NCBI GenBank assembly: GCA_020161775.1
Contig: JAIUOW010000011.1
Location: 62,001 to 126,000, forward strand
DNA: 64,000 bases
Reading direction: 5' to 3'
Source: Pseudomonadota bacterium
GTDB taxonomy: Bacteria > Pseudomonadota > Gammaproteobacteria > Burkholderiales > Burkholderiaceae_C
Below the pieces are notes generated by a model. The model did not search any database and was not told where the DNA came from. It saw only the letters and a list, made by a program, of their open reading frames with translations. The translations under genes were made by a program, and so were the position numbers. Shown one piece after another: positions 1-64,000 of this stretch (its first letter is position 1; each line of letters opens with the position of its first letter).

Positions 1-1
1 T

Positions 2-382
2 CCGCTGGCCTTGCTGCGCGAACGGCTGGCACGAAAGGGATTCTTGAATGCCACGCAACTGGCCGCGCTGCCGCATGGGCGCACCGTGTCGGCCTGCGGC
101 ATCGTTACCGTGCGCCAGCAGCCGCAGACGGCCAGGGGCACGATCTTCGTCACGCTGGAAGATGAAACCGGCCCGGTGAACGTGATCGTCTGGAAAAGCG
201 TGCGTGAAGCCCAGCGTGACGCGCTGCTGCGCTCGCGCCTGCTGGCCGTGCGCGGCACCTGGCAACGCGACGTGGACAGTGGCGGCCAGGTCTGCCACCT
301 GGTAGCCACCCGGCTGATGGACCTGACGCCGCTGCTGGGCCGGCTGGCCCAGCAGAGCAGCACGAGCCGGGATTTTCATTGA
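2..382 (+). CDS. dnaE2: Error-prone DNA polymerase DnaE2, C-terminal fragment
   Basis: This open frame runs in from the left edge, so only the last ~126 residues are present. It contains an OB-fold-like stretch (nucleic-acid binding, with a TxFVTLEDETG core at about residues 50-60) and ends in SRDFH, which I recognise as the typical end of DnaE2. DnaE2 is the translesion polymerase of the damage-inducible ImuA-ImuB-DnaE2 mutasome. Replicative DnaE ends differently. The catalytic PHP and polymerase domains lie outside the window, so the call rests on the tail alone. The stop overlaps the TTG start of the next gene. Confidence 0.8.
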   Translation, partial: PLALLRERLARKGFLNATQLAALPHGRTVSACGIVTVRQQPQTARGTIFVTLEDETGPVNVIVWKSVREAQRDALLRSRLLAVRGTWQRDVDSGGQVCHLVATRLMDLTPLLGRLAQQSSTSRDFH

Positions 383-963
383 GCATGCCGCTGAATCCGC
401 TGCGCCTGCTCATCTGTCTGCGCCCCGGCCCCGCGCAACAGGCGGCGCTGGCCCGCCACTGTGCCGAATGGCGATGGGCGCCTGGCACCCGCACCACGCG
501 CGCGCCGCGCCTGCACCTGACGCTGCATGGCCCCTGGCTGGTCCACCCGGACCTGGCACCGCAGTTGCAGCGCGCGCTGCGCCACGTCGCGCAGTCGCCG
601 CTGGCGTTGGTGCTGGATACTCCTGCTGCCTGGGCGCATGGGCTGGCGGTGCTGCAGCCGGATGCCGCGTCACGCGATGCGCTGGCCGCGCTGCACCGGT
701 GCATCGCGGTTGCGGTGTGCCGTACGAGCCTGGCGCCCGCGCGCTGGGGCCGCCCCCACGTGACGCTGAGCCGCAACGCTGCCGGCGCCCTGGCACCGGC
801 GGCTTGCCGGCCCGTCATCTGGCCGGTGCATGAATTTGTGCTGCTGCACTCGCCGCCCTACGCGCAGGACTACGACCTGATCGAAAGCTACCTGCTCATG
901 CCGGCTTTTTCGCCATCAGGAACAGCAGCGAACCCGACCCCGCCACCAGCGCCAGCAGCGTGA
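379..963 (+). CDS. 2H phosphoesterase / 2'-5' RNA ligase family protein
   Basis: About 194 residues with the paired H-x-T/S-x signatures of the 2H superfamily: HLTLHG near residues 46-51 and HVTLSR near 127-132. These two histidines form the catalytic pair in ThpR-like RNA 2',3'-cyclic phosphodiesterases; the size fits the family. The physiological substrate is unknown. The start may be TTG 379, overlapping the dnaE2 stop, or ATG 385; translational coupling to dnaE2 is likely. The 3' end overlaps the convergent MFS gene by 68 bp, and the last ~20 residues are Pro/Ala-rich, so the C terminus looks like a run-on tail. Confidence 0.75.
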   Translation: MSMPLNPLRLLICLRPGPAQQAALARHCAEWRWAPGTRTTRAPRLHLTLHGPWLVHPDLAPQLQRALRHVAQSPLALVLDTPAAWAHGLAVLQPDAASRDALAALHRCIAVAVCRTSLAPARWGRPHVTLSRNAAGALAPAACRPVIWPVHEFVLLHSPPYAQDYDLIESYLLMPAFSPSGTAANPTPPPAPAA

Positions 964-2128
964 AGCCCATGCGGTAATTGCCCGTGGCGTCGGCAAACAT
1001 GCCCGCCACCATGGGGCCCAGCACCTGGCCGATGGCAATGACGAAGGCTGACAGGCCCATGATCATGCCAATGGCCTGCAGCCCGAAATAGTCCGCGCGC
1101 ATGGCCTGCATGAACGGCCCGCGCAGGCCCCAGGCCACGCCGTGCAGCACGGCAAACGCGCCCAGCATGACCGGATGCACGGCATAGGTCAGCATCAGCA
1201 GGCCCAGCATGTGCGCCACCATGCAGGCGGCGGCCATGTAGCGCTTTTCCCAGCGGTCGCCCACCAGCGCGCCCAGCAGCAGGCCACCGGCCTGCGCCAC
1301 CGTCATCAGCATGATGACCAGCGACGCCTGCGCCAGCGTGTAGCCCAGGCCTTCCTTCATGTGCGAGATGGCGTGCACATTCACCGCCGTGACCGTGAGC
1401 AGTGCAAAACCGTGGCCCAGTGCCAGGAACCAGAATGCCTGCGTGCGCACCGCTTCGCGCGCGGTGAACTGCCGTTGCGCGGGCAGGGCGGCCGCGGGTG
1501 CGTCAGCAGCAGGCGCTGGGGATAGCCCCGGGGCGGGCGCACCATCCACCTGCTCGCCCACCTCGCCGGGGTGACGGCGGATCAGGCGCGCCAGCGGCAG
1601 TCCGCCGGCCAGCATCAGGATGCCCGAGGCAATGGCGGCGTTGCGCCAGCCGTAGGTCTGCATCATCCAGCCCACCGCCGGCACCGCCAGCCCGCCGATG
1701 GCCAGGCCCAGCCCCATGAGCGACAGTGCCCGCGCGCGCAGCCGCTGGAACCAGTGCACCACGGTGATGGTCAGCGGGAAGTAGCCTGCGCAGGTGGTGC
1801 CCAGCGCGATCAGGATGATGGCGCCGTAAAAGCCGCCCACGCTGTCGATCTGGCTGAGCGCCAGGAAGCCCAGGCCCATCAGCACCACGCCGATGTGCAC
1901 CAGGGCCCGCGCGCCAAACCGGTCGACCAGCCAGCCCATGGCCGGGCCGAGCAGGGCACCTTCAACCGACTGCAGCGCGGCCGCGCCCGACAGGGTGGTC
2001 TTGCTCCAGCCGCGCTCTTCGGACAGCACGGCCACATAGGCACCGAAAGCCTGCATGAACAGGCCGGCATAGAGAAACTGGAGGCCAAGGCCAGCGCCGA
2101 CGATGCGCCAGCCATAGAAAATTTTCAC
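896..2128 (-). CDS. MFS transporter, monocarboxylate/oxalate-formate antiporter-like
   Basis: A 410-residue membrane protein with about 12 hydrophobic segments in two halves, separated by an Ala/Pro-rich cytoplasmic linker around residues 195-220. The opening FYGWRIVGAG and the GxLVDRFGAR loop between TM2 and TM3 are typical of the OFA/MCT branch of the major facilitator superfamily, which moves small carboxylates across the inner membrane. Substrate cannot be read from sequence. It is convergent with the 2H phosphoesterase gene and has no operon partner. The start ATG at 2128 fits the first transmembrane helix. Confidence 0.8.
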   Translation of the reverse strand: MKIFYGWRIVGAGLGLQFLYAGLFMQAFGAYVAVLSEERGWSKTTLSGAAALQSVEGALLGPAMGWLVDRFGARALVHIGVVLMGLGFLALSQIDSVGGFYGAIILIALGTTCAGYFPLTITVVHWFQRLRARALSLMGLGLAIGGLAVPAVGWMMQTYGWRNAAIASGILMLAGGLPLARLIRRHPGEVGEQVDGAPAPGLSPAPAADAPAAALPAQRQFTAREAVRTQAFWFLALGHGFALLTVTAVNVHAISHMKEGLGYTLAQASLVIMLMTVAQAGGLLLGALVGDRWEKRYMAAACMVAHMLGLLMLTYAVHPVMLGAFAVLHGVAWGLRGPFMQAMRADYFGLQAIGMIMGLSAFVIAIGQVLGPMVAGMFADATGNYRMGFTLLALVAGSGSLLFLMAKKPA

Positions 2129-2225
2129 CCGTGAAGCATACCGTTCACGCGGATGCCGCCAGGCAATCCTTTGTCGTAATACGGGGGGTGAAAGGGTACT
2201 GCGGCACTAGGTGTGGCGCACAAAC

Positions 2226-2299
2226 TGGAGCGGGCGATGGGAATCGAACCCACGTCTTGAGCTTGGGAAGCTCAGGTCCTGCCATTGAACGACGCCCGC
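2226..2299 (-). tRNA. tRNA-Gly (anticodon CCC)
   Basis: Read on the minus strand, a 74-nt cloverleaf starts GCGGGCG and ends CGCCCGC-T-CCA, so the 7-bp acceptor stem closes and CCA is encoded. The anticodon stem is TGAGC/GCTCA around the 7-nt loop TTCCCAA, giving anticodon CCC (reads GGG). The T arm carries GTGGG-TTCGATT-CCCAT. Confidence 0.95.
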
Positions 2300-2313
2300 G
2301 GGGACAGCCCCGG

Positions 2314-2319
2314 ATTCTA
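2314..2319 (-). promoter_or_regulatory. Possible -10 element of tRNA-Gly
   Basis: On the minus strand TAGAAT lies 15 bp before the tRNA 5' end and is followed by a GC-rich stretch, as is common for stable-RNA promoters. I see no convincing -35 at normal spacing. Confidence 0.35.
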
Positions 2320-2409
2320 CGGGCCTTTTTGGCGCAGCCGCCCGGCTGATGACAAGTCCTGACAGTCCGGGCGGCGAACCTGTGGCCACCGGACACAAGG
2401 AGACAAGCC

Positions 2410-2889
2410 ATGGCCCAACGCACCCCCGAACAAGACCTCGCCGACCTGCGCGCGCTCAACGCGCGGTTCATCCGCAATTTCGTGAGCAATGACGTGCCCT
2501 CGCACAGCGCCATCACGCACCCGCGCTTCCTGTGCATCAGCCCCAGGGGCGAGCGCCAGGACAGGGCGGATTACCTGCGGGACTGGGCCCATGGCTTTGA
2601 CCCCGATGTCATCATTTACTGGGACGTGCGCGATGAAGACATCGCGCTGTTTGGCGATGTGGCGCTGGTGCGCGCCACCAACAAATATGTGCGTGTGATC
2701 GACGGCAACGCGGTCACCGGCATGACGGCCTACACCGACACCTACATCCACGAAGGCGGCCGCTGGCTGTGCATCCAGGCGCAGCTGACCGCCGTGGCCA
2801 TGGAACACTGGCCGGGCGATGACACCATCATCGACACCTGGCTGCGCGGCGTGTTGCAGCCGCAGCCGCCAAGTGTGGCCCAAACGTAA
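2410..2889 (+). CDS. NTF2-like / SnoaL-fold protein (DUF4440 type)
   Basis: A 159-residue soluble protein whose pattern (helical N terminus, F-x-x-x-D/S-x-x-x-H core, then W-D-V-R-D-E-D, ALVRATNKY and GRWLCIQAQLT strands) fits the NTF2-like cone fold of the DUF4440/SnoaL family. Members include small enzymes and ligand-binding proteins; no catalytic role can be assigned. A good Shine-Dalgarno (AAGGAG, spacing 8) precedes ATG 2410. No signal peptide. It stands alone between the tRNA and the 7TMR-DISM gene. Confidence 0.65.
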   Translation: MAQRTPEQDLADLRALNARFIRNFVSNDVPSHSAITHPRFLCISPRGERQDRADYLRDWAHGFDPDVIIYWDVRDEDIALFGDVALVRATNKYVRVIDGNAVTGMTAYTDTYIHEGGRWLCIQAQLTAVAMEHWPGDDTIIDTWLRGVLQPQPPSVAQT

Positions 2890-2953
2890 CGCCTTGTTAC
2901 CTGTGTGTCGGCTTCATTCAGCTTTGGTACCCTAGGGCCACAAATAACAGAGG

Positions 2954-4762
2954 GTGAGGCCCAAAATTTCCCTGACCTTTGCACCGGGCGGCCTGGTGGT
3001 CGCTGTCATCCGGATCGTTCTGGCCGGCTTCATCGGTCTGTTTTCCTGTCTGGCTTGGGCGGCACAGCCGCCCGAGCTGCGCCTGAGCGCCGACGCGCCG
3101 CGCTTGAACCTCACCCTGCACATGGCGGCGCAGCGTTTGCCCGCCACCACCGCGCTGAACCCGGACCAGGCCTGGGACGGGGCGCCGGACCAACCCCTGC
3201 TGGAGCCGTCCCCGCGCTGGCAAAGCAGCCCGGGCATGCGTCTGGTGGGGCGCGTGGTGCTGCAAGGCGCAGGCGCGGAAGGCACCTACGTCGTGCACGT
3301 ACCCACCGCCTGGTTTGACCAGGTGCAGGTGTGGCAGCGTGAGCCCGGCGGCGCCTGGGCCAGTGCGCTGGCGGGTGACCGGGTGGCGCTGTCACGCTGG
3401 CCCTTTGTCAGCCAGAACCCGGCATTCGTGGTGAAGGTGGGGACCGCGCCCGTGCACCTGATGGTGGTGATGGAAAACGAAGCCACCTCGCGCGCACCGG
3501 TCTGGCTGGCCACCGATGCCGCCTACCGCGAGACGCAGCTGCGCCAGTCCAACCTGTCGGGCATGAACATGGGGCTGGGCCTGATGGTGGTGGTGTTCAC
3601 GGTGCTGGGTGCGGCGGTGCAACGCCGCCGCGCCAGCGTGCTGCTGGCGGGCGTGGCCAGCTGGGTGTTCATCACCGTGATCTGCCTGAATGGCTACATG
3701 GCGGTGTGGTTCACGCCGGAATGGCCAGCCTTCAATGACGCCAGCAAGCAGTTCACCGGCGTGATGATGTCGGCGCTGATGTTCGCGCTGACGGCCGAGG
3801 CGCTGGACCAGCGTTACCTCACGCGCGTCGAGCGCTGGGCCAAGCTGGTGGTGCCCGGGATCGTGCTGCTCTATGCGGTGGCGCAGGCACTGTGGCTGCC
3901 CGGTGCCTGGCGGCTGCCGGGGGCGGCCGTGCTGACGCTGGTCACCCTGGCGGCCAGCATGGTCATGTGCGGCTTGAGCGTGCTGCGCGGCGGGCGCTAT
4001 GTGCGCTGGATCATGGCCGCGCTGGGCTGCTATGCGCTGGCGGTGACCGTTGTGTACACGCCGTTTGACTTCGTGGCGGGGCTGGACATCCGCGCGGCGG
4101 CGGTGGGCTTGCTGCTGTTTGCCAGCATGCTGGTGTTCTACCAGGCACTGTTCCTGCGCGAACGCTATGGGCGCGATGTGCTGGGCCGCGCGGCGGTGAC
4201 GGGCAATCGCGATCCGCTGACCGCGTTGCTGTCGTACCAGGGGTTCCAGCTGGCCTATGACGAGGCCTTGCTGCGCCAGGGCGCGGGCGAACGGCAGACG
4301 CCGGTGATGCTGTTCCTGCTGCCGGGGCTGGAGCAAAGCGCGGTGGACCACGGCTTCGTGCTGACCGAGCGCGTGGTGGTGCGGTTTGCCGCGAGCCTGC
4401 AGGGGGTGCTGGGCGACTCCTGGTCCATCGCACGCATCAGCAAGACGCGCTTTGCCTGCATCGGCATGGGCGACGCGCGCGGCGCCGACGTGCTGGCCGT
4501 GGCTACCCAGGTGCTGGCCAACTGCGCGCGGCTGTCCGATGCGATCGGGCCGGTGGCGGACTTTGACCTGCGCATTGCCTGCACGCAGCGCTGGCTGGCG
4601 CCGGGCGGGCTCAAGGCGCTGCTGGGTGCGCTGGAGGAGGCCTGCCATGCATTGACGCCGCCCAAGCGCATTGCGCTGGTCAATGAGTCACGCGGGCGCA
4701 ACAGCAGCGGCAACAGCGGCACGCATTCGCGCGGCAACAGTTCCGCCGGGCATAGCGGCTAG
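2954..4762 (+). CDS. 7TMR-DISM membrane receptor with degenerate GGDEF domain
   Basis: A 602-residue sensor: signal segment (~residues 10-38), a periplasmic sensory domain (~40-190) of the 7TMR-DISMED type, seven hydrophobic helices (~205-400), then a cytoplasmic GGDEF-like domain (~420-580). The signature loop is destroyed: where active diguanylate cyclases have R-L-GGDEF, this protein has R-I-SKTRF (residues 496-500), so it should not make c-di-GMP. The last ~25 residues are a Ser/Gly/Asn low-complexity tail. GTG 2954 gives the full frame but its AGAGG lies directly against it; GTG 2996 would begin at the signal segment. It may act as a ligand-responsive scaffold; the partner is unknown. 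Confidence 0.7.
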   Translation: MRPKISLTFAPGGLVVAVIRIVLAGFIGLFSCLAWAAQPPELRLSADAPRLNLTLHMAAQRLPATTALNPDQAWDGAPDQPLLEPSPRWQSSPGMRLVGRVVLQGAGAEGTYVVHVPTAWFDQVQVWQREPGGAWASALAGDRVALSRWPFVSQNPAFVVKVGTAPVHLMVVMENEATSRAPVWLATDAAYRETQLRQSNLSGMNMGLGLMVVVFTVLGAAVQRRRASVLLAGVASWVFITVICLNGYMAVWFTPEWPAFNDASKQFTGVMMSALMFALTAEALDQRYLTRVERWAKLVVPGIVLLYAVAQALWLPGAWRLPGAAVLTLVTLAASMVMCGLSVLRGGRYVRWIMAALGCYALAVTVVYTPFDFVAGLDIRAAAVGLLLFASMLVFYQALFLRERYGRDVLGRAAVTGNRDPLTALLSYQGFQLAYDEALLRQGAGERQTPVMLFLLPGLEQSAVDHGFVLTERVVVRFAASLQGVLGDSWSIARISKTRFACIGMGDARGADVLAVATQVLANCARLSDAIGPVADFDLRIACTQRWLAPGGLKALLGALEEACHALTPPKRIALVNESRGRNSSGNSGTHSRGNSSAGHSG

Positions 4763-4792
4763 CTAGCCCGGCAGGGCAACGGCGACCCTGGC

Positions 4793-6277
4793 TTATTTCA
4801 GGATGTCGCCCATGCAGAGGTACTTCATCTCCACATACTCATCCATGCCGTGGCTTGAGCCCTCGCGGCCCAGGCCGCTTTGCTTGACGCCGCCAAAGGG
4901 TACGTGCTCGGTGGCGATGATGCCCACGTTGATGCCCACCATGCCGTACTCCAGCGCCTCGCTCACGCGGAAGATGCGCCCCACGTCGCGGCTGTAGAAA
5001 TAGCTGGCCAGACCAAACTCGGTGTTGTTGGCGGCGTCAATGGCCTCCTGCTCGGTCGTGAAGCGGAACACCGGCGCAAAGGGCCCGAAGGTTTCCTCTT
5101 TGGCGCACAGCATGTCGGCCGTGGCGTTGGCGATCACGGTGGGCTCGAAGAACTGGCCCTGCAGCTTCTTGCCGCCGGCCATGAGCTTGCCGCCCTTGCC
5201 CAGGGCGTCGGCCACGTGGCGCTGCACCTTCTGCACCGCGGCGTCTTCAATCAGCGGGCCCTGCACCACGCCGTCTTCAAAGCCATTGCCCACCTTGAGC
5301 GCCTTGACCCTGGCGGCGAATTTTTCAACGAACGCGTCGTACACGCCGTCCTGCACATAGATGCGGTTGGCGCACACGCAGGTCTGCCCGGCGTTGCGGT
5401 ATTTGCTGGCCATCGCGCCTTCCACGGCGCTGTCGATGTCGGCATCGTCGAACACGATGAAGGGCGCGTTGCCGCCCAGCTCCAGGGCCAGCTTCTTGAC
5501 CGTGGGCGCGCTTTGCGCCATGAGGATGCGGCCGACCTCGGTGCTGCCGGTGAAGCTGATGTGGCGCACCACGTCGCTGGCGCAGAGCACCTTGCCCACC
5601 GCAATGCTGTTGGCGCCGTCAGCGGTCAGCAGGTTGAGCACGCCCGCGGGAATGCCCGCGCGCACCGCCAGCTCGGCGGCAGCCAGCGCCGTCAGCGGCG
5701 TCAGCTCGGCCGGCTTGATGACCACCGGGCAGCCAGCGGCCAGGGCCGGCGCAACCTTGCGCGTGATCATGGCCAGGGGGAAGTTCCACGGCGTGATGGC
5801 CGCGCACACGCCGATGGGCTGGCGCACCACCAGCAGGCGGCGGTTGTTGTCAAACTGCGGCAGGGTTTCGCCGTTGACGCGCTTGGCTTCCTCGGCGTAC
5901 CACTCCACAAAGCTCGCGCCATAGGCCACTTCGCCCTTGGCCTCGGCGAACGGCTTGCCCTGCTCGGCGGTCATGATGCGGCCCAGGTCTTCCTGGTTGG
6001 CCATGAGCAGGTCGTACCACCTGCGCAGGATGATGCTGCGCTCCTTGGCAGTCTTGCTGCGCCAGGCCGGCCAGGCGGCGTTGGCCGCGGCAATGGCCAG
6101 TTCCGCATCTTTCGGGCCCAGGTTGGCCACGTCAGCCAGCTTTGCGCCGGTGCTGGGGTCGTTCACATCAAAACGCTGCGCGGCGGCGCCCTTGACCCAT
6201 TGGCCATTGATCAGCGCGTCGGTCTTGAGCAGGGTAGGGTCCTTCAGCAGGGCCAGGGGGGATGTCTTCATGTCCAC
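4793..6277 (-). CDS. gabD: NAD(P)-dependent succinate-semialdehyde dehydrogenase
   Basis: A 494-residue aldehyde dehydrogenase. Visible family features are the PWNFP motif, the catalytic-Glu block LELGGNAPFIVFDDAD and the catalytic Cys block GQTCVCANR. Length and these blocks match GabD, which oxidises succinic semialdehyde to succinate in GABA and related catabolism; a glutarate-semialdehyde role is an alternative. GTG 6277 is preferred because GGAG sits 8 bp upstream; ATG 6271 is the other option. No gabT or regulator is adjacent. Confidence 0.88.
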   Translation of the reverse strand: MDMKTSPLALLKDPTLLKTDALINGQWVKGAAAQRFDVNDPSTGAKLADVANLGPKDAELAIAAANAAWPAWRSKTAKERSIILRRWYDLLMANQEDLGRIMTAEQGKPFAEAKGEVAYGASFVEWYAEEAKRVNGETLPQFDNNRRLLVVRQPIGVCAAITPWNFPLAMITRKVAPALAAGCPVVIKPAELTPLTALAAAELAVRAGIPAGVLNLLTADGANSIAVGKVLCASDVVRHISFTGSTEVGRILMAQSAPTVKKLALELGGNAPFIVFDDADIDSAVEGAMASKYRNAGQTCVCANRIYVQDGVYDAFVEKFAARVKALKVGNGFEDGVVQGPLIEDAAVQKVQRHVADALGKGGKLMAGGKKLQGQFFEPTVIANATADMLCAKEETFGPFAPVFRFTTEQEAIDAANNTEFGLASYFYSRDVGRIFRVSEALEYGMVGINVGIIATEHVPFGGVKQSGLGREGSSHGMDEYVEMKYLCMGDILK

Positions 6278-6386
6278 GGGGCGGTCTCCGGAAAAAAGTC
6301 AATTATTTAACCTGTTAAGTAATTTTGCCAGCTTTTGGCACAGCCCGGCGTGGCAGGCGGCAAGGCGGGGGCAAACCCCTCAAACT

Positions 6387-6392
6387 TATAAT
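6387..6392 (+). promoter_or_regulatory. Possible -10 element for alaS
   Basis: A perfect TATAAT about 65 bp upstream of the alaS start, in an otherwise GC-rich stretch. The -35 position holds no good match, so this is a weak promoter call. Confidence 0.3.
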
Positions 6393-6456
6393 CAAATGTT
6401 CCGCCAGATCAAGCATTCACGCGCCACCGGCGCATGGCCCGGCACCAGAAAACCCC

Positions 6457-9081
6457 ATGAGCAACACCACATTCACCGTCGCAGACATCCGCAAGAGCTT
6501 CCTGGACTTCTTTGCCTCCAAGGGCCACACCGTGGTCGCTTCCAGCCCTCTGGTGCCGGGCAACGACCCCACGCTGATGTTCACCAATTCGGGCATGGTG
6601 CAGTTCAAGGACGTGTTCCTGGGCACCGACAAGCGGCCCTATGTGCGCGCGGCGTCGGTGCAGGCCTGCCTGCGCGCCGGCGGCAAGCACAACGACCTGG
6701 AAAACGTGGGCTACACCGCGCGTCACCACACTTTCTTTGAAATGCTGGGCAACTGGAGCTTTGGCGACTACTTCAAGCGCGACAGCCTGAAGTGGGGCTG
6801 GGAGCTGCTGACGCAGGTGTACAAGCTGCCGCCCGAGCGCCTGCTGGCCACGGTGTACATCGACGACGACGAAGCGTTCGACATCTGGACCAAGGAAATC
6901 GGCCTTCCCCCCGAGCGCGTGATCCGCATCGGCGACAACAAGGGTGGCAAGTACAAGTCCGACAACTTCTGGATGATGGCCGACACCGGCCCCTGCGGCC
7001 CCTGCAGCGAAATCTTTTACGACCACGGCGACCACATCCCCGGCGGCCCCCCCGGCAGCCCCGGTGAGGACGGCGACCGTTTCATCGAGATCTGGAACCA
7101 CGTGTTCATGCAGTTCGACATGCAGCCCGACGGCAGCGTGGTCAAGCTGCCCGCGCCCTGCGTGGACACCGGCATGGGCCTGGAGCGGCTGGCCGCCATC
7201 CTCCAGCACGTGCACAGCAACTATGAAATTGACATCTTTGACGCGCTGATCAAGGCCGCCGCGCGCGAGACCGGCGTGGCAGACCTCAACAACAAGAGCC
7301 TGCGCGTGATCGCCGACCACATCCGCGCCACGGCGTTCCTGGTGAGCGACGGCGTGGTGCCCAGCAACGAGGGCCGCGGCTATGTGCAGCGGCGCATCGT
7401 GCGCCGGGCCATTCGCCACGGCTACAAGCTGGGCAAGAAGACGCCGTTCTTCCACAAACTGGTGCCCGACCTGGTTCGCCTGATGGGCGACGCCTACCCC
7501 AACCTCGCCGCCCAGAAAGACCGCATCATGGACGTGCTGCGGGTGGAAGAAGAGCGCTTCTTCGAGACCCTCGAAAACGGCATGGAGATCCTGGACGCGG
7601 CCCTGGCCAATGGCGTCAAGGTCCTGCCAGGCGAAGTGGCCTTCAAGCTGCATGACACCTTTGGCTTCCCGCTGGACCTGTCGGCCGACGTGTGCCGCGA
7701 GCGCGACGTGACGGTGGACGAGGCCGGCTTCCGTGCCGCCATGGACAAGCAGAAGGCGGCGGGCCGCGCCGCCGGCAAGTTCAAGATGGACCGCGTGCTG
7801 GACTACACCGGCGCGGGCAATGCATTCAGCGGCTACGACAAGCTGGAAGAACAGGCGAAGGTCGTGGCCCTGTACAAGGACGGCACGCCCGTGCAGCAGC
7901 TGAATGAGGGCGACGCAGGCGTGGTGGTGCTGGACACCACGCCGTTTTATTCCGAGAGCGGCGGCCAGGTGGGCGACAGCGGCATGCTGGCCGCGCCGGG
8001 CGTGCAGTTTGGCGTGGAAGACACGCAGAAGATCAAGTCCGACGTATTCGGCCACCATGGCACACAGACCCAAGGCACGTTGAAGGTCGGCGATACCGTG
8101 ATCGCCGCGGTGGACATGGCCCGGCGCCACGCCACCATGCGCAACCACAGCGTGACGCACCTGATGCACAAGGCGCTGCGCGAAGTGCTGGGCAGCCATG
8201 TGCAGCAAAAGGGCTCGCTGGTGGACGCCGACAAGACCCGCTTTGACTTCACGCACAACGCGCCGGTCACCGACGCGCAGATCCGTGAAATTGAAAAACG
8301 CGTGAACGAGGAAATCCTGGCCAACGCGGCGACGCAGGCGCGGGTGATGGACATTGAGTCCGCACAGAAGACCGGCGCCGTCATGCTGTTTGGCGAGAAA
8401 TACGGCGAGACCGTGCGCGTGCTGGACATCGGCACCAGCCGCGAGCTGTGCGGCGGCACGCATGTGCAGCGCACAGGTGACATCGGCCTGTTCAAGATCA
8501 CCGGTGAATCCGGCGTGGCCGCGGGCATCCGCCGCGTGGAGGCGATCACCGGCGCCAATGCGCTGGCCTACCTGCAACAGCTGGAAAGCACCGTGGCCCA
8601 GGCCGCTGGCGCGCTCAAGGCGCCGGCCGCCGAGCTGCAGGGCCGCATCGGCCAGGTGATGGACCAGGTGCGCGCGCTGGAAAAGGAAGTGGCCGCGCTC
8701 AAGGGCAAGCTGGCCTCGTCCCAGGGCGACGAACTGGTGGCGCAGGCCGTGGACGTCAAGGGCATCAAGGTGCTGGCCGCCACGCTGGCCGGCGCCGATG
8801 CCAAGACGCTGCGCGACACCATGGACAAGCTCAAGGACAAGCTCAAGACGGCGGCCATCGTGCTGGCGGCCGTGGACGGCGCCAAGGTTCAGATCGCGGC
8901 GGGCGCCACTGCTGACGTGATGGGCAAGGTCAAGGCAGGCGAGCTGGTCAACTTCGTCGCCCAGCAGGTGGGCGGCAAGGGCGGTGGCAAGCCCGACATG
9001 GCCATGGCTGGCGGCACGGACGCAAGCAAGCTCGCGGGCGCGCTGCAGTCCGTGCAGGCCTGGGTGGCCGAGCGGGCCTGA
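6457..9081 (+). CDS. alaS: Alanyl-tRNA synthetase
   Basis: An 874-residue protein, the normal length for bacterial AlaRS. The N-terminal class II catalytic core starts [11 protein letters not shown] with [25 protein letters not shown]; the editing domain has the HxxxH zinc ligands in [11 protein letters not shown] and the CGGTHV motif; a coiled-coil and C-Ala domain follow from about residue 700. ATG 6457 matches the family N terminus; the frame is open upstream to 6325 without family-like residues. The next gene begins 6 bp after the stop, so the two are probably co-transcribed. Confidence 0.97.
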
Positions 9082-9087
9082 ACCCGC

Positions 9088-10797
9088 ATGGCTTCGCCGT
9101 CGCCGCGCTGGTCCACCGGGCCGGGCACGGCTGACAGTGCGGCGGCCGCCATTGCGCGGGCGTTGCGCGTCCATGGGGTGGCCGCAACGCAGGCCTACAT
9201 CACGCAGGCGGTGCATGAATACCCCGGCCAGGCCACCCCTGCGGCTATGGTGGAACTGCTGCAGCTGTGGGGCGTGGACACCGTGCCCATGGCGGGCAGC
9301 GTGGATGAATTGCCCGCCGATGCCGCGGGCAGCCTGGTGCCGCTGGCGGGCGGGCGCTATGGCGTGGTACTGCGAACCGGCGAGGCCGGCATCACCCTCG
9401 CGGTGGACGGCGCCACACGCCGCCTGACGCACGCAGAATTCAACGCCCTGTGGAATGGCATGCTGCTGGTGCTGAAACCGCGCGCGGACGCGGGCGAGCC
9501 CTTTGCCGCTGAACAGGTGGCGGCCCAGCGCTGGCGCCGTGCGCGCGGTGCGGCACTGGCCCTGGCGGTGCCTGCCTTGCTGGTGGTGGCCGCGCTGGCG
9601 TGGCCACCGTGCGCGGGCGGGTGGGCGCTGGCCGCACTGGCGCTGATCAAGTTCATGGGCCTGGCGGCAACCGTGGTGTTGAGTTTTGAGCAGGCCGGCA
9701 TTGGCCGGCCATTGCAGCGCCTGTGTGCCGCCGGTCCGGTGGCCAATTGCGCCCGGGTGCTGCGTTCACCTGCCAGCCGCCTGGGCCCGGTGCCGTTGGC
9801 GGACCTGGGGCTGGTCTACTTCGCCAGCGGCCTGCTGGCGCTGGTGCTGGCGGCATTCACGGGGGAGGCGGCGCCCGCGCTGGCCATGCTCGGTCTGCTG
9901 TCCTTGGCCCTGCTGCCATTCACCGCGCTGTCGGTTTACTACCAGGCGGTGAAGCTGCGCTCCTACTGCTGGCTGTGCCTTCTGGTGGCGGCGCTGCTGT
10001 GGCTGGAGGCCGGCTTGTCTGTGGCCGCTGGCGTTTCACTGGGCGGCTGGCCCTGGGGCGCCCAGGCGTGGCTGCTGATGGTGATGGCCTGGGGTGGGAC
10101 CACGCTGGCCTGGCTGGGGCTGCGGCCCCTGCTGGCGCAGGCGTGGCAGGGCAGGGCGGTGGCGCGGGATTTTGCGCGGGTGCGCGCCCAGCCGCCGGTG
10201 GTGCAGGCGCTGTGGGACGCGGGCGAGCAGCCCTTGCCACCTGTGCCCGGTGAGGTGTGCCTTGGCGATGCCGGTGCGCCTGTGCAGGCCGTGCTGGCGG
10301 TGCTGCCCGCGTGCCCGGCCTGCGGGCGCCAGGTTCGTGCGGCCTGGGCGCTGCAGGCCGTGCTGGGCGAGCGCATGGCGATCCGGCTGCGGTTTTTGCG
10401 TGGTGGTGATCCTTCAAGCGCCCCCACGCCCGCCCTGCGCGACCAGTACCGGGTGGCCGACGGTGTCGCGGCGTTGCTGGTTCACCTGGCCGCCCAGGGC
10501 GATACGGCCTTGCTGCGCCGCGCTTGTGCCGGATGGTTCTTTGAGGCCAAGGAACATGTTGCCAGCCCGGCGGCCTTTGGCCGCTGGCAGGCGGGCGTGC
10601 TGGCGGGTCTGCCTGCCCCGGACGTGCGGGTGATGCTGCCGGCGCTGATGCGGCAACACCAGTCCCTGCAGTCGCTGGGCATCGACGCCGCGCCGGTGGT
10701 CTTCGTGAATGGCCGGCGGCTTCCCCCCGAATGGGACTGCATGGACCTGCGCTATTTCCTGTTACGGGAACTTCGCCGCTCGCCAAATCAGCTTTGA
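9088..10797 (+). CDS. C39-like / vitamin K epoxide reductase / thioredoxin-fold membrane protein
   Basis: A 569-residue three-part protein. Residues ~15-135 resemble the C39 peptidase-like domain found ahead of some bacterial VKOR proteins, but contain no cysteine, so no cysteine peptidase activity is expected. Residues ~150-375 form a membrane VKOR domain with the loop pair C213/C221 followed by VLRSPASRLGPVPLADLG, and the active-site CxxC C294-W-L-C297. Residues ~395-565 are thioredoxin-like with C409-P-A-C412. VKOR-Trx fusions form disulfides in exported proteins using quinone. It follows alaS by 6 bp and precedes a regulator and a Cys-containing double-glycine-leader peptide. A role in maturing those peptides is inference. 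Confidence 0.75.
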   Translation: MASPSPRWSTGPGTADSAAAAIARALRVHGVAATQAYITQAVHEYPGQATPAAMVELLQLWGVDTVPMAGSVDELPADAAGSLVPLAGGRYGVVLRTGEAGITLAVDGATRRLTHAEFNALWNGMLLVLKPRADAGEPFAAEQVAAQRWRRARGAALALAVPALLVVAALAWPPCAGGWALAALALIKFMGLAATVVLSFEQAGIGRPLQRLCAAGPVANCARVLRSPASRLGPVPLADLGLVYFASGLLALVLAAFTGEAAPALAMLGLLSLALLPFTALSVYYQAVKLRSYCWLCLLVAALLWLEAGLSVAAGVSLGGWPWGAQAWLLMVMAWGGTTLAWLGLRPLLAQAWQGRAVARDFARVRAQPPVVQALWDAGEQPLPPVPGEVCLGDAGAPVQAVLAVLPACPACGRQVRAAWALQAVLGERMAIRLRFLRGGDPSSAPTPALRDQYRVADGVAALLVHLAAQGDTALLRRACAGWFFEAKEHVASPAAFGRWQAGVLAGLPAPDVRVMLPALMRQHQSLQSLGIDAAPVVFVNGRRLPPEWDCMDLRYFLLRELRRSPNQL

Positions 10798-10815
10798 ATA
10801 AAGTTCGTTCAATTT

Positions 10816-10834
10816 AATGTGATATTTTCACATT
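10816..10834 (+). promoter_or_regulatory. Inverted repeat, possible operator of the DUF6502 gene
   Basis: Perfect 7-bp arms AATGTGA and TCACATT separated by 5 bp in an AT-rich patch just before the regulator gene. GATAAT (10835-10840) and TAGAAT (10842-10847) follow as possible -10 elements. The position suits an autoregulatory site. The 5-bp spacer differs from the 6 bp of CRP sites. Confidence 0.4.
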
Positions 10835-10853
10835 GATAATCTAGAATCAAGGC

Positions 10854-11693
10854 ATGAAATTCTCCGTGCCACCGCCGGGCTCCCGGCTTGAGATCCTGGA
10901 TTTCGCCGGCAGCGCCGTGGCGCCCCTGGCCCGCTGGATGGTTCGCTCGGGCATTGGCTACCGCGATTTCTGCCTGCGGCTCAAGCGGGTGTACCTGCGG
11001 GCAGCGGTGGCCGAGCTGGAACGCCAGGGCGCCAAGCAGACCGAGACCGCGCTGTGCGCCTTGTCGGGGCTGCACCGCAAGGACGTGCATGCGTTGATGC
11101 AGGGCATGGCGTTCGTCCCCAGCCAGGAGGGCGGTGCCGACGACCGCGTACGGCGCATGGTCAGCACCTGGATGACGGAATGGAAAAGCGCGCCCTTGCC
11201 CTTTGCCGGCGGCGCGCCTTCCTTTGAGGCGCTGGCGGAACTGGCGGGTGAGGGCGGTGCCCTGGCCGCGCTGTCGGAGCTGTCCCGCCGCGCCATCGTG
11301 GAATGCCGCGGCGACCATGTGTACCTCGTCAAGCCCGATGACGCCACGGTGTCCCTGCATGACGCGGGCCAGAGCCTGGCCGACCATGTGGACGCCGTGG
11401 TGGACCAACTGTCGGGCAACGCCAGCCCGCTGGCCTACAGCCTGCTGCTGGAGAACCTCAGCCCCGAATCGCTGCGGCGTGTGGAAGAACTGGCGCGTCA
11501 GGCCTGGTCGCAGGTGGCGGGTGAGGTGGCGCGCGAAGCCCGCGCCCTGAGCAAAGCGGATGCCGGGCACAGGTGGCAAGGGCGCTACCGGTTCGGCATG
11601 TTCGGACGCGCGGCGACGGAGCAATGGGCTGAGAATCAGGGTAAATACTTGGTGAAAGACACTGCCCGGCCGGAATTAAGTCTCGAAAAGTGA
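10854..11693 (+). CDS. DUF6502-type putative DNA-binding regulator
   Basis: A 279-residue soluble protein that I match to the DUF6502 family by LARWMVRSGIGYRDFCLRLKRVYL, the segment KQTETALCALSGLHRKDVHAL (helix-turn-helix-like, ~residues 60-85), RRMVSTWM and the SFEALAEL block. The N-terminal region looks like a DNA-binding winged-helix domain; the C-terminal half is helical. No characterised function is known to me. It lies between the VKOR fusion and the first GG-leader peptide on the same strand, so control of that peptide is a reasonable but untested inference. Confidence 0.6.
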   Translation: MKFSVPPPGSRLEILDFAGSAVAPLARWMVRSGIGYRDFCLRLKRVYLRAAVAELERQGAKQTETALCALSGLHRKDVHALMQGMAFVPSQEGGADDRVRRMVSTWMTEWKSAPLPFAGGAPSFEALAELAGEGGALAALSELSRRAIVECRGDHVYLVKPDDATVSLHDAGQSLADHVDAVVDQLSGNASPLAYSLLLENLSPESLRRVEELARQAWSQVAGEVAREARALSKADAGHRWQGRYRFGMFGRAATEQWAENQGKYLVKDTARPELSLEK

Positions 11694-11714
11694 CGGCTCG
11701 CGGGAAAATTTCAC

Positions 11715-11742
11715 TTGGCATTCTGTTTCGTCTGATTACAAT
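11715..11742 (+). promoter_or_regulatory. Promoter of the first GG-leader peptide
   Basis: -35 TTGGCA (11715-11720) and -10 TACAAT (11737-11742), spacer 16 bp, each 5 of 6 to the sigma70 consensus. It sits in the 130-bp gap before the peptide gene, so the peptide can be transcribed separately from the upstream regulator. An imperfect hairpin, ATCGA-N6-TCGAT at 11749-11764, lies in the leader. Confidence 0.55.
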
Positions 11743-11822
11743 TCGTGTATCGAGATGTTTCGATCGGAGCTGGAAGTTCAGCGCCGCGAGGACAGTGATG
11801 TTTCAACGACTGGAGAAACAAG

Positions 11823-12077
11823 ATGCGAGTTCTGACGTTTGAAGAGATGGACTTGGTGTCCGGCGGGACGAAAGACGGTTGCAAGCGCAACAACGGCTGG
11901 GGTAACGGCGATGACGACGCGCCCGGCAACTCCCTGAACAACAACAAGGCCGAAAACGACGTGCGCCCCGGCGCAGCCCACAAGACCTGGGGCACGGCCG
12001 CCAACCCCGAGGCCAATGGCGATTGCTGCAGCTGCGGCACGCCCCCGCCCCCGCCGCCCCCGCCGCAAGATTTTTGA
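11823..12077 (+). CDS. Double-glycine-leader peptide with polyproline-QDF tail, copy 1
   Basis: An 84-residue peptide. Residues 1-15 form a Gram-negative double-glycine leader: MRVLTFEEMDLVSGG. The predicted core is hydrophilic, Asn/Gly/Asp-rich, with C20 and a CCSC-type cluster (C68, C69, C71). It ends in Thr, eight prolines, then QDF. GGAG lies 8 bp before ATG 11823, a good promoter precedes it and an intrinsic terminator follows, so it is a real monocistronic gene. The leader and tail are shared with the peptide at 14622-14870, but the cores are unrelated. Leaders of this kind are normally cut after GG by C39-peptidase ABC exporters; none is in the window. Bacteriocin, signal or surface peptide are all possible. 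Confidence 0.8.
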   Translation: MRVLTFEEMDLVSGGTKDGCKRNNGWGNGDDDAPGNSLNNNKAENDVRPGAAHKTWGTAANPEANGDCCSCGTPPPPPPPPQDF

Positions 12078-12108
12078 GGCGGCCAGCGCAATATAAAAGC
12101 CACCCTCT

Positions 12109-12132
12109 AAAAGCCACCCTCGGGTGGCTTTT
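12109..12132 (+). terminator. Rho-independent terminator after peptide copy 1
   Basis: Stem AAAAGCCACC / GGTGGCTTTT with loop CTCG, followed by T residues. The A-run on the 5' side makes it usable for the convergent ABC substrate-binding gene as well. The 13-bp 5' part (AAAAGCCACCCTC) is tandemly duplicated at 12096-12108. Confidence 0.85.
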
Positions 12133-12150
12133 TGCTGGGCGGCGAAGGGT

Positions 12151-13296
12151 CTAGCGGATGATCTTGCCGTCCGGCGTGATCGTGACCAGGTCAATGGCAC
12201 GCACCGAGTCGCGCATGCCCGCGCGCAGGTTGATGCGAAAGCCGCCGACGTCATAGTCGGTCATGGTGGCCATGCTGGCCTGCAGCCTGGCTTTGTCAAA
12301 ACCCTTGCCCGCGCGGCGCACGGCTTCGGCCAGGGCTTTTGCGGCGATAAAACCTTCCAGGCTTTCGTAGGACGGGGACTGGTCCGAGTTGTCGATGGCG
12401 GCCAGGTATTCCTTGACGATGGGTGTGGCCGAGCTGCGCGGCGAGGGCACCACCTGCGACACCACGACGCCGCCGATTTCCTTGCCCAGGGCCGTGAACA
12501 GCGGGTCGATGCCCACCACCGAGAAATTCATGAACGCACCGGCATAGCCTGCCTTGCGCATCTTGCGGATGAATGCCGCCGTGGAGTTGAACAGCGAGAC
12601 CTGGATGATGGCCTGGGGCTGCGCCTTGAAAAGGCTGGCCACCGCCGCATCGACCTTGTCGCTGTTGACAGGCACGAAGGCCGAGGCCACCAGCGGCGGC
12701 AGCTTGAGCTCGCTCATGGCCTGGTTGACGGCTGCCAGGCCCGCGCGGCCCATGGTGTCGTCTTCGGCCAGCACGGCGATGCGCGTCTGGCCCAGGGTGG
12801 CGCAGTGGCGGACCATCTTGAAGGCCTCGTCGGCCATGCTGGGCCGCACATGAAACACGTTGGTGTGCGAAGCATCACGCAATGCGTCTGACGCGGCGAA
12901 CGGGCCGAAGAAAATGGCACTCTCGGACTTGGCGACCGCGGCGCCCGCATCTGAACTGGCGGTGCCGACAAAGCCGAACAGCACGTCGGCCCCGTCTTCC
13001 AGCAACTTCTTGGCATTGGCTGTGGCCTTGGCGGGTTCGTAGCCGTCATCGAGCTGGCGCAGCTCGAAATTCCAGCCGGGGTTGCTCTTGCGGGCGTTGA
13101 AGGCGTCTACATACAGCTTGGCGCCCGCGGCGAATGCCAGGCCGATTTCGCTGGCCGCCCCGGTCAGCGGCACGGATTGGCCGAGCACCACCTTGCGGCC
13201 CGCCGCCGGTTTTGCCTGGGCATGAACCAGTCCCGTCCCACACAGCCCCAGCCCCGCCAGGCCCATTCCCAATACCGTCCGTCGCTTGGTGTTCAT
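12151..13296 (-). CDS. ABC transporter substrate-binding protein, branched-chain amino acid type
   Basis: A 381-residue exported protein of the Peripla_BP_6 (LivJ-like) family. The N terminus MNTKRRTVLGMG...AQA is a Tat-like signal, then VVLGQSVPLTGAASEIG, the usual ligand-pocket start, and two lobes to the C terminus. These proteins bind amino acids, amides or aromatic acids for an ABC importer; no permease or ATPase genes are adjacent, so it is an orphan receptor. ATG 13296 has AAGGAG 8 bp upstream; the frame extends to 13314 but lacks that site. It lies between the two GG-peptide genes on the opposite strand and is probably unrelated to them. Confidence 0.85.
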   Translation of the reverse strand: MNTKRRTVLGMGLAGLGLCGTGLVHAQAKPAAGRKVVLGQSVPLTGAASEIGLAFAAGAKLYVDAFNARKSNPGWNFELRQLDDGYEPAKATANAKKLLEDGADVLFGFVGTASSDAGAAVAKSESAIFFGPFAASDALRDASHTNVFHVRPSMADEAFKMVRHCATLGQTRIAVLAEDDTMGRAGLAAVNQAMSELKLPPLVASAFVPVNSDKVDAAVASLFKAQPQAIIQVSLFNSTAAFIRKMRKAGYAGAFMNFSVVGIDPLFTALGKEIGGVVVSQVVPSPRSSATPIVKEYLAAIDNSDQSPSYESLEGFIAAKALAEAVRRAGKGFDKARLQASMATMTDYDVGGFRINLRAGMRDSVRAIDLVTITPDGKIIR

Positions 13297-13462
13297 GGCT
13301 GAACTCCTTGTCATGTTGTGAGCCTGCCCGCAAAGTTGATGCCAGCTTTCAGGCCGTCAAAAGGTAACCCATCCCACTGCCGCTGGCAATACGGGTTTGG
13401 TGCCGATTGCGAATGCAGTCATGTGCGCAGGTCATGACGGGCTGCTCCCTACAATGCGGCCC

Positions 13463-14410
13463 ATGATGCCCAACCCCCCCTTGCCCGCAGCGCCGCGGCC
13501 GGTCCCCGCGACGGACCAGGAACTGTGCCTGATGGGCGTCACCCGCATGGCGGACTTCATTGACTTCGTGCGCGAACGCGCCATTGGAGGCCGCGAGATG
13601 GACCGCGGCGACCTGGCCGACATGTGGCGTGAGGCTTCAGTGGTGTTCCAGGAACTGCAGACGGCCGAGGCGGGCGCCGCCGACAAGCCGCAGATCCTGC
13701 CCCTGTCCGCGCCTTTGCAGGCCCATGTCAACAAGCTGGTCCAGCTTGACAGTTTCCGGCAGACATTTTCGTCGGTGCCGGTGGCCTTTGGCATGGTCGA
13801 GCTGGACAAGCTGGTGGTCTGCCAGCAGCACATCGGGCGCGCCAGCGTGGACCGCATGGTCAACGGCCTGCCCAGGCCGCTGGCCGATGCCGACCTGGCG
13901 GCGGTATGCCTGCCGCTGACAGCGGGGGACGCCAGTTTCAAGGTGGCCCACCAGGGCGGCGAGCGGTTCGTGTTTGTGTCGGACACGCATGACACCCGGT
14001 TCCTGGGCGCCCAGCTGGTCAACCCGGCGGACATCAAGGGCCTGCAGGTCCATGGCCATGCCCAGGCCGTGCTGGCCCTGAGCGTGGGCTTCACGACCAA
14101 TGTGCTGAATGTGGTGCGCTATGGCCCGCGTGTGGTGCTGAACAACGGCTACCACCGGGCCCTGGCCTTGCGTGAGCTGGGTGTGACCCATGCGCCGTGC
14201 CTGATCCAGGTGTGCGCCCATTGGGAAGACGTGGGCCTGGCCGGCTCCAGCGAGATGTACGACAACGGGCCGGTCTATTTCAGCGCGGCCCGCCCGCCCT
14301 TGCTGCGCGACTTTGCCAACCCGCAGCTGACGCGCTCATTCGCGGCGCGGCGCCTCACGCGGGAAATCCGCCTGACCTATGAAGTGGATTCGCTCCAACT
14401 CGATTTGTAA
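13463..14410 (+). CDS. Unrecognised protein, possible ParB/sulfiredoxin-like fold
   Basis: About 315 residues from ATG 13463 (the frame is open from 13397). I do not recognise a named family. Two separated segments resemble halves of the ParB/Srx fold: FGMVELDKLVVCQQHIGRAS (~residues 110-130), and VVLNNGYHRALALRELGV (~220-240), like the ParB 'dGhhR..A..elG' motif. Between them is a ~90-residue insertion. No signal peptide or membrane segment. A TACAAT lies just before the start. It ends 211 bp before the second GG-leader peptide on the same strand, so a link to that peptide is possible but unproven. Confidence 0.45.
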   Translation: MMPNPPLPAAPRPVPATDQELCLMGVTRMADFIDFVRERAIGGREMDRGDLADMWREASVVFQELQTAEAGAADKPQILPLSAPLQAHVNKLVQLDSFRQTFSSVPVAFGMVELDKLVVCQQHIGRASVDRMVNGLPRPLADADLAAVCLPLTAGDASFKVAHQGGERFVFVSDTHDTRFLGAQLVNPADIKGLQVHGHAQAVLALSVGFTTNVLNVVRYGPRVVLNNGYHRALALRELGVTHAPCLIQVCAHWEDVGLAGSSEMYDNGPVYFSAARPPLLRDFANPQLTRSFAARRLTREIRLTYEVDSLQLDL

Positions 14411-14461
14411 CTAGACTGTTGCAAATTCGCTGTTGTGCGAGAAATTTCACGAAAATTTTCC

Positions 14462-14499
14462 GTAACACGCTTGTTACAGTAGATGTAACTGACTACACT
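14462..14499 (+). promoter_or_regulatory. Promoter with GTAAC repeats before the second GG-leader peptide
   Basis: -35 TTGTTA (14471-14476) and -10 TACACT (14494-14499), spacer 17 bp. Three half-sites overlap it: GTAAC 14462-14466, GTTAC 14473-14477 and GTAAC 14485-14489, so GTAAC-N6-GTTAC-N7-GTAAC. This looks like a regulator binding site around the -35. The leader to ATG 14622 would be about 115 nt. Confidence 0.5.
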
Positions 14500-14621
14500 C
14501 GCCGCATTGATAACAGGATGCAAGGGTGCAGGGGCCTTGCACGCAATAAGACGTACCGGGTTTTGGGCTTCACACAGGGGCCTGAAGGCCGGCCACAGTT
14601 TTTGACAACCAGGAGTTCAGC

Positions 14622-14870
14622 ATGCGTGTTTTGACTCTCGAAGAAATGGAACAGGTCGCCGGTGGGCGAGGTTGTTCCAGCAAGAGCAGCAAGAAGAAAT
14701 CCAGCAAGAAGAGCAGCGGCAAGGGCAGCAGCAGTGGCCGTGGCGGCCGCTGCGGTGGTGGCTCCAGCAGCGGTGGCTCCAGCAGCAGCGGCCGTGGCTG
14801 TGGCGGCAGCACCCCGCCGCCGCCGCCTCCCCCGCCGCCGCCTCCTCCGCCCCCCCCGCAGGATTTCTGA
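14622..14870 (+). CDS. Double-glycine-leader peptide with polyproline-QDF tail, copy 2
   Basis: An 82-residue peptide. Leader MRVLTLEEMEQVAGG differs from copy 1 only at residues 6, 10, 11 and 13. The core is made almost wholly of Ser, Gly, Lys and Arg with three cysteines (C18, C44, C60), strongly basic. It ends in Thr, fifteen prolines and QDF. AGGAG lies 7 bp before the ATG, a promoter precedes it and a strong terminator follows. The core shares nothing with copy 1 except Cys content, while leader and tail are kept: this is how substrates of one export/processing machine look. Polyproline of this length should need EF-P for translation. Function unknown. Confidence 0.8.
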   Translation: MRVLTLEEMEQVAGGRGCSSKSSKKKSSKKSSGKGSSSGRGGRCGGGSSSGGSSSSGRGCGGSTPPPPPPPPPPPPPPPQDF

Positions 14871-14893
14871 TCCTGCGCAGGAAATGCAAGCAA

Positions 14894-14923
14894 AAAAATG
14901 CCCCGCTCGCGCGGGGCATTTTT
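14894..14923 (+). terminator. Rho-independent terminator after peptide copy 2
   Basis: A perfect 13-bp stem (AAAAATGCCCCGC / GCGGGGCATTTTT) with loop TCGC. The A- and T-rich ends make it bidirectional, serving the convergent ilvD gene too. Confidence 0.9.
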
Positions 14924-14943
14924 CATGGGCGGGCTGCTTCGCT

Positions 14944-16638
14944 TCAGTAGTTGTCCAGCACCGCGCCCTTGCTGGCGCTGGCGGCGTTGAACGCAAACTT
15001 GGCCTGCACGCCGCGGGTGTAACGCGGGGCCGGGGCTGTCCAGGCGGCGCGGCGGCGGGCGATTTCGGCTTCGGGCACGTTGAGTTCCAGCTGCAGCTTG
15101 TGCGCGTCGATGGTGATGGAGTCTCCCTCGTTCACAAAGGCAATCGTGCCGCCGGCCGCGGCTTCGGGCGCCACGTGGCCCACCACCATGCCCCAGGTGC
15201 CGCCCGAGAAGCGTCCGTCGGTGATCAGGCCCACGCTTTCGCCCAGGCCCGCGCCGATCAGTGCGCCGGTGGGCGCCAGCATTTCGGGCATGCCGGGGCC
15301 GCCCTTGGGGCCCAGGTAACGCAGCACCATCACGTCGCCGGCCACGATCTTGCCGTCCAGGATGGCCTGCAGGGCCGTCTGCTCGTCGTCGAACACGCGG
15401 GCCGGGCCGGTGATGACGGGGTTCTTCAGGCCGGTGATCTTGGCCACCGCGCCCTCGGGTGACAGGTTGCCCTTGAGGATGGCCAGGTGGCCCTGGGCAT
15501 ACATGGGGTTGCTGATGGGGCGGATCACGTCCTGGTCGGCGCGCAGCGCAGGCACGTCGGCCAGCGTCTCGGCGATGGTCTTGCCCGTGATGGTCAGGCA
15601 GTCGCCGTGCAGCAGGCCCGCGTCCAGCAGCACCTTCATCACGGCGGGAATGCCGCCGGCCTGGTGCAGGTCCACCGCCAGGTACTTGCCCGAGGGCTTC
15701 AGGTCGCACAGCACGGGGGTCTTCTTGCGGATGCGCTCGAAGTCGTCAATGCTCCACTCCACGCCCGCTGCATGGGCAATGGCCAGGAAGTGCAGCACCG
15801 CGTTGGTCGAGCCGCCGGTGGCCATGATCACGGCCACGGCGTTTTCGATCGCCTTCTTGGTGACGATGTCGCGCGGCTTGATGTCCTTCTTGATGGCCTC
15901 GATCAGCACCTTGGCCGATTCCTTTGCCGAGTTCATCTTCTCGTCGTGCGGGTTGGCCATGGTGCTGGAGTAGGGCAGGCTGATGCCCAGCGCCTCGAAC
16001 GCGGACGACATGGTGTTGGCGGTGTACATGCCGCCGCAGGAGCCGGTGCCGGGGATGGCGCGCATTTCAATCTCGCGCAGATCGGCATCGCTCAGGTTAC
16101 CGGCGGCGTTCTGGCCCACGGCCTCGAACACGCTCACGATGTTCAGGTCCTGGCCTTTCCACTTGCCCGGCAGGATGGTGCCGCCGTACACATAAATGGC
16201 GGGCACGTTGGCGCGCAGCATGCCCATCAGGCCGCCGGGCATGTTCTTGTCGCAGCCACCCACCACCAGCACGCCGTCCATCCACTGGCCCTGCACGCAG
16301 GTTTCGATGCAGTCGCTGATGACTTCGCGGCTGACCAGGCTGTACTTCATGCCTTCGGTGCCCATGGCCATGCCGTCGGAAATGGTGGGCGTGCCGAACA
16401 CCTGGGCGTTGCCGCCGGCCTCTTCAATGCCGGCGATGGCGGCGTCGGCCAGCTTCTGCAGGCCGCTGTTGCAGGGGGTGATGGTGCTGTGGCCATTGGC
16501 CACGCCAACCATGGGCTTCCTGAAATCGCTTTCCTGGTAGCCCATGGCGTAGTACATCGAACGGTTGGGCGCGCGCGATTTGCCTTCGACGATGGTGGCG
16601 GAACGGGCGTTGATCTTGATGACTTTGGTGTCGGCCAT
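14944..16638 (-). CDS. ilvD: Dihydroxy-acid dehydratase
   Basis: A 564-residue IlvD/Edd-family enzyme converting dihydroxy-isovalerate and -methylvalerate to the 2-keto acids in valine/isoleucine synthesis. Fe-S ligands are visible in [16 protein letters not shown] and [14 protein letters not shown], and the C-terminal [14 protein letters not shown] block is present. The ~560-residue length points to the shorter IlvD branch rather than the ~616-residue E. coli form. A purine-rich GAGAGAGA precedes ATG 16638. A LysR gene is divergent; its control of ilvD is a positional inference. Confidence 0.95.
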
Positions 16639-16730
16639 GGCTGCGTCTCTCTCGGGTGTGGGGTTGGAAGCAGCAAGGAGTATGCGCCGCCAACGGGGCG
16701 TGCGTCCAATCTATTTATGGGGCTGTATTA

Positions 16731-16745
16731 ATATGCAATGCATAT
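16731..16745 (+). promoter_or_regulatory. LysR-type operator candidate between ilvD and the LysR gene
   Basis: Perfect 7-bp inverted repeat ATATGCA-A-TGCATAT, containing the T-N11-A signature of LysR boxes. It overlaps the LysR gene start, which fits negative autoregulation. Confidence 0.45.
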
Positions 16746-17661
16746 GAGTTATCCCGTGATCGAACTGCGTTTGTGGCGCCAGTTTGTGGCGGTGGCCGAG
16801 GAACTGCACTTTGGCCACGCCGCGCGGCGCCTGCACATGACGCAGCCCCCGCTGACCCAGGCCATTGCCTTGCTGGAGCGGCTGCTGGGCGTGCGCCTGT
16901 TTGACCGCACCAAGCGCAGCGTGGCATTGACGGCGGCCGGCGCGGCCTTGCTGCCGCAGGCGCGCGAGCTGCTGGCGCGCGCGCAGGCCCTGCCGGCCCA
17001 GGCGCGCGCGGCCGCCGCGGGCGAGGTCGGGCGCCTGCGGCTGGCGTTTGTCTCCACCGTGGGTTTTGCGTTGTTGCCGCAGTGGGTGCGGGCCTTTCGT
17101 GAGCACAGCCCGGGCGTGGCGCTGGAGCTGATCGAGGCCACGGGCGATGTGCAGCTGCAAGCGCTGGCGCGCGGCGAAATTGACGCGGGCTTCATGCTGC
17201 ATTCGCCCGGCTTTGCGCCCGCCGGCCTGCAGCACGCGCTGGTGACGCGCGAGCCCCTGGTGCTGGCCTTGCCCGACCACCACCCGCTGACCAGCGCGCC
17301 CACGCTGCCGCTGGCCAAGGTGCTGGCCGAGCCGCTGGTGATCTTTCCGCGGCGCATCGTCCCCTCGCTGCACGACGCCATCCTGGGCCTGTATCACGCT
17401 GCGGGGCGCTCGCCCCAGGTGGCGCAGGAGGCCATCCAGATGCAGACCATCGTCAACCTGGTGTCCGCGGGGCTGGGCGTGGCCTGGGTGCCCGAGAGCG
17501 TGCGGCAGTTCCAGCGCCCCGGTGTGGTTTACCGCAGCGTGTCGGGCCCGCGCGGCAAGGCCGTGCCCGGGTGCGAAACCACACTGGTGTGGTCCGAGGG
17601 GGCGTCCAATCCTTCGCTGGAACGGTTTGTGGAGTTTGTGGCGATGCTGACCAGAAACTGA
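16744..17661 (+). CDS. LysR-family transcriptional regulator
   Basis: A 305-residue LTTR. The N-terminal winged HTH reads LRLWRQFVAVAEELHFGHAA followed by MTQPPLTQAI and GVRLFDRTKRSVALTAAG; the rest is the two-lobed effector-binding domain. ATG 16744 starts MSYPVIELRLW; an in-frame ATG at 16738 adds two residues. It is divergent from ilvD with 105 bp between, a common LTTR arrangement, and the palindrome at its start suggests autoregulation. The effector is unknown. Confidence 0.9.
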   Translation: MSYPVIELRLWRQFVAVAEELHFGHAARRLHMTQPPLTQAIALLERLLGVRLFDRTKRSVALTAAGAALLPQARELLARAQALPAQARAAAAGEVGRLRLAFVSTVGFALLPQWVRAFREHSPGVALELIEATGDVQLQALARGEIDAGFMLHSPGFAPAGLQHALVTREPLVLALPDHHPLTSAPTLPLAKVLAEPLVIFPRRIVPSLHDAILGLYHAAGRSPQVAQEAIQMQTIVNLVSAGLGVAWVPESVRQFQRPGVVYRSVSGPRGKAVPGCETTLVWSEGASNPSLERFVEFVAMLTRN

Positions 17662-17687
17662 AAAGGTGAAAAGGCACAATACCCCGC

Positions 17688-18506
17688 ATGCTGACGTACC
17701 CCCACATTGACCCCGTAGCGCTGCAACTGGGCCCCATCGCCATTCACTGGTATGGCCTGACCTACCTGGCGGCGTTCGGGCTGTTCATGTTCCTGGGGCT
17801 GCGGCGCCTGCGGCATGAGCCATTTGCGTCCATCACGGGCCAGGGCGCCTGGGCCCGGCGGGATGTGGAAGACATCCTGTTCCTGGGCGTGCTGGGCGTG
17901 GTGGTGGGCGGGCGGCTGGGCTACTGCCTGTTTTACAAGCCGGGGTACTACCTCTCGCACCCGCTGGAGATCTTCTTCATCTGGCAAGGCGGCATGAGCT
18001 TTCATGGCGGCATGCTGGGCGTGATCGTGTCGCAATGGTGGTTTGCGCGGTCGCGCCAGCGGCCGTTCTGGCAGGTCATGGACTTTGTGGCGCCCTGCGT
18101 GCCCACGGGCCTGGCGGCCGGGCGGGTGGGCAACTTCATCAACGGCGAGCTGTGGGGCCGCTTCAGCGATCCCACGCTGCCCTGGGGCATGGTGTTCCCG
18201 CAAAGCGGCTCCATGCTGCCGCGCCACCCGTCGCAGGTGTACCAGTTCCTGCTGGAAGGGCTGCTGCTGTTCGTGCTGCTGTGGCTGTATGCGCGCAAGC
18301 CGCGCCGGCCGGGGCAGGTGGCGGCGGCCTTCCTGTTTGGCTATGGCGTATTCCGCTTCATTGCGGAGTTCTTCCGCGAGCCCGACAACTTCCTGGGCTT
18401 GCTGGCCCTTGGCATGAGCATGGGCCAGTGGCTGTGCGTGCCCATGATCGTGGCGGGCGCCGGGCTGTGGGTCTGGCTGGGCCGCCAGCCGGCGGGCTCT
18501 AAGTAG
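17688..18506 (+). CDS. lgt: Prolipoprotein diacylglyceryl transferase
   Basis: A 272-residue inner-membrane enzyme that moves diacylglycerol from phosphatidylglycerol to the lipobox Cys of prolipoproteins. Family motifs visible are the GGMSFHGGM block with the essential His (~residue 105) and the Lgt signature [14 protein letters not shown] (~145-158), then RHPSQVYQ and [17 protein letters not shown]. About seven membrane segments. It follows the LysR gene by 26 bp on the same strand, but the two need not be functionally linked. Confidence 0.96.
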
Positions 18507-18550
18507 TTTCCATAGGTAAATTGGCTGCACAGGACGAAGTTGCTTCGCCA

Positions 18551-18566
18551 TAATTACGTGTAATTA
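18551..18566 (+). promoter_or_regulatory. Probable GntR operator before the malonate operon
   Basis: Perfect 7-bp inverted repeat TAATTAC-GT-GTAATTA in an AT-rich patch 26 bp before the GntR gene. Size and AT-richness suit a FadR-type GntR operator for autoregulation of the operon. Confidence 0.5.
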
Positions 18567-18591
18567 TTGAAAATTACGAAAGCAGCCCACC

Positions 18592-19257
18592 ATGCGTCTG
18601 ATCCACAACTCCCTGCACGATGAAGCGGCCGCCGCCTTGCGCGACCGCATCTTCGCGGGCGAGCTGGGGCCGGGCATGTTCCTGGACGAAGTGCGGCTGG
18701 CCGAGGAAATGAAGATCTCGCGCACGCCGCTGCGCGAGGCATTGAAGGTGCTGACGGCCGAAGGCCTGGTGCGGCACGAACCGCGCCGCGGCTGCTTTGT
18801 GAACGAGGTGACCGAGCAGGACCTGGACGAGATCTTTCCCGTCATCGCGCTGCTGGAGGGCCGCTGCGCGTTCGAGGCCGCGCGCAACGCGACCGATGCC
18901 GACCTGGCGGCGCTGGAAGCCTTGCACGACAGGCTCAACAAGCATGCCAAAGCCAGGCGCATCAACGACTATTACGACGCCAACTTTGCCATCCACGAGG
19001 CCATCATCACGCTGGCCAACAACCGCTGGCTGGCCCAGGTGATCACCGATCTGCGCAAGATCGTCAAGCTCGCACGGCTGCAACAGCTGCATGCGCCGGG
19101 CCGGCTGGAGCAAAGCCTGTCAGAGCACATGGCGGTGTTTGCCGCGCTGAAGGCGCGTGACGCCGAAGGCGCCGAGGCGGCCATGCGCACCCACCTCACG
19201 CGCCAGCGCGTGGCCCTGCGCGAAGTTGCGCGCAACCAGAAATCAAGGCTCGCATGA
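18592..19257 (+). CDS. GntR-family (FCD domain) regulator of the malonate operon
   Basis: A 221-residue regulator: winged-helix DNA-binding domain (~residues 8-75, with LRDRIFAGELGPG and ISRTPLREALKVLTAEGLV) followed by an all-helical FCD ligand domain with metal-type residues including HEAII (~residue 140). The stop overlaps the next start (ATGA), so it is translated together with malonyl-CoA decarboxylase. In malonate clusters such regulators (MatR type) repress in the absence of malonate or malonyl-CoA; that this one does so is inferred from context. Confidence 0.85.
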   Translation: MRLIHNSLHDEAAAALRDRIFAGELGPGMFLDEVRLAEEMKISRTPLREALKVLTAEGLVRHEPRRGCFVNEVTEQDLDEIFPVIALLEGRCAFEAARNATDADLAALEALHDRLNKHAKARRINDYYDANFAIHEAIITLANNRWLAQVITDLRKIVKLARLQQLHAPGRLEQSLSEHMAVFAALKARDAEGAEAAMRTHLTRQRVALREVARNQKSRLA

Positions 19258-20585
19258 ACACGCCCGAGTGGATCCACCGCAGCGTGTCGCTGCTCATGCC
19301 CGAGCCTGCCGGGCCGGGCCCCCGGTCCACGCGCGAGCGCCTGCGCGCCACGCTGCGCAAGAAGGAAGAAGCCCTGTCGCCGCGCGTGCTGCGCCGCACG
19401 CTGGACGAGCTGCGTGCCATCGTGGACGCGGGCGTGAGCGAGGTGGAGGGCGGCCGGCGAGCCCAGGGCGTGGCCCGCTGGTATGCCCAGGCGACGCCAG
19501 AGCAGCGGCGTGACATGTGGCTGCTGATGAGCGAACAGTTCACCGCCGACGCGGCCAAGGTCCGCAAGGCCCAGGCGCAGTACGCCGCCGCAGTGGGCAC
19601 GCCCGACGAGGCCGCGGCCGAGGTGCTGTACCGCCGCGCCACGGTGTCGCCACGGCGCCGCCTGCTGCAGCGCTTCAGCGTCAACCCCGACGGCATCCGC
19701 TTCCTGGTGGACATGCGCGCCGAAATGCAGCCCCACCTGAAGGGCGACAAGCGCCTGCTCGCGCTGGACGTCGAGATGGAATACATGTTTTCCACCTGGT
19801 TTGACGTGGGCTTTCTGGACCTGCGGCGCATCAGCTGGGATTCACCCGCCTCGCTGATCGAGAAGCTCATCAAGTACGAAGCCGTGCACGACATCCGCAG
19901 CTGGGCCGACATGAAAAACCGCCTGGACAGCGACCGGCGCTGCTACGGCTTCTTTCACCCGCGCCTGCCCGATGAGCCGCTGATTTTTGTGGAAGTGGCG
20001 CTGATGGATGACATCGCCGGCAGCATCACGCCGCTGCTGGATGAAGCTGCGGCACCGGCCGACCTGAAGAAGGCCACCACGGCCATTTTCTATTCCATCA
20101 GCAACACCCAGGCCGGCCTGCGCGGCGTGAGCTTTGGCGACTCCCTCATCAAGCGCGTGGTGGACACGCTCAAGCAGGAGTTCCCGCGCCTGAAGACATT
20201 CGCCACGCTGTCGCCCATCCCCGGGCTGCGGCCCTGGCTCGTGAAGAACGCGCCAGCCGACCTGGTGGCTGCGTGGGAGAACGTTGAAAAGCTGCCCGAA
20301 AAAGCCCCCGAGCGCCAGGCGCTGATGGGCTGGGCCGCGCGTTACCTGGGCCGCGAGTGGCGCGACGGCAGGCCGCTGGACGCGGTGGCGCGCTTTCACC
20401 TGGGCAATGGTGCCCGGGTGGAGCGGCTCAACTGGTATGGCGACCCATCGCCCAAGGGCCTGAAGCAGTCTTATGGCCTCATGGTTAACTATTTGTATGA
20501 CCTCAAGCGCCTGGACAAGCACCGCGCACAGCTTGCGCAGGGAGAAATCCCGATTTCGGGCGCCATCGAAGCGCTGTATCTTTGA
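19254..20585 (+). CDS. matA: Malonyl-CoA decarboxylase
   Basis: A 443-residue MCD-family enzyme converting malonyl-CoA to acetyl-CoA and CO2. The helical N-terminal domain (~1-165) is followed by the GNAT-like catalytic domain, with LIFVEVALMDDIAGSITPLL, FYSISNTQAGLRGVSFG, the LSPIPGL motif and the conserved terminal KQSYGLMVNYLYD. Overlaps the GntR gene by 4 bp and is followed by a Bug receptor and malonyl-CoA synthetase: together uptake, activation and decarboxylation of malonate to acetyl-CoA. Confidence 0.93.
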   Translation: MNTPEWIHRSVSLLMPEPAGPGPRSTRERLRATLRKKEEALSPRVLRRTLDELRAIVDAGVSEVEGGRRAQGVARWYAQATPEQRRDMWLLMSEQFTADAAKVRKAQAQYAAAVGTPDEAAAEVLYRRATVSPRRRLLQRFSVNPDGIRFLVDMRAEMQPHLKGDKRLLALDVEMEYMFSTWFDVGFLDLRRISWDSPASLIEKLIKYEAVHDIRSWADMKNRLDSDRRCYGFFHPRLPDEPLIFVEVALMDDIAGSITPLLDEAAAPADLKKATTAIFYSISNTQAGLRGVSFGDSLIKRVVDTLKQEFPRLKTFATLSPIPGLRPWLVKNAPADLVAAWENVEKLPEKAPERQALMGWAARYLGREWRDGRPLDAVARFHLGNGARVERLNWYGDPSPKGLKQSYGLMVNYLYDLKRLDKHRAQLAQGEIPISGAIEALYL

Positions 20586-20634
20586 TTTCCGTCAGCAGTC
20601 AGTTACACACCAACCACAAGCAGGAGACAAACCA

Positions 20635-21630
20635 ATGATTTCAAACAGCCTCTCACGGCGCGGCGTGCTGCGCGCGGCCGCAGCCGCCAGCGCAGCCGCG
20701 GGCATGGGTCCGCTGGCCTGGGCGCAGGCCCGCTGGCCGTCCAAGCCCGTCAACATGGTCGTGCCGTTTGCCGCGGGCGGGGGCACCGACGCCTTCGGCC
20801 GGCCGCTGTCGGCGCAGTTTGCCAAGCTCACCGGCCAGAACCTGGTCATTGAAAACCGGGGTGGCGCGGGCGGCACGCTGGGCGCGTCCGTCGCGGCCAA
20901 GGCGGCGCCGGATGGCTACAACCTCTTCATGGGCGCGGTGCACCACACCATCGCCCCGTCCATGTACAAGAAGCTGGACTACGACCTGGAAAAGGACTTC
21001 GTGCCGCTGGTGCTGGCCGCCAGCGTGCCGCAGGTGGTGGTGGTCAACCCCAAGAACATCACCTCGCCCGATTTCAAGTCGTTCCTGGAGCTGGTGAAGA
21101 AAAGCCCGGGCCGCTTCAACTACGGCTCGGCCGGCGCGGGCACCTCGCACCACCTGGCGGGCGAGCTGTTCAAGCAGCAGACCAAAACCTTCATCACCCA
21201 CATTCCCTACACCGGTGCCGGCCCCGCGCTGCGCGACCTGGTGGGCGGCCAGGTGGACATGATGTTTGACGGGCTGGGCTCCAGTGCCGCCCACATCAAG
21301 GGCGGGCGCATCAAGGCGCTGATGGTCTCGGGCGCCAAGCGCAACCCGTCATTGCCCGACGTGCCCTGCGCCGCCGAAATGGGCCTGCCCGACTACACCG
21401 TGACCACTTGGTACGGCCTGTGGGCGCCCAAGGGCACCGCGGCGGACCTGCAGGCGCGCATCGTCGAGGAAATGCGCCGCAGCATCAGCTCCGACGAGCT
21501 CAAGGCCGTGTGGGCGAACCAGGGTGCGGAGTTTCCCAACCTGTCGCAGCAGCAGTTCGGCGCATTCATCAACGCCGAAATCAAGCGCTGGGCCACGGTG
21601 GTCAAGACCGCCGGCATCACGCCCGATTGA
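20635..21630 (+). CDS. Bug-type (TctC family) periplasmic binding protein, malonate operon
   Basis: A 331-residue exported receptor. The N terminus has twin arginines (SRRGVLRAAAAASAAAG) and an AWAQA cleavage region, then the Bug family opening WPSKPVNMVVPFAAGGGTDAFGR and the ENRGGAGG loop that clamps carboxylates. Such receptors feed TTT-type transporters; no TctA/TctB genes are present here. Malonate as ligand is inferred from the flanking decarboxylase and synthetase. ATG 20635 has CAGGAGA upstream; the frame is open further upstream into the decarboxylase gene but without coding character. Confidence 0.88.
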   Translation: MISNSLSRRGVLRAAAAASAAAGMGPLAWAQARWPSKPVNMVVPFAAGGGTDAFGRPLSAQFAKLTGQNLVIENRGGAGGTLGASVAAKAAPDGYNLFMGAVHHTIAPSMYKKLDYDLEKDFVPLVLAASVPQVVVVNPKNITSPDFKSFLELVKKSPGRFNYGSAGAGTSHHLAGELFKQQTKTFITHIPYTGAGPALRDLVGGQVDMMFDGLGSSAAHIKGGRIKALMVSGAKRNPSLPDVPCAAEMGLPDYTVTTWYGLWAPKGTAADLQARIVEEMRRSISSDELKAVWANQGAEFPNLSQQQFGAFINAEIKRWATVVKTAGITPD

Positions 21631-21658
21631 TACCCGATTGAAGGCCAGGAACCCCGGC

Positions 21659-21850
21659 ATGACAGGCGCGGTCCGCGTTGAGGTTCACGATGGCATCGCG
21701 GCCGTGAGCCTGGCCCACCCGGCCAGGCTCAGCGCCATGACGCGCGCCATGGGGCGCTCGCTGCATGATGGCGCCTTCCGCTACGCCGATTTTCCCGAAC
21801 ACCGCGAAGGCATCAGCGCCTTCCTTGAAAAACGCCAACCCGCTTTCTGA
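21659..21850 (+). pseudogene. Enoyl-CoA hydratase/isomerase remnant with internal deletion
   Basis: A 63-residue frame with no internal stop. Residues ~1-33 look like the beginning of a crotonase-family protein (VRVEVHDGIAAVSLAHPARL then an AMTRAM block), while residues ~44-63 look like its end (DFPEHREGISAFLEKRQPAF). The ~200 residues between them, carrying the oxyanion hole and CoA pocket, are missing, so it cannot be an active hydratase. The simplest reading is an in-frame deletion of an ancestral gene in this operon. It keeps its place and phase between the Bug receptor and malonyl-CoA synthetase, 16 bp before the latter. Confidence 0.7.
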
Positions 21851-21866
21851 TCGCACCCGAGCCGCC

Positions 21867-23426
21867 ATGACCGCACCCAACGCCAACCTGTTTGCCGCGC
21901 TGCGCGCCGCCTTCCCCCAAGACCTGGACGCCGTGGCGGTGGAGACCGCCGACCCCGGCCAGCCCGTGCTGACCTACAGCTGGCGCGACCTGGACCGTGC
22001 CACCGCCATGATGGCCAACCTGCTGGCGTCGCTGAAGCTGCCCGCGGGAGCGCGCATTGCCGTGCAGGTGGAAAAATCCGTCGAGGCCATGCTGCTGTAC
22101 CTGGCCACGCTGCGCGCGGGCTATGTATTCCTGCCGCTGAACACCGCCTACCAGAGCGCCGAGATCGAATACTTCATCGCCAACGCCGAGCCTTCGGTGG
22201 TGGTGTGCGCGGCCAAAAACTTCGGCTGGGTCAGCAAGATCGCGTTCAAGGCCGGCACGAAGAACGTGTTCACGCTCAACGACGACCGCACCGGCAGCCT
22301 GCTGGAGCGCGCCGCGCACTGCAGCGACCAGCACACCATCGCGCTGAAAAAGCCCGATGACATGGCCGCCATCCTGTACACCAGCGGCACCACCGGGCGC
22401 AGCAAAGGTGCCATGCTCAGCCACGGCAACCTGCTGAGCAACGCAGCCATGCTGAAGGACTACTGGGGTTGGAAGCCTGGTGACGTGCTGATCCACGCGC
22501 TGCCCATCTTCCATGTGCACGGGCTTTTCGTGGCGCTGCATGGCGCGCTGCTCAATGGCAGCAAGATGTTCTGGCTGGGCAAGTTCGACCCCAAGGCGGT
22601 GATTGCGCTCATGCCGCGCGCCACCGTGTTCATGGGCGTGCCCACGCTGTATGTGCGCATGCTGGCCGAGCCCGCGCTCAACCGCGACGCGGTGCGCAAC
22701 ATGCGCCTGTTCATCGCCGGCTCGGCGCCGCTACTGATTGAAACCTTTACCGAATGGCAGCAGCGCACCGGCCACACCATCCTGGAGCGGTACGGCATGA
22801 GCGAGACTGCCATGCTCACCTCCAACCCCTATGCCGCCGATGCGCGCTACGGCGGCCAGAGCGAGCGGCGCGGCGGCACTGTGGGCTTTCCCTTGCCGGG
22901 CGTGTCGCTGCGCGTGCAGGACGACGAAGGCCAGGCGCTGCCCACCGGCGAGATCGGTGGCATCCAGGTCAAGGGCCCCAATGTGTTTGCCGGCTACTGG
23001 CGCATGCCCGAGAAGACGAAGGAGGAGTTCACTGCCGACGGCTGGTTCAAGACCGGCGACGTGGGCAAGGTGGACGAGCGCGGCTACGTGACCATCGTGG
23101 GCCGCAGCAAGGACCTGATCATCAGCGGCGGCTACAACGTGTACCCGGCCGAGATTGAGGGCTACATCAACGAGCTGCCCGGCGTGGCCGAAAGCGCGCT
23201 GGTGGGCGTGCCGCACCCGGACTTTGGCGAAGTGGGCGTGGCCGTGGTCACGCCCCGGCCCGGCGCCACGCCCGATGCGGACGCGATCATTGCCGCGCTG
23301 AAATCGAAGCTGGCGAACTTCAAGATTCCCAAGCGCTGCTTCGTGGTGGCCGAGCTGCCGCGCAACACCATGGGCAAGGTCCAGAAGAACCTGCTGCGCG
23401 ACCAGCACAAGGCGCTGTTCACGTGA
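21867..23426 (+). CDS. matB: Malonyl-CoA synthetase
   Basis: A 519-residue ANL adenylate-forming ligase. The phosphate-binding loop YTSGTTGRSKGAMLSHGNL, the GMSET block and the hinge/C-terminal motifs GWFKTGD, GRSKDLIISGGYNVYP and PRNTMGKVQKN are present. Family resemblance and the adjacent decarboxylase point to malonate + CoA + ATP to malonyl-CoA. ATG 21867 matches the family start; the frame extends upstream into the hydratase remnant. The stop overlaps the GTG of the HAD gene. Confidence 0.9.
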   Translation: MTAPNANLFAALRAAFPQDLDAVAVETADPGQPVLTYSWRDLDRATAMMANLLASLKLPAGARIAVQVEKSVEAMLLYLATLRAGYVFLPLNTAYQSAEIEYFIANAEPSVVVCAAKNFGWVSKIAFKAGTKNVFTLNDDRTGSLLERAAHCSDQHTIALKKPDDMAAILYTSGTTGRSKGAMLSHGNLLSNAAMLKDYWGWKPGDVLIHALPIFHVHGLFVALHGALLNGSKMFWLGKFDPKAVIALMPRATVFMGVPTLYVRMLAEPALNRDAVRNMRLFIAGSAPLLIETFTEWQQRTGHTILERYGMSETAMLTSNPYAADARYGGQSERRGGTVGFPLPGVSLRVQDDEGQALPTGEIGGIQVKGPNVFAGYWRMPEKTKEEFTADGWFKTGDVGKVDERGYVTIVGRSKDLIISGGYNVYPAEIEGYINELPGVAESALVGVPHPDFGEVGVAVVTPRPGATPDADAIIAALKSKLANFKIPKRCFVVAELPRNTMGKVQKNLLRDQHKALFT

Positions 23427-24226
23427 CGCCGTTCGAGCAGTTCAGCGCCGCGCAGGCGCGGGCCATCCACACCGTCATCACCGACATCGACGACACCATC
23501 ACCACCGAAGGCAAGCTCACGGCCGCGGCCTACGCCGCGCTGGATCGGCTGCGTGCCAGCGGCCTGCGCGTGATCGTCACCACGGGCCGCCCGGCGGGCT
23601 GGTGCGATCACATCGCTCGCATGTGGCCGGTGGACGCGGTGGTGGGTGAGAACGGCGGCTGCTGCTACTGGTACGACCAGGCCACGCGCAAGCTGGCCGT
23701 GCGCCATAGCCTCCTGCCCGACGCCCTGCAGGCCAACCGCCGCAAGCTGGACGCGGTGGCGCAGCAGGTGTTGAAGGAGGTGCCCGGTACCGCGCTGGCG
23801 TCCGACCAGTTCTGCCGCCTGTACGACCTGGCCATCGACTTCTGCGAAGACGTGCCGCACATCGGCGATGCGGGTGTTGCGCGCATCGTGCAGATCATGG
23901 AAGCCGCCGGCATGACCGCCAAGGTCAGCTCCATCCATGTGAACGGCTGGTTTGGCCGCTATGACAAGCTTTCCATGAGCCGCGAAGTGATGCGCGACCT
24001 GTACGGCGTGGACCTGGACGCGCAGCGCGACCGCTTCATCTACGCCGGCGATTCGCCCAACGACGCACCGATGTTTGCGCATTTTCCCAACGCAGTGGGC
24101 GTGGCCAATGTGCGTGACTTTGTGGGGAAGATGGATGCGCTGCCTGCGTATGTGACGCAGGGGCGCAGCGGTGAGGGGTTTGCGCAGATGGCTGAACGGC
24201 TGATCGGGCTGCGGGCGGTCAGGTAG
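23423..24226 (+). CDS. HAD-superfamily (IIB) phosphatase
   Basis: A 267-residue HAD hydrolase. Motif I is DIDDTIT (~residues 18-24), motif II TTGR, the C2B cap lies in the middle, and motif III/IV is GDSPNDAPMF. It resembles sugar-phosphate phosphatases of the Cof / sucrose-phosphatase type. The GTG start overlaps the matB stop, so it belongs to the malonate operon, yet no step of malonate degradation needs such an enzyme. Substrate unknown; a housekeeping passenger or a CoA/phosphate repair role are possible. Confidence 0.8.
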   Translation: MTPFEQFSAAQARAIHTVITDIDDTITTEGKLTAAAYAALDRLRASGLRVIVTTGRPAGWCDHIARMWPVDAVVGENGGCCYWYDQATRKLAVRHSLLPDALQANRRKLDAVAQQVLKEVPGTALASDQFCRLYDLAIDFCEDVPHIGDAGVARIVQIMEAAGMTAKVSSIHVNGWFGRYDKLSMSREVMRDLYGVDLDAQRDRFIYAGDSPNDAPMFAHFPNAVGVANVRDFVGKMDALPAYVTQGRSGEGFAQMAERLIGLRAVR

Positions 24227-24259
24227 CGTCGCCGCGCAGTGCGGCGCAGCCGTACAGCC

Positions 24260-27175
24260 TCAATCACCCGTGGCTTCCACCTCGCAGCGCAGCACCAGCG
24301 TCACCGTGCTGTTGGCTGGCAGCGAGGACAGCACCACGCCTTCACCGGGGGGCAGCAGGTTGTCCGGGTCCAGCTCGCCGGGGCCCGTGCCTACGGCCGG
24401 GCAGGCTGCGCCACCCGCTGTGCCGGTGCACTGCACCTGGGTGCATTCCAGGCCGTTGGCCGGGCTGTCCTGCAGCACGCTGCCGTCCGCCTCGCCGGGG
24501 CCGTAGTTGGCCACCGTGATCTGGTAGGCCGTGGTGCCGCCGGCCACCACGCTGGAGGCCAGGTTGCTCTTGGCCACCTGCACGTTCACGATGGGCGCGC
24601 ACACGCGCAGCGTGGGCTGGGCCAGCGCGAACATGCCGCGGCGCTCGCCAGCGTTGGCCACCACGGTGTTGTTGATCTCCAGCGTGGCAGTGGTCTGCGT
24701 GGCCACGAACGACGCCTGGTACAGCCGCCAGTTGTCGGCGGCGGCGGTGTCGTTCAGCACCACGCCCAGGGTGAAGTTCTGCACCGCCGCCTGCGTGACC
24801 TGCAGCCGCAGGTTGGCCCGCTGGGCGTTGCCGCCGTTCTGGCTGCCCGACACGGGGCTGGAGGCATGCACGATGAAGGTGTAGGTGCGCCCAGGCTCCA
24901 GCCCGGTCACGGTCTGGCTCCACCAGATGCGGTCGGCCGCCGTGCCGCCGGTGGAGTTGCCGTTGGCCAGCAGCCAGGTGTTGCTGCCCGCGATGGCGCG
25001 CGCCGGGTTGCCGGGGAAGGGGCTCTGGTACAGGTCGGGCGCGCCGCCGGTGTCGCTTTGCAGCCCCACCTGATAGGCCACGTTGTTGTTGGCCGGCTCG
25101 GTGTTCAGTGCTGCCCAGCCCACGCCCGCGCCTGCGCCGGGCGATGCGCTGGTGTCGCTGAAATCGCTGTTGCCGATGTAGTTGGTGGTGGTGATTTCCT
25201 GCGATACGCTGGCCGGGCAGAGCGTGCCAAACGAGGTCACTGACGACAGCGCGCCGGACACCACCACGTCCTCGCCCGTGGCGCTGGCCGCGTCATACGC
25301 CGTGCTGGCCGTGCCGGTGGCCACGGTGCGCACCGGGTCGCTGTAGATCGCCAGCGCCGGGTTCTGGTACGTGGCGGGAATCGCGCCTTCCAGGGTGACG
25401 TTGAAGGTCAGCGTGACCACGCCCCCAGGCCTGAGGGTGTAGCTGTTGGCGGTGGTGCCGCCGGGGGTGCCCAGCTGCACGGTGGAGGTGCCGGTGGCGG
25501 CGGCGCTGGCCGGGCCCAGCGCCAGCGACTGGCTGGACGGCGCCGTGGCGCCCGACAGCAGGAATGGGTCAGGCAGGTCGTCACGCACGGCCACACCGGT
25601 CACGCCACCCGCCGCAGGCGATGCCTCGATGCGCACACGGTACTGCGCCGTCGTGTGGGTGGGCAAGGTGCGCGCGGGCGTCGTGGTGATCTTGGTCACG
25701 GTGATCTGCGGCAGGCAGGCCGCGCCCGGCCACACGCCGTCGCCGCCGGTCAGGCTCTGCGTGGTGACCAGCGCGCCCGGATTACCGTTGGCGGCGTTCC
25801 AGGTCGTCGCGCCGCGCGTACCGCCAGCCACGCTGGACGCGCCGGCGAGTGCACCCGTGGCCAGCACCGCGCCGCCGCCGCCGCCACCGCCCGGTCCGTG
25901 GTCGCCTGAGTTGTTGGGCGTGGGCGCGCCGTTGCCGCCACGCGCGTTGACGGTGATGCCGGCCAGCCCCGCGCTGTTGGCAGCCAGCAGCACCGCCGAG
26001 CCGCCGCCCCCGCCGCCAGGCCCGCCGTCGTCGCAACAGCCTGACACGGGCGTGGGCGCGTTGGCGCCCGACACATTGATGGTGCCCGCGCCGCTGAACG
26101 CGCCCGCGCGCAGCATCACGATGCCACCGCCAGAGGCGCCGGAGAACGTGGCGTGGTTGGCGTCGCCGTTGTTGACGGACGCCGCGCCGCCACCGCCGCC
26201 CATGGCGATGCGGTTGGCCGCGGGGGTGAAAGCGTTGCCGCCACGGCCGCCCACGTCCAGGTTGTTGTTCCAGGTGTTGCCGCCCTGGCCCCCCGCGCCG
26301 GCATTGCCACCGCCGCCGCCGCCGGAGTTCATCGAGTTGCCGCCGGTGTCGCCGTCGTTGCCGCCACCGCCGGCGTTGCCGGGCGCGCCGTAGCCCTTGT
26401 CTCCGTTGGGGTAGAAGTCGCCGCCCGTGCCCGCCCAGGTGTAGGTGCCGCCGATCGTGGCGTAGGTGTTGCGTGGCGTGCCCGCCGTGCCTTCACCCTT
26501 GATGGCGCCGTTGCTCATGGTGCTGGAATAGCGCACGGCATCGGTGGCATTGCTGCCCCCGCCGTTCAGCACGCGCCCCGCGCCGCCGCGAAAGCCGTAG
26601 CCGCTGGCATTGATCGTGCCCGACAGGTTCAGTGCGCCCGCCACGTCAATCGCCACGATGCCGCCGCTGGTGCCGTTCCAGGGCAGTGGCGTGACGGTGT
26701 TGGCCGCCGGGATCGTGGCCACGGAGTACTGGGGCACCCGCACCACCTGGAAGGTCTGGCGGGCCGCGCCGGCGGTCTGCGCATTGCGGTAGCTGTTGGA
26801 AAGCGGCGCCGTCAGCGTGATGACGTTGCCCGCGAAGCTCAGCACAAAGGCGTATTCATGGGTGCCTGCCGTGCTCGCTGCTTTGCCGTAGCCCGCCAGC
26901 GAGGTGCCGAAATTGGCGGCGTTCACCCCGTCCTGCATCTGGATGACCAACACCAGGTCGCCAGACGCCAGCGCGGTGGCGCCGCGCGCCGTGCCGACAT
27001 TGATGGTGGTGGCGCCAGCCAGTGCATTGGCCGTGCCGGGGTACCAGGTGTTGACCACGCCGGACAGCGCGGTGGCTGGCCCGTCCTTGCCCGGTATGGC
27101 ACAGACCTGTGCCGCGGCGGGCAGGCACAGCAGCATGGCAATGGCCAGCAGGCACCGGCCTAACAACAACTTCAT
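24260..27175 (-). CDS. Large exported Gly-rich protein with DUF11 repeats
   Basis: About 971 residues from ATG 27175, which starts a clear signal peptide (MKLLLGRCLLAIAMLLCLP, AAAQ cleavage). Residues ~220-480 are glycine-rich, with several GGGGGG runs mixed with NN and D. From ~500 there are DUF11-type beta domains (ITVTKITTTPARTLPTHT... and a second near the end, VNVQVAKSNLASSVVAGGTTAYQI), with a jelly-roll-like domain between. No sorting motif, PEP-CTERM or anchor is seen at the C terminus. It is probably a secreted or surface protein of unknown role. The frame extends to a TTG at 27208. Confidence 0.7.
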   Translation of the reverse strand: MKLLLGRCLLAIAMLLCLPAAAQVCAIPGKDGPATALSGVVNTWYPGTANALAGATTINVGTARGATALASGDLVLVIQMQDGVNAANFGTSLAGYGKAASTAGTHEYAFVLSFAGNVITLTAPLSNSYRNAQTAGAARQTFQVVRVPQYSVATIPAANTVTPLPWNGTSGGIVAIDVAGALNLSGTINASGYGFRGGAGRVLNGGGSNATDAVRYSSTMSNGAIKGEGTAGTPRNTYATIGGTYTWAGTGGDFYPNGDKGYGAPGNAGGGGNDGDTGGNSMNSGGGGGGNAGAGGQGGNTWNNNLDVGGRGGNAFTPAANRIAMGGGGGAASVNNGDANHATFSGASGGGIVMLRAGAFSGAGTINVSGANAPTPVSGCCDDGGPGGGGGGSAVLLAANSAGLAGITVNARGGNGAPTPNNSGDHGPGGGGGGGAVLATGALAGASSVAGGTRGATTWNAANGNPGALVTTQSLTGGDGVWPGAACLPQITVTKITTTPARTLPTHTTAQYRVRIEASPAAGGVTGVAVRDDLPDPFLLSGATAPSSQSLALGPASAAATGTSTVQLGTPGGTTANSYTLRPGGVVTLTFNVTLEGAIPATYQNPALAIYSDPVRTVATGTASTAYDAASATGEDVVVSGALSSVTSFGTLCPASVSQEITTTNYIGNSDFSDTSASPGAGAGVGWAALNTEPANNNVAYQVGLQSDTGGAPDLYQSPFPGNPARAIAGSNTWLLANGNSTGGTAADRIWWSQTVTGLEPGRTYTFIVHASSPVSGSQNGGNAQRANLRLQVTQAAVQNFTLGVVLNDTAAADNWRLYQASFVATQTTATLEINNTVVANAGERRGMFALAQPTLRVCAPIVNVQVAKSNLASSVVAGGTTAYQITVANYGPGEADGSVLQDSPANGLECTQVQCTGTAGGAACPAVGTGPGELDPDNLLPPGEGVVLSSLPANSTVTLVLRCEVEATGD

Positions 27176-27240
27176 CAGGGTCCCAACTCCATGTTTATCT
27201 TCGGACAAACATATTGTTACAGGACGTGATGGCGTTGGGG

Positions 27241-27264
27241 CGCGTAAACCCCGGGATTTACGCG
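27241..27264. promoter_or_regulatory. 8-bp inverted repeat upstream of the Gly-rich exoprotein gene
   Basis: CGCGTAAA (27241-27248) and TTTACGCG (27257-27264) with an 8-bp spacer, between the usp operon end and the exoprotein gene. It could be an operator. It has no T-run to make it a terminator; a separate CCCGGG-CTTTTT stretch (minus strand, about 27275-27286) may terminate usp. Confidence 0.3.
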
Positions 27265-27295
27265 CTATTCACATAAAAAGCCCGGGATGTGCGTA

Positions 27296-27718
27296 TTACT
27301 TGACCAGCAGCACGGGCACCGGGCTGCCCGTGACCACGCGCTGGGCGACCGAGCCCATGAGGGCGCGGCCCAGCACGCCACGGCCGTGCGTGCCCATGAC
27401 GATCTGCTGGACCTTTTCGCGCTGGGCGATGCGCAGGATCTCGTCGGCGGGGGAGCCCACCAGCCACATCGTGCGCGACGGCAGCTTGTGGCGCTTGAGG
27501 AACTTCTCGATCGGTGCCAGCACCTTGTTGGCTTCGTCCTGGTGGTAGCCCTTGACCACGTCGGCACCCAGGGCCGAACGCGCGCGCGGGGGCAGGGGAG
27601 GCTGCACGTTCAGCACGACCAGTTCGTCGCCAGGCTCGGCCAGCGTCTGGTTGACGGTCAACCAGGCCAGGGCCTTCTTGGTGTAGGGGCTGCCATCAAC
27701 GGCGAGCAGGATCTTCAT
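27296..27718 (-). CDS. Universal stress protein (UspA family), first
   Basis: A 140-residue Usp domain with ATP-binding features: an ILLAVDGSPYTKKAL start and GTHGRGVLGRALMGSVAQRV (the G-2x-G-9x-G-S pattern) near the end, so the ATP-binding subclass. It lies 30 bp downstream of a second usp gene on the same strand and probably shares its FNR-linked promoter. Usp proteins of this type support survival under oxygen limitation; the specific role is unknown. Confidence 0.88.
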   Translation of the reverse strand: MKILLAVDGSPYTKKALAWLTVNQTLAEPGDELVVLNVQPPLPPRARSALGADVVKGYHQDEANKVLAPIEKFLKRHKLPSRTMWLVGSPADEILRIAQREKVQQIVMGTHGRGVLGRALMGSVAQRVVTGSPVPVLLVK

Positions 27719-27748
27719 GAGGTTCCCTTTCTTTGGATCAATCAGGTG

Positions 27749-28192
27749 TCAGCGCAACACCAGCACCGGCACATGCGAGTGCGTCAGTACATGCTGGGTT
27801 TCACTGCCCAATAGTATCCGCTTGATGCCCTTGCGGCCGTGCGACGCCATCACCACCAGGTCGCACTTGTGCTTTTTGGCGGCGGCGATGATGGCCTCGG
27901 CCACCAGGTCGGAGCGCGCGGTCACGGCGCGCGCCGTGACGCCCTTCTTGGCGGCCGCGGCTTTCACCGCATCCACCACCGCCTGGCCGTCATCGGCCCA
28001 CTGCTTTTCAATGCGGCCCACTTCCTGGGGGGCCAGCGCGATGGAGCCTTCAAAGTAGCTCATGGGGTAGCGCGGCACCACCTTCAGCGCCACCAGCTCG
28101 GCGCCGCTCAGCGCGGCGAGCTCGATGGCGGACGAAACAGCTTTCTTGGACAGCGCGGAGCCGTCGGTGGTGACCAGGATGCGGGTGTACAT
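27749..28192 (-). CDS. Universal stress protein (UspA family), second
   Basis: 147 residues, starting MYTRILVTTDGSALSKKAV with the ATP-binding end ASHGRKGIKRILLGSETQHV. AAGGAG lies 8 bp before ATG 28192; the frame is open further upstream but without Usp sequence. Divergent from ccoI, with an FNR box at 28271-28284 between them, so anaerobic induction of this usp pair is likely. Confidence 0.88.
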   Translation of the reverse strand: MYTRILVTTDGSALSKKAVSSAIELAALSGAELVALKVVPRYPMSYFEGSIALAPQEVGRIEKQWADDGQAVVDAVKAAAAKKGVTARAVTARSDLVAEAIIAAAKKHKCDLVVMASHGRKGIKRILLGSETQHVLTHSHVPVLVLR

Positions 28193-28270
28193 GAGATGGC
28201 TCCTTGGGGTTATGGTCCGGGGTTCCGGGGGGTGGTGCTGCCAGCTTATGCACCGCCCGGCGTGTTGGCG

Positions 28271-28284
28271 TTGATCCATGTCAA
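28271..28284. promoter_or_regulatory. FNR box between usp and ccoI
   Basis: TTGAT-CCAT-GTCAA, 9 of 10 to the FNR consensus. A class II site (centre at -41.5) would place ccoI transcription at about 28319, next to ATG 28320, with GATAGT (28305-28310) as -10. For usp on the other strand it gives a start near 28236, with CATAAG (28250-28245) as -10. Confidence 0.7.
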
Positions 28285-28319
28285 GCGCGGCCCATGTCCG
28301 CGCGGATAGTCTTGCAGCC

Positions 28320-30620
28320 ATGTTCCAGGCTACCCTGTCCGCGCCCGCCGATCCATCCGTTGACGATGCGCCCGCCAGCGCACACACCGCCAGCGCGCTG
28401 CAGGCCGTGCTGGACGACCGTGCCGGCTGGGAGGCCTTCAGCCGTCCCGCCCCGGCCCAAGCCGCGGGTGCCTGCTGGGAATCGCATGTGGCCATCGACG
28501 GCATGCATTGCGCCACCTGCTCGCTCACGCTCGAACAGGCGCTGCGGTCCGTGCCCGGCGTGCTGGAGGCATCGGTCAATGGCGCCAGCCAGATGGCGCG
28601 CGTGGTCTGGGCCGAAGGCGCCACCCGGCCTTCGCAATGGTTTGGCGCCGTGGCGCGGGCCGGCTACCAGGCCCTGCCGGCCACCGACCTCGCCCAGCGC
28701 GAGGTGCGCGCCCGCGCGCAGCGCACCATGCTGTGGCGCTGGCTGGTGGCCGGGTTTTGCATGATGCAGGTCATGATGTATGCCTTCCCGGCGTACGTGG
28801 CCGAGCCCGGTGAGATGACGGCCGACGCCGCGCAGCTGCTGCGCTGGGCCTCCTGGGTGCTGACCTTGCCGGTGATGCTGTTTTCGTGCCGGCCGTTTTT
28901 TGCCAGCGCCTGGCGCGACCTGCGCCAGCGCACCATCGGCATGGACGTGCCGGTGGCGCTGGGCATCCTGATCGCCTTTGGCGCCAGCACCGCCGCCACC
29001 TTCGACCCTACTGGTCCCTGGGGCGCCGAGGTCTGGTACGACTCGCTGACCATGCTGGTGTTCTTCCTGCTCAGCGGGCGCATGCTGGAGCAGCGCCTGC
29101 GCGACCGCACCGCGGGCTCGCTGGATGCGCTGTCGCGCCGCCTGCCCGACAGCGTGGAGCGCCAGCGCGCCGACGGCAGCTACGAGCGCGTGGCGGTGCG
29201 CCGCCTGGCCGCGGGCGACGTGGTGCGCGTGATGCCGGGCGAGGCCTTTCCCGCCGACGGCACCGTGCTCAGCGGCGCTACCACCGTGGACGAAGCGCTG
29301 CTCACCGGCGAATCGCAGCCCGTGCCCCGCGCCGCGGGCGCGGCCGTGGTGGCCGGCAGCCACAACCTGAGCAGTGTGGTGGAGATGAAGGTCGAGCGCG
29401 TGGGCGCCGACACCCGCTACGCCGGCATCGTGGCGCTCATGGGCCAGGCCGCCGCTGGCAAGCCGCGCCTGGCGCAGCTGGCCGACCGCATGGCGCGGCC
29501 GTTCCTGGTGGGCGTGCTGCTGGCCACCGCGGCGTCCGCCGTCTGGTGGTGGCGCACCGACCCGGCCCACGCCATCAGCGTGGCGATTGCGGTTCTGATC
29601 GTCACCTGCCCCTGCGCGCTGTCGCTGGCCACGCCGGCGGCCACGCTGGCCGCTGCCGGTGCGCTGGCGCGCCGCGGCGTGCTGGTGCGCCGGCTGCAGG
29701 CGCTGGAGACTTGCACCACCATCGACACCGTGGTGTTTGACAAGACCGGCACGCTCACGCTGGACCGCATGGCGGTGTCGGCCGTGCACACGCGTGAGGG
29801 GGCCGACGCCGCGCAGGCGCTGCGGCTGGCGGCCGCGCTGGCGCGGCATTCGCTGCACCCGGCGTCACGCGCCATCGTGGCCCATGCGGGGGAGGCCGGC
29901 ACGCCGGCTGCCAGCGGGGTTGAGGAAATCCACGGCAGCGGGCTGCGGGGCCAGGTGGCGGGCCACAGCCTGTGCCTGGGCTCGGCCGCGCTGTGCGGTG
30001 CGCCGGTGCAGCCGCGACCTGACGGCGTGCTGCAGGTGCACCTGGCCGACGCCCAGGGGTGGCTTGCCACCTTTGACCTGGACGAGACCATCCGGCCCGA
30101 CGCACAGGACGCCATGGGCGCGTTGCGCGCCATGGGCCTGCGGCTGCAGCTGCTGTCGGGCGACCGCATGCGCCATGTGGCGCGCCTGGCCTGGCGCGTG
30201 AACATCAACCATGCCTTTGGCGACCGCACACCCGAGGGCAAGCTCGCGCATGTGCGCGACCTGCAGGCGCGCGGCCATCGCGTGGCCATGGTGGGTGACG
30301 GCATCAACGACGCACCGGTGCTGGCCTGCGCCGACCTGGCCATCACGCTGGGGCAGGCCGCGCCCATCACGCAGTCGCGCGCGGACGTGGTCGTCCCCGG
30401 CGGGCAATTGGCCGCGGTGGCGGCGCTGGTGCTGCACGCGCAGCGCACGCGCGTCGTGGTGCGCCAGAACCTGCTGTGGGCGGCGGTGTACAACGCCGTG
30501 TGCGTGCCGCTGGCCGTGCTGGGCCTGATGCCGCCCTGGCTGGCTGGCCTGGGCATGGCGGCCAGTTCGCTGGGCGTGGTGCTCAATTCCGCGCGGCTGG
30601 CCCGCGCGCCGCGTTTCTGA
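28320..30620 (+). CDS. ccoI: Cation-translocating P-type ATPase CcoI/FixI
   Basis: A 766-residue P1B ATPase delivering copper for cbb3 oxidase assembly. It has a heavy-metal-associated domain (GMHCATCSLTLEQAL, ~residues 60-75), about eight TM helices, the CPC metal site in TCPCALSLATP, phosphorylation site DKTGTLT, and hinge motif GDGINDAP. ATG 28320 is preferred because the in-frame ATG 28278 lies inside the FNR box; no Shine-Dalgarno is seen, so the mRNA may be leaderless. ccoS follows at 13 bp. Confidence 0.92.
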   Translation: MFQATLSAPADPSVDDAPASAHTASALQAVLDDRAGWEAFSRPAPAQAAGACWESHVAIDGMHCATCSLTLEQALRSVPGVLEASVNGASQMARVVWAEGATRPSQWFGAVARAGYQALPATDLAQREVRARAQRTMLWRWLVAGFCMMQVMMYAFPAYVAEPGEMTADAAQLLRWASWVLTLPVMLFSCRPFFASAWRDLRQRTIGMDVPVALGILIAFGASTAATFDPTGPWGAEVWYDSLTMLVFFLLSGRMLEQRLRDRTAGSLDALSRRLPDSVERQRADGSYERVAVRRLAAGDVVRVMPGEAFPADGTVLSGATTVDEALLTGESQPVPRAAGAAVVAGSHNLSSVVEMKVERVGADTRYAGIVALMGQAAAGKPRLAQLADRMARPFLVGVLLATAASAVWWWRTDPAHAISVAIAVLIVTCPCALSLATPAATLAAAGALARRGVLVRRLQALETCTTIDTVVFDKTGTLTLDRMAVSAVHTREGADAAQALRLAAALARHSLHPASRAIVAHAGEAGTPAASGVEEIHGSGLRGQVAGHSLCLGSAALCGAPVQPRPDGVLQVHLADAQGWLATFDLDETIRPDAQDAMGALRAMGLRLQLLSGDRMRHVARLAWRVNINHAFGDRTPEGKLAHVRDLQARGHRVAMVGDGINDAPVLACADLAITLGQAAPITQSRADVVVPGGQLAAVAALVLHAQRTRVVVRQNLLWAAVYNAVCVPLAVLGLMPPWLAGLGMAASSLGVVLNSARLARAPRF

Positions 30621-30632
30621 GAAGATGCACGC

Positions 30633-30770
30633 ATGGACATCCTGTTCCTCCTGATTCCGCTGTCGGTGGCCCTCGCTCTGCTGATCCTGGGTGCGCTTTG
30701 GTGGGCTGTGTGGCGTGGCCAGTTCGAAGGCGTCGAAGGCGAGGGCGAGCGCATTCTTCACAGCGATTGA
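30633..30770 (+). CDS. ccoS: cbb3 oxidase maturation protein CcoS
   Basis: A 45-residue protein, MDILFLLIPLSVALALLILG then ALWWAVWRGQFE: one transmembrane helix followed by a short acidic tail (the typical W-x-V-x-x-G-Q-F/Y-D/E). CcoS is needed for cofactor insertion into CcoN. It follows ccoI by 13 bp. Its stop codon overlaps the FNR box for ccoN. Confidence 0.9.
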   Translation: MDILFLLIPLSVALALLILGALWWAVWRGQFEGVEGEGERILHSD

Positions 30771-30780
30771 TTTTCATCAA
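30767..30780 (+). promoter_or_regulatory. FNR box of ccoNOQP
   Basis: TTGAT-TTTC-ATCAA, a perfect consensus FNR site. Centre at -41.5 gives transcription at about 30815, 19 nt before ccoN, with CACACT (30803-30808) as -10. Confidence 0.9.
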
Positions 30781-30833
30781 GTCGTCCCAGGCATGCCTGG
30801 AACACACTGGCACCGAAACAGAAAAGGTGCCTG

Positions 30834-32270
30834 ATGAACACTCAAAAACAACCCGCTGCCACGTACCACGACACCGTCGTGCGGCAGTTTTCGTTGATGG
30901 CCGTGGTGTGGGGCGTGGTCGGCATGCTGGTGGGGCTTTTCATTGCCGCCCAGCTCGCCTGGCCCGAGCTCAACTTCGGCATTCCCTGGCTCAGCTACGG
31001 GCGCCTGCGCCCGCTGCACACCAACGCGGTGATCTTCGCGTTTGGCGGCTGCGCGCTGTTTGCCACCAGCTATTACGTGGTCCAGCGCACCTCGCAGGTG
31101 GCGCTGTTCCTGCCCAAGCTGGCCTCATTCACCTTCTGGGGCTGGCAGGCCGTGATCGTGGCCGCGGCCATCAGCCTGCCGCTGGGCTACACCAGCGGCA
31201 AGGAATACGCCGAGCTTGAATGGCCCATCGACATCCTCATCACGCTGGTGTGGGTGTCGTATGCCGTGGTGTTCTTCGGCACCATCGGCATCCGCAAGGT
31301 CCGCCACATCTACGTGGCCAACTGGTTCTACGGCTCCTTCATCATCGCCGTGGCGGTGCTGCACCTGGTCAACAGCGCGGCCATTCCCGCCGGCTTCATG
31401 AAGAGCTATTCGGCCTATGCCGGCGTGCAGGACGCGATGGTGCAGTGGTGGTACGGCCACAACGCCGTGGGCTTCTTCCTGACGGCGGGCTTCCTGGGCA
31501 TGATGTATTACTTCATCCCCAAGCAGGCCGAGCGGCCGGTGTACAGCTACCGCCTTTCCATCGTGCACTTCTGGGCGCTGATCTTCACCTACATGTGGGC
31601 CGGCCCGCACCACCTGCACTACACGGCCCTGCCGGACTGGACGCAATCGGTGGGCATGGTGTTCTCGCTGATCCTGCTTGCGCCCAGCTGGGGCGGCATG
31701 ATCAACGGCATCATGACGCTGTCGGGTGCCTGGCACAAGCTGCGCGACGACCCGATCCTGCGCTTCCTGATCGTGTCGCTGTCCTTCTACGGCATGAGCA
31801 CGTTCGAGGGCCCGATGATGTCCATCAAGACCGTCAACGCCCTGAGCCACTACACCGACTGGACCGTGGGCCATGTGCACTCCGGCGCTTTAGGCTGGGT
31901 GGGGCTGATCTCCATGGGTTCGCTGTACTACCTGGTGCCGCGCCTGTTCGGCCAGAAGAAGATGCATTCGGTCAAGGCCATCGAGCTGCACTTCTGGATG
32001 GCCACCATCGGCATCGTGCTGTACATCGCCGCCATGTGGATTGCCGGCGTGATGCAGGGCCTGATGTGGCGCGCTGTCAACGGCGACGGCACGCTGACCT
32101 ACACCTTCGTGGAGTCCGTCAAGGCCACCTATCCGTTCTACGTGATCCGCGTGGCCGGTGGCGCGCTGTACCTGGGCGGCATGCTGGTCATGGCCTGGAA
32201 CGTCTGGATGACGGCCATCTCGGGGCGCTCGGTCTCCGTGCCCATCCCCGCACCCGTGGCCCATGCCTGA
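30834..32270 (+). CDS. ccoN: cbb3-type cytochrome c oxidase subunit I
   Basis: A 478-residue, 12-helix catalytic subunit carrying heme b, the high-spin heme and CuB of the high-affinity terminal oxidase. Heme/Cu ligands are recognisable in [14 protein letters not shown] (His of low-spin heme), [13 protein letters not shown] and [14 protein letters not shown] (CuB His pair), and [24 protein letters not shown] lies 7 bp before the ATG. First gene of ccoNOQP, under a perfect FNR box. Confidence 0.98.
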
Positions 32271-32286
32271 TCGAGGAACCAACACC

Positions 32287-32910
32287 ATGTCTGAAAACAC
32301 CCAAAAGGGCTTCACCCACGAAAAGGTGGAGACCAACAACTTCCTGATGATCGTGCTGATCCTGCTGGTGATCGCGGTCGGTGGCCTGGTCGAGATCGTT
32401 CCGCTGTTCTTCCAGAAGTCCACCACCGAGCCGGTGCAGGGCATCAAGCCCTATACGGCGGTGCAGCTGGTCGGGCGCGACGTGTACATCCGCGAGGGCT
32501 GCTACAACTGCCATTCCCAGATGATCCGGCCGTTCCGCGCCGAGACGCTGCGCTACGGCCACTACTCGGTGGCAGGCGAATTCGTGTACGACCACCCGTT
32601 CCAGTGGGGCAGCAAGCGCACCGGCCCCGACCTGCACCGCGTGGGCGGCAAGTACAGCGACGACTGGCACCGCATCCACCTGATCAACCCGCGCGATGTG
32701 GTGCCCGAGTCCAACATGCCCGCCTACCCCTGGCTGGAAAAGACGCTGATCGACCCCACCGACGTGGCGCCGCGCATGAAGGCATTGCGCACCGTGGGCG
32801 TGCCCTACACCGACGCCGACATCGCCAAGGCGGCCGAGGACGTCAAGGGCAAGACCGAGATGGACGCGCTGGTGACCTACCTGCAGGTGCTCGGCACCGC
32901 CGTGAAGTAA
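32287..32910 (+). CDS. ccoO: cbb3-type cytochrome c oxidase subunit II (monoheme)
   Basis: 207 residues: N-terminal membrane anchor (~residues 18-38) and a periplasmic cytochrome c domain with the heme site [10 protein letters not shown]. It passes electrons from CcoP to CcoN. ATG 32287 matches the family start ([15 protein letters not shown]); the frame is open from 32263. It follows ccoN by 16 bp. Confidence 0.97.
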
Positions 32911-32922
32911 AGGAGCCACGAC

Positions 32923-33060
32923 ATGGACGTCAACACCCTGCGCATCGTGGCCACGCTGGCCGCATTCGTCACCTTCCTGGGGATCGTGGCCTGGGCCCTG
33001 GCCGGGCGCAACAAGGCCCGTTTTGAAGAAGCGGCGCAACTGCCGTTTGAACAGGACTAG
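32923..33060 (+). CDS. ccoQ: cbb3-type oxidase subunit CcoQ (subunit IV)
   Basis: A 45-residue protein, MDVNTLRIVATLAAFVTFLG then IVAWALAGRNKARFEEAAQL, with one TM helix and a charged tail typical of CcoQ/FixQ, which stabilises the oxidase complex. AAAGGAG lies 8 bp upstream; it fits exactly between ccoO and ccoP. Confidence 0.93.
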   Translation: MDVNTLRIVATLAAFVTFLGIVAWALAGRNKARFEEAAQLPFEQD

Positions 33061-33067
33061 AAGCATC

Positions 33068-33982
33068 ATGAGCGACTTCACAAGCAATTTCTGGTCGGTC
33101 TATGTGGCCGGCATCACCCTGGTGGGCATCCTGGCCTGCCTGGTCCTGCTGTGGGTGACCGCCCGCAAGAAGGTCCCGGCCACGGCCGACAACAGCACGG
33201 GCCACGTGTGGGACGAAGACCTGCGCGAGATGAACAACCCCCTGCCGCGCTGGTGGGTGTGGATGTTCGTCCTCACCATCGTGTTCTCGCTGCTGTACCT
33301 GGTGGCCTATCCGGGCCTGGGCAGCTACGAGGGCAAGCTGGCGTGGACGTCGCAGGCCGAGCACACCAACGAAATGAACAAGGCCGCCAAGGCGCTGGAG
33401 CCGCTGTATGCGCGCTACACCGGCCTGAGCGCCGAACAGGTGGCCGCCGACGCGAGCGCCATGGCCATTGGCGAGCGCCTGTTCATGAACAACTGCGCGC
33501 AGTGCCACGGCTCCGATGCACGCGGCAGCAAGGGCTTTCCCAACCTGGCCGACGCTGACTGGCTGCATGGCGGCACGCCCGACAAGATCAAGGAAACCCT
33601 GGTCAAGGGCCGCACCGGCAACATGCCGCCCATGGCCGCCGCCGTGGGCACGCCCGACGACGTGAAGAACGTGGCCAACTACGTGCTGAGCCTGTCGGGC
33701 AGCCCGCATGATTCGCTGCGCGCATCGCTGGGCAAGAGCAAGTTCGGCGCCTGCGCCGCCTGCCACGGCATGGACGGCAAGGGCAACCAGGCCCTGGGCG
33801 CGCCCAACCTGACCGACGGCGTGTGGCTGCACGGCTGGGGTGAGAACGCCATCATCAGTATCATCACCACGGGCAAGGTCAACCAGATGCCGGCCCAGGC
33901 CGACAAGCTCACCGAAGCCCAGGTGCATGTGCTGGCCAGCTACATCTGGGGCCTTTCCAACCGCTCGGGCGCCAAGCCCTGA
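33068..33982 (+). CDS. ccoP: cbb3-type cytochrome c oxidase subunit III (diheme)
   Basis: 304 residues: N-terminal TM segment, a second TM (WWVWMFVLTIVFSLLYLVAY), and two cytochrome c domains with heme sites NNCAQCHGSD and ACAACHGMDG, each with a later Met ligand. CcoP accepts electrons from cytochrome c. ATG 33068 begins MSDFTSNFWSVYVAG, the family start; it lies 7 bp after ccoQ. Confidence 0.97.
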   Translation: MSDFTSNFWSVYVAGITLVGILACLVLLWVTARKKVPATADNSTGHVWDEDLREMNNPLPRWWVWMFVLTIVFSLLYLVAYPGLGSYEGKLAWTSQAEHTNEMNKAAKALEPLYARYTGLSAEQVAADASAMAIGERLFMNNCAQCHGSDARGSKGFPNLADADWLHGGTPDKIKETLVKGRTGNMPPMAAAVGTPDDVKNVANYVLSLSGSPHDSLRASLGKSKFGACAACHGMDGKGNQALGAPNLTDGVWLHGWGENAIISIITTGKVNQMPAQADKLTEAQVHVLASYIWGLSNRSGAKP

Positions 33983-34006
33983 CCCGGCTGGCACAGAATA
34001 CCGCCC

Positions 34007-35428
34007 GTGACCCGACGCAAAGTCATCCCCATCCAGCCCGTGCCCGGCGAGCCGCAGGAGGTCTCGCTGTACGCCGCGCAGGAAAAAATCTATCCGCGCT
34101 CGGTCAGCGGCTTTTTCTCGCGCTGGCGCTGGGCCATGGTGGTGCTGACGCAGCTGGTGTTCTATGGTTTGCCGTGGCTCGAATGGGGCCAGCGCCAGGC
34201 GGTGCTGTTTGACCTGGCGTCGCGGCGCTTCTACATCTTTGGCCTGGTCCTGTACCCGCAGGACTTCATTTACCTCACCGGCCTGCTGGTGATCTCGGCG
34301 CTGTCGCTGTTCCTGTTCACGGCGGTGGCGGGGCGGCTGTGGTGCGGCTATGCCTGCCCGCAGACGGTGTACACCGAAATCTTCCTCTGGATAGAGCGCC
34401 ACGTGGAAGGCGACCGCTCGGCCCGCATGCGGCTGGACGGCGCGCCGTTCTCGCTGGAAAAGCTGGTCAAGAAATGGACCAAGCATTTCCTGTGGATCAG
34501 CGTGGCGCTGTGGACGGGCTTTACCTTCGTGGGCTACTTCACGCCCATCAAGGAGCTGGGCATGGAGTTCCTGCAGACGCGCATGAGCTCCTGGGAAGTG
34601 TTCTGGGTGTTTTTCTACGGCTTTGCCACCTATGGCAACGCCGGCTTCATGCGCGAGCAGGTGTGCAAGTACATGTGCCCGTATGCGCGGTTCCAGAGCG
34701 CGATGTTCGACAAGGACACGCTGATCGTCAGCTATGACGAAGGCCGGGGCGAACCGCGCGGGCCGCGTTCGCGCAGCGCCGACTACGTGGCCAAGGGCCT
34801 GGGCACCTGTGTGGATTGCACGCTGTGCGTGCAGGTGTGCCCCACGGGCATCGACATCCGCGACGGCCTGCAGTACGAATGCATAGGCTGCGGCGCCTGC
34901 GCCGACGTGTGCGACACCGTGATGGACAAGATGGGCTACCCGCGCGGGCTGGTGCGCTACACCACGCAGAACGCCGTGGCCAGGGGCTGGACGCGGCCGC
35001 AGATCCTGCGCCACGTGCTGCGACCGCGCGTGCTGCTGTATTCCGCGATCCTGGGCGCCGTCTGCCTGGCCATGCTGGCCAGCCTGATCCTGCGCACGCC
35101 GCTCAAGGTGGATGTGGTGCGCGACCGCGCGGCGCTGTCACGCATCGTGGACGGCGGCCGGCTTGAAAACGTTTACCGCCTGCAGGTCATGAACGCCACC
35201 GAGGAGCCGCAGCATTACCGCATCACGGCCACTGGCCTGGACGGCCTGACCGTGGCCAGCGAGGCCGAGTTCACGGTTGGCCCCGCGCAATCGCGCTGGG
35301 TGCCGGTGCGCCTGCAGATCGCCTATGGCGCCGCGGCGCCGGGTTCACACCCGATCCGCTTTAACATCGACGACACCGACGGCAACGCGCATGTGAGCGA
35401 AAAGTCCGTCTTCCTGGTTCCGCGCTAA
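34007..35428 (+). CDS. ccoG: cbb3 oxidase accessory protein CcoG (FixG/RdxA)
   Basis: A 473-residue membrane ferredoxin-like protein, a cupric reductase in cbb3 biogenesis. There are about five TM segments with the CGYACPQTVYTE motif, then two [4Fe-4S] clusters (CVDCTLCVQVCP and CIGCGACADVC, ~residues 268-305) and a C-terminal Ig-like domain. GTG 34007 lies 24 bp after ccoP, so it is in the same operon. Confidence 0.95.
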   Translation: MTRRKVIPIQPVPGEPQEVSLYAAQEKIYPRSVSGFFSRWRWAMVVLTQLVFYGLPWLEWGQRQAVLFDLASRRFYIFGLVLYPQDFIYLTGLLVISALSLFLFTAVAGRLWCGYACPQTVYTEIFLWIERHVEGDRSARMRLDGAPFSLEKLVKKWTKHFLWISVALWTGFTFVGYFTPIKELGMEFLQTRMSSWEVFWVFFYGFATYGNAGFMREQVCKYMCPYARFQSAMFDKDTLIVSYDEGRGEPRGPRSRSADYVAKGLGTCVDCTLCVQVCPTGIDIRDGLQYECIGCGACADVCDTVMDKMGYPRGLVRYTTQNAVARGWTRPQILRHVLRPRVLLYSAILGAVCLAMLASLILRTPLKVDVVRDRAALSRIVDGGRLENVYRLQVMNATEEPQHYRITATGLDGLTVASEAEFTVGPAQSRWVPVRLQIAYGAAAPGSHPIRFNIDDTDGNAHVSEKSVFLVPR

Positions 35429-35438
35429 GGAGGTTTCC

Positions 35439-35741
35439 ATGAGCCATGCCGCACAGCAACCCGTATCCGTACCCGCCCCGCAGCCCTGGTGGCGCTTTGG
35501 CATGGTCTGGCTGGTGCTTGCGGGCCCGGCCGTGGTGGTGGTGGCTGGTGTGGTGACCGCCTGGATCGCCATGAACGGCGCCGATACCCTGGTGAGCACC
35601 GATTACTACCGGCGCGGCATCGAAATCAACAAGACCCTGCTGCCCGCGGTGCAGGGCCGCAACCACGCCGCCACGCCGGTGCCGGCCGGTGGCGCCGGGC
35701 TGCCCGCGGCACAACCCTCCAGCCAACCCGCCGCACAGTAA
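35439..35741 (+). CDS. ccoH: CcoH/FixH family protein
   Basis: 100 residues with one N-terminal TM segment (WWRFGMVWLVLAGPAVVVVAG) and the FixH feature ADTLVSTDYYRRGIEINK. It takes part in cbb3 assembly with CcoGIS. The C terminus is Ala/Pro-rich. A strong AAGGAGG lies before ATG 35439, 10 bp after ccoG. Confidence 0.88.
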   Translation: MSHAAQQPVSVPAPQPWWRFGMVWLVLAGPAVVVVAGVVTAWIAMNGADTLVSTDYYRRGIEINKTLLPAVQGRNHAATPVPAGGAGLPAAQPSSQPAAQ

Positions 35742-35745
35742 CGCC

Positions 35746-35994
35746 ATGCGTGGCCGCAAACTCATGTGGATCGTATGGCCGGCCTTCCTGGCGGCCTGCA
35801 TCCTGGAACTGTTCACCTTCGCGCTGCTGGACCCGCAGGACCTGCATTGGGCCGGTGCGCCGCTGGCACTGTCGCGCCAGGGTATCTACACCGCCGCGTT
35901 TTTTTCGTTCTGGGCCATCTGCATGGTGTCCAGCGCCCTCACGGCACTGCTGTGCATGCCGGCCCAGGACGTCAACGAAAGTGATTCCGCTTGA
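35746..35994 (+). CDS. Small two-helix membrane protein of the cco operon
   Basis: 82 residues with two TM segments (WIVWPAFLAACILELFTFAL and AAFFSFWAICMVSSALTALL) joined by a short loop. I recognise no named family. It starts 4 bp after ccoH and ends overlapping the next start, so it is co-transcribed with the oxidase genes and may serve their assembly; that is inference from position only. Confidence 0.7.
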   Translation: MRGRKLMWIVWPAFLAACILELFTFALLDPQDLHWAGAPLALSRQGIYTAAFFSFWAICMVSSALTALLCMPAQDVNESDSA

Positions 35995-36560
35995 TCCGCA
36001 TTCTTTGTGCCGCGCTGGCCACCATCGCGTTGGGCGCGTGCACGTCCTTGCTGCCGCACGGCAGCAGCGGGGTGCCGGGGCCGTTCGAATCCTATGCCCA
36101 GGCCGAAGCCGCTGCTGGCGCCATCACGGCCTTCAACACCCGCGTGGCGCAGCTGGGCGCCATGGGCTTTGACACCGAGGCCGGGCGCAACGTCACGCTC
36201 GTGCCCTACCCGGACATCATCGGCCGGCTGGTGCCGCACCCGGGTGTGCCCCTGCAGGACCTGGACCCTGGCATCCGCCAGTGCATCCAGGCGCAGCAGC
36301 GTTGCCAGGCCTGGCTGTTCCACTTCGAGCGGCAGGACCGCCGGCGCGAGGGCAGCTTCTGGCTGGACTTCTTCAACATCCGCCGCGTGACCAACATCAA
36401 GGGCTGGTGGATCGACGTGATGGTGGTGGCGGCCGACGGGGTGGTGGTGTTTCGCAACACGGCCGGCCAGCCGAACACCGACCGGATCGACCGCGACACC
36501 AACCCGCTGGGCCCGTTCCAGCCAGCGGGCGAGGGCGCCGGCGCGGTGCTGCTGCACTGA
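35991..36560 (+). CDS. Putative lipoprotein of unknown function
   Basis: 189 residues. The N terminus MIRILCAALATIALGACTSL is a lipoprotein signal with lipobox LGAC (Cys 17). The mature part contains FWLDFFNIRRVTNIKGWWIDVMV and no family I recognise. TTG 35991 overlaps the previous stop (TTGA), suggesting coupling to the cco operon. Likely anchored in the periplasm. Confidence 0.65.
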   Translation: MIRILCAALATIALGACTSLLPHGSSGVPGPFESYAQAEAAAGAITAFNTRVAQLGAMGFDTEAGRNVTLVPYPDIIGRLVPHPGVPLQDLDPGIRQCIQAQQRCQAWLFHFERQDRRREGSFWLDFFNIRRVTNIKGWWIDVMVVAADGVVVFRNTAGQPNTDRIDRDTNPLGPFQPAGEGAGAVLLH

Positions 36561-36597
36561 CCCCTGGCGCACGCGCTGGCGGCTTGGGGGTTATGCT

Positions 36598-37695
36598 GTG
36601 GCTTGCAGCAACCCCCCTGACCGACCCGACGTGCCCATTTCTTCCTCCGACCGGCCCGACAACGCCACCGCCCGCCTGGCGGGCCTGCTCGAATCGGCCA
36701 TGGACGCCATCATCACGGTGAACGCGGCCCAGAACATCCTCCTGTACAACCGCGCGGCGGAAACCATCTTCGGCTGGCCGGCGGCCGAGGTGCTGGGCCA
36801 GCCGCTGGTCAAGCTGATTCCGCAGCGCTTTCACGCCAGCCACGGCGGCCACATGAAACGCTTCGCCACGACCGGGGTTACCTCGCGCCGCATGGGCGGG
36901 TCCAACCTGGTGTACGGGCTGCGCCGCAGCGGCGAGGAGTTTCCCGTGGAGGCGTCCATCTCGCAGCTGGACACGCCCGACGGCCACCTGTTCACCGTGA
37001 TCCTGCGCGACGCCACCGAGCGCATCCGCGCGCAGGAAGAGCTGGCTGCCTATGCCGCGCAGGCCAGTGCCATCCGCGAGCAGGAAAAAACCCGCGTGGC
37101 GCGCGAGCTGCACGACGAGCTGGCCCAGTCGCTCACCGCGCTGAAGATGGACACCATCTGGCTGCGTGACCACGCCGGCACGGCCGGCGCGGACGTGCAG
37201 GCCAAGCTGGCCGGCATGCTGGCCATGCTGGACGCCAGCGTGGCGGCCACGCGCCGCATCGCCGCCGACCTGCGCCCGCTGGTGCTGGACGACCTGGGCC
37301 TGGTGGCCGCCATCGAATGGCTCACGCAGAACTTCACCCAGCGCCACGGCGTGCCCTGCGCGCTGGACATGGACGAAGACCTGGAGTTGCACGAACCCTA
37401 TGCCACGGCGGTGTTTCGCATCGTGCAGGAATCGCTGGTCAACGTGGCCAAGCATGCCGGTGCCAGCCAGGTGCAGGTGCAGGTGGTCCGCGCGGGCGGC
37501 GAAGTCACGCTGCGCGTGGCCGACGACGGCGCGGGCTTTGAGACGGTGACGCCCCGCAAGGCCGGCTCGCTGGGGCTGGCGGGCCTGCGCGAGCGGGCGC
37601 AGCTGCTCAAGGGCACGGTCAGCATCACCAGCGCGCCGGGGCAGGGCACGGTGGTGCAGGCGCACATTCCGGTGCAGGAGGGCCATGCCCCATGA
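36598..37695 (+). CDS. PAS-domain sensor histidine kinase, NarX/HisKA_3 type
   Basis: 365 residues with no membrane segment: a PAS domain (~residues 25-145; SAMDAIITVNAAQNILLYN and EEFPVEASISQLD), HisKA_3 dimerisation/phosphoacceptor (RELHDELAQSLTALKMD, ~165) and HATPase_c (NVAKHAGA, DDGAGF, GLAGLRERAQLL). A cytoplasmic PAS suggests a soluble signal or bound cofactor such as heme or FAD. GTG 36598 or GTG 36631 could be the start. It overlaps its response regulator by 4 bp. Confidence 0.85.
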   Translation: MACSNPPDRPDVPISSSDRPDNATARLAGLLESAMDAIITVNAAQNILLYNRAAETIFGWPAAEVLGQPLVKLIPQRFHASHGGHMKRFATTGVTSRRMGGSNLVYGLRRSGEEFPVEASISQLDTPDGHLFTVILRDATERIRAQEELAAYAAQASAIREQEKTRVARELHDELAQSLTALKMDTIWLRDHAGTAGADVQAKLAGMLAMLDASVAATRRIAADLRPLVLDDLGLVAAIEWLTQNFTQRHGVPCALDMDEDLELHEPYATAVFRIVQESLVNVAKHAGASQVQVQVVRAGGEVTLRVADDGAGFETVTPRKAGSLGLAGLRERAQLLKGTVSITSAPGQGTVVQAHIPVQEGHAP

Positions 37696-38324
37696 TCCGC
37701 ATCGTGATGGCCGACGACCACGCCATCGTGCGTGAGGGCCTCAGGCGCATCGTCGCCTCGGCCGAGGACTTTGAGGTAGTGGATGAGGCGGGCGACGGCA
37801 ACGAGGTCATGCGCATCGTGCGCGAGCGCGCGTTTGACGTGCTGGTGCTGGACCTGTCCATGCCCGGGCGCAGCGGCATGGAACTCATCAAGCTGGCCAA
37901 GGCCGAAAAACCCAAGCTGCGCATCCTGGTGCTGAGCATGCACCAGGAGCAGCAGTACGCGGTGCGGGCCATCAAGGCCGGCGCCAGCGGCTACCTGACC
38001 AAGGAAAGCGCCCCGGCCCAGCTGGTGCAGGCCATCCGCAAGATCGCCTCGGGCGGCGCCTACATCTCGGCCGAAGTGGCGGAGCAGCTGGCCCTGGGTG
38101 CCATGCCCGGCGCCAGCACCGCGCCGCATGAATCGCTGTCGGCGCGCGAATTCGAGGTCTTTCGCCTGCTGGTGGCGGGTGTGTCGGTGACGGACATCGC
38201 CAGCCAGCTCACGCTGTCGGTCAAGACCGTGAGCACCCACAAGGCCAACCTGATGCAGAAGATGGGGCTGGACAACCAGACCGACCTGATCCGCTACGCG
38301 CTGCGACATGGGCTGGCGGAGTAG
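37692..38324 (+). CDS. NarL/FixJ-family response regulator
   Basis: 210 residues: receiver domain with acidic pocket DDH and phosphoacceptor Asp in LVLDLSMPG (~residue 54), Lys in YLTKES, and a C-terminal LuxR-type HTH (LSAREFEVFRLLVAG, DIASQLTLSVKTVSTHKANLM). It overlaps the kinase gene by ATGA, forming a two-component pair next to the cbb3 genes. Target promoters are unknown. Confidence 0.9.
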   Translation: MIRIVMADDHAIVREGLRRIVASAEDFEVVDEAGDGNEVMRIVRERAFDVLVLDLSMPGRSGMELIKLAKAEKPKLRILVLSMHQEQQYAVRAIKAGASGYLTKESAPAQLVQAIRKIASGGAYISAEVAEQLALGAMPGASTAPHESLSAREFEVFRLLVAGVSVTDIASQLTLSVKTVSTHKANLMQKMGLDNQTDLIRYALRHGLAE

Positions 38325-38364
38325 TTCATTTGCGCGCTTGCTTCGAGGCAGGCGGTGCCCGGCG

Positions 38365-38429
38365 GGGGCTCACACTGCGGTGGCTTTCGCTTCGCGAAAA
38401 CTCCGCTGTGATTCTCGGGGGTCGGTCGC
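38365..38429 (+). repeat. 65-bp dispersed repeat, copy A
   Basis: Matches the copy at 63629-63693 (opposite orientation) at 61 of 65 positions by my alignment. It contains the palindrome TTTCGC-TTC-GCGAAA. Intergenic, between two response-regulator genes. Confidence 0.75.
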
Positions 38430-38439
38430 ACCAACCGAA

Positions 38440-38459
38440 GCCTAGGACAATTCCTAGGC
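38440..38459. promoter_or_regulatory. Inverted repeat, possible regulator site
   Basis: Perfect 7-bp arms GCCTAGG and CCTAGGC with a 6-bp AT-rich spacer (ACAATT), in the gap between the NarL-type regulator and the single-domain response regulator. It could be the binding site of the adjacent response regulator. Confidence 0.35.
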
Positions 38460-38557
38460 ACCCCGCCCACTGTCCGAGCCGCTTTTAGGACTTCCCCGAG
38501 CCTGTATTTCAGCCGCCGCCGATGGCGGCCAAAGCCGCTGGCGGCGACAGTACAGGC

Positions 38558-38965
38558 ATGCCATCCAGCAACGCATCCACCGCATCGACCAAGGTCTTCC
38601 TGGCTGACGATTCCGCCGCGATCCGCGACCGGGTGGCTGCCATGCTGTGCGCCCGGGGCATGACGATTGCCGGCGAAGGCGCCACGCCCGCCAGCTGCAT
38701 CCAGGCCATTCTGGCCACCCACCCCGATGTGGTGGTGCTGGACGTGCAGCTGGAAGGCGGCACCGGTCTGCAGGTGCTGCAGGCCGTGCGCGCCGCCACG
38801 CCGGACATCGCGTTCGTCGTGTTCAGCAACACGGCCGGCCCGGCCTACCGCAAGCGCTACCTGGGCGCCGGCGCCACGACCTTTCTGGACAAGAACGCCG
38901 AATTCGACCAGCTGGCGCAGGCCGTGACCCGCGCCACGCTGCACGCCCCGTCCCTGAGCCATTGA
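38558..38965 (+). CDS. Single-domain response regulator (CheY-like)
   Basis: About 135 residues from ATG 38558, all of it a receiver domain: TKVFLADDSAAIRDRV, phosphoacceptor in VVLDVQLEGG, the Ser/Thr switch in VVFSNTAG and Lys in FLDKNAEF. No output domain. It may be phosphorylated by the kinase at 36598 or relay to another protein. It precedes an fnr gene by 32 bp. The frame is open from 38522. Confidence 0.82.
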   Translation: MPSSNASTASTKVFLADDSAAIRDRVAAMLCARGMTIAGEGATPASCIQAILATHPDVVVLDVQLEGGTGLQVLQAVRAATPDIAFVVFSNTAGPAYRKRYLGAGATTFLDKNAEFDQLAQAVTRATLHAPSLSH

Positions 38966-38997
38966 GCCGCCCACAAAGCCAACCCGGAGGAAACCCC

Positions 38998-39786
38998 ATG
39001 AACACCGCAACGCTTGAAGCCCCCGTGCGCCCCGTGCAGTTCACGCCCACGCCCAGGGCTCGTACCAGCACCGCCGTGCCGCCGCTGAAGACGCAGTGCA
39101 CCAGCTGCCACCTGCGTGACCTGTGCCTGCCCTGCGGCATGACGGGCGACGAAATGGGCGACCTGGACAGCCTGAACTTCGGCCGCCGCAAGGTGGAAGC
39201 GGGGCAGAACCTGTACCTGGAGGGCGACGGCTTCTCCACCATCCACGCGGTGCGCAGCGGCACCTTCAAGACCAGCCTGATGCTGGCCGACGGGCGCGAG
39301 CAGGTGGCCGGCTTCTACATGGCTGGCGAGCTGATGGGCCTGGACGGCATTGCCAGCGGCCGCCATGCGTCCAGCGCCATCGCGCTGGAAGACGCCGAAG
39401 TCTGTGCCATCCCTTACGCCCACCTGACCCAGGTGGCCATCCGCAGCGCCGGGCTGCAGCAGGCCGTGACGCGCCTGATGAGCCGCGAGATCGTGCGCGA
39501 GCACAGCCTCATGATGCTGCTGGGCAGCATGAATGCCGAGGAGCGCCTGGCGGCCTTCCTGCTGAACCTGTCGCAGCGCCTGAAGGCCCGTGGCTATTCA
39601 GCCAGCGAATTCCACCTGCGCATGTCGCGTGCCGAGATCGGCAGCTACCTGGGCCTGAAGCTGGAGACGGTGAGCCGCACGTTCTCGGCCTTCCAGCAGC
39701 AGCGCCTGCTGGAAGTGGACAAGAAGCACGTGCGCATCACCGACCTGGACGGCCTGACCCGCGCGTTCGAGATGCGGGTTCACTGA
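38998..39786 (+). CDS. fnr: FNR-type oxygen-sensing regulator, paralogue 1
   Basis: 262 residues of the Crp/Fnr superfamily with [4Fe-4S] ligands C34, C37, C43 and C136 (CTSCHLRDLC and EDAEVC). A cAMP-type beta-roll is followed by a C-terminal HTH (SRAEIGSYLGLKLETVSRTF) with the E--SR DNA-reading residues of FNR. It should bind TTGAT-N4-ATCAA under low oxygen. CGGAGG lies before ATG 38998. The last bases overlap the convergent PRPP-synthetase-like gene by 7 bp. Confidence 0.9.
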   Translation: MNTATLEAPVRPVQFTPTPRARTSTAVPPLKTQCTSCHLRDLCLPCGMTGDEMGDLDSLNFGRRKVEAGQNLYLEGDGFSTIHAVRSGTFKTSLMLADGREQVAGFYMAGELMGLDGIASGRHASSAIALEDAEVCAIPYAHLTQVAIRSAGLQQAVTRLMSREIVREHSLMMLLGSMNAEERLAAFLLNLSQRLKARGYSASEFHLRMSRAEIGSYLGLKLETVSRTFSAFQQQRLLEVDKKHVRITDLDGLTRAFEMRVH

Positions 39787-40694
39787 GCCCTCACGGCCAT
39801 CATTCCCCGCGCGGCCCGCGCCAGCGCCGGCGCCATCCGGATCGCGTTGGTGGGGTGGGCGATGGTGTCGCAGCTCACCACGCGGGCCACGCCCGCATCC
39901 CGCAGGCGCTGCTGCGCCTGCGCATCAAACAGCGCATGAACCACCACGCACACCGGCGCGGCCAGGCCGGCGCGCGCCAGTGCGGCTGCGGCGGCCACCA
40001 TGGTGTGGCCGGTGGAGACGATGTCATCCAGCAGCACCGGCGTGTGGCCGGGCCATGGCCCGCGCGCGGCCAGCTTCACGCGCACGTCGCGGTCCCCGCG
40101 GCGGGTCTTGGCCATCACGGTCCAGGGCGCGCCGGCCAGCCGGGCCACCTCCTGCACCCACTGCGCGCTCTCGCTGTCGGGCCCCACCAGCAGCGGGCGC
40201 GCAATGTGCCGCGCCAGCCAGCGGGCGATTTGCGGCGCGGCGGCCACCACCTGGGCCGGCACGGTGTAGATCTGGTCCAGGCTGTGCCAGCGGTGCAGGT
40301 GCGGGTCCACCGTTACCAGCCAGTCGAAGTGGCCTGACAGCAGCCGCGCATAGCTGCGCGAGGTGACGGCCTCGCCGGGCCGAAAGCGCTTGTCCTGGCG
40401 CATGTAGGCCAGGTAGGGCGCCACCAGCCCCACCTGGCGCGCGCCCAGCTCGCGCGCGGCGTCGGCGGCAAACAGCAGCGGCAGGGTCACCGCGTCGGGC
40501 TGGCGCAGGCTGGCGGCCAGCACCACGCGGCGGTCCTTGAGCGGTGCATCCAGGCGCACCAGTGCCTCGCCATCCGGGAAGCGGTGCAGCGCCAGCACGG
40601 TGCTGTCGCAGCGCAGGCTGCGCGCCAGCGCCGCGCCCAGGGCGGCGTCATCGGGCAGGGCGGCGACCAGGGTGGGTGGCCGGGCGGCGCTCAC
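39780..40694 (-). CDS. Ribose-phosphate pyrophosphokinase family protein
   Basis: 304 residues similar to Prs: FPDGEALVRL near the N terminus, YLAYMRQDKRFRPGE (ATP/flexible loop), VTVDPHLHR, and the PRPP-binding loop VLLDDIVSTGHT. Prs makes PRPP from ribose 5-phosphate and ATP. It is divergent in sequence from housekeeping Prs, so this is likely a paralogue. GTG 40694 overlaps the stop of the phosphorylase gene; last gene of a six-gene operon. Confidence 0.8.
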   Translation of the reverse strand: MSAARPPTLVAALPDDAALGAALARSLRCDSTVLALHRFPDGEALVRLDAPLKDRRVVLAASLRQPDAVTLPLLFAADAARELGARQVGLVAPYLAYMRQDKRFRPGEAVTSRSYARLLSGHFDWLVTVDPHLHRWHSLDQIYTVPAQVVAAAPQIARWLARHIARPLLVGPDSESAQWVQEVARLAGAPWTVMAKTRRGDRDVRVKLAARGPWPGHTPVLLDDIVSTGHTMVAAAAALARAGLAAPVCVVVHALFDAQAQQRLRDAGVARVVSCDTIAHPTNAIRMAPALARAARGMMAVRAQ

Positions 40695-42253
40695 AACGCT
40701 TCCTCCATCACATGCACGGCCTCGGCCTGGGTGGTGGCGTATTCCAGCGCGTAGGCCAGTTCGCCGGGCGTGGCCGCGTGCAGGGTGAACAGCGGCTGGC
40801 CCCGCGTCACCACGGCGCCTGGCTGTACGTGCATGTCGATGCCCGCACAGGCGGCCGACGGTGCGCCGGCCAGTTTGGCAATGCGTGCCAGCCGGCGGTT
40901 GTCGATGGCGATCACGGTGCCACTGTGGCGCGACAGCACCGGCTGGCGGTGGGCGGCCACGGGCGGCGTGCGCAGGCCGCCCTGGGCTTCGCAGATGGCC
41001 TGGAATTTCTGCCAGGCGCGGCCGTCGTCCAGCACCGCACGGGCCTGGGCCAGGCCCTGGCCGGGCGCCGCCGCGCCGCCAAACTCCAGCAGCTGGCCCG
41101 CCAGCTGCACCGCGCGCAGCGCCAGATCGGCCGGGGCACCGGGCTCGCGCCGCAGCACGGCCAGCACGTCGCGCGCTTCCAGCGCCGGGCCAATGCCGCG
41201 GCCCACCGGCGCCACGCCGTCGGTCTGCAGCACGCGCACCTGCAGGCCCAGCGCCTGGCCCACCTGCTCCAGCTGGTGGCCCAGCTGGGCCGCGGCCTGT
41301 GCGCTGCGCACCTTGGCCGTCAGGCCCACGGGCATGTCGATCAGCACATGGGTGGCGCCCGCGGCCGCTTTCTTGGACAGCACCGACGCCACCAGCTGGC
41401 CCTGGCTGTCCAGGTCCAGCGGGCGTTCCACCCGGATCAGGATGTCATCGGCCGGGCTCAGGCGCACCGCGCCGCCCCAGACGATGCAGCCGCCCGTGCT
41501 GTCCACCACGCGGCGGATCTGCGCCACATCCAGCGTCACCGGCGCCAGCGTTTCCATGGCGTCGGCCGTGCCCGCGGGTGAGGTGATGGCGCGCGACGAG
41601 GTCTTGGGCATGCGCAGGCCGCAGGCCGCGATGATGGGCACGATGATCATCGTGGTGCGGTTGCCCGGCAGCCCGCCCACGCAATGTTTGTCCATTACCG
41701 GGCCGCCGTCCCAGGCCATGCGTTCACCCACATTGACCATGGCACGCGTGAGCGCGATGGTTTCGGCCAGGTCCAGGTGATCACCCGCGCAGGCGGTGAC
41801 GAACGTCGCCAGATGCAGGTCGGAATAGCGGCCCGCGGCGACGTCGGTGATGACCGCGTCGATCGCGTCCTGGTCCAGGCGGCGGCCATACACCTTGGCG
41901 CGCACGTGGCTCAGAGATTCGAGCGGCACCGGATGGTGCAGCGACACCGGCGCGCCCGGCTGCGCCTTGAGCAGCCGCCATGCGGCCTCGGACAGGCCAG
42001 CCTCGTCGGGCGCCAGGATGTCCGTGGTCACCACGTTCAGCGTGGCCACCAGCGTGTTGCCGTTCAGGCGCAACTGCACGCGCGATTGCGCCTCGAAGCC
42101 CTCGGAGTGGCAGACGTGGCTGTCGCGGTGCAGGTACAGCACCGGCTCCTGGTAGGTGTCTATGCCCATGCGGCGCAGGCGCAGGGTGTTGGGGGCGGCG
42201 ACGGCGACAGGGGCGGGGGTGGTTGTGGTGGGCATGGGCTTCATTTTGATCAC
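40691..42253 (-). CDS. Thymidine/AMP phosphorylase family protein
   Basis: 520 residues: an N-terminal extension domain (~1-85) as in archaeal AMP phosphorylase, then the nucleoside-phosphorylase fold with MDKHCVGGLPGNRTT (phosphate loop), KTSSRAITSPAGTADAMET and GGCIVWGG, and a C-terminal PYNP-like domain. This long form is the 'putative thymidine phosphorylase' group related to AMP phosphorylase, so the substrate may be a nucleoside monophosphate, giving ribose 1,5-bisphosphate. GTG 42253 overlaps the kinase stop; translational coupling on both sides. Confidence 0.82.
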   Translation of the reverse strand: MIKMKPMPTTTTPAPVAVAAPNTLRLRRMGIDTYQEPVLYLHRDSHVCHSEGFEAQSRVQLRLNGNTLVATLNVVTTDILAPDEAGLSEAAWRLLKAQPGAPVSLHHPVPLESLSHVRAKVYGRRLDQDAIDAVITDVAAGRYSDLHLATFVTACAGDHLDLAETIALTRAMVNVGERMAWDGGPVMDKHCVGGLPGNRTTMIIVPIIAACGLRMPKTSSRAITSPAGTADAMETLAPVTLDVAQIRRVVDSTGGCIVWGGAVRLSPADDILIRVERPLDLDSQGQLVASVLSKKAAAGATHVLIDMPVGLTAKVRSAQAAAQLGHQLEQVGQALGLQVRVLQTDGVAPVGRGIGPALEARDVLAVLRREPGAPADLALRAVQLAGQLLEFGGAAAPGQGLAQARAVLDDGRAWQKFQAICEAQGGLRTPPVAAHRQPVLSRHSGTVIAIDNRRLARIAKLAGAPSAACAGIDMHVQPGAVVTRGQPLFTLHAATPGELAYALEYATTQAEAVHVMEEAL

Positions 42254-43191
42254 AGCGGATTGACGCTGGCTTGCGCGAACAGGCGTTGCACATCATGCGG
42301 CTGGCTGAGCGCCGTGCCTTCGCCCAGCAGCGCGGCCGCACCAGCGGCCATGCCCCAGCGCAGCGCCTGCGCCAGGTCACCATGGCGGTCCAGTGCCCAC
42401 ACCAGGCCGGCCAGAAAGCTGTCGCCCGCGCCGATCGTGCTGGCCACGGGCACGGCCAGCGCGGGGGCGCGCAGTGCCTCGGTGGCGCTGACCAAAAGCG
42501 CCCCCTGCTCGCCCAGCGACAGGGCCACCACCTTCGCCTGGCCCGCAGCGATCAGCCCGCGCGCCGCAGCCAGCCATTGCCGCTCGTCCGCCAGGGGTTG
42601 CCCCGTCAGCTCGCGCAGTTCGCGCAGGCTGGGCTTGACCAGGTACACGCCCTCTGCCAGGGCGGCCGCCAATGCCGGCCCCGAGCTGTCCAGCACCATG
42701 TGGGCGCCGCACGCGCGCGCCAGGCGCGCCAGGCGCGCGTAGAAGTCATCTGGCACACCAGGCGGCAAGCTGCCGCTGGCCACCAGCCAGCGCGGTGCCG
42801 CGCGTTGCGCTGCAACCCAGTCCAATGCGGCCTGCCATTCGGCGCTTGCCAACGGGGGCCCCGGCAGCACAAAGCGCCAGTCCTGGCCGGTGGATGTTTC
42901 GTGCACGGTGAAGCTCTCCCGTGTGGGCCCGGCCACCGCCAGCGCGTGGTGCGCCACCTGTTCTTGCGCCAGCATCGCGCACAGCGCCTGCCCGGTGACG
43001 CCCCCGGTGGCGCACAGCGCCAGCACGTCGGCGCCCAGGCGGTGCAGCACCCGGGCCACGTTGATGCCACCGCCGCCGGGGTGTGTTTGCGCCGGTGCGC
43101 AGCGCAGCTTGTGCGTGGGCCGGACTTGCGCTGTCGTGGTGAACACATCCACGGCGGGGTTCATGGTCACGGTCAGGATGTTGTGGGGCAT
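42250..43191 (-). CDS. PfkB-family sugar kinase (1-phosphofructokinase type)
   Basis: 313 residues: N-terminal TVTMNPAVDVFTT and GGGGINVARVLHRLGA, and C-terminal ATP/catalytic motif STIGAGDSFLAGLV with the base Asp. Resembles 1-phosphofructokinase / tagatose-6-phosphate kinase and PfkB (Pfk-2). Between an exporter and a phosphorylase, it may act on a pentose or hexose phosphate; exact substrate unknown. Confidence 0.85.
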   Translation of the reverse strand: MPHNILTVTMNPAVDVFTTTAQVRPTHKLRCAPAQTHPGGGGINVARVLHRLGADVLALCATGGVTGQALCAMLAQEQVAHHALAVAGPTRESFTVHETSTGQDWRFVLPGPPLASAEWQAALDWVAAQRAAPRWLVASGSLPPGVPDDFYARLARLARACGAHMVLDSSGPALAAALAEGVYLVKPSLRELRELTGQPLADERQWLAAARGLIAAGQAKVVALSLGEQGALLVSATEALRAPALAVPVASTIGAGDSFLAGLVWALDRHGDLAQALRWGMAAGAAALLGEGTALSQPHDVQRLFAQASVNPL

Positions 43192-43205
43192 GGCGGGGGC
43201 TGCTT

Positions 43206-44402
43206 TCAGGGGGTGCGCACGCGCACGGTTTTGCCGTCGGCCACGGCCGGCGGCGGGTACACGATGACCTCGCGGCCCGGTGCCAGGCCGGTGCCCACCC
43301 AGGCATGCTGCCCATTGCGCCCGGCCAGTGTGACCTGTTGCAGCCTCGCGCGGCGCCCGTCCAGAACAAACACGGCCATGCCGTCGCCCTGGGGAAACAC
43401 GGCGCCTGTGGGCACCATGACGGCTTGGTCCACACGGCGCGTGATCACGCGCACACCCACGCGAAAGCCGTCGCCCATCGCGCGCCAGGCCGGTGGCGGT
43501 GCGGTGATGTCCATCAGCACATTGACGCGCTGCTCTTCCACCCCCAGCGCCGATACCTTGGTGAACGCGGCAGGTTCCACGCGCAGCACACGCCCGGCCA
43601 CGGGCGGGCCACCCCAGCGTTCGATCACCACGTCGCTGCCCGGCAGGGCCTGAACGGCGTCGGTGGTCAGCAGCTGGGCGACAACTTCCATGCGGGAGGG
43701 GTCGCCCACATCCAGCAAGGCGGCGCCCGCGGCGATGGTTGCCTCGCTGGGTTGGGCCACCCGCAGCACCACACCGCTCACGGGGGACTTCACCGCCAGC
43801 GGCGCCGCCGCGCGGCCACCCGGGCTGGCGGGCTGCAGCGCGGCGGCGGCCAGCGCCTGTTCCTGCACGGCGACCTCGCGTTCCGCGCTGGCCATATCCA
43901 GCTCGCGCTGCGCGGCCGTCACGGCCAGCCGGGCCGCGTCCAGCCTGGCGGGCGCTACAAAGCCCTGCGTCGCCAGTTGCACCGTTCGCTGCTGCTCCAG
44001 GCGGACTTCCTCCAGCGCGACGCGCGCGCGTGCCAGCCGCGCCGACGCGCGCTCCACCCCGGCGCCGGCACCCCTGAGCCGGGCGGTGGCTTCGCGCGTG
44101 CCGCGCTCGTCCACCATGGCCGACATCACCGGCGTGAGAATGGCGACGGTATCGCCCGCCTTGACCGCGTCGCCCTCATGCAGAGTGATGCGCGCCAGGC
44201 GTGCCGTGACCGGGGCTGACACCGTGTAGCGGTCTTTCACGCGGGTGTGGCCGTCCTCGTCAATGCTTTGCTCGAAGCGGCCCTGGGTCACCCGCGCGGT
44301 CTCCACCTGAATGGCCTTGGGCGCAAAGGACCAGGCCAGCAGCGCAGCCGTGGCGAGTGCACCGATGGCCAGGGCCAGTTGCTTCGGGGTTGGTTTTGGC
44401 AT
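43206..44402 (-). CDS. HlyD-type periplasmic adaptor subunit
   Basis: 398 residues: one N-terminal TM anchor (LALAIGALATAALLAWSF), barrel-sandwich halves (YTVSAPVTARLARITLHEGD and LAVKSPVSGVVLRVAQPSE) around a long Ala/Arg-rich coiled-coil hairpin (~residues 95-195), then beta-barrel domains. It is the membrane-fusion subunit for the ABC permease/ATPase encoded just upstream. A TolC-like partner is not present here. Confidence 0.88.
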   Translation of the reverse strand: MPKPTPKQLALAIGALATAALLAWSFAPKAIQVETARVTQGRFEQSIDEDGHTRVKDRYTVSAPVTARLARITLHEGDAVKAGDTVAILTPVMSAMVDERGTREATARLRGAGAGVERASARLARARVALEEVRLEQQRTVQLATQGFVAPARLDAARLAVTAAQRELDMASAEREVAVQEQALAAAALQPASPGGRAAAPLAVKSPVSGVVLRVAQPSEATIAAGAALLDVGDPSRMEVVAQLLTTDAVQALPGSDVVIERWGGPPVAGRVLRVEPAAFTKVSALGVEEQRVNVLMDITAPPPAWRAMGDGFRVGVRVITRRVDQAVMVPTGAVFPQGDGMAVFVLDGRRARLQQVTLAGRNGQHAWVGTGLAPGREVIVYPPPAVADGKTVRVRTP

Positions 44403-44406
44403 TGTC

Positions 44407-46782
44407 TTATTCCCTTGTCTTCAAAGCGGCCACCATGTCCAGGCGGTCGATGCGCCGTCGCACCACCAGCGCGCTGGCCACGCCCGCGGCCACCACGCAG
44501 ATGGCGGCCCACGCATAGGTACGCGCCTGGATGATCACCGGAAACTGGAACTGGTCGGATTGCAGCAGCTGGACGATCAGGTGGACCAGCACGTAGCCGC
44601 CCAGCATGCCCAGCGGCAGCGCCAGCGCGATGCAGATGGCCAGCTCGCCCAGCAGCAGCAGCGATATCTCGGCGCGGGTGAAGCCCAGCACGCGCAGGCT
44701 GGCCAGCTCCCAGGTGCGCTCGGCCAGCGCGATGCGCGCGTTGTTGTAGACCACGCCCACGGCGATCACGCTGGCGAAGAGGGTCATCACCGTGCTCATG
44801 ATGCGGATGTTGCGCGCGCTGATCTCCTGCATGTTGCGCAGCAGGCTGGCCTTGCTGAAGGTGGCCGCCACCCGGGGCAGGCCCTGGCTGGCCGCCAGGA
44901 AGGCGGCCTCGCTGCCGCGCTCCAGCGCCACGGTGTAGCGCTGGGCCAGGTCGCCGTCGCGCAGCAGGCGGTTGAGCGCACCGCGGTCCATGTAGGCATT
45001 CAGGCCCATCATCTCGGCCGCGGTCGCGGACAGCGTCAGGCGCAGGGTGCTGCGCCGGCCGTCCAGCACTTCGGCCAGCACGGTGTCGCCCACGCGCAGG
45101 CCCAGCTTGCGCGCCAGCCGGTCGGTCATGACCAGCCCGTCCTCGGGCAGGTCCACTGCCTTGCCCTGGATGTCGATGATGCGCTGCAGCTGGGCGCCGG
45201 TGTCCTGGCCCTGCAGGCTGGTGCGTTCGCTCAGGGTGCCGTTGATGAACCGCACGGGCACATCGCGCCCGGCTTCCACCACCAGCACGCCGGGCAGGCG
45301 GGCGATGTCGTGGCGCACGGCGCTACTGGCGGGCTCGGTCAGGGTCAGCGTCACGTCGCTGCGCATGGCCAGGTTGAACTGCGTGTCCACGATATGGTCG
45401 ATGGCATCGCGGATGAAATTGCCGGTGATCACGATCGCCACGGCCGCCGCCACCCCGGCGACCGACAGGCTGGTGCGCCAGGGGCGGCGCTGCATGTTGC
45501 GCAGGATCATCTGCAGCGCGGGCGGCGCGCGCGTGACGCCCAGGCGCTCCAGCAGCGTGCGGCCGAAATGACCGGGCGCGGGCGCGCGCATGGCCTCGGC
45601 CGGCGCCAGGCGCACCGTGGCGCCAATGGCACCCAGCGTGCCCGCCACGGCAATGGCCAGCGTCAGCCCCACGCTGACCACCAGCAGCCAGGGCGCGATG
45701 CGGTGCTCGAATACCGGGAAGTCAAAAAAATCGGCGTACAGCCCCAGGAACGCGGCGCCCAGCCTGTCGCCCAGGGCGACACCCAGCACCAGCCCGGCCA
45801 GCACGATCACCAGCACCAGCTTGAGGTAATGCGCGGCAATGGCACTGTTGGCGTAGCCCAGGGCCTTGAGCGCGGCGACCTGTTCACGCTGGGTGGCCAC
45901 CAGGCGCGACACCACCACATGCAGCAAGAACGCGGCCACGCCGAGGAAGATCGTGGGCAGCACCGTACCCAGCACCCGCTGCTCCCGGATCTCGGCGTCC
46001 AGCATGGCGTGCGAAGGGTGGTCGTCGCGGCCCTGGGCCTCCAGCGCGCCCCAGGGCGCCAGCAGCGCTCCCGTGCGCGCGATCACGTCGGGCTGCGAGG
46101 CGCCGGGCGCGAGCCGCAGCGCCACGCGGTTGAAGGTGCCCTGCATGTCCCAGGCGGCCGCCAGCGCGTCATGGTCTACCCAGAACACGCCAAAGTTGCG
46201 CTGGTCAGGCATGCCTCCCAGCCCGGCGAAGATGTATTCGGGAGACAGCGCAATGCCGGAGATGCGCAGCGTGCGCTGGCGCCCGTTCACTAGCGCGCTC
46301 ACGGTGTCGCCGGGGCGCAGGCCGCGGGTTCTGGCAAAGCCGGCGGACACCAGCGCGGGCAGCACGCCCTGGCCGGACACTGCCTGCGCGGCGCTGTCCA
46401 GGGGCTGGCCCGCTGCCAGGCTCAGCAGGTTCATGCGGGCGGGGTGACGCCAGTCCACCCCGATCAGGCGGCCCAGGATGGGGTCGGTCTGGCCGGCCAT
46501 GCTGATGCGCACGACGTGCTCCACCGTGGTCTGGACGTCGGCCACGCCGGGCTGCGCCAGCAGCGTCGCGGCCAGGGCGTCGGGCGCGCGCTTGACGCTG
46601 GCAAACACATCGCCAAACCGGCCTTGTGCGTAGAACTGCTCGCGCGCCAGTGCCAGGGAGTCCACCGCGCTCAACATCGTGATGAAGCCGCCAATGCCGC
46701 TGGCCACCACCAGCGCGATGGTCAACCCCTGGCTCCACAGCAGGCGCAGGTCGCGCAGCAGCTTGCGGTCCAGCGCCTTCAC
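44407..46782 (-). CDS. FtsX-like ABC transporter permease
   Basis: About 791 residues from GTG 46782, chosen because it lies 4 bp after the ATPase stop (the frame itself is open to 46851). It has the duplicated FtsX/MacB layout: TM1 (LTIALVVASGIGGFITML), a large periplasmic domain, three TM helices (~260-390), a second TM and periplasmic domain, and three C-terminal helices. MacB-type systems export peptides, lipids or antibiotics by mechanotransmission. Cargo unknown. Confidence 0.85.
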   Translation of the reverse strand: MKALDRKLLRDLRLLWSQGLTIALVVASGIGGFITMLSAVDSLALAREQFYAQGRFGDVFASVKRAPDALAATLLAQPGVADVQTTVEHVVRISMAGQTDPILGRLIGVDWRHPARMNLLSLAAGQPLDSAAQAVSGQGVLPALVSAGFARTRGLRPGDTVSALVNGRQRTLRISGIALSPEYIFAGLGGMPDQRNFGVFWVDHDALAAAWDMQGTFNRVALRLAPGASQPDVIARTGALLAPWGALEAQGRDDHPSHAMLDAEIREQRVLGTVLPTIFLGVAAFLLHVVVSRLVATQREQVAALKALGYANSAIAAHYLKLVLVIVLAGLVLGVALGDRLGAAFLGLYADFFDFPVFEHRIAPWLLVVSVGLTLAIAVAGTLGAIGATVRLAPAEAMRAPAPGHFGRTLLERLGVTRAPPALQMILRNMQRRPWRTSLSVAGVAAAVAIVITGNFIRDAIDHIVDTQFNLAMRSDVTLTLTEPASSAVRHDIARLPGVLVVEAGRDVPVRFINGTLSERTSLQGQDTGAQLQRIIDIQGKAVDLPEDGLVMTDRLARKLGLRVGDTVLAEVLDGRRSTLRLTLSATAAEMMGLNAYMDRGALNRLLRDGDLAQRYTVALERGSEAAFLAASQGLPRVAATFSKASLLRNMQEISARNIRIMSTVMTLFASVIAVGVVYNNARIALAERTWELASLRVLGFTRAEISLLLLGELAICIALALPLGMLGGYVLVHLIVQLLQSDQFQFPVIIQARTYAWAAICVVAAGVASALVVRRRIDRLDMVAALKTRE

Positions 46783-46786
46783 CGGC

Positions 46787-47527
<741 letters not shown>

Positions 47528-47593
47528 GCCGGGGTACGAATGGAATTGCCCTTACGGATTGCCCTTACTCTAGGCCGGTACCTCCCGGTCCGC

Positions 47594-47607
47594 TTGACCT
47601 GACGCAA
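47594..47607 (-). promoter_or_regulatory. Weak FNR-like box before the ABC-kinase-phosphorylase operon
   Basis: TTGAC-CTGA-CGCAA, 7 of 10 to consensus. On the minus strand TAGAGT (47572-47567) sits at the box-to--10 distance seen for the stronger FNR sites here, leaving a ~30-nt leader before 47527. The plus-strand side has no matching -10. Confidence 0.35.
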
Positions 47608-47663
47608 GCGCGGGGGCAAATACCGTCGGACGGATCCGCCGGTCTCGGGTAAAAAGGGCAACC

Positions 47664-50324
47664 ATGAGCGTACGCAACCTTGATTCATTGTTCCAGCCCG
47701 CAACCGTTGCCGTGATCGGCGCATCAGACCGGCCCGGCAGCGTGGGCCAGGTGATCTGGCGCAACCTGACGCAGGGCGGCTTCCAGGGCGCGCTGTGGCC
47801 GGTGAACCAGCGCCAGGCCACGGTGGGTGGCGTGCGCGCCTGGGCGGACGTGGCGGCGCTGCCACAGGCGCCCGCGCTGGCCGTGATCTGCACGCCGCCG
47901 GCCACCGTGCCCGGGCTGATCGCGCAGCTGGGCGCGCGGGGCACGCGCGCGGCCATCGTGGTGACGGCGGGCCTCAAGCAGCCCGCCGGGCAGGGCGCGG
48001 GCACGCTGGAGCAGGCCATGCTGGACGCCGCTCGCCCGTGGCTGCTGCGCATCCTGGGGCCCAACTGCCTGGGCCTGCTGGTGCCGGGCCTGGGGCTGAA
48101 CGCCAGCTTTGCCCCCGGCGGCGCGCAGCCCGGCGCGCTGGCGTTTGCCACGCAATCGGGCGCGCTGGCCACCGCGATGCTGGATTGGGCCAACAGCCGC
48201 GCCTTGGGCTTTTCGCACTTCATCTCCATGGGCGACAGCGCCGACGCGGACTTTGGCGACGTGCTGGACTGGCTGGGCAGCGATGCCCACACCCGGGCCA
48301 TCCTGCTGTACATCGAATCCGTGCGGCATGCGCGCAAATTCATGTCGGCCGCGCGCGCGGCGGCGCGCAACAAGCCGGTGATCGTGGTCAAGGCCGGCCG
48401 CGCGCCCGAAGGCGCGCGCGCCGCCGCATCGCACACCGGCGCGCTGGCCGGTTCCGACAGCGTGTTTGACGCCGCGGTGCACCGCGCCGGCATGCTGCGG
48501 GTGGACACGCTGGACGCGCTGTTTGACGCCGCCGAAACCCTGGCGCGCGCCCGCGCGCCGAAGGGTCCGCGCCTGGTCCTGCTGACCAACGGCGGGGGCG
48601 CGGGCGTGCTGGCGGCCGACGCGCTGGCGCTGGGCGGCGGCACGCTGGCCACGCTGGCGCCGGACACCCTGGCCGCGCTGGACGCCTGCCTGCCCGCCAC
48701 CTGGCCGCGCGCCAACCCGGTGGACATCATTGGCGACGCGCCGGTGCAGCGGTATGCCGACGCGCTGCGCGTGCTGCTGGCCGCGCCCGAAGTGGACGGC
48801 GTGCTGTTCATGCATGCGCCCACCGCCATCGTGCCGGCGGATGCGATCGCGCAGGCCTGCCTGCCGCTGCTGCAAGGGGCGGCCAAGCCGGTGTTGACCT
48901 GCTGGCTGGGCGGCGCCGTGGTGCGCGCGGCGCGCGAGGCCTGCGCGCAGGCCGGCGTGGCCGGCTACGACACGCCCGAACGCGCGGTGGCCGGCTGGCT
49001 GCAGCTGACCACCTGGGTGCGCAACCAGGCCGCGCTGCACCAGTTGCCCGAGGCCACGCTGGCTGGCTTCACGCCCGACCTGGCCGCGGCACGGGCGCTG
49101 GTGGCCGCCGCGCTGGACGCCGGGCGCGAATGGCTGGACGAAGCCCAGGCCAAGGCCCTGCTGGAGGCCTACGGCGTGCCGGTGGTGCGCACCCTGAAAG
49201 TCCAGGGCGTGGACGCCGCGGTGCAGGCGGCGCAGGACATCGGCTTCCCGGTGGCGCTGAAGGTGGTGTCGCCGCAGATCCTGCACAAATCGGACGTGGG
49301 CGGCGTGGTGCTGGGCCTGGACAGCGCGCAGGCGGTGCACGCCGCGGCCAGCGGCATGCTGCAGCGCCTGGCCCGGCTGCGGCCCGACGCGGTGATCGAG
49401 GCCTTTACCGTGCAGGCGATGGCGCAGCGCCCGGGCGCGCACGAGCTGATCGTGGGCATTGCCAGCGACGCGGTGTTTGGCCCGGTGGTGCTGTTTGGCG
49501 AAGGCGGCACCGCGGTGGAGCTGCGCCGCGACCGCGCCATTGCGCTGCCGCCGCTGAACGCGCCGCTGGCGCGCGCGCTGATGGACAAGACCCAGGTGGC
49601 GCGCCTGCTGGCGGGCTACCGCGGCAAGCCCGCGGCCGACGTCGACGCGGTGGTGGGCACGCTGCTGCGCGTGTCGCAGATGGCCTGCGACCTGCCTGAG
49701 CTGACCGAGCTGGACATCAACCCGCTGCTGGCCGACGCGCAGGGCGTGGTGGCGCTGGACGCGCGCATCCGCGTGCGCCGCTGCGCGCCCGGCGAGGCGA
49801 GCCGCCTGGCGGTGCGGCCCTACCCGGCGGGGCTGGAGCAGGCGGTGCAGCTGCAGGGCCAGGCGCTGCAGGTGCGGCCGATCCGCCCGGAGGACGGCGA
49901 GCGGCTCAAGGCCTTTTATGCGGCTGCGTCGCCGGCGGATCTGCGGCTGCGGTTCTTCTCGTCCCGGCGCGAGGTGCCGCTGAGCGAGCTGGCGCGCTAC
50001 AGCCAGATCGACTACGACCGCGACATGACCTTCATCGCGCTGGACGCCACGGGCGCCATGGCCGGCGAGGTGCGCGCGGTGTGCGATCCCGACAACATCA
50101 GCGCCGAATTCGCCATCCACGTCGCCGGCCCCTGGCAAGGCAAGGGCCTGGGCCGGCTGCTGCTGGACAAGCTCATTGCCTACCTGCGCTCACGCGGCAC
50201 GCAGGAGCTGGTGGGCCAGTGCCTGGAGCACAACGAGGGCATGGCCGCGCTGGCACGCCGCTGCGGCCTGGAGGTGGCCACGGTGCCGTCGGCCGACACG
50301 CTGTCACTGCGCCTGAAGCTGTAG
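47664..50324 (+). CDS. ADP-forming acyl-CoA synthetase fused to GNAT acetyltransferase
   Basis: 886 residues: CoA-binding Rossmann domain (~1-135), succinyl-CoA-ligase-like domains (~150-460, phosphohistidine region AASHTGALAGSD), ATP-grasp domain (~485-705, HKSDVGGVVLGL and ELDINPLL) and C-terminal GNAT domain (~730-885; VAGPWQGKGLGRLLLDKLI). This is the Pat/AcuA-like fusion that acetylates lysines, notably of acetyl-CoA synthetase, or interconverts acetyl-CoA and acetate with ATP gain. In an oxygen-limitation block either role makes sense. Divergent from the ABC operon. Confidence 0.88.
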   Translation: MSVRNLDSLFQPATVAVIGASDRPGSVGQVIWRNLTQGGFQGALWPVNQRQATVGGVRAWADVAALPQAPALAVICTPPATVPGLIAQLGARGTRAAIVVTAGLKQPAGQGAGTLEQAMLDAARPWLLRILGPNCLGLLVPGLGLNASFAPGGAQPGALAFATQSGALATAMLDWANSRALGFSHFISMGDSADADFGDVLDWLGSDAHTRAILLYIESVRHARKFMSAARAAARNKPVIVVKAGRAPEGARAAASHTGALAGSDSVFDAAVHRAGMLRVDTLDALFDAAETLARARAPKGPRLVLLTNGGGAGVLAADALALGGGTLATLAPDTLAALDACLPATWPRANPVDIIGDAPVQRYADALRVLLAAPEVDGVLFMHAPTAIVPADAIAQACLPLLQGAAKPVLTCWLGGAVVRAAREACAQAGVAGYDTPERAVAGWLQLTTWVRNQAALHQLPEATLAGFTPDLAAARALVAAALDAGREWLDEAQAKALLEAYGVPVVRTLKVQGVDAAVQAAQDIGFPVALKVVSPQILHKSDVGGVVLGLDSAQAVHAAASGMLQRLARLRPDAVIEAFTVQAMAQRPGAHELIVGIASDAVFGPVVLFGEGGTAVELRRDRAIALPPLNAPLARALMDKTQVARLLAGYRGKPAADVDAVVGTLLRVSQMACDLPELTELDINPLLADAQGVVALDARIRVRRCAPGEASRLAVRPYPAGLEQAVQLQGQALQVRPIRPEDGERLKAFYAAASPADLRLRFFSSRREVPLSELARYSQIDYDRDMTFIALDATGAMAGEVRAVCDPDNISAEFAIHVAGPWQGKGLGRLLLDKLIAYLRSRGTQELVGQCLEHNEGMAALARRCGLEVATVPSADTLSLRLKL

Positions 50325-50366
50325 CGCAGCGACGAAGAGCAGGGAGCATGCGGCGATTGCGTACAG

Positions 50367-50714
50367 CTACGCCGCCTCCAACATGAATTCAACCTTCACA
50401 GCCTCAAACGGAAACACCACGCCACCTTCAGCCGCGCGGCTGAGAATGCCTGCGTCCAGCAGGGCGACCACGTCGCCGTGCACCGCCTTCACATCACGCC
50501 CCACGCGCCGGGCCGCCTCGCGGATAGACATGGCGCCGGCCCCACACATGGCCTTGAGCAGTTCCCAGCGTTTGGCCGTCAGTACTTGCCACAGCAGCTC
50601 AGGTGTGGCAAAGCCAATGCGGGCCTCGCGCTCGGCGCGGCCGGTTTGCATGGCGCGGGTGGCGTCGGCAAGCGTGTCCGCCAGAGAACGGACCTCAAGA
50701 ATGACTGTGTTCAT
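50367..50714 (-). CDS. tumA: TumA-like antitoxin / HTH transcriptional regulator
   Basis: 115 residues with a MarR/HVO_A0114-like winged helix (LLWQVLTAKRWELLKAM, MSIREAARRVGRDVKAVHGDVVAL, then VVFPFEAVKVEFML). It overlaps the 3' end of the TumE-like gene by 20 bp, so the order is toxin then antitoxin. It likely neutralises the toxin and represses the operon through the palindrome at 51002-51028. Family naming comes from memory of this pair. Confidence 0.75.
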   Translation of the reverse strand: MNTVILEVRSLADTLADATRAMQTGRAEREARIGFATPELLWQVLTAKRWELLKAMCGAGAMSIREAARRVGRDVKAVHGDVVALLDAGILSRAAEGGVVFPFEAVKVEFMLEAA

Positions 50715-50991
50715 GATTCCACCTCGTAATGTCAGCGTTGAAGTCGAGCATCAACTGTTGCGGCGTTGAGAAAGCATAGTCAAACTCCCGCCCGCCAATA
50801 TGCCGGTGATCACCTTTGCCTCGTTCGTTGTCGTATCTCAGCACGCACTCCCCACCAACAACATAAGCAAGCCGGTACTTGAACGCATGCCCGGAAGGGG
50901 GGACAGGTTCGGGGACTTTCCATACGGCGATCTCTGCGAATGCATTGGCAGCAATGACGACGCGGCGGCGAATCAAAGGGACAGCCTTCAT
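50695..50991 (-). CDS. tumE: TumE-like toxin (DUF6516 family)
   Basis: 98 residues with the family core EIAVWKVPEPVPPSGHAFKY, YDNERGKGDHRHIGG and a C-terminal LMLDFNADITRW. The GKGDHRH block is the conserved and probably catalytic region. No Shine-Dalgarno precedes ATG 50991, and the promoter's predicted start falls at the ATG, so it may be translated from a leaderless mRNA, which would keep toxin output low. Confidence 0.78.
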   Translation of the reverse strand: MKAVPLIRRRVVIAANAFAEIAVWKVPEPVPPSGHAFKYRLAYVVGGECVLRYDNERGKGDHRHIGGREFDYAFSTPQQLMLDFNADITRWNHEHSHS

Positions 50992-50998
50992 GTTGGAT

Positions 50999-51028
50999 AT
51001 TTTGACAACATGGGGTTATTGTTGTCAA
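50999..51028 (-). promoter_or_regulatory. Promoter and palindromic operator of the tumEA pair
   Basis: Minus strand: perfect -35 TTGACA (51028-51023), 18-bp spacer, -10 CAAAAT (51004-50999). A perfect 9-bp inverted repeat, TTGACAACA-N9-TGTTGTCAA (51002-51028), covers both elements, so a bound repressor would block RNA polymerase. Confidence 0.65.
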
Positions 51029-51209
51029 TAAGTCCAACACAGCACTTCCGTGGAGGATGAGGGCATCTTTTTGATGACAAAAAACACCTGCGCAGTAACT
51101 TCAATCAGCAGTCACTGCAGCCAGCAGTTGCTGTTCGCTTACAGAACAAAAAGACGTTGCCCCCGATGGTCCAAAATCTGATGATTGGCTTCTCAACATA
51201 GGAGCCATC

Positions 51210-51428
51210 ATGACCCCCATCGAAACAGCATTTCAGGCGCTTGTCGCTGACTATCTGGATTCAGGCCGCGTCAAGGAACTGCGCGAAGTGGAGCGCAGGC
51301 TGAAAAGGGGAAGGTCATCTACGGAGCGGGCTCAGGTCATGATTGCCTTCGCCAAGGCGCAGGTGGCGCATCCAAGTTTTCGCAGGCGCACGGGGCTTCT
51401 CTTTTCAGCGAGTGGCGCAAGGCTCTGA
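51210..51428 (+). CDS. Small hypothetical protein
   Basis: 72 residues, hydrophilic and charged in the middle (KELREVERRLKRGRSSTERAQ), helical by pattern, with no family I recognise. GGAG lies 8 bp before ATG 51210. The last ~15 residues look like a run-on tail. It sits alone beside the toxin-antitoxin pair in a patch with fewer GC-rich codons than its surroundings, consistent with a transferred segment. Confidence 0.45.
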   Translation: MTPIETAFQALVADYLDSGRVKELREVERRLKRGRSSTERAQVMIAFAKAQVAHPSFRRRTGLLFSASGARL

Positions 51429-51478
51429 CGCCGCACGGATTGCGGATCAAGCCCGCAATGACGGCCCTTGCAGGGGCT

Positions 51479-52072
51479 TTACGCCGCGCGCTCGCCGAGC
51501 CCGCGCATGCGCGACAGCCATTTGCCGCTGTCCTGCGCGCGCAGGCCTGCCGCGCTGCCCACCAGTGTTTCGCTCACCGGTGCAATGCCCACAAAGCCCA
51601 GCACGTTGCGCTCCAGCGCGCGCACGCTGTGGGCGCGGAAGTACCAGCGGTACACCAGGGCCGGCATGCCCATGGTGACCACCACCCGGGCCGAGCGCCC
51701 CGTGAGGCCTTTTTCGGTGAACACGGCGCTGCCTTGCTTGCGCACGAAGGCAAAGCCGGGGCGCAGCACCTGTTCCAGAAAGCCTTTCAGCAGGGCCGGC
51801 ATGTCGCCCAGCCACAGGGGGAAGAACAGCACGATGTGGCTGGCCCAGCGGATGTCGTCCTGCGCGGGCTGCAGCGCGGGCGGCAGCTCGCCGTTTTCCC
51901 AGTCGGCCTGGCTGGCCAGCAACGGGAACTGGAGGTTGGCCACCGTCAGCCGGCGCACCGTGTGGCCGGCGCCGGTGGCGCCTTGGGCGTAGGCGTCGGC
52001 CAGCGCGTGGCACAGGTGGGGGGCGCCAGCATCCGGGTGACCCTGGATGAGCAGGATGTTTCTGGGCTGCAT
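51479..52072 (-). CDS. NAD(P)H dehydrogenase (quinone), flavodoxin-like fold
   Basis: 197 residues of the NQO1/KefF-type family: ILLIQGHPDAGAPHLCHALADA (FMN phosphate region), HIVLFFPLWLGDMPALLKGF, and GKGLTGRSARVVVTMG-like strands. Such enzymes carry out two-electron reduction of quinones. It lies 33 bp downstream of the DksA/TraR-like gene on the same strand and so may share its FNR-type promoter. Confidence 0.85.
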   Translation of the reverse strand: MQPRNILLIQGHPDAGAPHLCHALADAYAQGATGAGHTVRRLTVANLQFPLLASQADWENGELPPALQPAQDDIRWASHIVLFFPLWLGDMPALLKGFLEQVLRPGFAFVRKQGSAVFTEKGLTGRSARVVVTMGMPALVYRWYFRAHSVRALERNVLGFVGIAPVSETLVGSAAGLRAQDSGKWLSRMRGLGERAA

Positions 52073-52105
52073 GGGCGCAGGCCGGCGGGCAGGTCGGGGG
52101 GGGCT

Positions 52106-52492
52106 TCAGCGGCGCGTGGCCTGCGGGCGTTCGTGCTCGTGCACGGCCTGGCACGACGTGCAGTACGGCGTGGCGGGCAGCGCCTCCAGGCGGCGCAGGT
52201 CAATGGCGTCACCACAGTCCAGGCACAGGCCGTAGCTGTGGTCGTCCAGCCGGCGGCGCGCGGCGGCCAGCTGGTCCAGCTCGTGTACGGCGTGGTTGGT
52301 CTTGGCGTCGTCCACGGTGGCCTGGGTCTGCTCGGTGGCCAGCTCCTTGAAGTCGACCACGTCGCGCGGCGCGGTGTCGGGTGCTTCACTGCCCAGGTCG
52401 CCGCTGTTGCGCAGCAGCAGCCTCAGCTCGGCTTCGCGCCGGGCCAGTTGTTGGTGGAAGTGCTGGCGCATGCTGGCATCGAGGGTGTTCAT
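52106..52492 (-). CDS. DksA/TraR-type zinc-finger protein
   Basis: 128 residues: a helical coiled-coil region (~residues 8-85) and a C-terminal C4 zinc finger (CLDCGDAI ... YCTSC). DksA homologues bind the RNA polymerase secondary channel; this short form is a paralogue rather than housekeeping DksA (~150 residues). An FNR-like box with a fitting -10 lies upstream, so low-oxygen expression is probable. Confidence 0.85.
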   Translation of the reverse strand: MNTLDASMRQHFHQQLARREAELRLLLRNSGDLGSEAPDTAPRDVVDFKELATEQTQATVDDAKTNHAVHELDQLAAARRRLDDHSYGLCLDCGDAIDLRRLEALPATPYCTSCQAVHEHERPQATRR

Positions 52493-52552
52493 GGTGACTC
52501 GCGTGCGGAGTTGGACTTGGGTCCATTCTGGGCATGCCGGGCGCGCGCGGAC

Positions 52553-52566
52553 TTGATCTGCCGCAA
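52553..52566 (-). promoter_or_regulatory. FNR-like box before the DksA/TraR-like gene
   Basis: TTGAT-CTGC-CGCAA, 8 of 10 to consensus. On the minus strand CAGAAT (52530-52525) lies 36 bp from the box start, exactly as for ccoN and hemN. The implied leader is about 26 nt. Confidence 0.55.
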
Positions 52567-52588
52567 CAACCTGGCGTGCGCGGGACGC

Positions 52589-53380
52589 TTATTGCGCGCA
52601 GGGCGGCGGCGTCACCAGCGTGTGCAGCGCCTGTGCGTCCAGGATGCGCAGGTGGCGGCTGCGCACCTCGATCACGCCGTCCTCGGCCAGCTTGCTGAAG
52701 GTGCGGCTGACCGTCTCCAGCTTCAGGCCCAGGTAGCTGCCGATCTCCTCGCGCGTCATGCGCAGCACCAGCTCGCTGCGCGAAAAGCCGCGCGCGTGCA
52801 GGCGCTGCACCAGGTTCAGCAGGAAGGCGGCCACGCGTTCCTCGGCCCGCATGCCGCCCAGCAGCAGCATCACGCCGTGCTCGCGCACGATTTCGCGGCT
52901 CATGATGCGGTGCACGTGGTGCTGCAGCGCGCCGATCTCGCGCGACAGCTCGCCCACGCGGTCAAACGGCATGACGCAGACCTCGGCGTCTTCCAGGGCC
53001 ACGGCATCGCAGGTGTGGTGGTCGTTGACGATACCGTCCAGCCCGATGATCTCACCGGCCATCTGGAAGCCCGTGACCTGGTCGCGCCCGTCCTCCGACG
53101 TGACGCAGGTCTTGAAAAAGCCGGTGCGGATGGCAAACAGCGAATGAAAGGCCTCGCCATGGCGAAACAGCGCGCCGCCGCGCTTGACCTTGCGCCGCGT
53201 GGCCACCACCTCGTCCAGGCGCGCCAGTTCGTCCGGGCTCAGGCCCATCGGCATGCACAGCTCGCGCAGGTTGCAGCTGGAGCAGGCCACCTTGATGGTG
53301 TGCAGGTCCGCAGGCCCGGCAGCGGGGGAGGGTACCAGCTTCAATGGGGCACGTGGCACAGTCAATGGGGCATTCGACAC
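52589..53380 (-). CDS. fnr: FNR-type oxygen-sensing regulator, paralogue 2
   Basis: 263 residues with cluster ligands C33, C36, C42 (CSSCNLRELC) and a further Cys in EDAEVCVMPF, the beta-roll, and HTH TREEIGSYLGLKLETVSRTF with E--SR specificity residues. Compared with paralogue 1 the recognition helix is identical, so both should read the same boxes. GTG 53380 has AGGA upstream. Divergent from hemN, with two FNR-like boxes between. Confidence 0.92.
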   Translation of the reverse strand: MSNAPLTVPRAPLKLVPSPAAGPADLHTIKVACSSCNLRELCMPMGLSPDELARLDEVVATRRKVKRGGALFRHGEAFHSLFAIRTGFFKTCVTSEDGRDQVTGFQMAGEIIGLDGIVNDHHTCDAVALEDAEVCVMPFDRVGELSREIGALQHHVHRIMSREIVREHGVMLLLGGMRAEERVAAFLLNLVQRLHARGFSRSELVLRMTREEIGSYLGLKLETVSRTFSKLAEDGVIEVRSRHLRILDAQALHTLVTPPPCAQ

Positions 53381-53408
53381 AGGGTTTTCCTAAGGGCGCA
53401 CGGCGCCT

Positions 53409-53422
53409 CTGATCTGCATCAA
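53409..53422. promoter_or_regulatory. FNR-like box, distal site between fnr and hemN
   Basis: CTGAT-CTGC-ATCAA, 9 of 10 to consensus, exactly 41 bp upstream of the hemN-proximal box. No matching -10 at class II distance on either strand, so it may be an upstream tandem site for hemN or an autorepression site for fnr. Confidence 0.6.
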
Positions 53423-53449
53423 ATTGTCCCGCCCCCCTGTCTGGCGGAT

Positions 53450-53463
53450 TTGATCCACGTCAA
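53450..53463 (+). promoter_or_regulatory. FNR box of hemN
   Basis: TTGAT-CCAC-GTCAA, 9 of 10 to consensus. Class II geometry puts transcription at about 53498 with CACAGT (53486-53491) as -10, one base before ATG 53499. Confidence 0.75.
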
Positions 53464-53498
53464 AGGTGCCGGTCATCGCGCGCGGCACAGTCAGGGCC

Positions 53499-54881
53499 AT
53501 GGAAACTGTCTCGCCCGAACTGCTGCGCCGTTTTGATGTGTCCGGCCCCAGGTACACGTCATACCCCACCGCCGACCGGTTTGTGGAAGCGTTTGGCGCG
53601 TCCGACTACGCCCAGGCGCTGGCGCAGCGGCGTGCCGGCCCGGCCGCGCTGGCGTTGCCGCTGTCGCTGTACGTGCACATCCCGTTCTGCGAATCGCTGT
53701 GCTATTACTGCGCCTGCAACAAGATCATCACCAAGCACAAAAGCAAATCATCCGGCTACCTGCGGTACCTCAGCCGCGAGATTGACCTGCACGTGGCCGA
53801 GCTGGGGCTGGGCCAGCCTGTCACGCAGCTGCACCTGGGTGGGGGCACGCCCACCTTCCTGTCCGATGACGAACTGCGTGAACTGATGGCCATGCTGCGG
53901 CGCAGCTTTGCGATGGCGCCGGGCGGCGAATATTCCATCGAGGTGGACCCGCGCACCGTCAATGCCCAGCGGCTGGCGCTGCTGGCCGAGCTGGGTTTCA
54001 ACCGCCTGAGCTTTGGCGTGCAGGACTTCGACCCCGACGTGCAAAAGGCGGTGCACCGCATCCAGCCCGCCAGCCAGGTGTTCAGCCTGGTCGAGGAAGC
54101 GCGCGCGATTGGCTTTGATTCCATCAACGTGGACCTGATCTACGGCCTGCCGCGCCAGACGCCGGAATCCTTCGCGCGCACGCTGGCCCAGGTGCAGCAG
54201 CTGCGGCCCGACCGCATTGCGCTGTATGCCTATGCCCACCTGCCCGAACGCTTCAAGCCGCAGCGGCGCATCGTGCCGGCGGAACTGCCCGGCGGCGCGG
54301 CCAAGGTGGCCATGCTGTCGCAGTCGCTGGCGGCCTTCCTGGCCGCGGGCTATGTGTACGTGGGCATGGACCACTTTGCACTGCCCACCGACGCGCTGGC
54401 CGTGGCCAAGCGCCAGGGCCGGCTGCACCGCAACTTCCAGGGGTACAGCACGCAGCCGGACTGCGACCTGATCGGCCTGGGCGTGTCGGCCATTGGCCGC
54501 ATCGGCGCCACCTACAGCCAGAACGCCAAGACCATGGAAGAGTATTGCGACCACCTGGACCAGGGGCGCCTGCCCGTGGTGCGCGGCCTGGCGCTCAGCC
54601 GCGACGACCTGGCGCGCCGCGCCGTGATCATGGCGCTGATGTGCCAGGGCCAGGTGCTGTTCGAGCCCATCGAGCTGGCCTGGCTGATCGACTTCAAGAC
54701 CTACTTTGCCGCCGAGCTGGAACAACTGCAGACCCTGGCCGAGCAGGGCCTGGTGACGCTGGACGACACCGGCGTGCAGGTCACGGCCCAGGGCTGGTTC
54801 TTCGTGCGGGCGGTGGCCATGGTGTTTGACCGCTACCTGCAGGCCGACCGCAACCGCGCGAAGTTCTCGCGCATCATCTGA
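53499..54881 (+). CDS. hemN: Oxygen-independent coproporphyrinogen III oxidase
   Basis: 460 residues of the radical-SAM HemN type: PRYTSYPTADRF N terminus, cluster motif FCESLCYYCACN (CxxxCxxC), GGGTPTFL and GGEYSIEVDPR SAM-binding blocks, and the C-terminal HemN domain. It makes protoporphyrinogen for heme without oxygen, matching FNR control and the cbb3 genes. ATG 53499 matches the family start and lies directly at the predicted transcription start, so the mRNA may be leaderless. Confidence 0.95.
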   Translation: METVSPELLRRFDVSGPRYTSYPTADRFVEAFGASDYAQALAQRRAGPAALALPLSLYVHIPFCESLCYYCACNKIITKHKSKSSGYLRYLSREIDLHVAELGLGQPVTQLHLGGGTPTFLSDDELRELMAMLRRSFAMAPGGEYSIEVDPRTVNAQRLALLAELGFNRLSFGVQDFDPDVQKAVHRIQPASQVFSLVEEARAIGFDSINVDLIYGLPRQTPESFARTLAQVQQLRPDRIALYAYAHLPERFKPQRRIVPAELPGGAAKVAMLSQSLAAFLAAGYVYVGMDHFALPTDALAVAKRQGRLHRNFQGYSTQPDCDLIGLGVSAIGRIGATYSQNAKTMEEYCDHLDQGRLPVVRGLALSRDDLARRAVIMALMCQGQVLFEPIELAWLIDFKTYFAAELEQLQTLAEQGLVTLDDTGVQVTAQGWFFVRAVAMVFDRYLQADRNRAKFSRII

Positions 54882-54891
54882 ACGACGCGCC

Positions 54892-55620
54892 GTGTCCGCC
54901 ACGCTTGCACTCACCGGGCTGGTCATGGGGCTGGCCGGTGGCGTGCACTGCGCGGCCATGTGCGGCGCGGCCTGCGCGGGCGTGGTGCGGCTGTCCTCGG
55001 GGCCCGCGGTGCTGCAGCCCGTGGGGTCGGTTGCCGGGCGGGCCGTGGCGGCGCGTTCAGCCGCCAGCGCCACCCTGTCGCTGCAGGCCGGGCGCTTGCT
55101 GGGCTACAGCGCCGCCGGCGCACTGGCAGCTACCGCCATGCAGAGCCTGGCCTGGATGACCACCCAGGCCGTCGCGCTGCGTCCGGTGTGGACGATGCTT
55201 CATGCGGGCCTGCTGGCCTGGGGCCTGATGCTGCTGGTGCTGGCGCGCCAGCCCGTCTGGGTGGACAACGCGGGCCGCGCGCTGTGGGCGCGGGTGCAGC
55301 CGCTGGCACACGCACCCGGCGGCCTGCTGGCCACCGGCGCGCTGTGGGCGCTGATGCCCTGTGGCCTGCTGTATTCGGCGCTGCTGGTGGCCGCCCTGAG
55401 CGGCGGTGCGGCGCAGGGCGCGCTGACCATGGCGCTCTTCGCCGCGGGCAGCGCCATCTCCATCGTGGCCGCGCCCTGGCTGCTGCTCAAGGTGCACGCA
55501 CGCGCCAACCACTGGCGCCAGGACTGGGGCACGCGCCTGGCCGGGCTGGTGCTGGCCGGTGCGGCGGGCTGGGCGCTGTGGATGGACCTGATGGGGCGGG
55601 TGGGAGAGATCTGCCGGTAG
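54892..55620 (+). CDS. Sulfite exporter TauE/SafE-family (DsbD-like) membrane protein
   Basis: 242 residues with about six TM helices. The first helix carries GLAGGVHCAAMCGAACAG, the HCxxMCG motif typical of the branch found near cbb3 and copper genes. The end of the third helix has ALMPCGLLYSALLVAALSGG, a second conserved Cys. These features suggest copper or thiol transport rather than sulfite export. GTG 54892 is 10 bp after hemN, so it is co-transcribed. Confidence 0.8.
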   Translation: MSATLALTGLVMGLAGGVHCAAMCGAACAGVVRLSSGPAVLQPVGSVAGRAVAARSAASATLSLQAGRLLGYSAAGALAATAMQSLAWMTTQAVALRPVWTMLHAGLLAWGLMLLVLARQPVWVDNAGRALWARVQPLAHAPGGLLATGALWALMPCGLLYSALLVAALSGGAAQGALTMALFAAGSAISIVAAPWLLLKVHARANHWRQDWGTRLAGLVLAGAAGWALWMDLMGRVGEICR

Positions 55621-55649
55621 CGGCCATTCCTGCCGCCGCAGCCCTGCTG

Positions 55650-57008
55650 CTACTTCAACGTGACCCGCTCCAGATAAAACGGCATGTGACAGGCCCAGCC
55701 CAGTTCGCGGCCAATGCGCTGGCGCAGGGCGTCGGCGGCGGCGGGCTCACCATGGGTGATGAAGGTGGTGCGCGGCGCGGCCGTGAAGCCGCGCAGCCAC
55801 TGCATGATTTCGCCTGCGTCGGCGTGGGCTGACAGGCTGTCCAGGCGCGCCACCTCGGCGCGGATGGGCACCTCCTGGCCATGGATGCGCACGCTGTGCG
55901 CGCCGCCGGTGATGCTGGCGCCGCGCGTGCCGCCGGCCTGGTAGCCGGCAAACAGCAGGGTGTTGCGCTTGTGTGGCGCAAAGGCCTTGATGTGGTGCAC
56001 CACGCGCCCGCCAGTGGCCATGCCGCTGGCCGCGATGATGACCATGGGCCCGCGCCGCGCGCTCAGCGCCTGTGAAGCCTGCGGCGTGTCCACGATCTGG
56101 GCGGCACTGGCCATGGCCGCGCATTCGGCGGGGCTCAGGCGCAGCTCGTCCGGGTGCTTTTCATACACATGCAGGGCCGACGCGGCCATGGGGCTGTCCA
56201 GGTACACCGGCAGGTGGTGGATGGCGCCGCTGGCCTTGAGCTGGCTGATGGCGTGCAAAAGGCTCTGGGCGCGCCCCACCGCGAAGGCCGGTATCACCAC
56301 CGCGCCGCCGCGCGCGGCCGTGCGGTTGATGACCGCCGCCAGCGCCTGCAGGCCCTGCTGGTCCGGGTGGTCGCGGTCGCCGTAGGTGGATTCCACGACC
56401 AGGTAATCGGCGCCGTCCATGCGCACCGGCGCCTTGAGCACCGGGTCGTTGGGCCGCCCCAGGTCGCCCGAGAACAGCAGGCTGCGCGAGCCGTCGTCCA
56501 GCCGCACGAACGAGGACCCGGCCATGTGGCCGGAGCGTGACAGCCGCGCCTGCACACCCGGCACCGGCGACCAGCCGCGGTCCAGCGCCACGGGCTTGAG
56601 CAGCTTGAGGCTGCGCAGGGCGTCTTCCTTGGTGTAGAGCGGCTGCGCCGGGGTGTGGCGGCTGAAGCTGTGGCGGTTGGCGTAGGCGGCTTCTTCTTCC
56701 TGCAGGTGGCCTGAATCGGGCAGCAGGATGCGGCACAGGTCGGCGGTGGCGGCCGTGCAGTAGATCTTGCCCCGAAAGCCCTGGCGCACCAGCAGCGGCA
56801 GATAGCCGCTGTGGTCGATGTGCGCATGGGTCAGGATCACCGCGTCAATGTCGGCCGCCCGCACGGGCGGCTTTTGCCAGTTGCGCAGGCGCAGCTGCTT
56901 GTAGCCCTGGAACAGGCCGCAGTCCACCAGCAGGTGGCGGTCGTTGACGCGCAGCAGGTAGCGCGAGCCTGTAACGGTGTCGGTGGCGCCCAGGAACTGG
57001 AGTTTCAT
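55650..57008 (-). CDS. MBL-fold nuclease (beta-CASP / RNA-specificity type)
   Basis: 452 residues: metallo-beta-lactamase motif HAHIDHSG (~residues 59-66) in MKLQFLGATDTVTGSRYLL context, SGDLGR and ESTYGDRDH, a beta-CASP domain (~200-330) with PAFAVGRAQ, and the C-terminal SLSAHADAGEIMQW and THGEPAAADAL motifs. It resembles CPSF-like ribonucleases. ATG 57008 matches the family start and fits an FNR box 34 nt plus 41.5 bp upstream; the frame is open to 57074. Confidence 0.88.
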   Translation of the reverse strand: MKLQFLGATDTVTGSRYLLRVNDRHLLVDCGLFQGYKQLRLRNWQKPPVRAADIDAVILTHAHIDHSGYLPLLVRQGFRGKIYCTAATADLCRILLPDSGHLQEEEAAYANRHSFSRHTPAQPLYTKEDALRSLKLLKPVALDRGWSPVPGVQARLSRSGHMAGSSFVRLDDGSRSLLFSGDLGRPNDPVLKAPVRMDGADYLVVESTYGDRDHPDQQGLQALAAVINRTAARGGAVVIPAFAVGRAQSLLHAISQLKASGAIHHLPVYLDSPMAASALHVYEKHPDELRLSPAECAAMASAAQIVDTPQASQALSARRGPMVIIAASGMATGGRVVHHIKAFAPHKRNTLLFAGYQAGGTRGASITGGAHSVRIHGQEVPIRAEVARLDSLSAHADAGEIMQWLRGFTAAPRTTFITHGEPAAADALRQRIGRELGWACHMPFYLERVTLK

Positions 57009-57076
57009 GCGTTGCTTTCTGTCCCGGTCGATGAACGTAAAAGGTGCCCAGTCTGGCGCATCGGGTGGCGCCACGG

Positions 57077-57090
57077 TTGACCTGTGTCAA
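57077..57090 (-). promoter_or_regulatory. FNR-like box before the MBL-fold nuclease gene
   Basis: TTGAC-CTGT-GTCAA, a symmetric variant with 8 of 10 to consensus. CAGACT (57055-57050, minus strand) lies at the expected -10 position, giving a ~34-nt leader to ATG 57008. It lies inside the 3' end of the GNAT frame region (stop at 57087). Confidence 0.6.
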
Positions 57091-57539
57091 CCGCCCGGGC
57101 GCACCACGTAGCGTACGAAGTCATCCGCCTGCGTGAACTGGTCGTACAGGTCGCGCGCCATCACGTTGTCCTTGTGGGTCATCCAGTACAGCCGGGCCCA
57201 GCCTTCGGCGCGCATGGCATTGCGCAGCCATTCGATCAGCGCGCGGCCCGCGCCCTGGCCGCGCGCCGCGGGGGCGACGTACAGGTCTTCCAGGTAGCAC
57301 ACGGCCTGCAGTTCCCAGGTGTTTTCATGGACCACGCAGTTGGCAAAGCCCACCACCTGCCCGCCGTGCTCGGCCACGATGCACATCACGGCCGCGTCCG
57401 GGTCCAGGATGCGGGCCCAGGTGCGGCGCGTGACGGCATCGCTCACGCTGGCCTTGTAAAAGTCGCAATAGCCCTGCCACAGCGCTTTCCAGGCGGCTTC
57501 GTCGGCGGGCAGGGCGGAGCGGATGGTCAGGGGGGTCAT
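57087..57539 (-). CDS. GNAT-family N-acetyltransferase
   Basis: 150 residues: TIRSALPADEAAWKALWQGY start, the substrate strand CIVAEHGGQVVGFANCVVHE and acetyl-CoA loop LEDLYVAPAARGQGAGRALI, and YWMTHKDNVMARDLYDQF at the end. The substrate is unknown. There is no Shine-Dalgarno; instead a run of ten C (minus strand) lies 10-19 nt before ATG 57539. Confidence 0.88.
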   Translation of the reverse strand: MTPLTIRSALPADEAAWKALWQGYCDFYKASVSDAVTRRTWARILDPDAAVMCIVAEHGGQVVGFANCVVHENTWELQAVCYLEDLYVAPAARGQGAGRALIEWLRNAMRAEGWARLYWMTHKDNVMARDLYDQFTQADDFVRYVVRPGG

Positions 57540-57548
57540 GGTGTGGGT

Positions 57549-57558
57549 GGGGGGGGGG
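57549..57558 (+). repeat. Homopolymer tract of ten G
   Basis: Ten G in a row (C on the coding strand of the GNAT gene), flanked by more G-rich sequence, in the ribosome-binding region of that gene. Such tracts slip in replication. Confidence 0.6.
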
Positions 57559-57589
57559 TGGGGCGGGGTGCCCGCCAACTGTACGCGGC

Positions 57590-58504
57590 TCAGGCAAACA
57601 GTGCATGGCGCGCCGCATTGCGGATGGCCGCGACGGCCGGGTGGGTGATGCGCCGCTCGGCCGACAGGGCGTAAAACTCCTCGGCCAGTTCGTCCACCGT
57701 GGCCAGGCACACCACGCCGTACTGCCCGGCAATCTCGCCGGCCAGCACTGCCGGGCCAGTGAACAGGCCCATGCCCTGGCGGCCAAACGCCTTGGTCAGT
57801 GCGCCATCGTCGAATTCGGCCACCACGCGCGGCGTGATGCCCTGGGCGCGAAACCAGCCGTCCAGGCGCGGGCGCAGGGCGGTGTCACCGCCGGGCAGCA
57901 GCACGGGCAGCTCGCCAAGGCATTGCGCCAGGCGGGTCCTGGCGCGGCGCGGCGTCCAGCCATGGCGCGCCAGCAGGCCGGGGGCGGCGAAGAAGCTGGT
58001 CCCGGTGCGGCCCAGCAGGTGGCTATAGGCCTTGACGCTCACGCTGGCGGGCAGCGGCACGTCAGACACCACCATGTCCAGCTGGTGCACAGCCAGCGAC
58101 GCCAGCAGGGTGGTCAGCTTGCCTTCGTGGCACATCAGCTTGCCGCTGCCCAGGTGGGGCAGGCACGGCTCCAGCACATGGGTGGCCACCGTCTTGGGCA
58201 CCGAATCAGCCACACCCACCCGGAACGCCGCCTGCCAGCGCTCGTCGCGGCCGCTGCCCAGCGCGTCCTGCAGCGCGGCGCCCGCGGCAAAGATTTCGTC
58301 CGCATAGCGCTGCACCATGCGGCCCGCGTCCGTGGGCTCCAGCCCCCGGCCTGCCTTGCGCAGCAAGGGGCGGCCCAGGCGCTGCTCCAGCTGCTTGATC
58401 TGGCTGCTCAGGGTTTGCGGCGTCAGGTGCAGCTGTTCGCTGGCGCGGGCGATGCTGCCGGTGCGCAGCACGGTCCAGAAATAGTGCAGGTGCTTGTAGT
58501 TCAT
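57590..58504 (-). CDS. LysR-family regulator, NhaR-like
   Basis: 304 residues. The N terminus MNYKHLHYFWTVLRTGSIARA, LTPQTLSSQIKQLEQRLGRPL is the pattern of NhaR, the sodium-responsive activator of nhaA. The effector domain follows. ATG 58504 fits the family start. Divergent from an SbtA-type sodium-dependent bicarbonate transporter, which suggests it senses sodium or CO2 status and controls that gene; this is inference from position. Confidence 0.88.
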   Translation of the reverse strand: MNYKHLHYFWTVLRTGSIARASEQLHLTPQTLSSQIKQLEQRLGRPLLRKAGRGLEPTDAGRMVQRYADEIFAAGAALQDALGSGRDERWQAAFRVGVADSVPKTVATHVLEPCLPHLGSGKLMCHEGKLTTLLASLAVHQLDMVVSDVPLPASVSVKAYSHLLGRTGTSFFAAPGLLARHGWTPRRARTRLAQCLGELPVLLPGGDTALRPRLDGWFRAQGITPRVVAEFDDGALTKAFGRQGMGLFTGPAVLAGEIAGQYGVVCLATVDELAEEFYALSAERRITHPAVAAIRNAARHALFA

Positions 58505-58530
58505 GGCTTGACACTTCGAATAATTCAGAT

Positions 58531-58546
58531 GATTCAACCATGAATC
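58531..58546. promoter_or_regulatory. Inverted repeat between the NhaR-like gene and sbtA
   Basis: Perfect 6-bp arms GATTCA-ACCA-TGAATC, in the 156-bp divergent gap, with a further ATTCA half-site at 58523-58527. Candidate LysR operator. Confidence 0.45.
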
Positions 58547-58660
58547 CTGATTTATCCAGAACAGTGAAAAGGTTAGATTCGCCGGATGACTGAATTTCTG
58601 ATGCCTGCGTTGCGGGGCGTGCGGCTTGCCATCAGGCACGCGGGGTAAGGAGCATGGACC

Positions 58661-59593
58661 ATGGTGCCCGATGTTGTTGTCCTGTTCTTTGCCCTGGGCC
58701 TGGTGGCCCGGCTGGCCGGCAGTGAGCTGAAAGTCCCCCAGGCGCTTTACGAAACGCTGTCGATCTACCTGCTGCTGGCCATCGGCCTGAAGGGCGGGGT
58801 CGAGATCAGCCGCCAGGACGCGGCGGCGCTGGCGCCGCAGATCGCCGCCTGCGTGGCGCTGGGCCTGGCCATTCCGTTCGTGCTGGTGCCTGTGCTGCGG
58901 CGCCTGGGCTTTTCAGGGGTGGACAGCGCCAGCCTGGCGGCGCACTATGGCTCGGTCAGCGTGGTGACCTTCGCCGTGGCGACCAGCTGGCTCAAGCAGG
59001 CAGGCATTCCCTACGAAAGCCATGCGGCGCTGTGGGTGGCGGTGATGGAGGCCCCCGCGCTGCTGACCGCGATCTTCCTGGCCCGCCGCCAGGGCTCGGG
59101 CCCCACCAACTGGAAGCGGCTGGCGCAGGATGTGCTGGCCGGCCCCTCGGTCATGCTGCTGACGGGCGGGCTCTTGATCGGTGCATTCATGGGCGCTGCC
59201 GGCACGGCGCCGCTGAACCCGGTGTTCGTGGACCCGTTCAAGGGCGTGCTGGCGCTGTTCATGCTGGAACTGGGCCTGGTGGCGGGCGAGCGCATCGGCC
59301 AGGTGCGCCAGTTTGGCCTGCGGCTGCTGGCCTTCGGGGTGCTGGCACCTCTGGCGCTGGCCGTGCCCGGCGCACTGGTCGGGGTCTGGCTGGGCCTGAG
59401 CACCGGAGGCATTGCCATCCTGGCCACGCTGGCGGCCAGCGCCAGCTATATCGCGGCGCCCACGGCCATGCGCATTGCCGTGCCGCAGGCCAACGCGGCG
59501 CTGTCGGTGGCGGCATCGCTGGGCGTGACGTTCCCGTTCAATGTGCTGGTAGGCATACCGCTGTACGCGGCGCTGGCAAGGCAGCTGGGCTGA
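58661..59593 (+). CDS. sbtA: SbtA-like sodium-dependent bicarbonate transporter
   Basis: 310 residues, ten hydrophobic segments in an inverted repeat, with SIYLLLAIGLKGGVEISRQD, AHYGSVSVVTFAVATSW and LATLAASASYIAAPTAMRIA typical of the SbtA family (cyanobacterial members are ~370 residues, so this is a shorter proteobacterial form). It should bring bicarbonate in with sodium, useful for anaplerotic carboxylation. No SbtB (PII-like) gene is next to it. Its stop is 1 bp from the end of the convergent dehydrogenase gene. Confidence 0.85.
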   Translation: MVPDVVVLFFALGLVARLAGSELKVPQALYETLSIYLLLAIGLKGGVEISRQDAAALAPQIAACVALGLAIPFVLVPVLRRLGFSGVDSASLAAHYGSVSVVTFAVATSWLKQAGIPYESHAALWVAVMEAPALLTAIFLARRQGSGPTNWKRLAQDVLAGPSVMLLTGGLLIGAFMGAAGTAPLNPVFVDPFKGVLALFMLELGLVAGERIGQVRQFGLRLLAFGVLAPLALAVPGALVGVWLGLSTGGIAILATLAASASYIAAPTAMRIAVPQANAALSVAASLGVTFPFNVLVGIPLYAALARQLG

Positions 59594-59594
59594 T

Positions 59595-62500
59595 TCAGGC
59601 CAGCTGGCGGGCCAGCAGCGCCGCCACGTGGATGGCCTCGCGCTGCGCGCCGTCGTGGATCTGGTGGCGGCAGCTGGTGCCGTCGGCCACCACGATGGCA
59701 TCGGGCTGCTTGCGCACCGCAGGCAGCAGGCTCAGCTCGGCCATCTGCATGGACACGTCATGGTGTGATGCCTCGTAGCCGAAGCTGCCCGCCATGCCGC
59801 AGCAGCTGCTCTCGATCAGCTCGGGCTGCGCGCCAGGGATCAACCGGATCACGTCCAGGATGGGGCTGACCGCGCCAAAGGCTTTCTGGTGGCAGTGGCC
59901 GTGCAGCAGGATGGGCTGGGCCACGGGCTTCAGGCGCGCCTTCAGCGCGTCCAGCTTGCCCCCCTGGGCCTGGTGCGCCAGGAATTCCTCCAGCAGCAGC
60001 GCATGGTCGGCAATGGTTCGCGCATCGGCGCCCAGGCCCATGGCCTGCAGCTCGTCGCGCAGCGTGAGCAGGCATGACGGCTCCAGGCCCACGATGGCAA
60101 TGCCCCTTTGCGCAAAGGGCAGCAGCGCGTCCACCAGCTCACGGGCCTTGGCGCGCGCCTGCTCCACCATGCCGGTGGCCAGGTAGGTGCGCCCGCAGCA
60201 CAGGTGGCCGTCGGCTTTGGCCGCAATGTGCACGGTGTAGCCGGCCGCCTGCAGCACCTGCAAGGCGTCGCGTGCGTTGGCCGATTCAAAGTAGCCGTTG
60301 AAGGTGTCCACGAACAGCACCACCGGCTTGTCGGCGGCCAGCACCTCGTCGCGCGTGGCCCCGGCATGGGCGGTGTTGAAGAAATGCCTGCCCTGCCATT
60401 GCGGCAGGCTGCGCCGGGCCGACAGGCCCAGCAGCCTTTCACCCAGGCGGGCCAGCAGCGGGCTGCGGTTGCGCAGGTTCAAAAGCGGCGCGAACCGGCT
60501 GGCCCAGGCCGCGTAGCGCGGCAGGTGGGCCACCAGCTTGTCCTTGAGCGTGTGGCCGTGCCGGGCCTTGTAGTGGTGCAGGAATTCCACCTTCATCTTC
60601 GCCATGTCCACGCCGGTGGGGCAGTCGCGCTTGCAGCCCTTGCAGCCCACGCACAGGTCCATGGCTTCCCTGACCGCTTCGCTGGTGATGCCCTCACCCC
60701 CCGCCCCTCTCCCAGGGGGAGAGGGGAGTTGACCCGACAGCGCCAGGCGCAGCGTGTTGGCCCGCCCACGCGTCAGGTGCTTTTCATCGCGCGTGACGCG
60801 ATAGCTCGGGCACATGGTGCCGGCGTCAAATTTCCTGCAGTGGCCGTTGTTGTTGCACATCTCCACGGCCTTGGCAAAGCCCTGGGCCGGGTCGCCGCCT
60901 GTGCCGGGGGCGGTGGTGCGCTCGGTCACCGGGTCGTTCTGCACGTTCCAGGCGCTCCAGTCCAGTGCGGGCGTGAGCGGGATCACGCGGTAGGCGGGGG
61001 GGAAGCGCATGAGCCGCGTGTCGTCCATCTTCGGCGGGTTGACGATGCGCTGCGGGCTCAACAGGTTGGCGGGGTCGAAAAAGTCCTTGATCTGCGCGAA
61101 GGCCTCGTTGATCTTCGGGCCGAACTGCCATTCAATCCATTCGCCGCGGCACAGGCCGTCGCCGTGTTCGCCGCTGTAGGCGCCCTTGTACTTGCGCACC
61201 AGCGCGGCGGCTTCCTCGGCAATGGCGCGCATCTTGCGCGCACCGCCGTCGGGCCCGTCGCGGCGCATGTCCAGGATGGGCCGCACGTGCAGCGTGCCCA
61301 CCGAGGCGTGGGCATACCAGGTGCCCTTGCTCCCGTATTTGCGGAACACCTGCGTCAGCGCGTCGGTGTACTCGGCCAGGTGTCCCAGCGGCACGGCGCA
61401 GTCTTCAATGAAGCTCACCGGCTTGCCGTCGCCCTTCAGGCTCATCATGATGTTCAGGCCCGCCTTGCGCACGTCCCACAGGTTCTTCTGGGGCACGTCA
61501 TCGGTCATGCGCACCACGCTGCCCGGCAGGCCCAGGTCGCCCATCAGCTGCACCAGCCTGTCCAGCTGGGGCAGCAGGGCCGCTTTGTCCGGCCCGGCAA
61601 ATTCGACGAGCAGGATCGCGTCGGGGTCGCCAATGACGGCGGTGCGCACGATGGGCGCGAACGCCGGGTTGCGCAGCGACAGGTCGATCATCGTGCGGTC
61701 CACCAGCTCGATGGCGGTGAGCGTGCCGTCACCCAGGCGCGCAATGTGCTGGGCCGTGTCCATGGCCTTGTAAAAGGTGGGGAAGTTCACCACGCCCAGC
61801 ACCTTGGCGCGCGGCAGTTCGGCCAGCTGCAGCGTGAGCGTCTTCGTCAGCGCCAGCGTGCCTTCGCTGCCCACCAGCAGGTGGGCCAGGTTGACCGAGC
61901 CATCGGCGGTGTAGGGCTTTTCGTTCTGGTTGTGGAAGATGTCCAGGTTGTAGCCGGCCACGCGGCGCAACACCTTGGGCCAGTGGCGGTCGATCTCGGG
62001 GCGCAGGTTCATGGCCAGGTCGCGCACCCAGCGGCCCAGGTCGCGCGCGCGGCCGGTGCAGTCTTCGTACCGCGTGAAGTGGTGCAGCTCGCCGTCGGAT
62101 GTCCAGGCGTCTGCCCCCAGCACGTTGTGCACCATGTTGCCCCAGGCAATGCTGCGGCTGCCGCACGAATTGTTGCCCGCCATGCCGCCCAGCGTGGCCT
62201 GCGCGCTGGTTGATACGTCCACCGGGTACCACAGGTTGAGTTTTTTCAGCGCCAGGTTCAGGTGGTCCAGCACCATGCCGGGCTCCACCGTGGCGGTGCG
62301 CTTCTCAGCGTCAAAGCTCACGATGCTGCGCACATGCTTGCTGTGGTCGATGACCAGGCCCGCGCCCACGGTCTGGCCGCACTGGCTGGTGCCGCCGCCG
62401 CGCGGAGCTATGGGCACGTTGAGGTCACGGCAGATGTCCAGCGCTGTCTTCACATCCGCCGCGCTGCGCGGCACGAAAACGCCCACGGGCAGGACCTGGT

Positions 62501-62684
62501 AAATGGACGCATCCGTCGCGTAGCGGCCGCGGTCGGCGGGCGAGAACAACACCTCGCCCTGGGTTTCTTTTGCAAGCCGCGCGGCCAGGCGGCCGGCGGT
62601 TTCGTTGCTGACGGCGGCAACGGCGTCGTAGGCCTTGCCGGCGTCCATGCCGGCGGTGACGGTCAGGGGAAGGGGTGCGTTCAT
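59595..62684 (-). CDS. FAD/4Fe-4S D-2-hydroxyacid dehydrogenase, YdiJ type
   Basis: 1029 residues joining an FAD-linked oxidase (FAD_binding_4 with IAPRGGGTSQCGQTVGAG, ~residues 90-110, and FAD-oxidase C domain), a 4Fe-4S module (CVGCKGCKRDCPTGVD, ~678-693) and C-terminal CCG domains (CCGRTYLATG; SSCCGMAGSFGYE). The length matches YdiJ/D-2-hydroxyglutarate or D-lactate dehydrogenases. A ~12-residue insert, PSPPGRGAGGEG (~residues 653-664), comes from a palindromic DNA repeat in the gene. GntR regulator just upstream on the same strand. Confidence 0.88.
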   Translation of the reverse strand: MNAPLPLTVTAGMDAGKAYDAVAAVSNETAGRLAARLAKETQGEVLFSPADRGRYATDASIYQVLPVGVFVPRSAADVKTALDICRDLNVPIAPRGGGTSQCGQTVGAGLVIDHSKHVRSIVSFDAEKRTATVEPGMVLDHLNLALKKLNLWYPVDVSTSAQATLGGMAGNNSCGSRSIAWGNMVHNVLGADAWTSDGELHHFTRYEDCTGRARDLGRWVRDLAMNLRPEIDRHWPKVLRRVAGYNLDIFHNQNEKPYTADGSVNLAHLLVGSEGTLALTKTLTLQLAELPRAKVLGVVNFPTFYKAMDTAQHIARLGDGTLTAIELVDRTMIDLSLRNPAFAPIVRTAVIGDPDAILLVEFAGPDKAALLPQLDRLVQLMGDLGLPGSVVRMTDDVPQKNLWDVRKAGLNIMMSLKGDGKPVSFIEDCAVPLGHLAEYTDALTQVFRKYGSKGTWYAHASVGTLHVRPILDMRRDGPDGGARKMRAIAEEAAALVRKYKGAYSGEHGDGLCRGEWIEWQFGPKINEAFAQIKDFFDPANLLSPQRIVNPPKMDDTRLMRFPPAYRVIPLTPALDWSAWNVQNDPVTERTTAPGTGGDPAQGFAKAVEMCNNNGHCRKFDAGTMCPSYRVTRDEKHLTRGRANTLRLALSGQLPSPPGRGAGGEGITSEAVREAMDLCVGCKGCKRDCPTGVDMAKMKVEFLHHYKARHGHTLKDKLVAHLPRYAAWASRFAPLLNLRNRSPLLARLGERLLGLSARRSLPQWQGRHFFNTAHAGATRDEVLAADKPVVLFVDTFNGYFESANARDALQVLQAAGYTVHIAAKADGHLCCGRTYLATGMVEQARAKARELVDALLPFAQRGIAIVGLEPSCLLTLRDELQAMGLGADARTIADHALLLEEFLAHQAQGGKLDALKARLKPVAQPILLHGHCHQKAFGAVSPILDVIRLIPGAQPELIESSCCGMAGSFGYEASHHDVSMQMAELSLLPAVRKQPDAIVVADGTSCRHQIHDGAQREAIHVAALLARQLA
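60691..60730. repeat. Palindromic repeat inserted within a coding gene
   Basis: Contains a perfect 10-bp inverted repeat CCCCTCTCCC-AGG-GGGAGAGGGG (60704-60726). The unit keeps the reading frame and adds Pro/Gly-rich residues between two conserved parts of the dehydrogenase. It looks like the small mobile-type palindromes often found between genes. Confidence 0.7.
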
Positions 62685-62694
62685 GGGATCCTGT

Positions 62695-63381
62695 TCAGGC
62701 CTTGGCTTGTTGCTGGGCTGCGGCGCGCAGCTGCTCGATCACCACGTCGCGCTTGTGGTTCAGGTGGTCCACCAGCACGTTGCGCATGGCGGCCGGGTCG
62801 CGCGCGGCCAGCGCCGCGACCATTTTCTCGTGCTCGCCCACGGCGCGCTTCCATTTGTCTTCGTCCTGGTTGGAGCGAAAGCGCAGCGCCTGCAGCCGCG
62901 CGTTGACCTGGCGGTAGGTGGCGGTGAGCACCGGGTTCTTGGCGGCGGCGTTGATGGCGCCGTGGATCAGCGCATTGAGCCGGTAGTAGTTGGACAGGTC
63001 GCGCCGGGTCCAGGCGGCCATCATTTCAAAGTGCATGGCGCGGATTTCGTCCAGCTCCGCGTCGGTGATTCGCTGCGCCGCCAGCTCGCCCGATTGCGCT
63101 TCCAGCCCGGCCATCACCTCGAAGGTGTTGCGCACGTCGGCCTCGGTCAGCTCCACGGCAATCGCGCCGCGGTTGGGCAGCAGCTCCACCAGGCCTTCGG
63201 CGGCCAGCATCTTGATGGCTTCACGCAGGGGGGTGCGCGAGACATTGAGGACTTCGCTCAGTTCCCGTTCGTTCAGCTTGGCGCCGGGGGCGATGCGGCC
63301 TTCCACCAGCATCTGGCGCAGGCGGTTCGCCACTTGGTCGTGCAGTGCGGTTCTGGGGATCGAGATGATTTCGGCTGTCAT
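62695..63381 (-). CDS. GntR-family (FCD domain) transcriptional regulator
   Basis: 228 residues: winged HTH (RTALHDQVANRLRQMLVEGR, LNVSRTPLREAIKMLAAEGLV) and FCD domain. ATG 63381 is preferred; the frame is open further upstream through repeat DNA. The same ATTTTGTATGCAAAA sequence lies just before its own start and before the divergent aminotransferase, which marks these as its likely operators. It is 10 bp upstream of the YdiJ-type dehydrogenase and probably co-transcribed with it. Confidence 0.88.
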   Translation of the reverse strand: MTAEIISIPRTALHDQVANRLRQMLVEGRIAPGAKLNERELSEVLNVSRTPLREAIKMLAAEGLVELLPNRGAIAVELTEADVRNTFEVMAGLEAQSGELAAQRITDAELDEIRAMHFEMMAAWTRRDLSNYYRLNALIHGAINAAAKNPVLTATYRQVNARLQALRFRSNQDEDKWKRAVGEHEKMVAALAARDPAAMRNVLVDHLNHKRDVVIEQLRAAAQQQAKA

Positions 63382-63387
63382 GGTGTT

Positions 63388-63403
63388 ATTTTGTATGCAA
63401 AAT
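63388..63403. promoter_or_regulatory. GntR operator, own-gene copy
   Basis: ATTTTG-TATG-CAAAAT, perfect 6-bp arms, 7 bp before the GntR start. The first 15 bases recur at 63746. Confidence 0.65.
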
Positions 63404-63480
63404 CTCTGGTCGTCAAAGTTTCTGGCCAAGACCTCGCGGCAAAGCCACGCCTGGCGCGCCAACGGTGGTGTACCCGGGTC

Positions 63481-63720
63481 CGGGGTTCGCGGCGGGCGGT
63501 GTGCGGCGGGGCGATTTCTGCGGTGGCGAGAAGCGCAGGGGGGAGTGTCGGCGCGCTTTAGCGCGCGACGTGACATGCTCGCCGCGGCTGTTTGAGCGCA
63601 GCGCGCAGCGCGTAGCGAGTTCCGCGGCGCGACCGACCCCCGAGCATCACAGCGGAGTTTTCGCGAAGCGAAAACCGCCGCAGTATGAGCCCCGCCGCAC
63701 ACCGCCCGCCGCGAACCCCG
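63481..63720. repeat. Inverted 32-bp repeat arms
   Basis: Bases 63481-63512 and 63689-63720 are exact reverse complements (32 of 32), separated by 176 bp. The right arm adjoins the 65-bp dispersed repeat. Together they could form a long stem or mark an inserted element. Confidence 0.75.
63629..63693 (-). repeat. 65-bp dispersed repeat, copy B
   Basis: Reverse complement of copy A at 38365-38429 with 4 mismatches. The internal palindrome is perfect here: TTTTCGC-GAA-GCGAAAA. Confidence 0.75.
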
Positions 63721-63734
63721 CGCTTACGGAAAGC

Positions 63735-63763
63735 TTGACAAATGAATTTTGTATGCAAAAAAT
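63735..63763 (+). promoter_or_regulatory. Promoter and GntR operator of the aminotransferase gene
   Basis: -35 TTGACA (63735-63740), 17-bp spacer, -10 AAAAAT (63758-63763). The GntR operator ATTTTGTATGCAAAA (63746-63760) lies in the spacer, so binding should repress. Confidence 0.6.
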
Positions 63764-63784
63764 GCGGAAAACGGAGAAACCGCA

Positions 63785-64000
63785 ATGCTGACCCTCGACT
63801 ACCATCCCACCGGCCGCCACTTCCTGCAGATCCCCGGCCCGTCGCCGGTACCCGACCGCATCCTGCGGGCCATGAGCCTGCCCACGATTGACCACCGCGG
63901 CCCCGAATTCGGCGCCTTGGGCCTGAAGGTGCTGGCCGACATCCAGAAAATCTTCCAGACCAAACACCCGGTCATCATCTACCCGGCATCCGGCACCGGC
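63785..64000 (+). CDS. Class V aminotransferase, serine-glyoxylate type (partial)
   Basis: The first 72 residues before the window ends. The HFLQIPGPSPVPDRILRAM and DHRGPEFGALGLKVLADIQK motifs and the following YPASGTG are those of PLP-dependent serine-glyoxylate / alanine-glyoxylate aminotransferases (SgaA), which turn serine and glyoxylate into hydroxypyruvate and glycine. GGAG lies 8 bp before the ATG. With the GntR gene and FAD dehydrogenase opposite, a glyoxylate/hydroxyacid catabolic role is plausible. Confidence 0.85.
   Translation, partial: MLTLDYHPTGRHFLQIPGPSPVPDRILRAMSLPTIDHRGPEFGALGLKVLADIQKIFQTKHPVIIYPASGTG

Follow-up and report, generated by a model that had tools for sequence, protein, structure and literature searches.

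Two short genes in the 64-kb window (the whole stretch of DNA analysed here) probably encode precursors of small, hydrophilic peptides that leave the cell through a C39-peptidase ABC exporter (PCAT), are served by a dedicated partner protein and have a surface, matrix or ion-binding role outside the cell; we put the probability of this reading at about 0.6. Comparison with relatives places the peptides in an export system that is little known and has an undescribed partner protein of its own. The three genes, and a module within the first, are:

11823-12077, forward strand: peptide precursor 1, 84 aa, with a GG leader at residues 1-15, an acidic Asn-rich core with four Cys and a T-P8-QDF end
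11889-11960, forward strand: 24-residue module NNGWGNGDDDAPGNSLNNNKAEND in precursor 1, present also in G236, in part in Blastomonas peptide B, and in viral contigs
13463-14410, forward strand: partner protein, 315 aa from the ATG at 13463 (the open reading frame opens at TTG 13397), with the GxxR motif NGYHR
14622-14870, forward strand: peptide precursor 2, 82 aa, with a GG leader, a basic Ser/Gly/Lys/Arg core with three Cys and a T-P15-QDF end

The original prediction described two open reading frames with a common GG leader and a T-Pn-QDF end, and both lie exactly where it placed them. Precursor 1 consists of the leader MRVLTFEEMDLVSGG, a core of 57 residues and T-P8-QDF, and precursor 2 of the leader MRVLTLEEMEQVAGG, a core of 48 residues and T-P15-QDF; the two leaders are identical at 11 of 15 residues. 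The cores, held to be unrelated, align with a Smith-Waterman score of 22, below the shuffle mean of 27.6, and the Cys counts given for the acidic Asn-rich core (four) and the basic one (three) are correct. In the whole 4.36-Mb genome, precursors 1 and 2 are the sole matches to the tail pattern (at most one mismatch) and to the leader pattern (at most three mismatches), and the same patterns read backwards gave no match. Because the proline codons are a mixture of CCG, CCC and CCT, the tails do not represent a slipped DNA homopolymer. The leader-tail pairing in the window is real and not a chance occurrence.

The leader form MR[VI]LTLEEMExV[SA]GG is kept in Ideonella alba, Ideonella aquatica, the MAG UWPOB_VITRI1, a Ramlibacter MAG and genome G055, and homologues combining the leader with a proline-rich tail were found in two Ideonella species, the Ramlibacter MAG, an unclassified Burkholderiales MAG and G055. 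Proline-rich tails are present in 8 of the 16 precursors collected, where they are confined to Burkholderiales members and absent from all five alphaproteobacterial peptides, whereas the QDF end is limited to two of the 16, both from the window genome. Having been seen in one genome only, QDF was dropped as a candidate functional sorting signal. The lone tail-pattern match among 298 other genomes of the family (G207, locus L006) was also rejected, with no leader-bearing frame in the list of open reading frames; the backwards tail control across these genomes likewise gave one match.

Counterparts of precursor 2 with three Cys and a proline-rich tail are encoded in G055. The core alignment between precursor 2 and its G055 counterpart was equalled by 106 of 2000 shuffles and is not clearly beyond composition, and against the Ramlibacter, Ideonella alba and Rubrivivax cores the scores were no higher than those of shuffles (the core of Blastomonas peptide A was left out, tail trimming having reduced it to three residues). 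Kinship of precursor 2 with the Ramlibacter, Ideonella alba and Rubrivivax peptides is argued from the leader, the position, the Cys residues and the tail. The two G055 copies differ by six synonymous and no non-synonymous codons over the first 45, a pattern consistent with selection acting on the protein.

Export of the peptides by a PCAT appears well supported by gene linkage. In relatives, the PCAT adjoins an HlyD adaptor and GG-leader peptide genes: the peptide gene is found beside HlyD and PCAT in Ideonella/UWPOB, G167, four alphaproteobacterial plasmids and G236, and beside TolC/PCAT/HlyD in G055. The exporter set of the window genome is located on another contig (G000:C22) and shows the Pfam domains OEP, C39 with ABC membrane and ABC ATPase, and HlyD. 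Its PCAT is the sole C39 match above the family cut-off in the genome, carries the C39 triad of Cys, His and Asp, and shares 74% identity with the G055 PCAT and 73% with the Ramlibacter one. The exporter sets of the window genome, G055 and Ramlibacter are each flanked by a Methyltransf_4 (trmB-like) gene or a homologue of it, and FemAB-family or 2OG-Fe(II) oxygenase genes lie near the exporter in some relatives. The proposal that both peptides are substrates of one processing and export machine thus gains support from the HlyD and C39 exporter genes adjoining the relatives and from the one C39 exporter in the peptides' own genome; the shared C39 ABC exporter expected among the neighbours is found in relatives, the exporter of the window genome being unlinked to the peptides.

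The partner gene, which the original prediction did not mention, sits between precursor genes 1 and 2, and its product matches no Pfam or NCBIfam family above cut-off. A GG- or GA-leader peptide gene adjoins the partner gene in 11 of the 11 loci found; HlyD and PCAT are also present at nine, and at the other two (window genome and Ramlibacter MAG) the exporter is on a different contig. In both beta- and alphaproteobacteria the partner is a marker of GG-leader peptide exporters, and no name was found for it. Because peptide, HlyD and PCAT occur without a partner in G236 (at 1e-10) and in a Rubrivivax MAG, the protein is not required for every such peptide. No copy was found in phages or viral contigs. 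The partner gene provides a handle for finding further loci, and the system is testable with a small gene set.

The motif NG[YH]HR, a GxxR in the context of the P motif, is present in all ten aligned partner sequences, with G229 and R232 invariant, and hints at a ParB/SerK-like protein. As with proteins of the SerK/ParB-CTPase fold, the partner has this P motif, and its best weak matches are SerK free serine kinases (E 0.33 in the PDB; E 0.012 in NCBIfam, for 4 of 10 members); unlike them, it lacks a significant match, has a long unmatched N-terminal part and is encoded in the context of GG peptides and a T1SS. The main text of a survey of this fold (PMC12704722) contains none of the words secretion, RiPP and peptidase. 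The AlphaFold prediction (pLDDT 35) was too low for a fold search.

Under the preferred reading of exported hydrophilic peptides, we infer that the 15-residue GG leader would be read and cleaved by the C39 domain of the PCAT, and that the mature peptide would exit in a single step from the PCAT through the HlyD adaptor to a TolC-type channel; for the window peptides, the exporter would be the PCAT set on contig C22. The 315-aa protein would act as the dedicated partner of the system, most likely binding the precursor, or modifying it, while this is still in the cytoplasm. Once mature, the peptides would be small, hydrophilic and probably disordered, one acidic with the NNGxGNGD module and one basic and Ser/Gly/Lys-rich, both Cys-containing and proline-tailed. 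Mainly from composition, with hydrophobic residues (AVILMFWY) accounting for 1-25% of the mature regions of the 16 precursors, we infer that they most likely have a surface, matrix or ion-binding role outside the cell rather than one as pore-forming toxins. An elaborated version, which we consider quite unlikely, makes the partner a nucleotide-dependent ParB/SerK-fold enzyme that modifies (for example, phosphorylates) Ser/Lys-rich cores before C39 export, the acidic and basic peptides then assembling outside as charged, disulfide-linked matrix or mineral/ion-binding material; the Ser-rich and Lys-rich cores would presumably resemble silaffins.

A cationic peptide rich in Lys/Arg does not need a hydrophobic core to be antibacterial, and some of the cores are cationic. 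A reading of the two as antibacterial peptides (bacteriocins) resembling class II microcins, with a microcin-type T1SS as exporter, is nevertheless unlikely. It draws on the 15-residue GG leader, the PCAT/HlyD/TolC-type set and the small size; as described in one account (PMC10233263), class II microcins have leaders of 15-18 aa ending in GG or GA and depend on a PCAT with the C39 Cys/His/Asp, a membrane fusion protein and TolC, and the window genome, like the CvaC/CvaAB-TolC system, combines double-glycine leaders with a full PCAT set, albeit on another contig. Sub-cut-off matches of leaders to class IIb bacteriocin and lantibiotic models (for the Ideonella aquatica peptide TIGR03949 with E 0.007, for the Ramlibacter one TIGR03893 with E 0.025 and Mersacidin with E 0.045) point the same way, as do the Gly-rich or hydrophobic, bacteriocin-like cores that follow the same leader type at L016, L017, L020 and L021. 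However, known microcins average 61% hydrophobic residues, against 0.01-0.25 as a fraction here, although the residue set may differ from AVILMFWY (PMC10233263). Furthermore, no free small frame with a membrane-like stretch (45-230 aa, 19-residue Kyte-Doolittle mean of at least 1.6, no more than 700 bp from the peptide genes) was seen in 10 of the 11 loci scanned, G236 being among them and Ideonella alba not, and the Ramlibacter contig stopping shortly after the peptide; the exception is an opposite-strand frame in L042. The window C-termini are T-Pn-QDF and not the Gly/Ser-rich siderophore-attachment end of class IIb microcins, and neither low-complexity proline-tailed cores nor a 315-aa partner is a microcin feature. 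Given the hydrophilic cores and the absence of an apparent membrane-type immunity gene, the microcin reading was lowered from its place as the default, and a surface, matrix or ion-binding role is favoured over it; such hydrophilic, often proline-tailed peptides, a group to which no existing name was found to apply, would be missed by searches for hydrophobic cores or immunity genes. GG-leader RiPPs (lanthipeptides, graspetides and others) are similar in leader type, in having a partner gene beside the precursor and in the FemAB-family or oxygenase genes of some relatives, but no known RiPP enzyme is recognised beside the window genes. None of the 11 precursors scanned with Pfam and/or NCBIfam (both window peptides and 9 of the 14 relatives) matched a precursor family above the curated cut-off.

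Handling of metals or ions, with the cores as extracellular ligands of divalent cations or metals, would suit the His/Cys-rich cores of Ideonella and UWPOB, the Asp/Asn-rich module of peptide 1 and dmeF, a gene for Co/Ni efflux that lies close to the Paracoccus operon; it seems very unlikely, given that peptide 2 has no His and three Cys and that no metal genes were seen adjoining the window peptides. Slightly less probable still is signalling, in which exported GG-leader pheromones are sensed by a two-component system. Gram-positive GG-leader pheromone systems have a similar gene order, and the genes after the PCAT in Paracoccus and Rhodobacter are annotated as an ATP-binding protein and a response regulator; yet such a pair occurs at 2 of the 11 partner loci (several of which end soon past the exporter) and does not adjoin the window genes, and a specific signal would not usually have low-complexity cores or come as two highly dissimilar peptides. 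Finally, low-complexity, proline-rich frames are common in GC-rich DNA, and two unrelated frames of this kind could in principle mimic a pair; with the leader and tail patterns at two genomic places only, and with the synonymous-only differences in G055, we give this reading almost no credence, and it is refuted by the existence of relatives in other genera with conserved neighbours.

Far from being unique, the core of peptide 1 is a recurring module. It is seen again inside a GG-leader peptide of G236, the gene for which lies upstream of HlyD-PCAT, and as a partial copy in Blastomonas peptide B, and the NNGxGNGD pattern was found in viral contigs in 62 distinct contexts, 50 of them with the full module. 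A motif search across 337 genomes was matched by its backwards control in three. The 50 full modules have 14 invariant positions, seven of them forced by the search pattern and five by the filter (PG, AEN), so that only S15 and N19 are freely invariant. No name was found for this module common to peptide 1 and proteins of viral contigs, and its sequence occurs in no paper of the literature searched, in which there was also no paper joining three of polyproline, double-glycine, microcin and Burkholderiales. Searches of plasmids with the peptide cores returned chance-level matches (E 3 and 9), the query itself or nothing, and searches of phages one match, a hypothetical protein of Roseovarius phage 1 (E 0.004).

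A further gene of the window encodes a possible disulfide-forming accessory, its link to the peptides being conjectural:

9088-10797, forward strand: membrane protein with degenerate C39-like, VKOR and thioredoxin-like (CPAC) parts; VKOR 9e-16, C39 below cut-off

The VKOR match reaches 58.7 bits (Pfam cut-off 27.5). Like VKOR-type disulfide oxidases, the protein has the VKOR CxxC (CWLC, 294-297) and a thioredoxin-like CPAC; unlike them, it is fused to a C39-like domain in which, aligned with eight exporters, the catalytic Cys is replaced by Ser and the His by Arg. The nearest homologue found, in Spirosoma, is about 23-25% identical and lies near PCAT/HlyD. No homologue was found at the other partner loci (tblastn), in 298 other family genomes (1e-10) or in 397 other phylum genomes (1e-5), scoring in both sets being confined to the top first-look candidates, and a contig scan matched 132 stretches, none of them confirmed. 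Because homologues are missing from these loci and genomes, an essential role for the protein was lowered. The single-sequence structure prediction (pLDDT 46) was too low for a fold search, and the literature searched held nothing on VKOR together with C39 and double-glycine or bacteriocin.

The regulatory features around the two precursor genes are:

11736-11749, no strand: inverted repeat TTACA-N5-TGTA upstream of peptide 1
12109-12132, forward strand: terminator-like hairpin after peptide 1, followed by a T run (z -5.1)
14474-14487, no strand: inverted repeat TTACA-N5-TGTA upstream of peptide 2
14894-14923, forward strand: terminator-like hairpin after peptide 2, followed by a T run (z -2.1)

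Each gene had been credited with its own promoter and terminator. A hairpin with a T run does follow both, each unlisted by a simple terminator scan, whereas the scan returned one promoter-like site before peptide 1 (11715-11742) and nothing before peptide 2; the claim of separate promoters is thus only half supported. The repeat TTACA-N5-TGTA, a pattern picked after the sites had been seen, occurs at just these two places in the window, against an expectation of 0.01.

The two short genes of the window encode peptide precursors as the original prediction described them: the open reading frames, leaders, tails and cysteine counts were all confirmed, and the two cores show no resemblance to each other, as had been claimed. 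Plausible ribosome sites (GGAG, AGGAG) can be read directly from the sequence before both starts. Across the entire 4.36-Mb genome, the tail and leader patterns match at only these two genes, and the backwards control gave no matches. The gene order is alaS (tRNA-synt_2c), a C39-like/VKOR/thioredoxin-like gene, a DUF6502 gene, peptide 1, a periplasmic binding protein gene (opposite strand), the partner gene, peptide 2 and ilvD (opposite strand):

9088-10797, C39-like/VKOR/thioredoxin-like protein, between alaS and the DUF6502 gene
10854-11693, DUF6502 protein, flanked by the VKOR gene and peptide 1
11736-11749, inverted repeat TTACA-N5-TGTA, upstream of peptide 1
11823-12077, + strand, peptide 1: leader MRVLTFEEMDLVSGG, core with four Cys, end T-P8-QDF
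12151-13314, strand opposite to peptide 1, amino-acid-type periplasmic binding protein
13463-14410, + strand, partner protein, 315 aa, upstream neighbour of peptide 2
14474-14487, inverted repeat TTACA-N5-TGTA, upstream of peptide 2
14622-14870, + strand, peptide 2: leader MRVLTLEEMEQVAGG, core with three Cys, end T-P15-QDF

A codon-degenerate leader pattern, searched against the genome_contigs collection (84,980 species), yielded 17 loci; judged by reading the translations, 11 contain short ORFs with a GG-ending leader and six do not. Four of the 11 combine MRVLTLEEME[KR]V[SA]GG with a proline-rich end, namely Ideonella alba, Ideonella aquatica, the Burkholderiales MAG UWPOB_VITRI1 and a Ramlibacter MAG, whose peptide, completed separately, ends in TPPPPPPILL. 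The remaining GG-leader peptides differ in composition, several being Gly-rich or hydrophobic, so the leader by itself does not define the system. Peptides of this leader type with Gly-rich or hydrophobic cores were seen in Acidobacteriota, Rhizobiales and Gammaproteobacteria (L016 at 4335 and 4608, L010, L017, L019, L020, L021). A Rubrivivax MAG encodes a MRVLTLEEMLLAAGG peptide with a Gly/Lys/His-rich core and three Cys (L015 5980-6210); its locus includes HlyD/PCAT, a FemAB-family gene and a PhyH-type dioxygenase gene, and the partner protein has no match in this MAG.

In tblastn searches with the window proteins, the protein encoded at 13397-14410 has homologues at all four proline-tailed relatives' loci (36-60%). 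This partner protein is rare, occurring in 4 of 299 family genomes (own genome counted), in one of 349 order-level genomes (the own genome) and in 4 of 72,556 plasmid records, the same four being returned by two further queries. With the G258 and Ideonella aquatica loci, which have identical coordinates, entered as one, there are 11 distinct partner loci: own, the compared genomes G055 and G167, Ramlibacter, two Ideonella, UWPOB, and plasmids of Methylobacterium nodulans, Paracoccus liaowanqingii, Rhodobacter sp. CZR27 and Blastomonas sp. RAC04. Each of the 11 has, at most about 0.25 kb from the partner gene, a short gene whose leader ends in GG, GGG or GAG (left unannotated in Paracoccus). 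Four loci were first located via the peptide leader and thus provide no independent test of the pairing; six others (G055, G167 and the four plasmids) were located via the partner alone. The peptide pair is recurrent, not universal: a basic Ser/Lys/Gly peptide and an NNGxGNG peptide surround the partner gene in the window and in Blastomonas, both G055 peptides are copies of the basic type, and one peptide was seen in each of the other eight loci. Net charges after the leader are -3 and +10 in the window and +2 and +16 in Blastomonas, so that in Blastomonas the NNGxGNG peptide is the less basic of the two and not acidic. The first 45 codons of the G055 copies differ by six synonymous changes and no others, a pattern compatible with selection on the protein.

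HlyD and PCAT genes lie nearby in 9 of the 11 partner loci. In G055, alaS, a pseudouridine synthase gene (PF00849, opposite strand), the partner and peptides A and B are followed, on the opposite strand, by TolC, PCAT, HlyD and a trmB-like gene. In the other two, the own genome and Ramlibacter, the TolC/PCAT/HlyD set is found next to the trmB-like gene on a different contig (own C22, about 51641-56490, with a Methyltransf_4 trmB-like neighbour; Ramlibacter C390, whose proteins share 65-73% identity with the own set). The own PCAT shares 73.7% identity with its G055 counterpart and 51-54% with the Ideonella, UWPOB and G167 proteins, retains the C39 Cys, His and Asp, and is the sole C39 match over the cut-off in the genome; a second match, under the cut-off, is the C39-VKOR gene. 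We conclude that the peptides are very probably exported through this PCAT system (probability about 0.85). Although this putative route resembles that of class II microcins, the window system lacks two tested features of that class, an immunity neighbour and a hydrophobic core, and we lean slightly towards a non-toxin extracellular role.

Ten aligned partner sequences have in common N-G-[YH]-H-R, then G and P, plus F...RPP.L.DF..P. The best PDB match of the partner profile is the free serine kinase SerK (E 0.33), followed by sorting nexin-1 (E 1), and the NCBIfam SerK model gives weak matches to four of the ten members (best E 0.012). In the ParB-CTPase fold, the P motif is GxxR (PMC12704722). 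These sequence similarities provide a lead towards a candidate nucleotide-binding fold, and action of the partner on the peptide precursor appears somewhat the better bet.

Other genes accompany the system in some relatives. A FemAB family gene follows PCAT in Methylobacterium and G167, a 2OG-Fe(II) oxygenase gene follows the partner in Blastomonas, and ATP-binding protein and response regulator genes follow PCAT in Paracoccus and Rhodobacter (L042 13784-14815; L034 5884-6978; L045 2590-3351; L043/L044 after PCAT); these are possibly tailoring or regulatory parts of the relatives' systems. No counterpart of the DUF6502-family protein was found at the relatives' loci. The 9088-10797 fusion has a VKOR CWLC and a thioredoxin-like CPAC site, and its C39-like part is without the catalytic Cys and His. 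Its closest homologue found, on a Spirosoma plasmid where two glycosyltransferases, PCAT and HlyD lie downstream of it, is likewise degenerate at these C39 positions; at the thresholds used, there was none in 298 other family and 397 other phylum genomes. This protein could plausibly form disulfides in the Cys-containing peptides, guided by their leaders; we keep it as an inferred accessory because the gene turned up at none of the other partner loci.

The inverted repeat TTACA-N5-TGTA occurs nowhere else in the 64 kb, its three listed matches representing two places against 0.01 expected for a pattern picked only after the sites had been seen. It is found within 200 bp upstream of none of the 14 other peptide genes. 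Given this absence and the post hoc pattern, we regard the repeat as a possible shared operator, a lead for co-regulation limited to the own genome.

The peptide 1 core contains a module that recurs elsewhere. In Blastomonas peptide B, KGNNGFGNGGDDPAPGNS corresponds to KRNNGWGNGDDDAPGNS in peptide 1 (score 67 versus 31 +/- 5.8; none of 2000 shuffles as good). NNG[FWLC]GNG matched in 5 of 337 family genomes, one match being the own gene, and the backwards control matched in three; at two loci (L060, L061) the module does not continue beyond the pattern. The L063 protein is 56% identical to peptide 1 over 36 aa (E 5e-7), with a twin-arginine-like start by eye; the L063/L066 (G1021:C2) protein has one NNGxGNGD module and several Cys. 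The compared genome G236 has the module in a GG-leader peptide that also contains Pro/Ala-rich stretches; HlyD and PCAT genes follow immediately downstream of it.

In viral contigs (L067-L144), NNG[FWLC]GNGD gave 97 matches in 78 contigs, with 62 distinct 27-residue contexts. Although the pattern fixes only the first eight residues, 50 of the 62 continue with both ...PG and ...AEN; 63 contigs have the full module at least once and 12 have two or more. The viral form is NNG[FW]GNGDQDAPGNS..NNAEN, partly within Pro/Asp/Glu-repeat-rich proteins. At positions not forced by pattern or filter, S15 and N19 are invariant in the 50 full modules and A11 and N20 occur in 45; peptide 1 has S15, N19 and A11, with Lys at 20. 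Five module-bearing host proteins gave nothing above the cut-off against Pfam and PHROGs, nor did two of them against NCBIfam. Among ten viral host ORFs viewed by eye, signal-peptide-like starts are present in some and long Pro/Asp/Glu repeats in others. The hypothetical protein orf42 of Roseovarius Plymouth podovirus 1 (L145 2081-2647) is 77% identical to the module over 26 residues (E 0.004).
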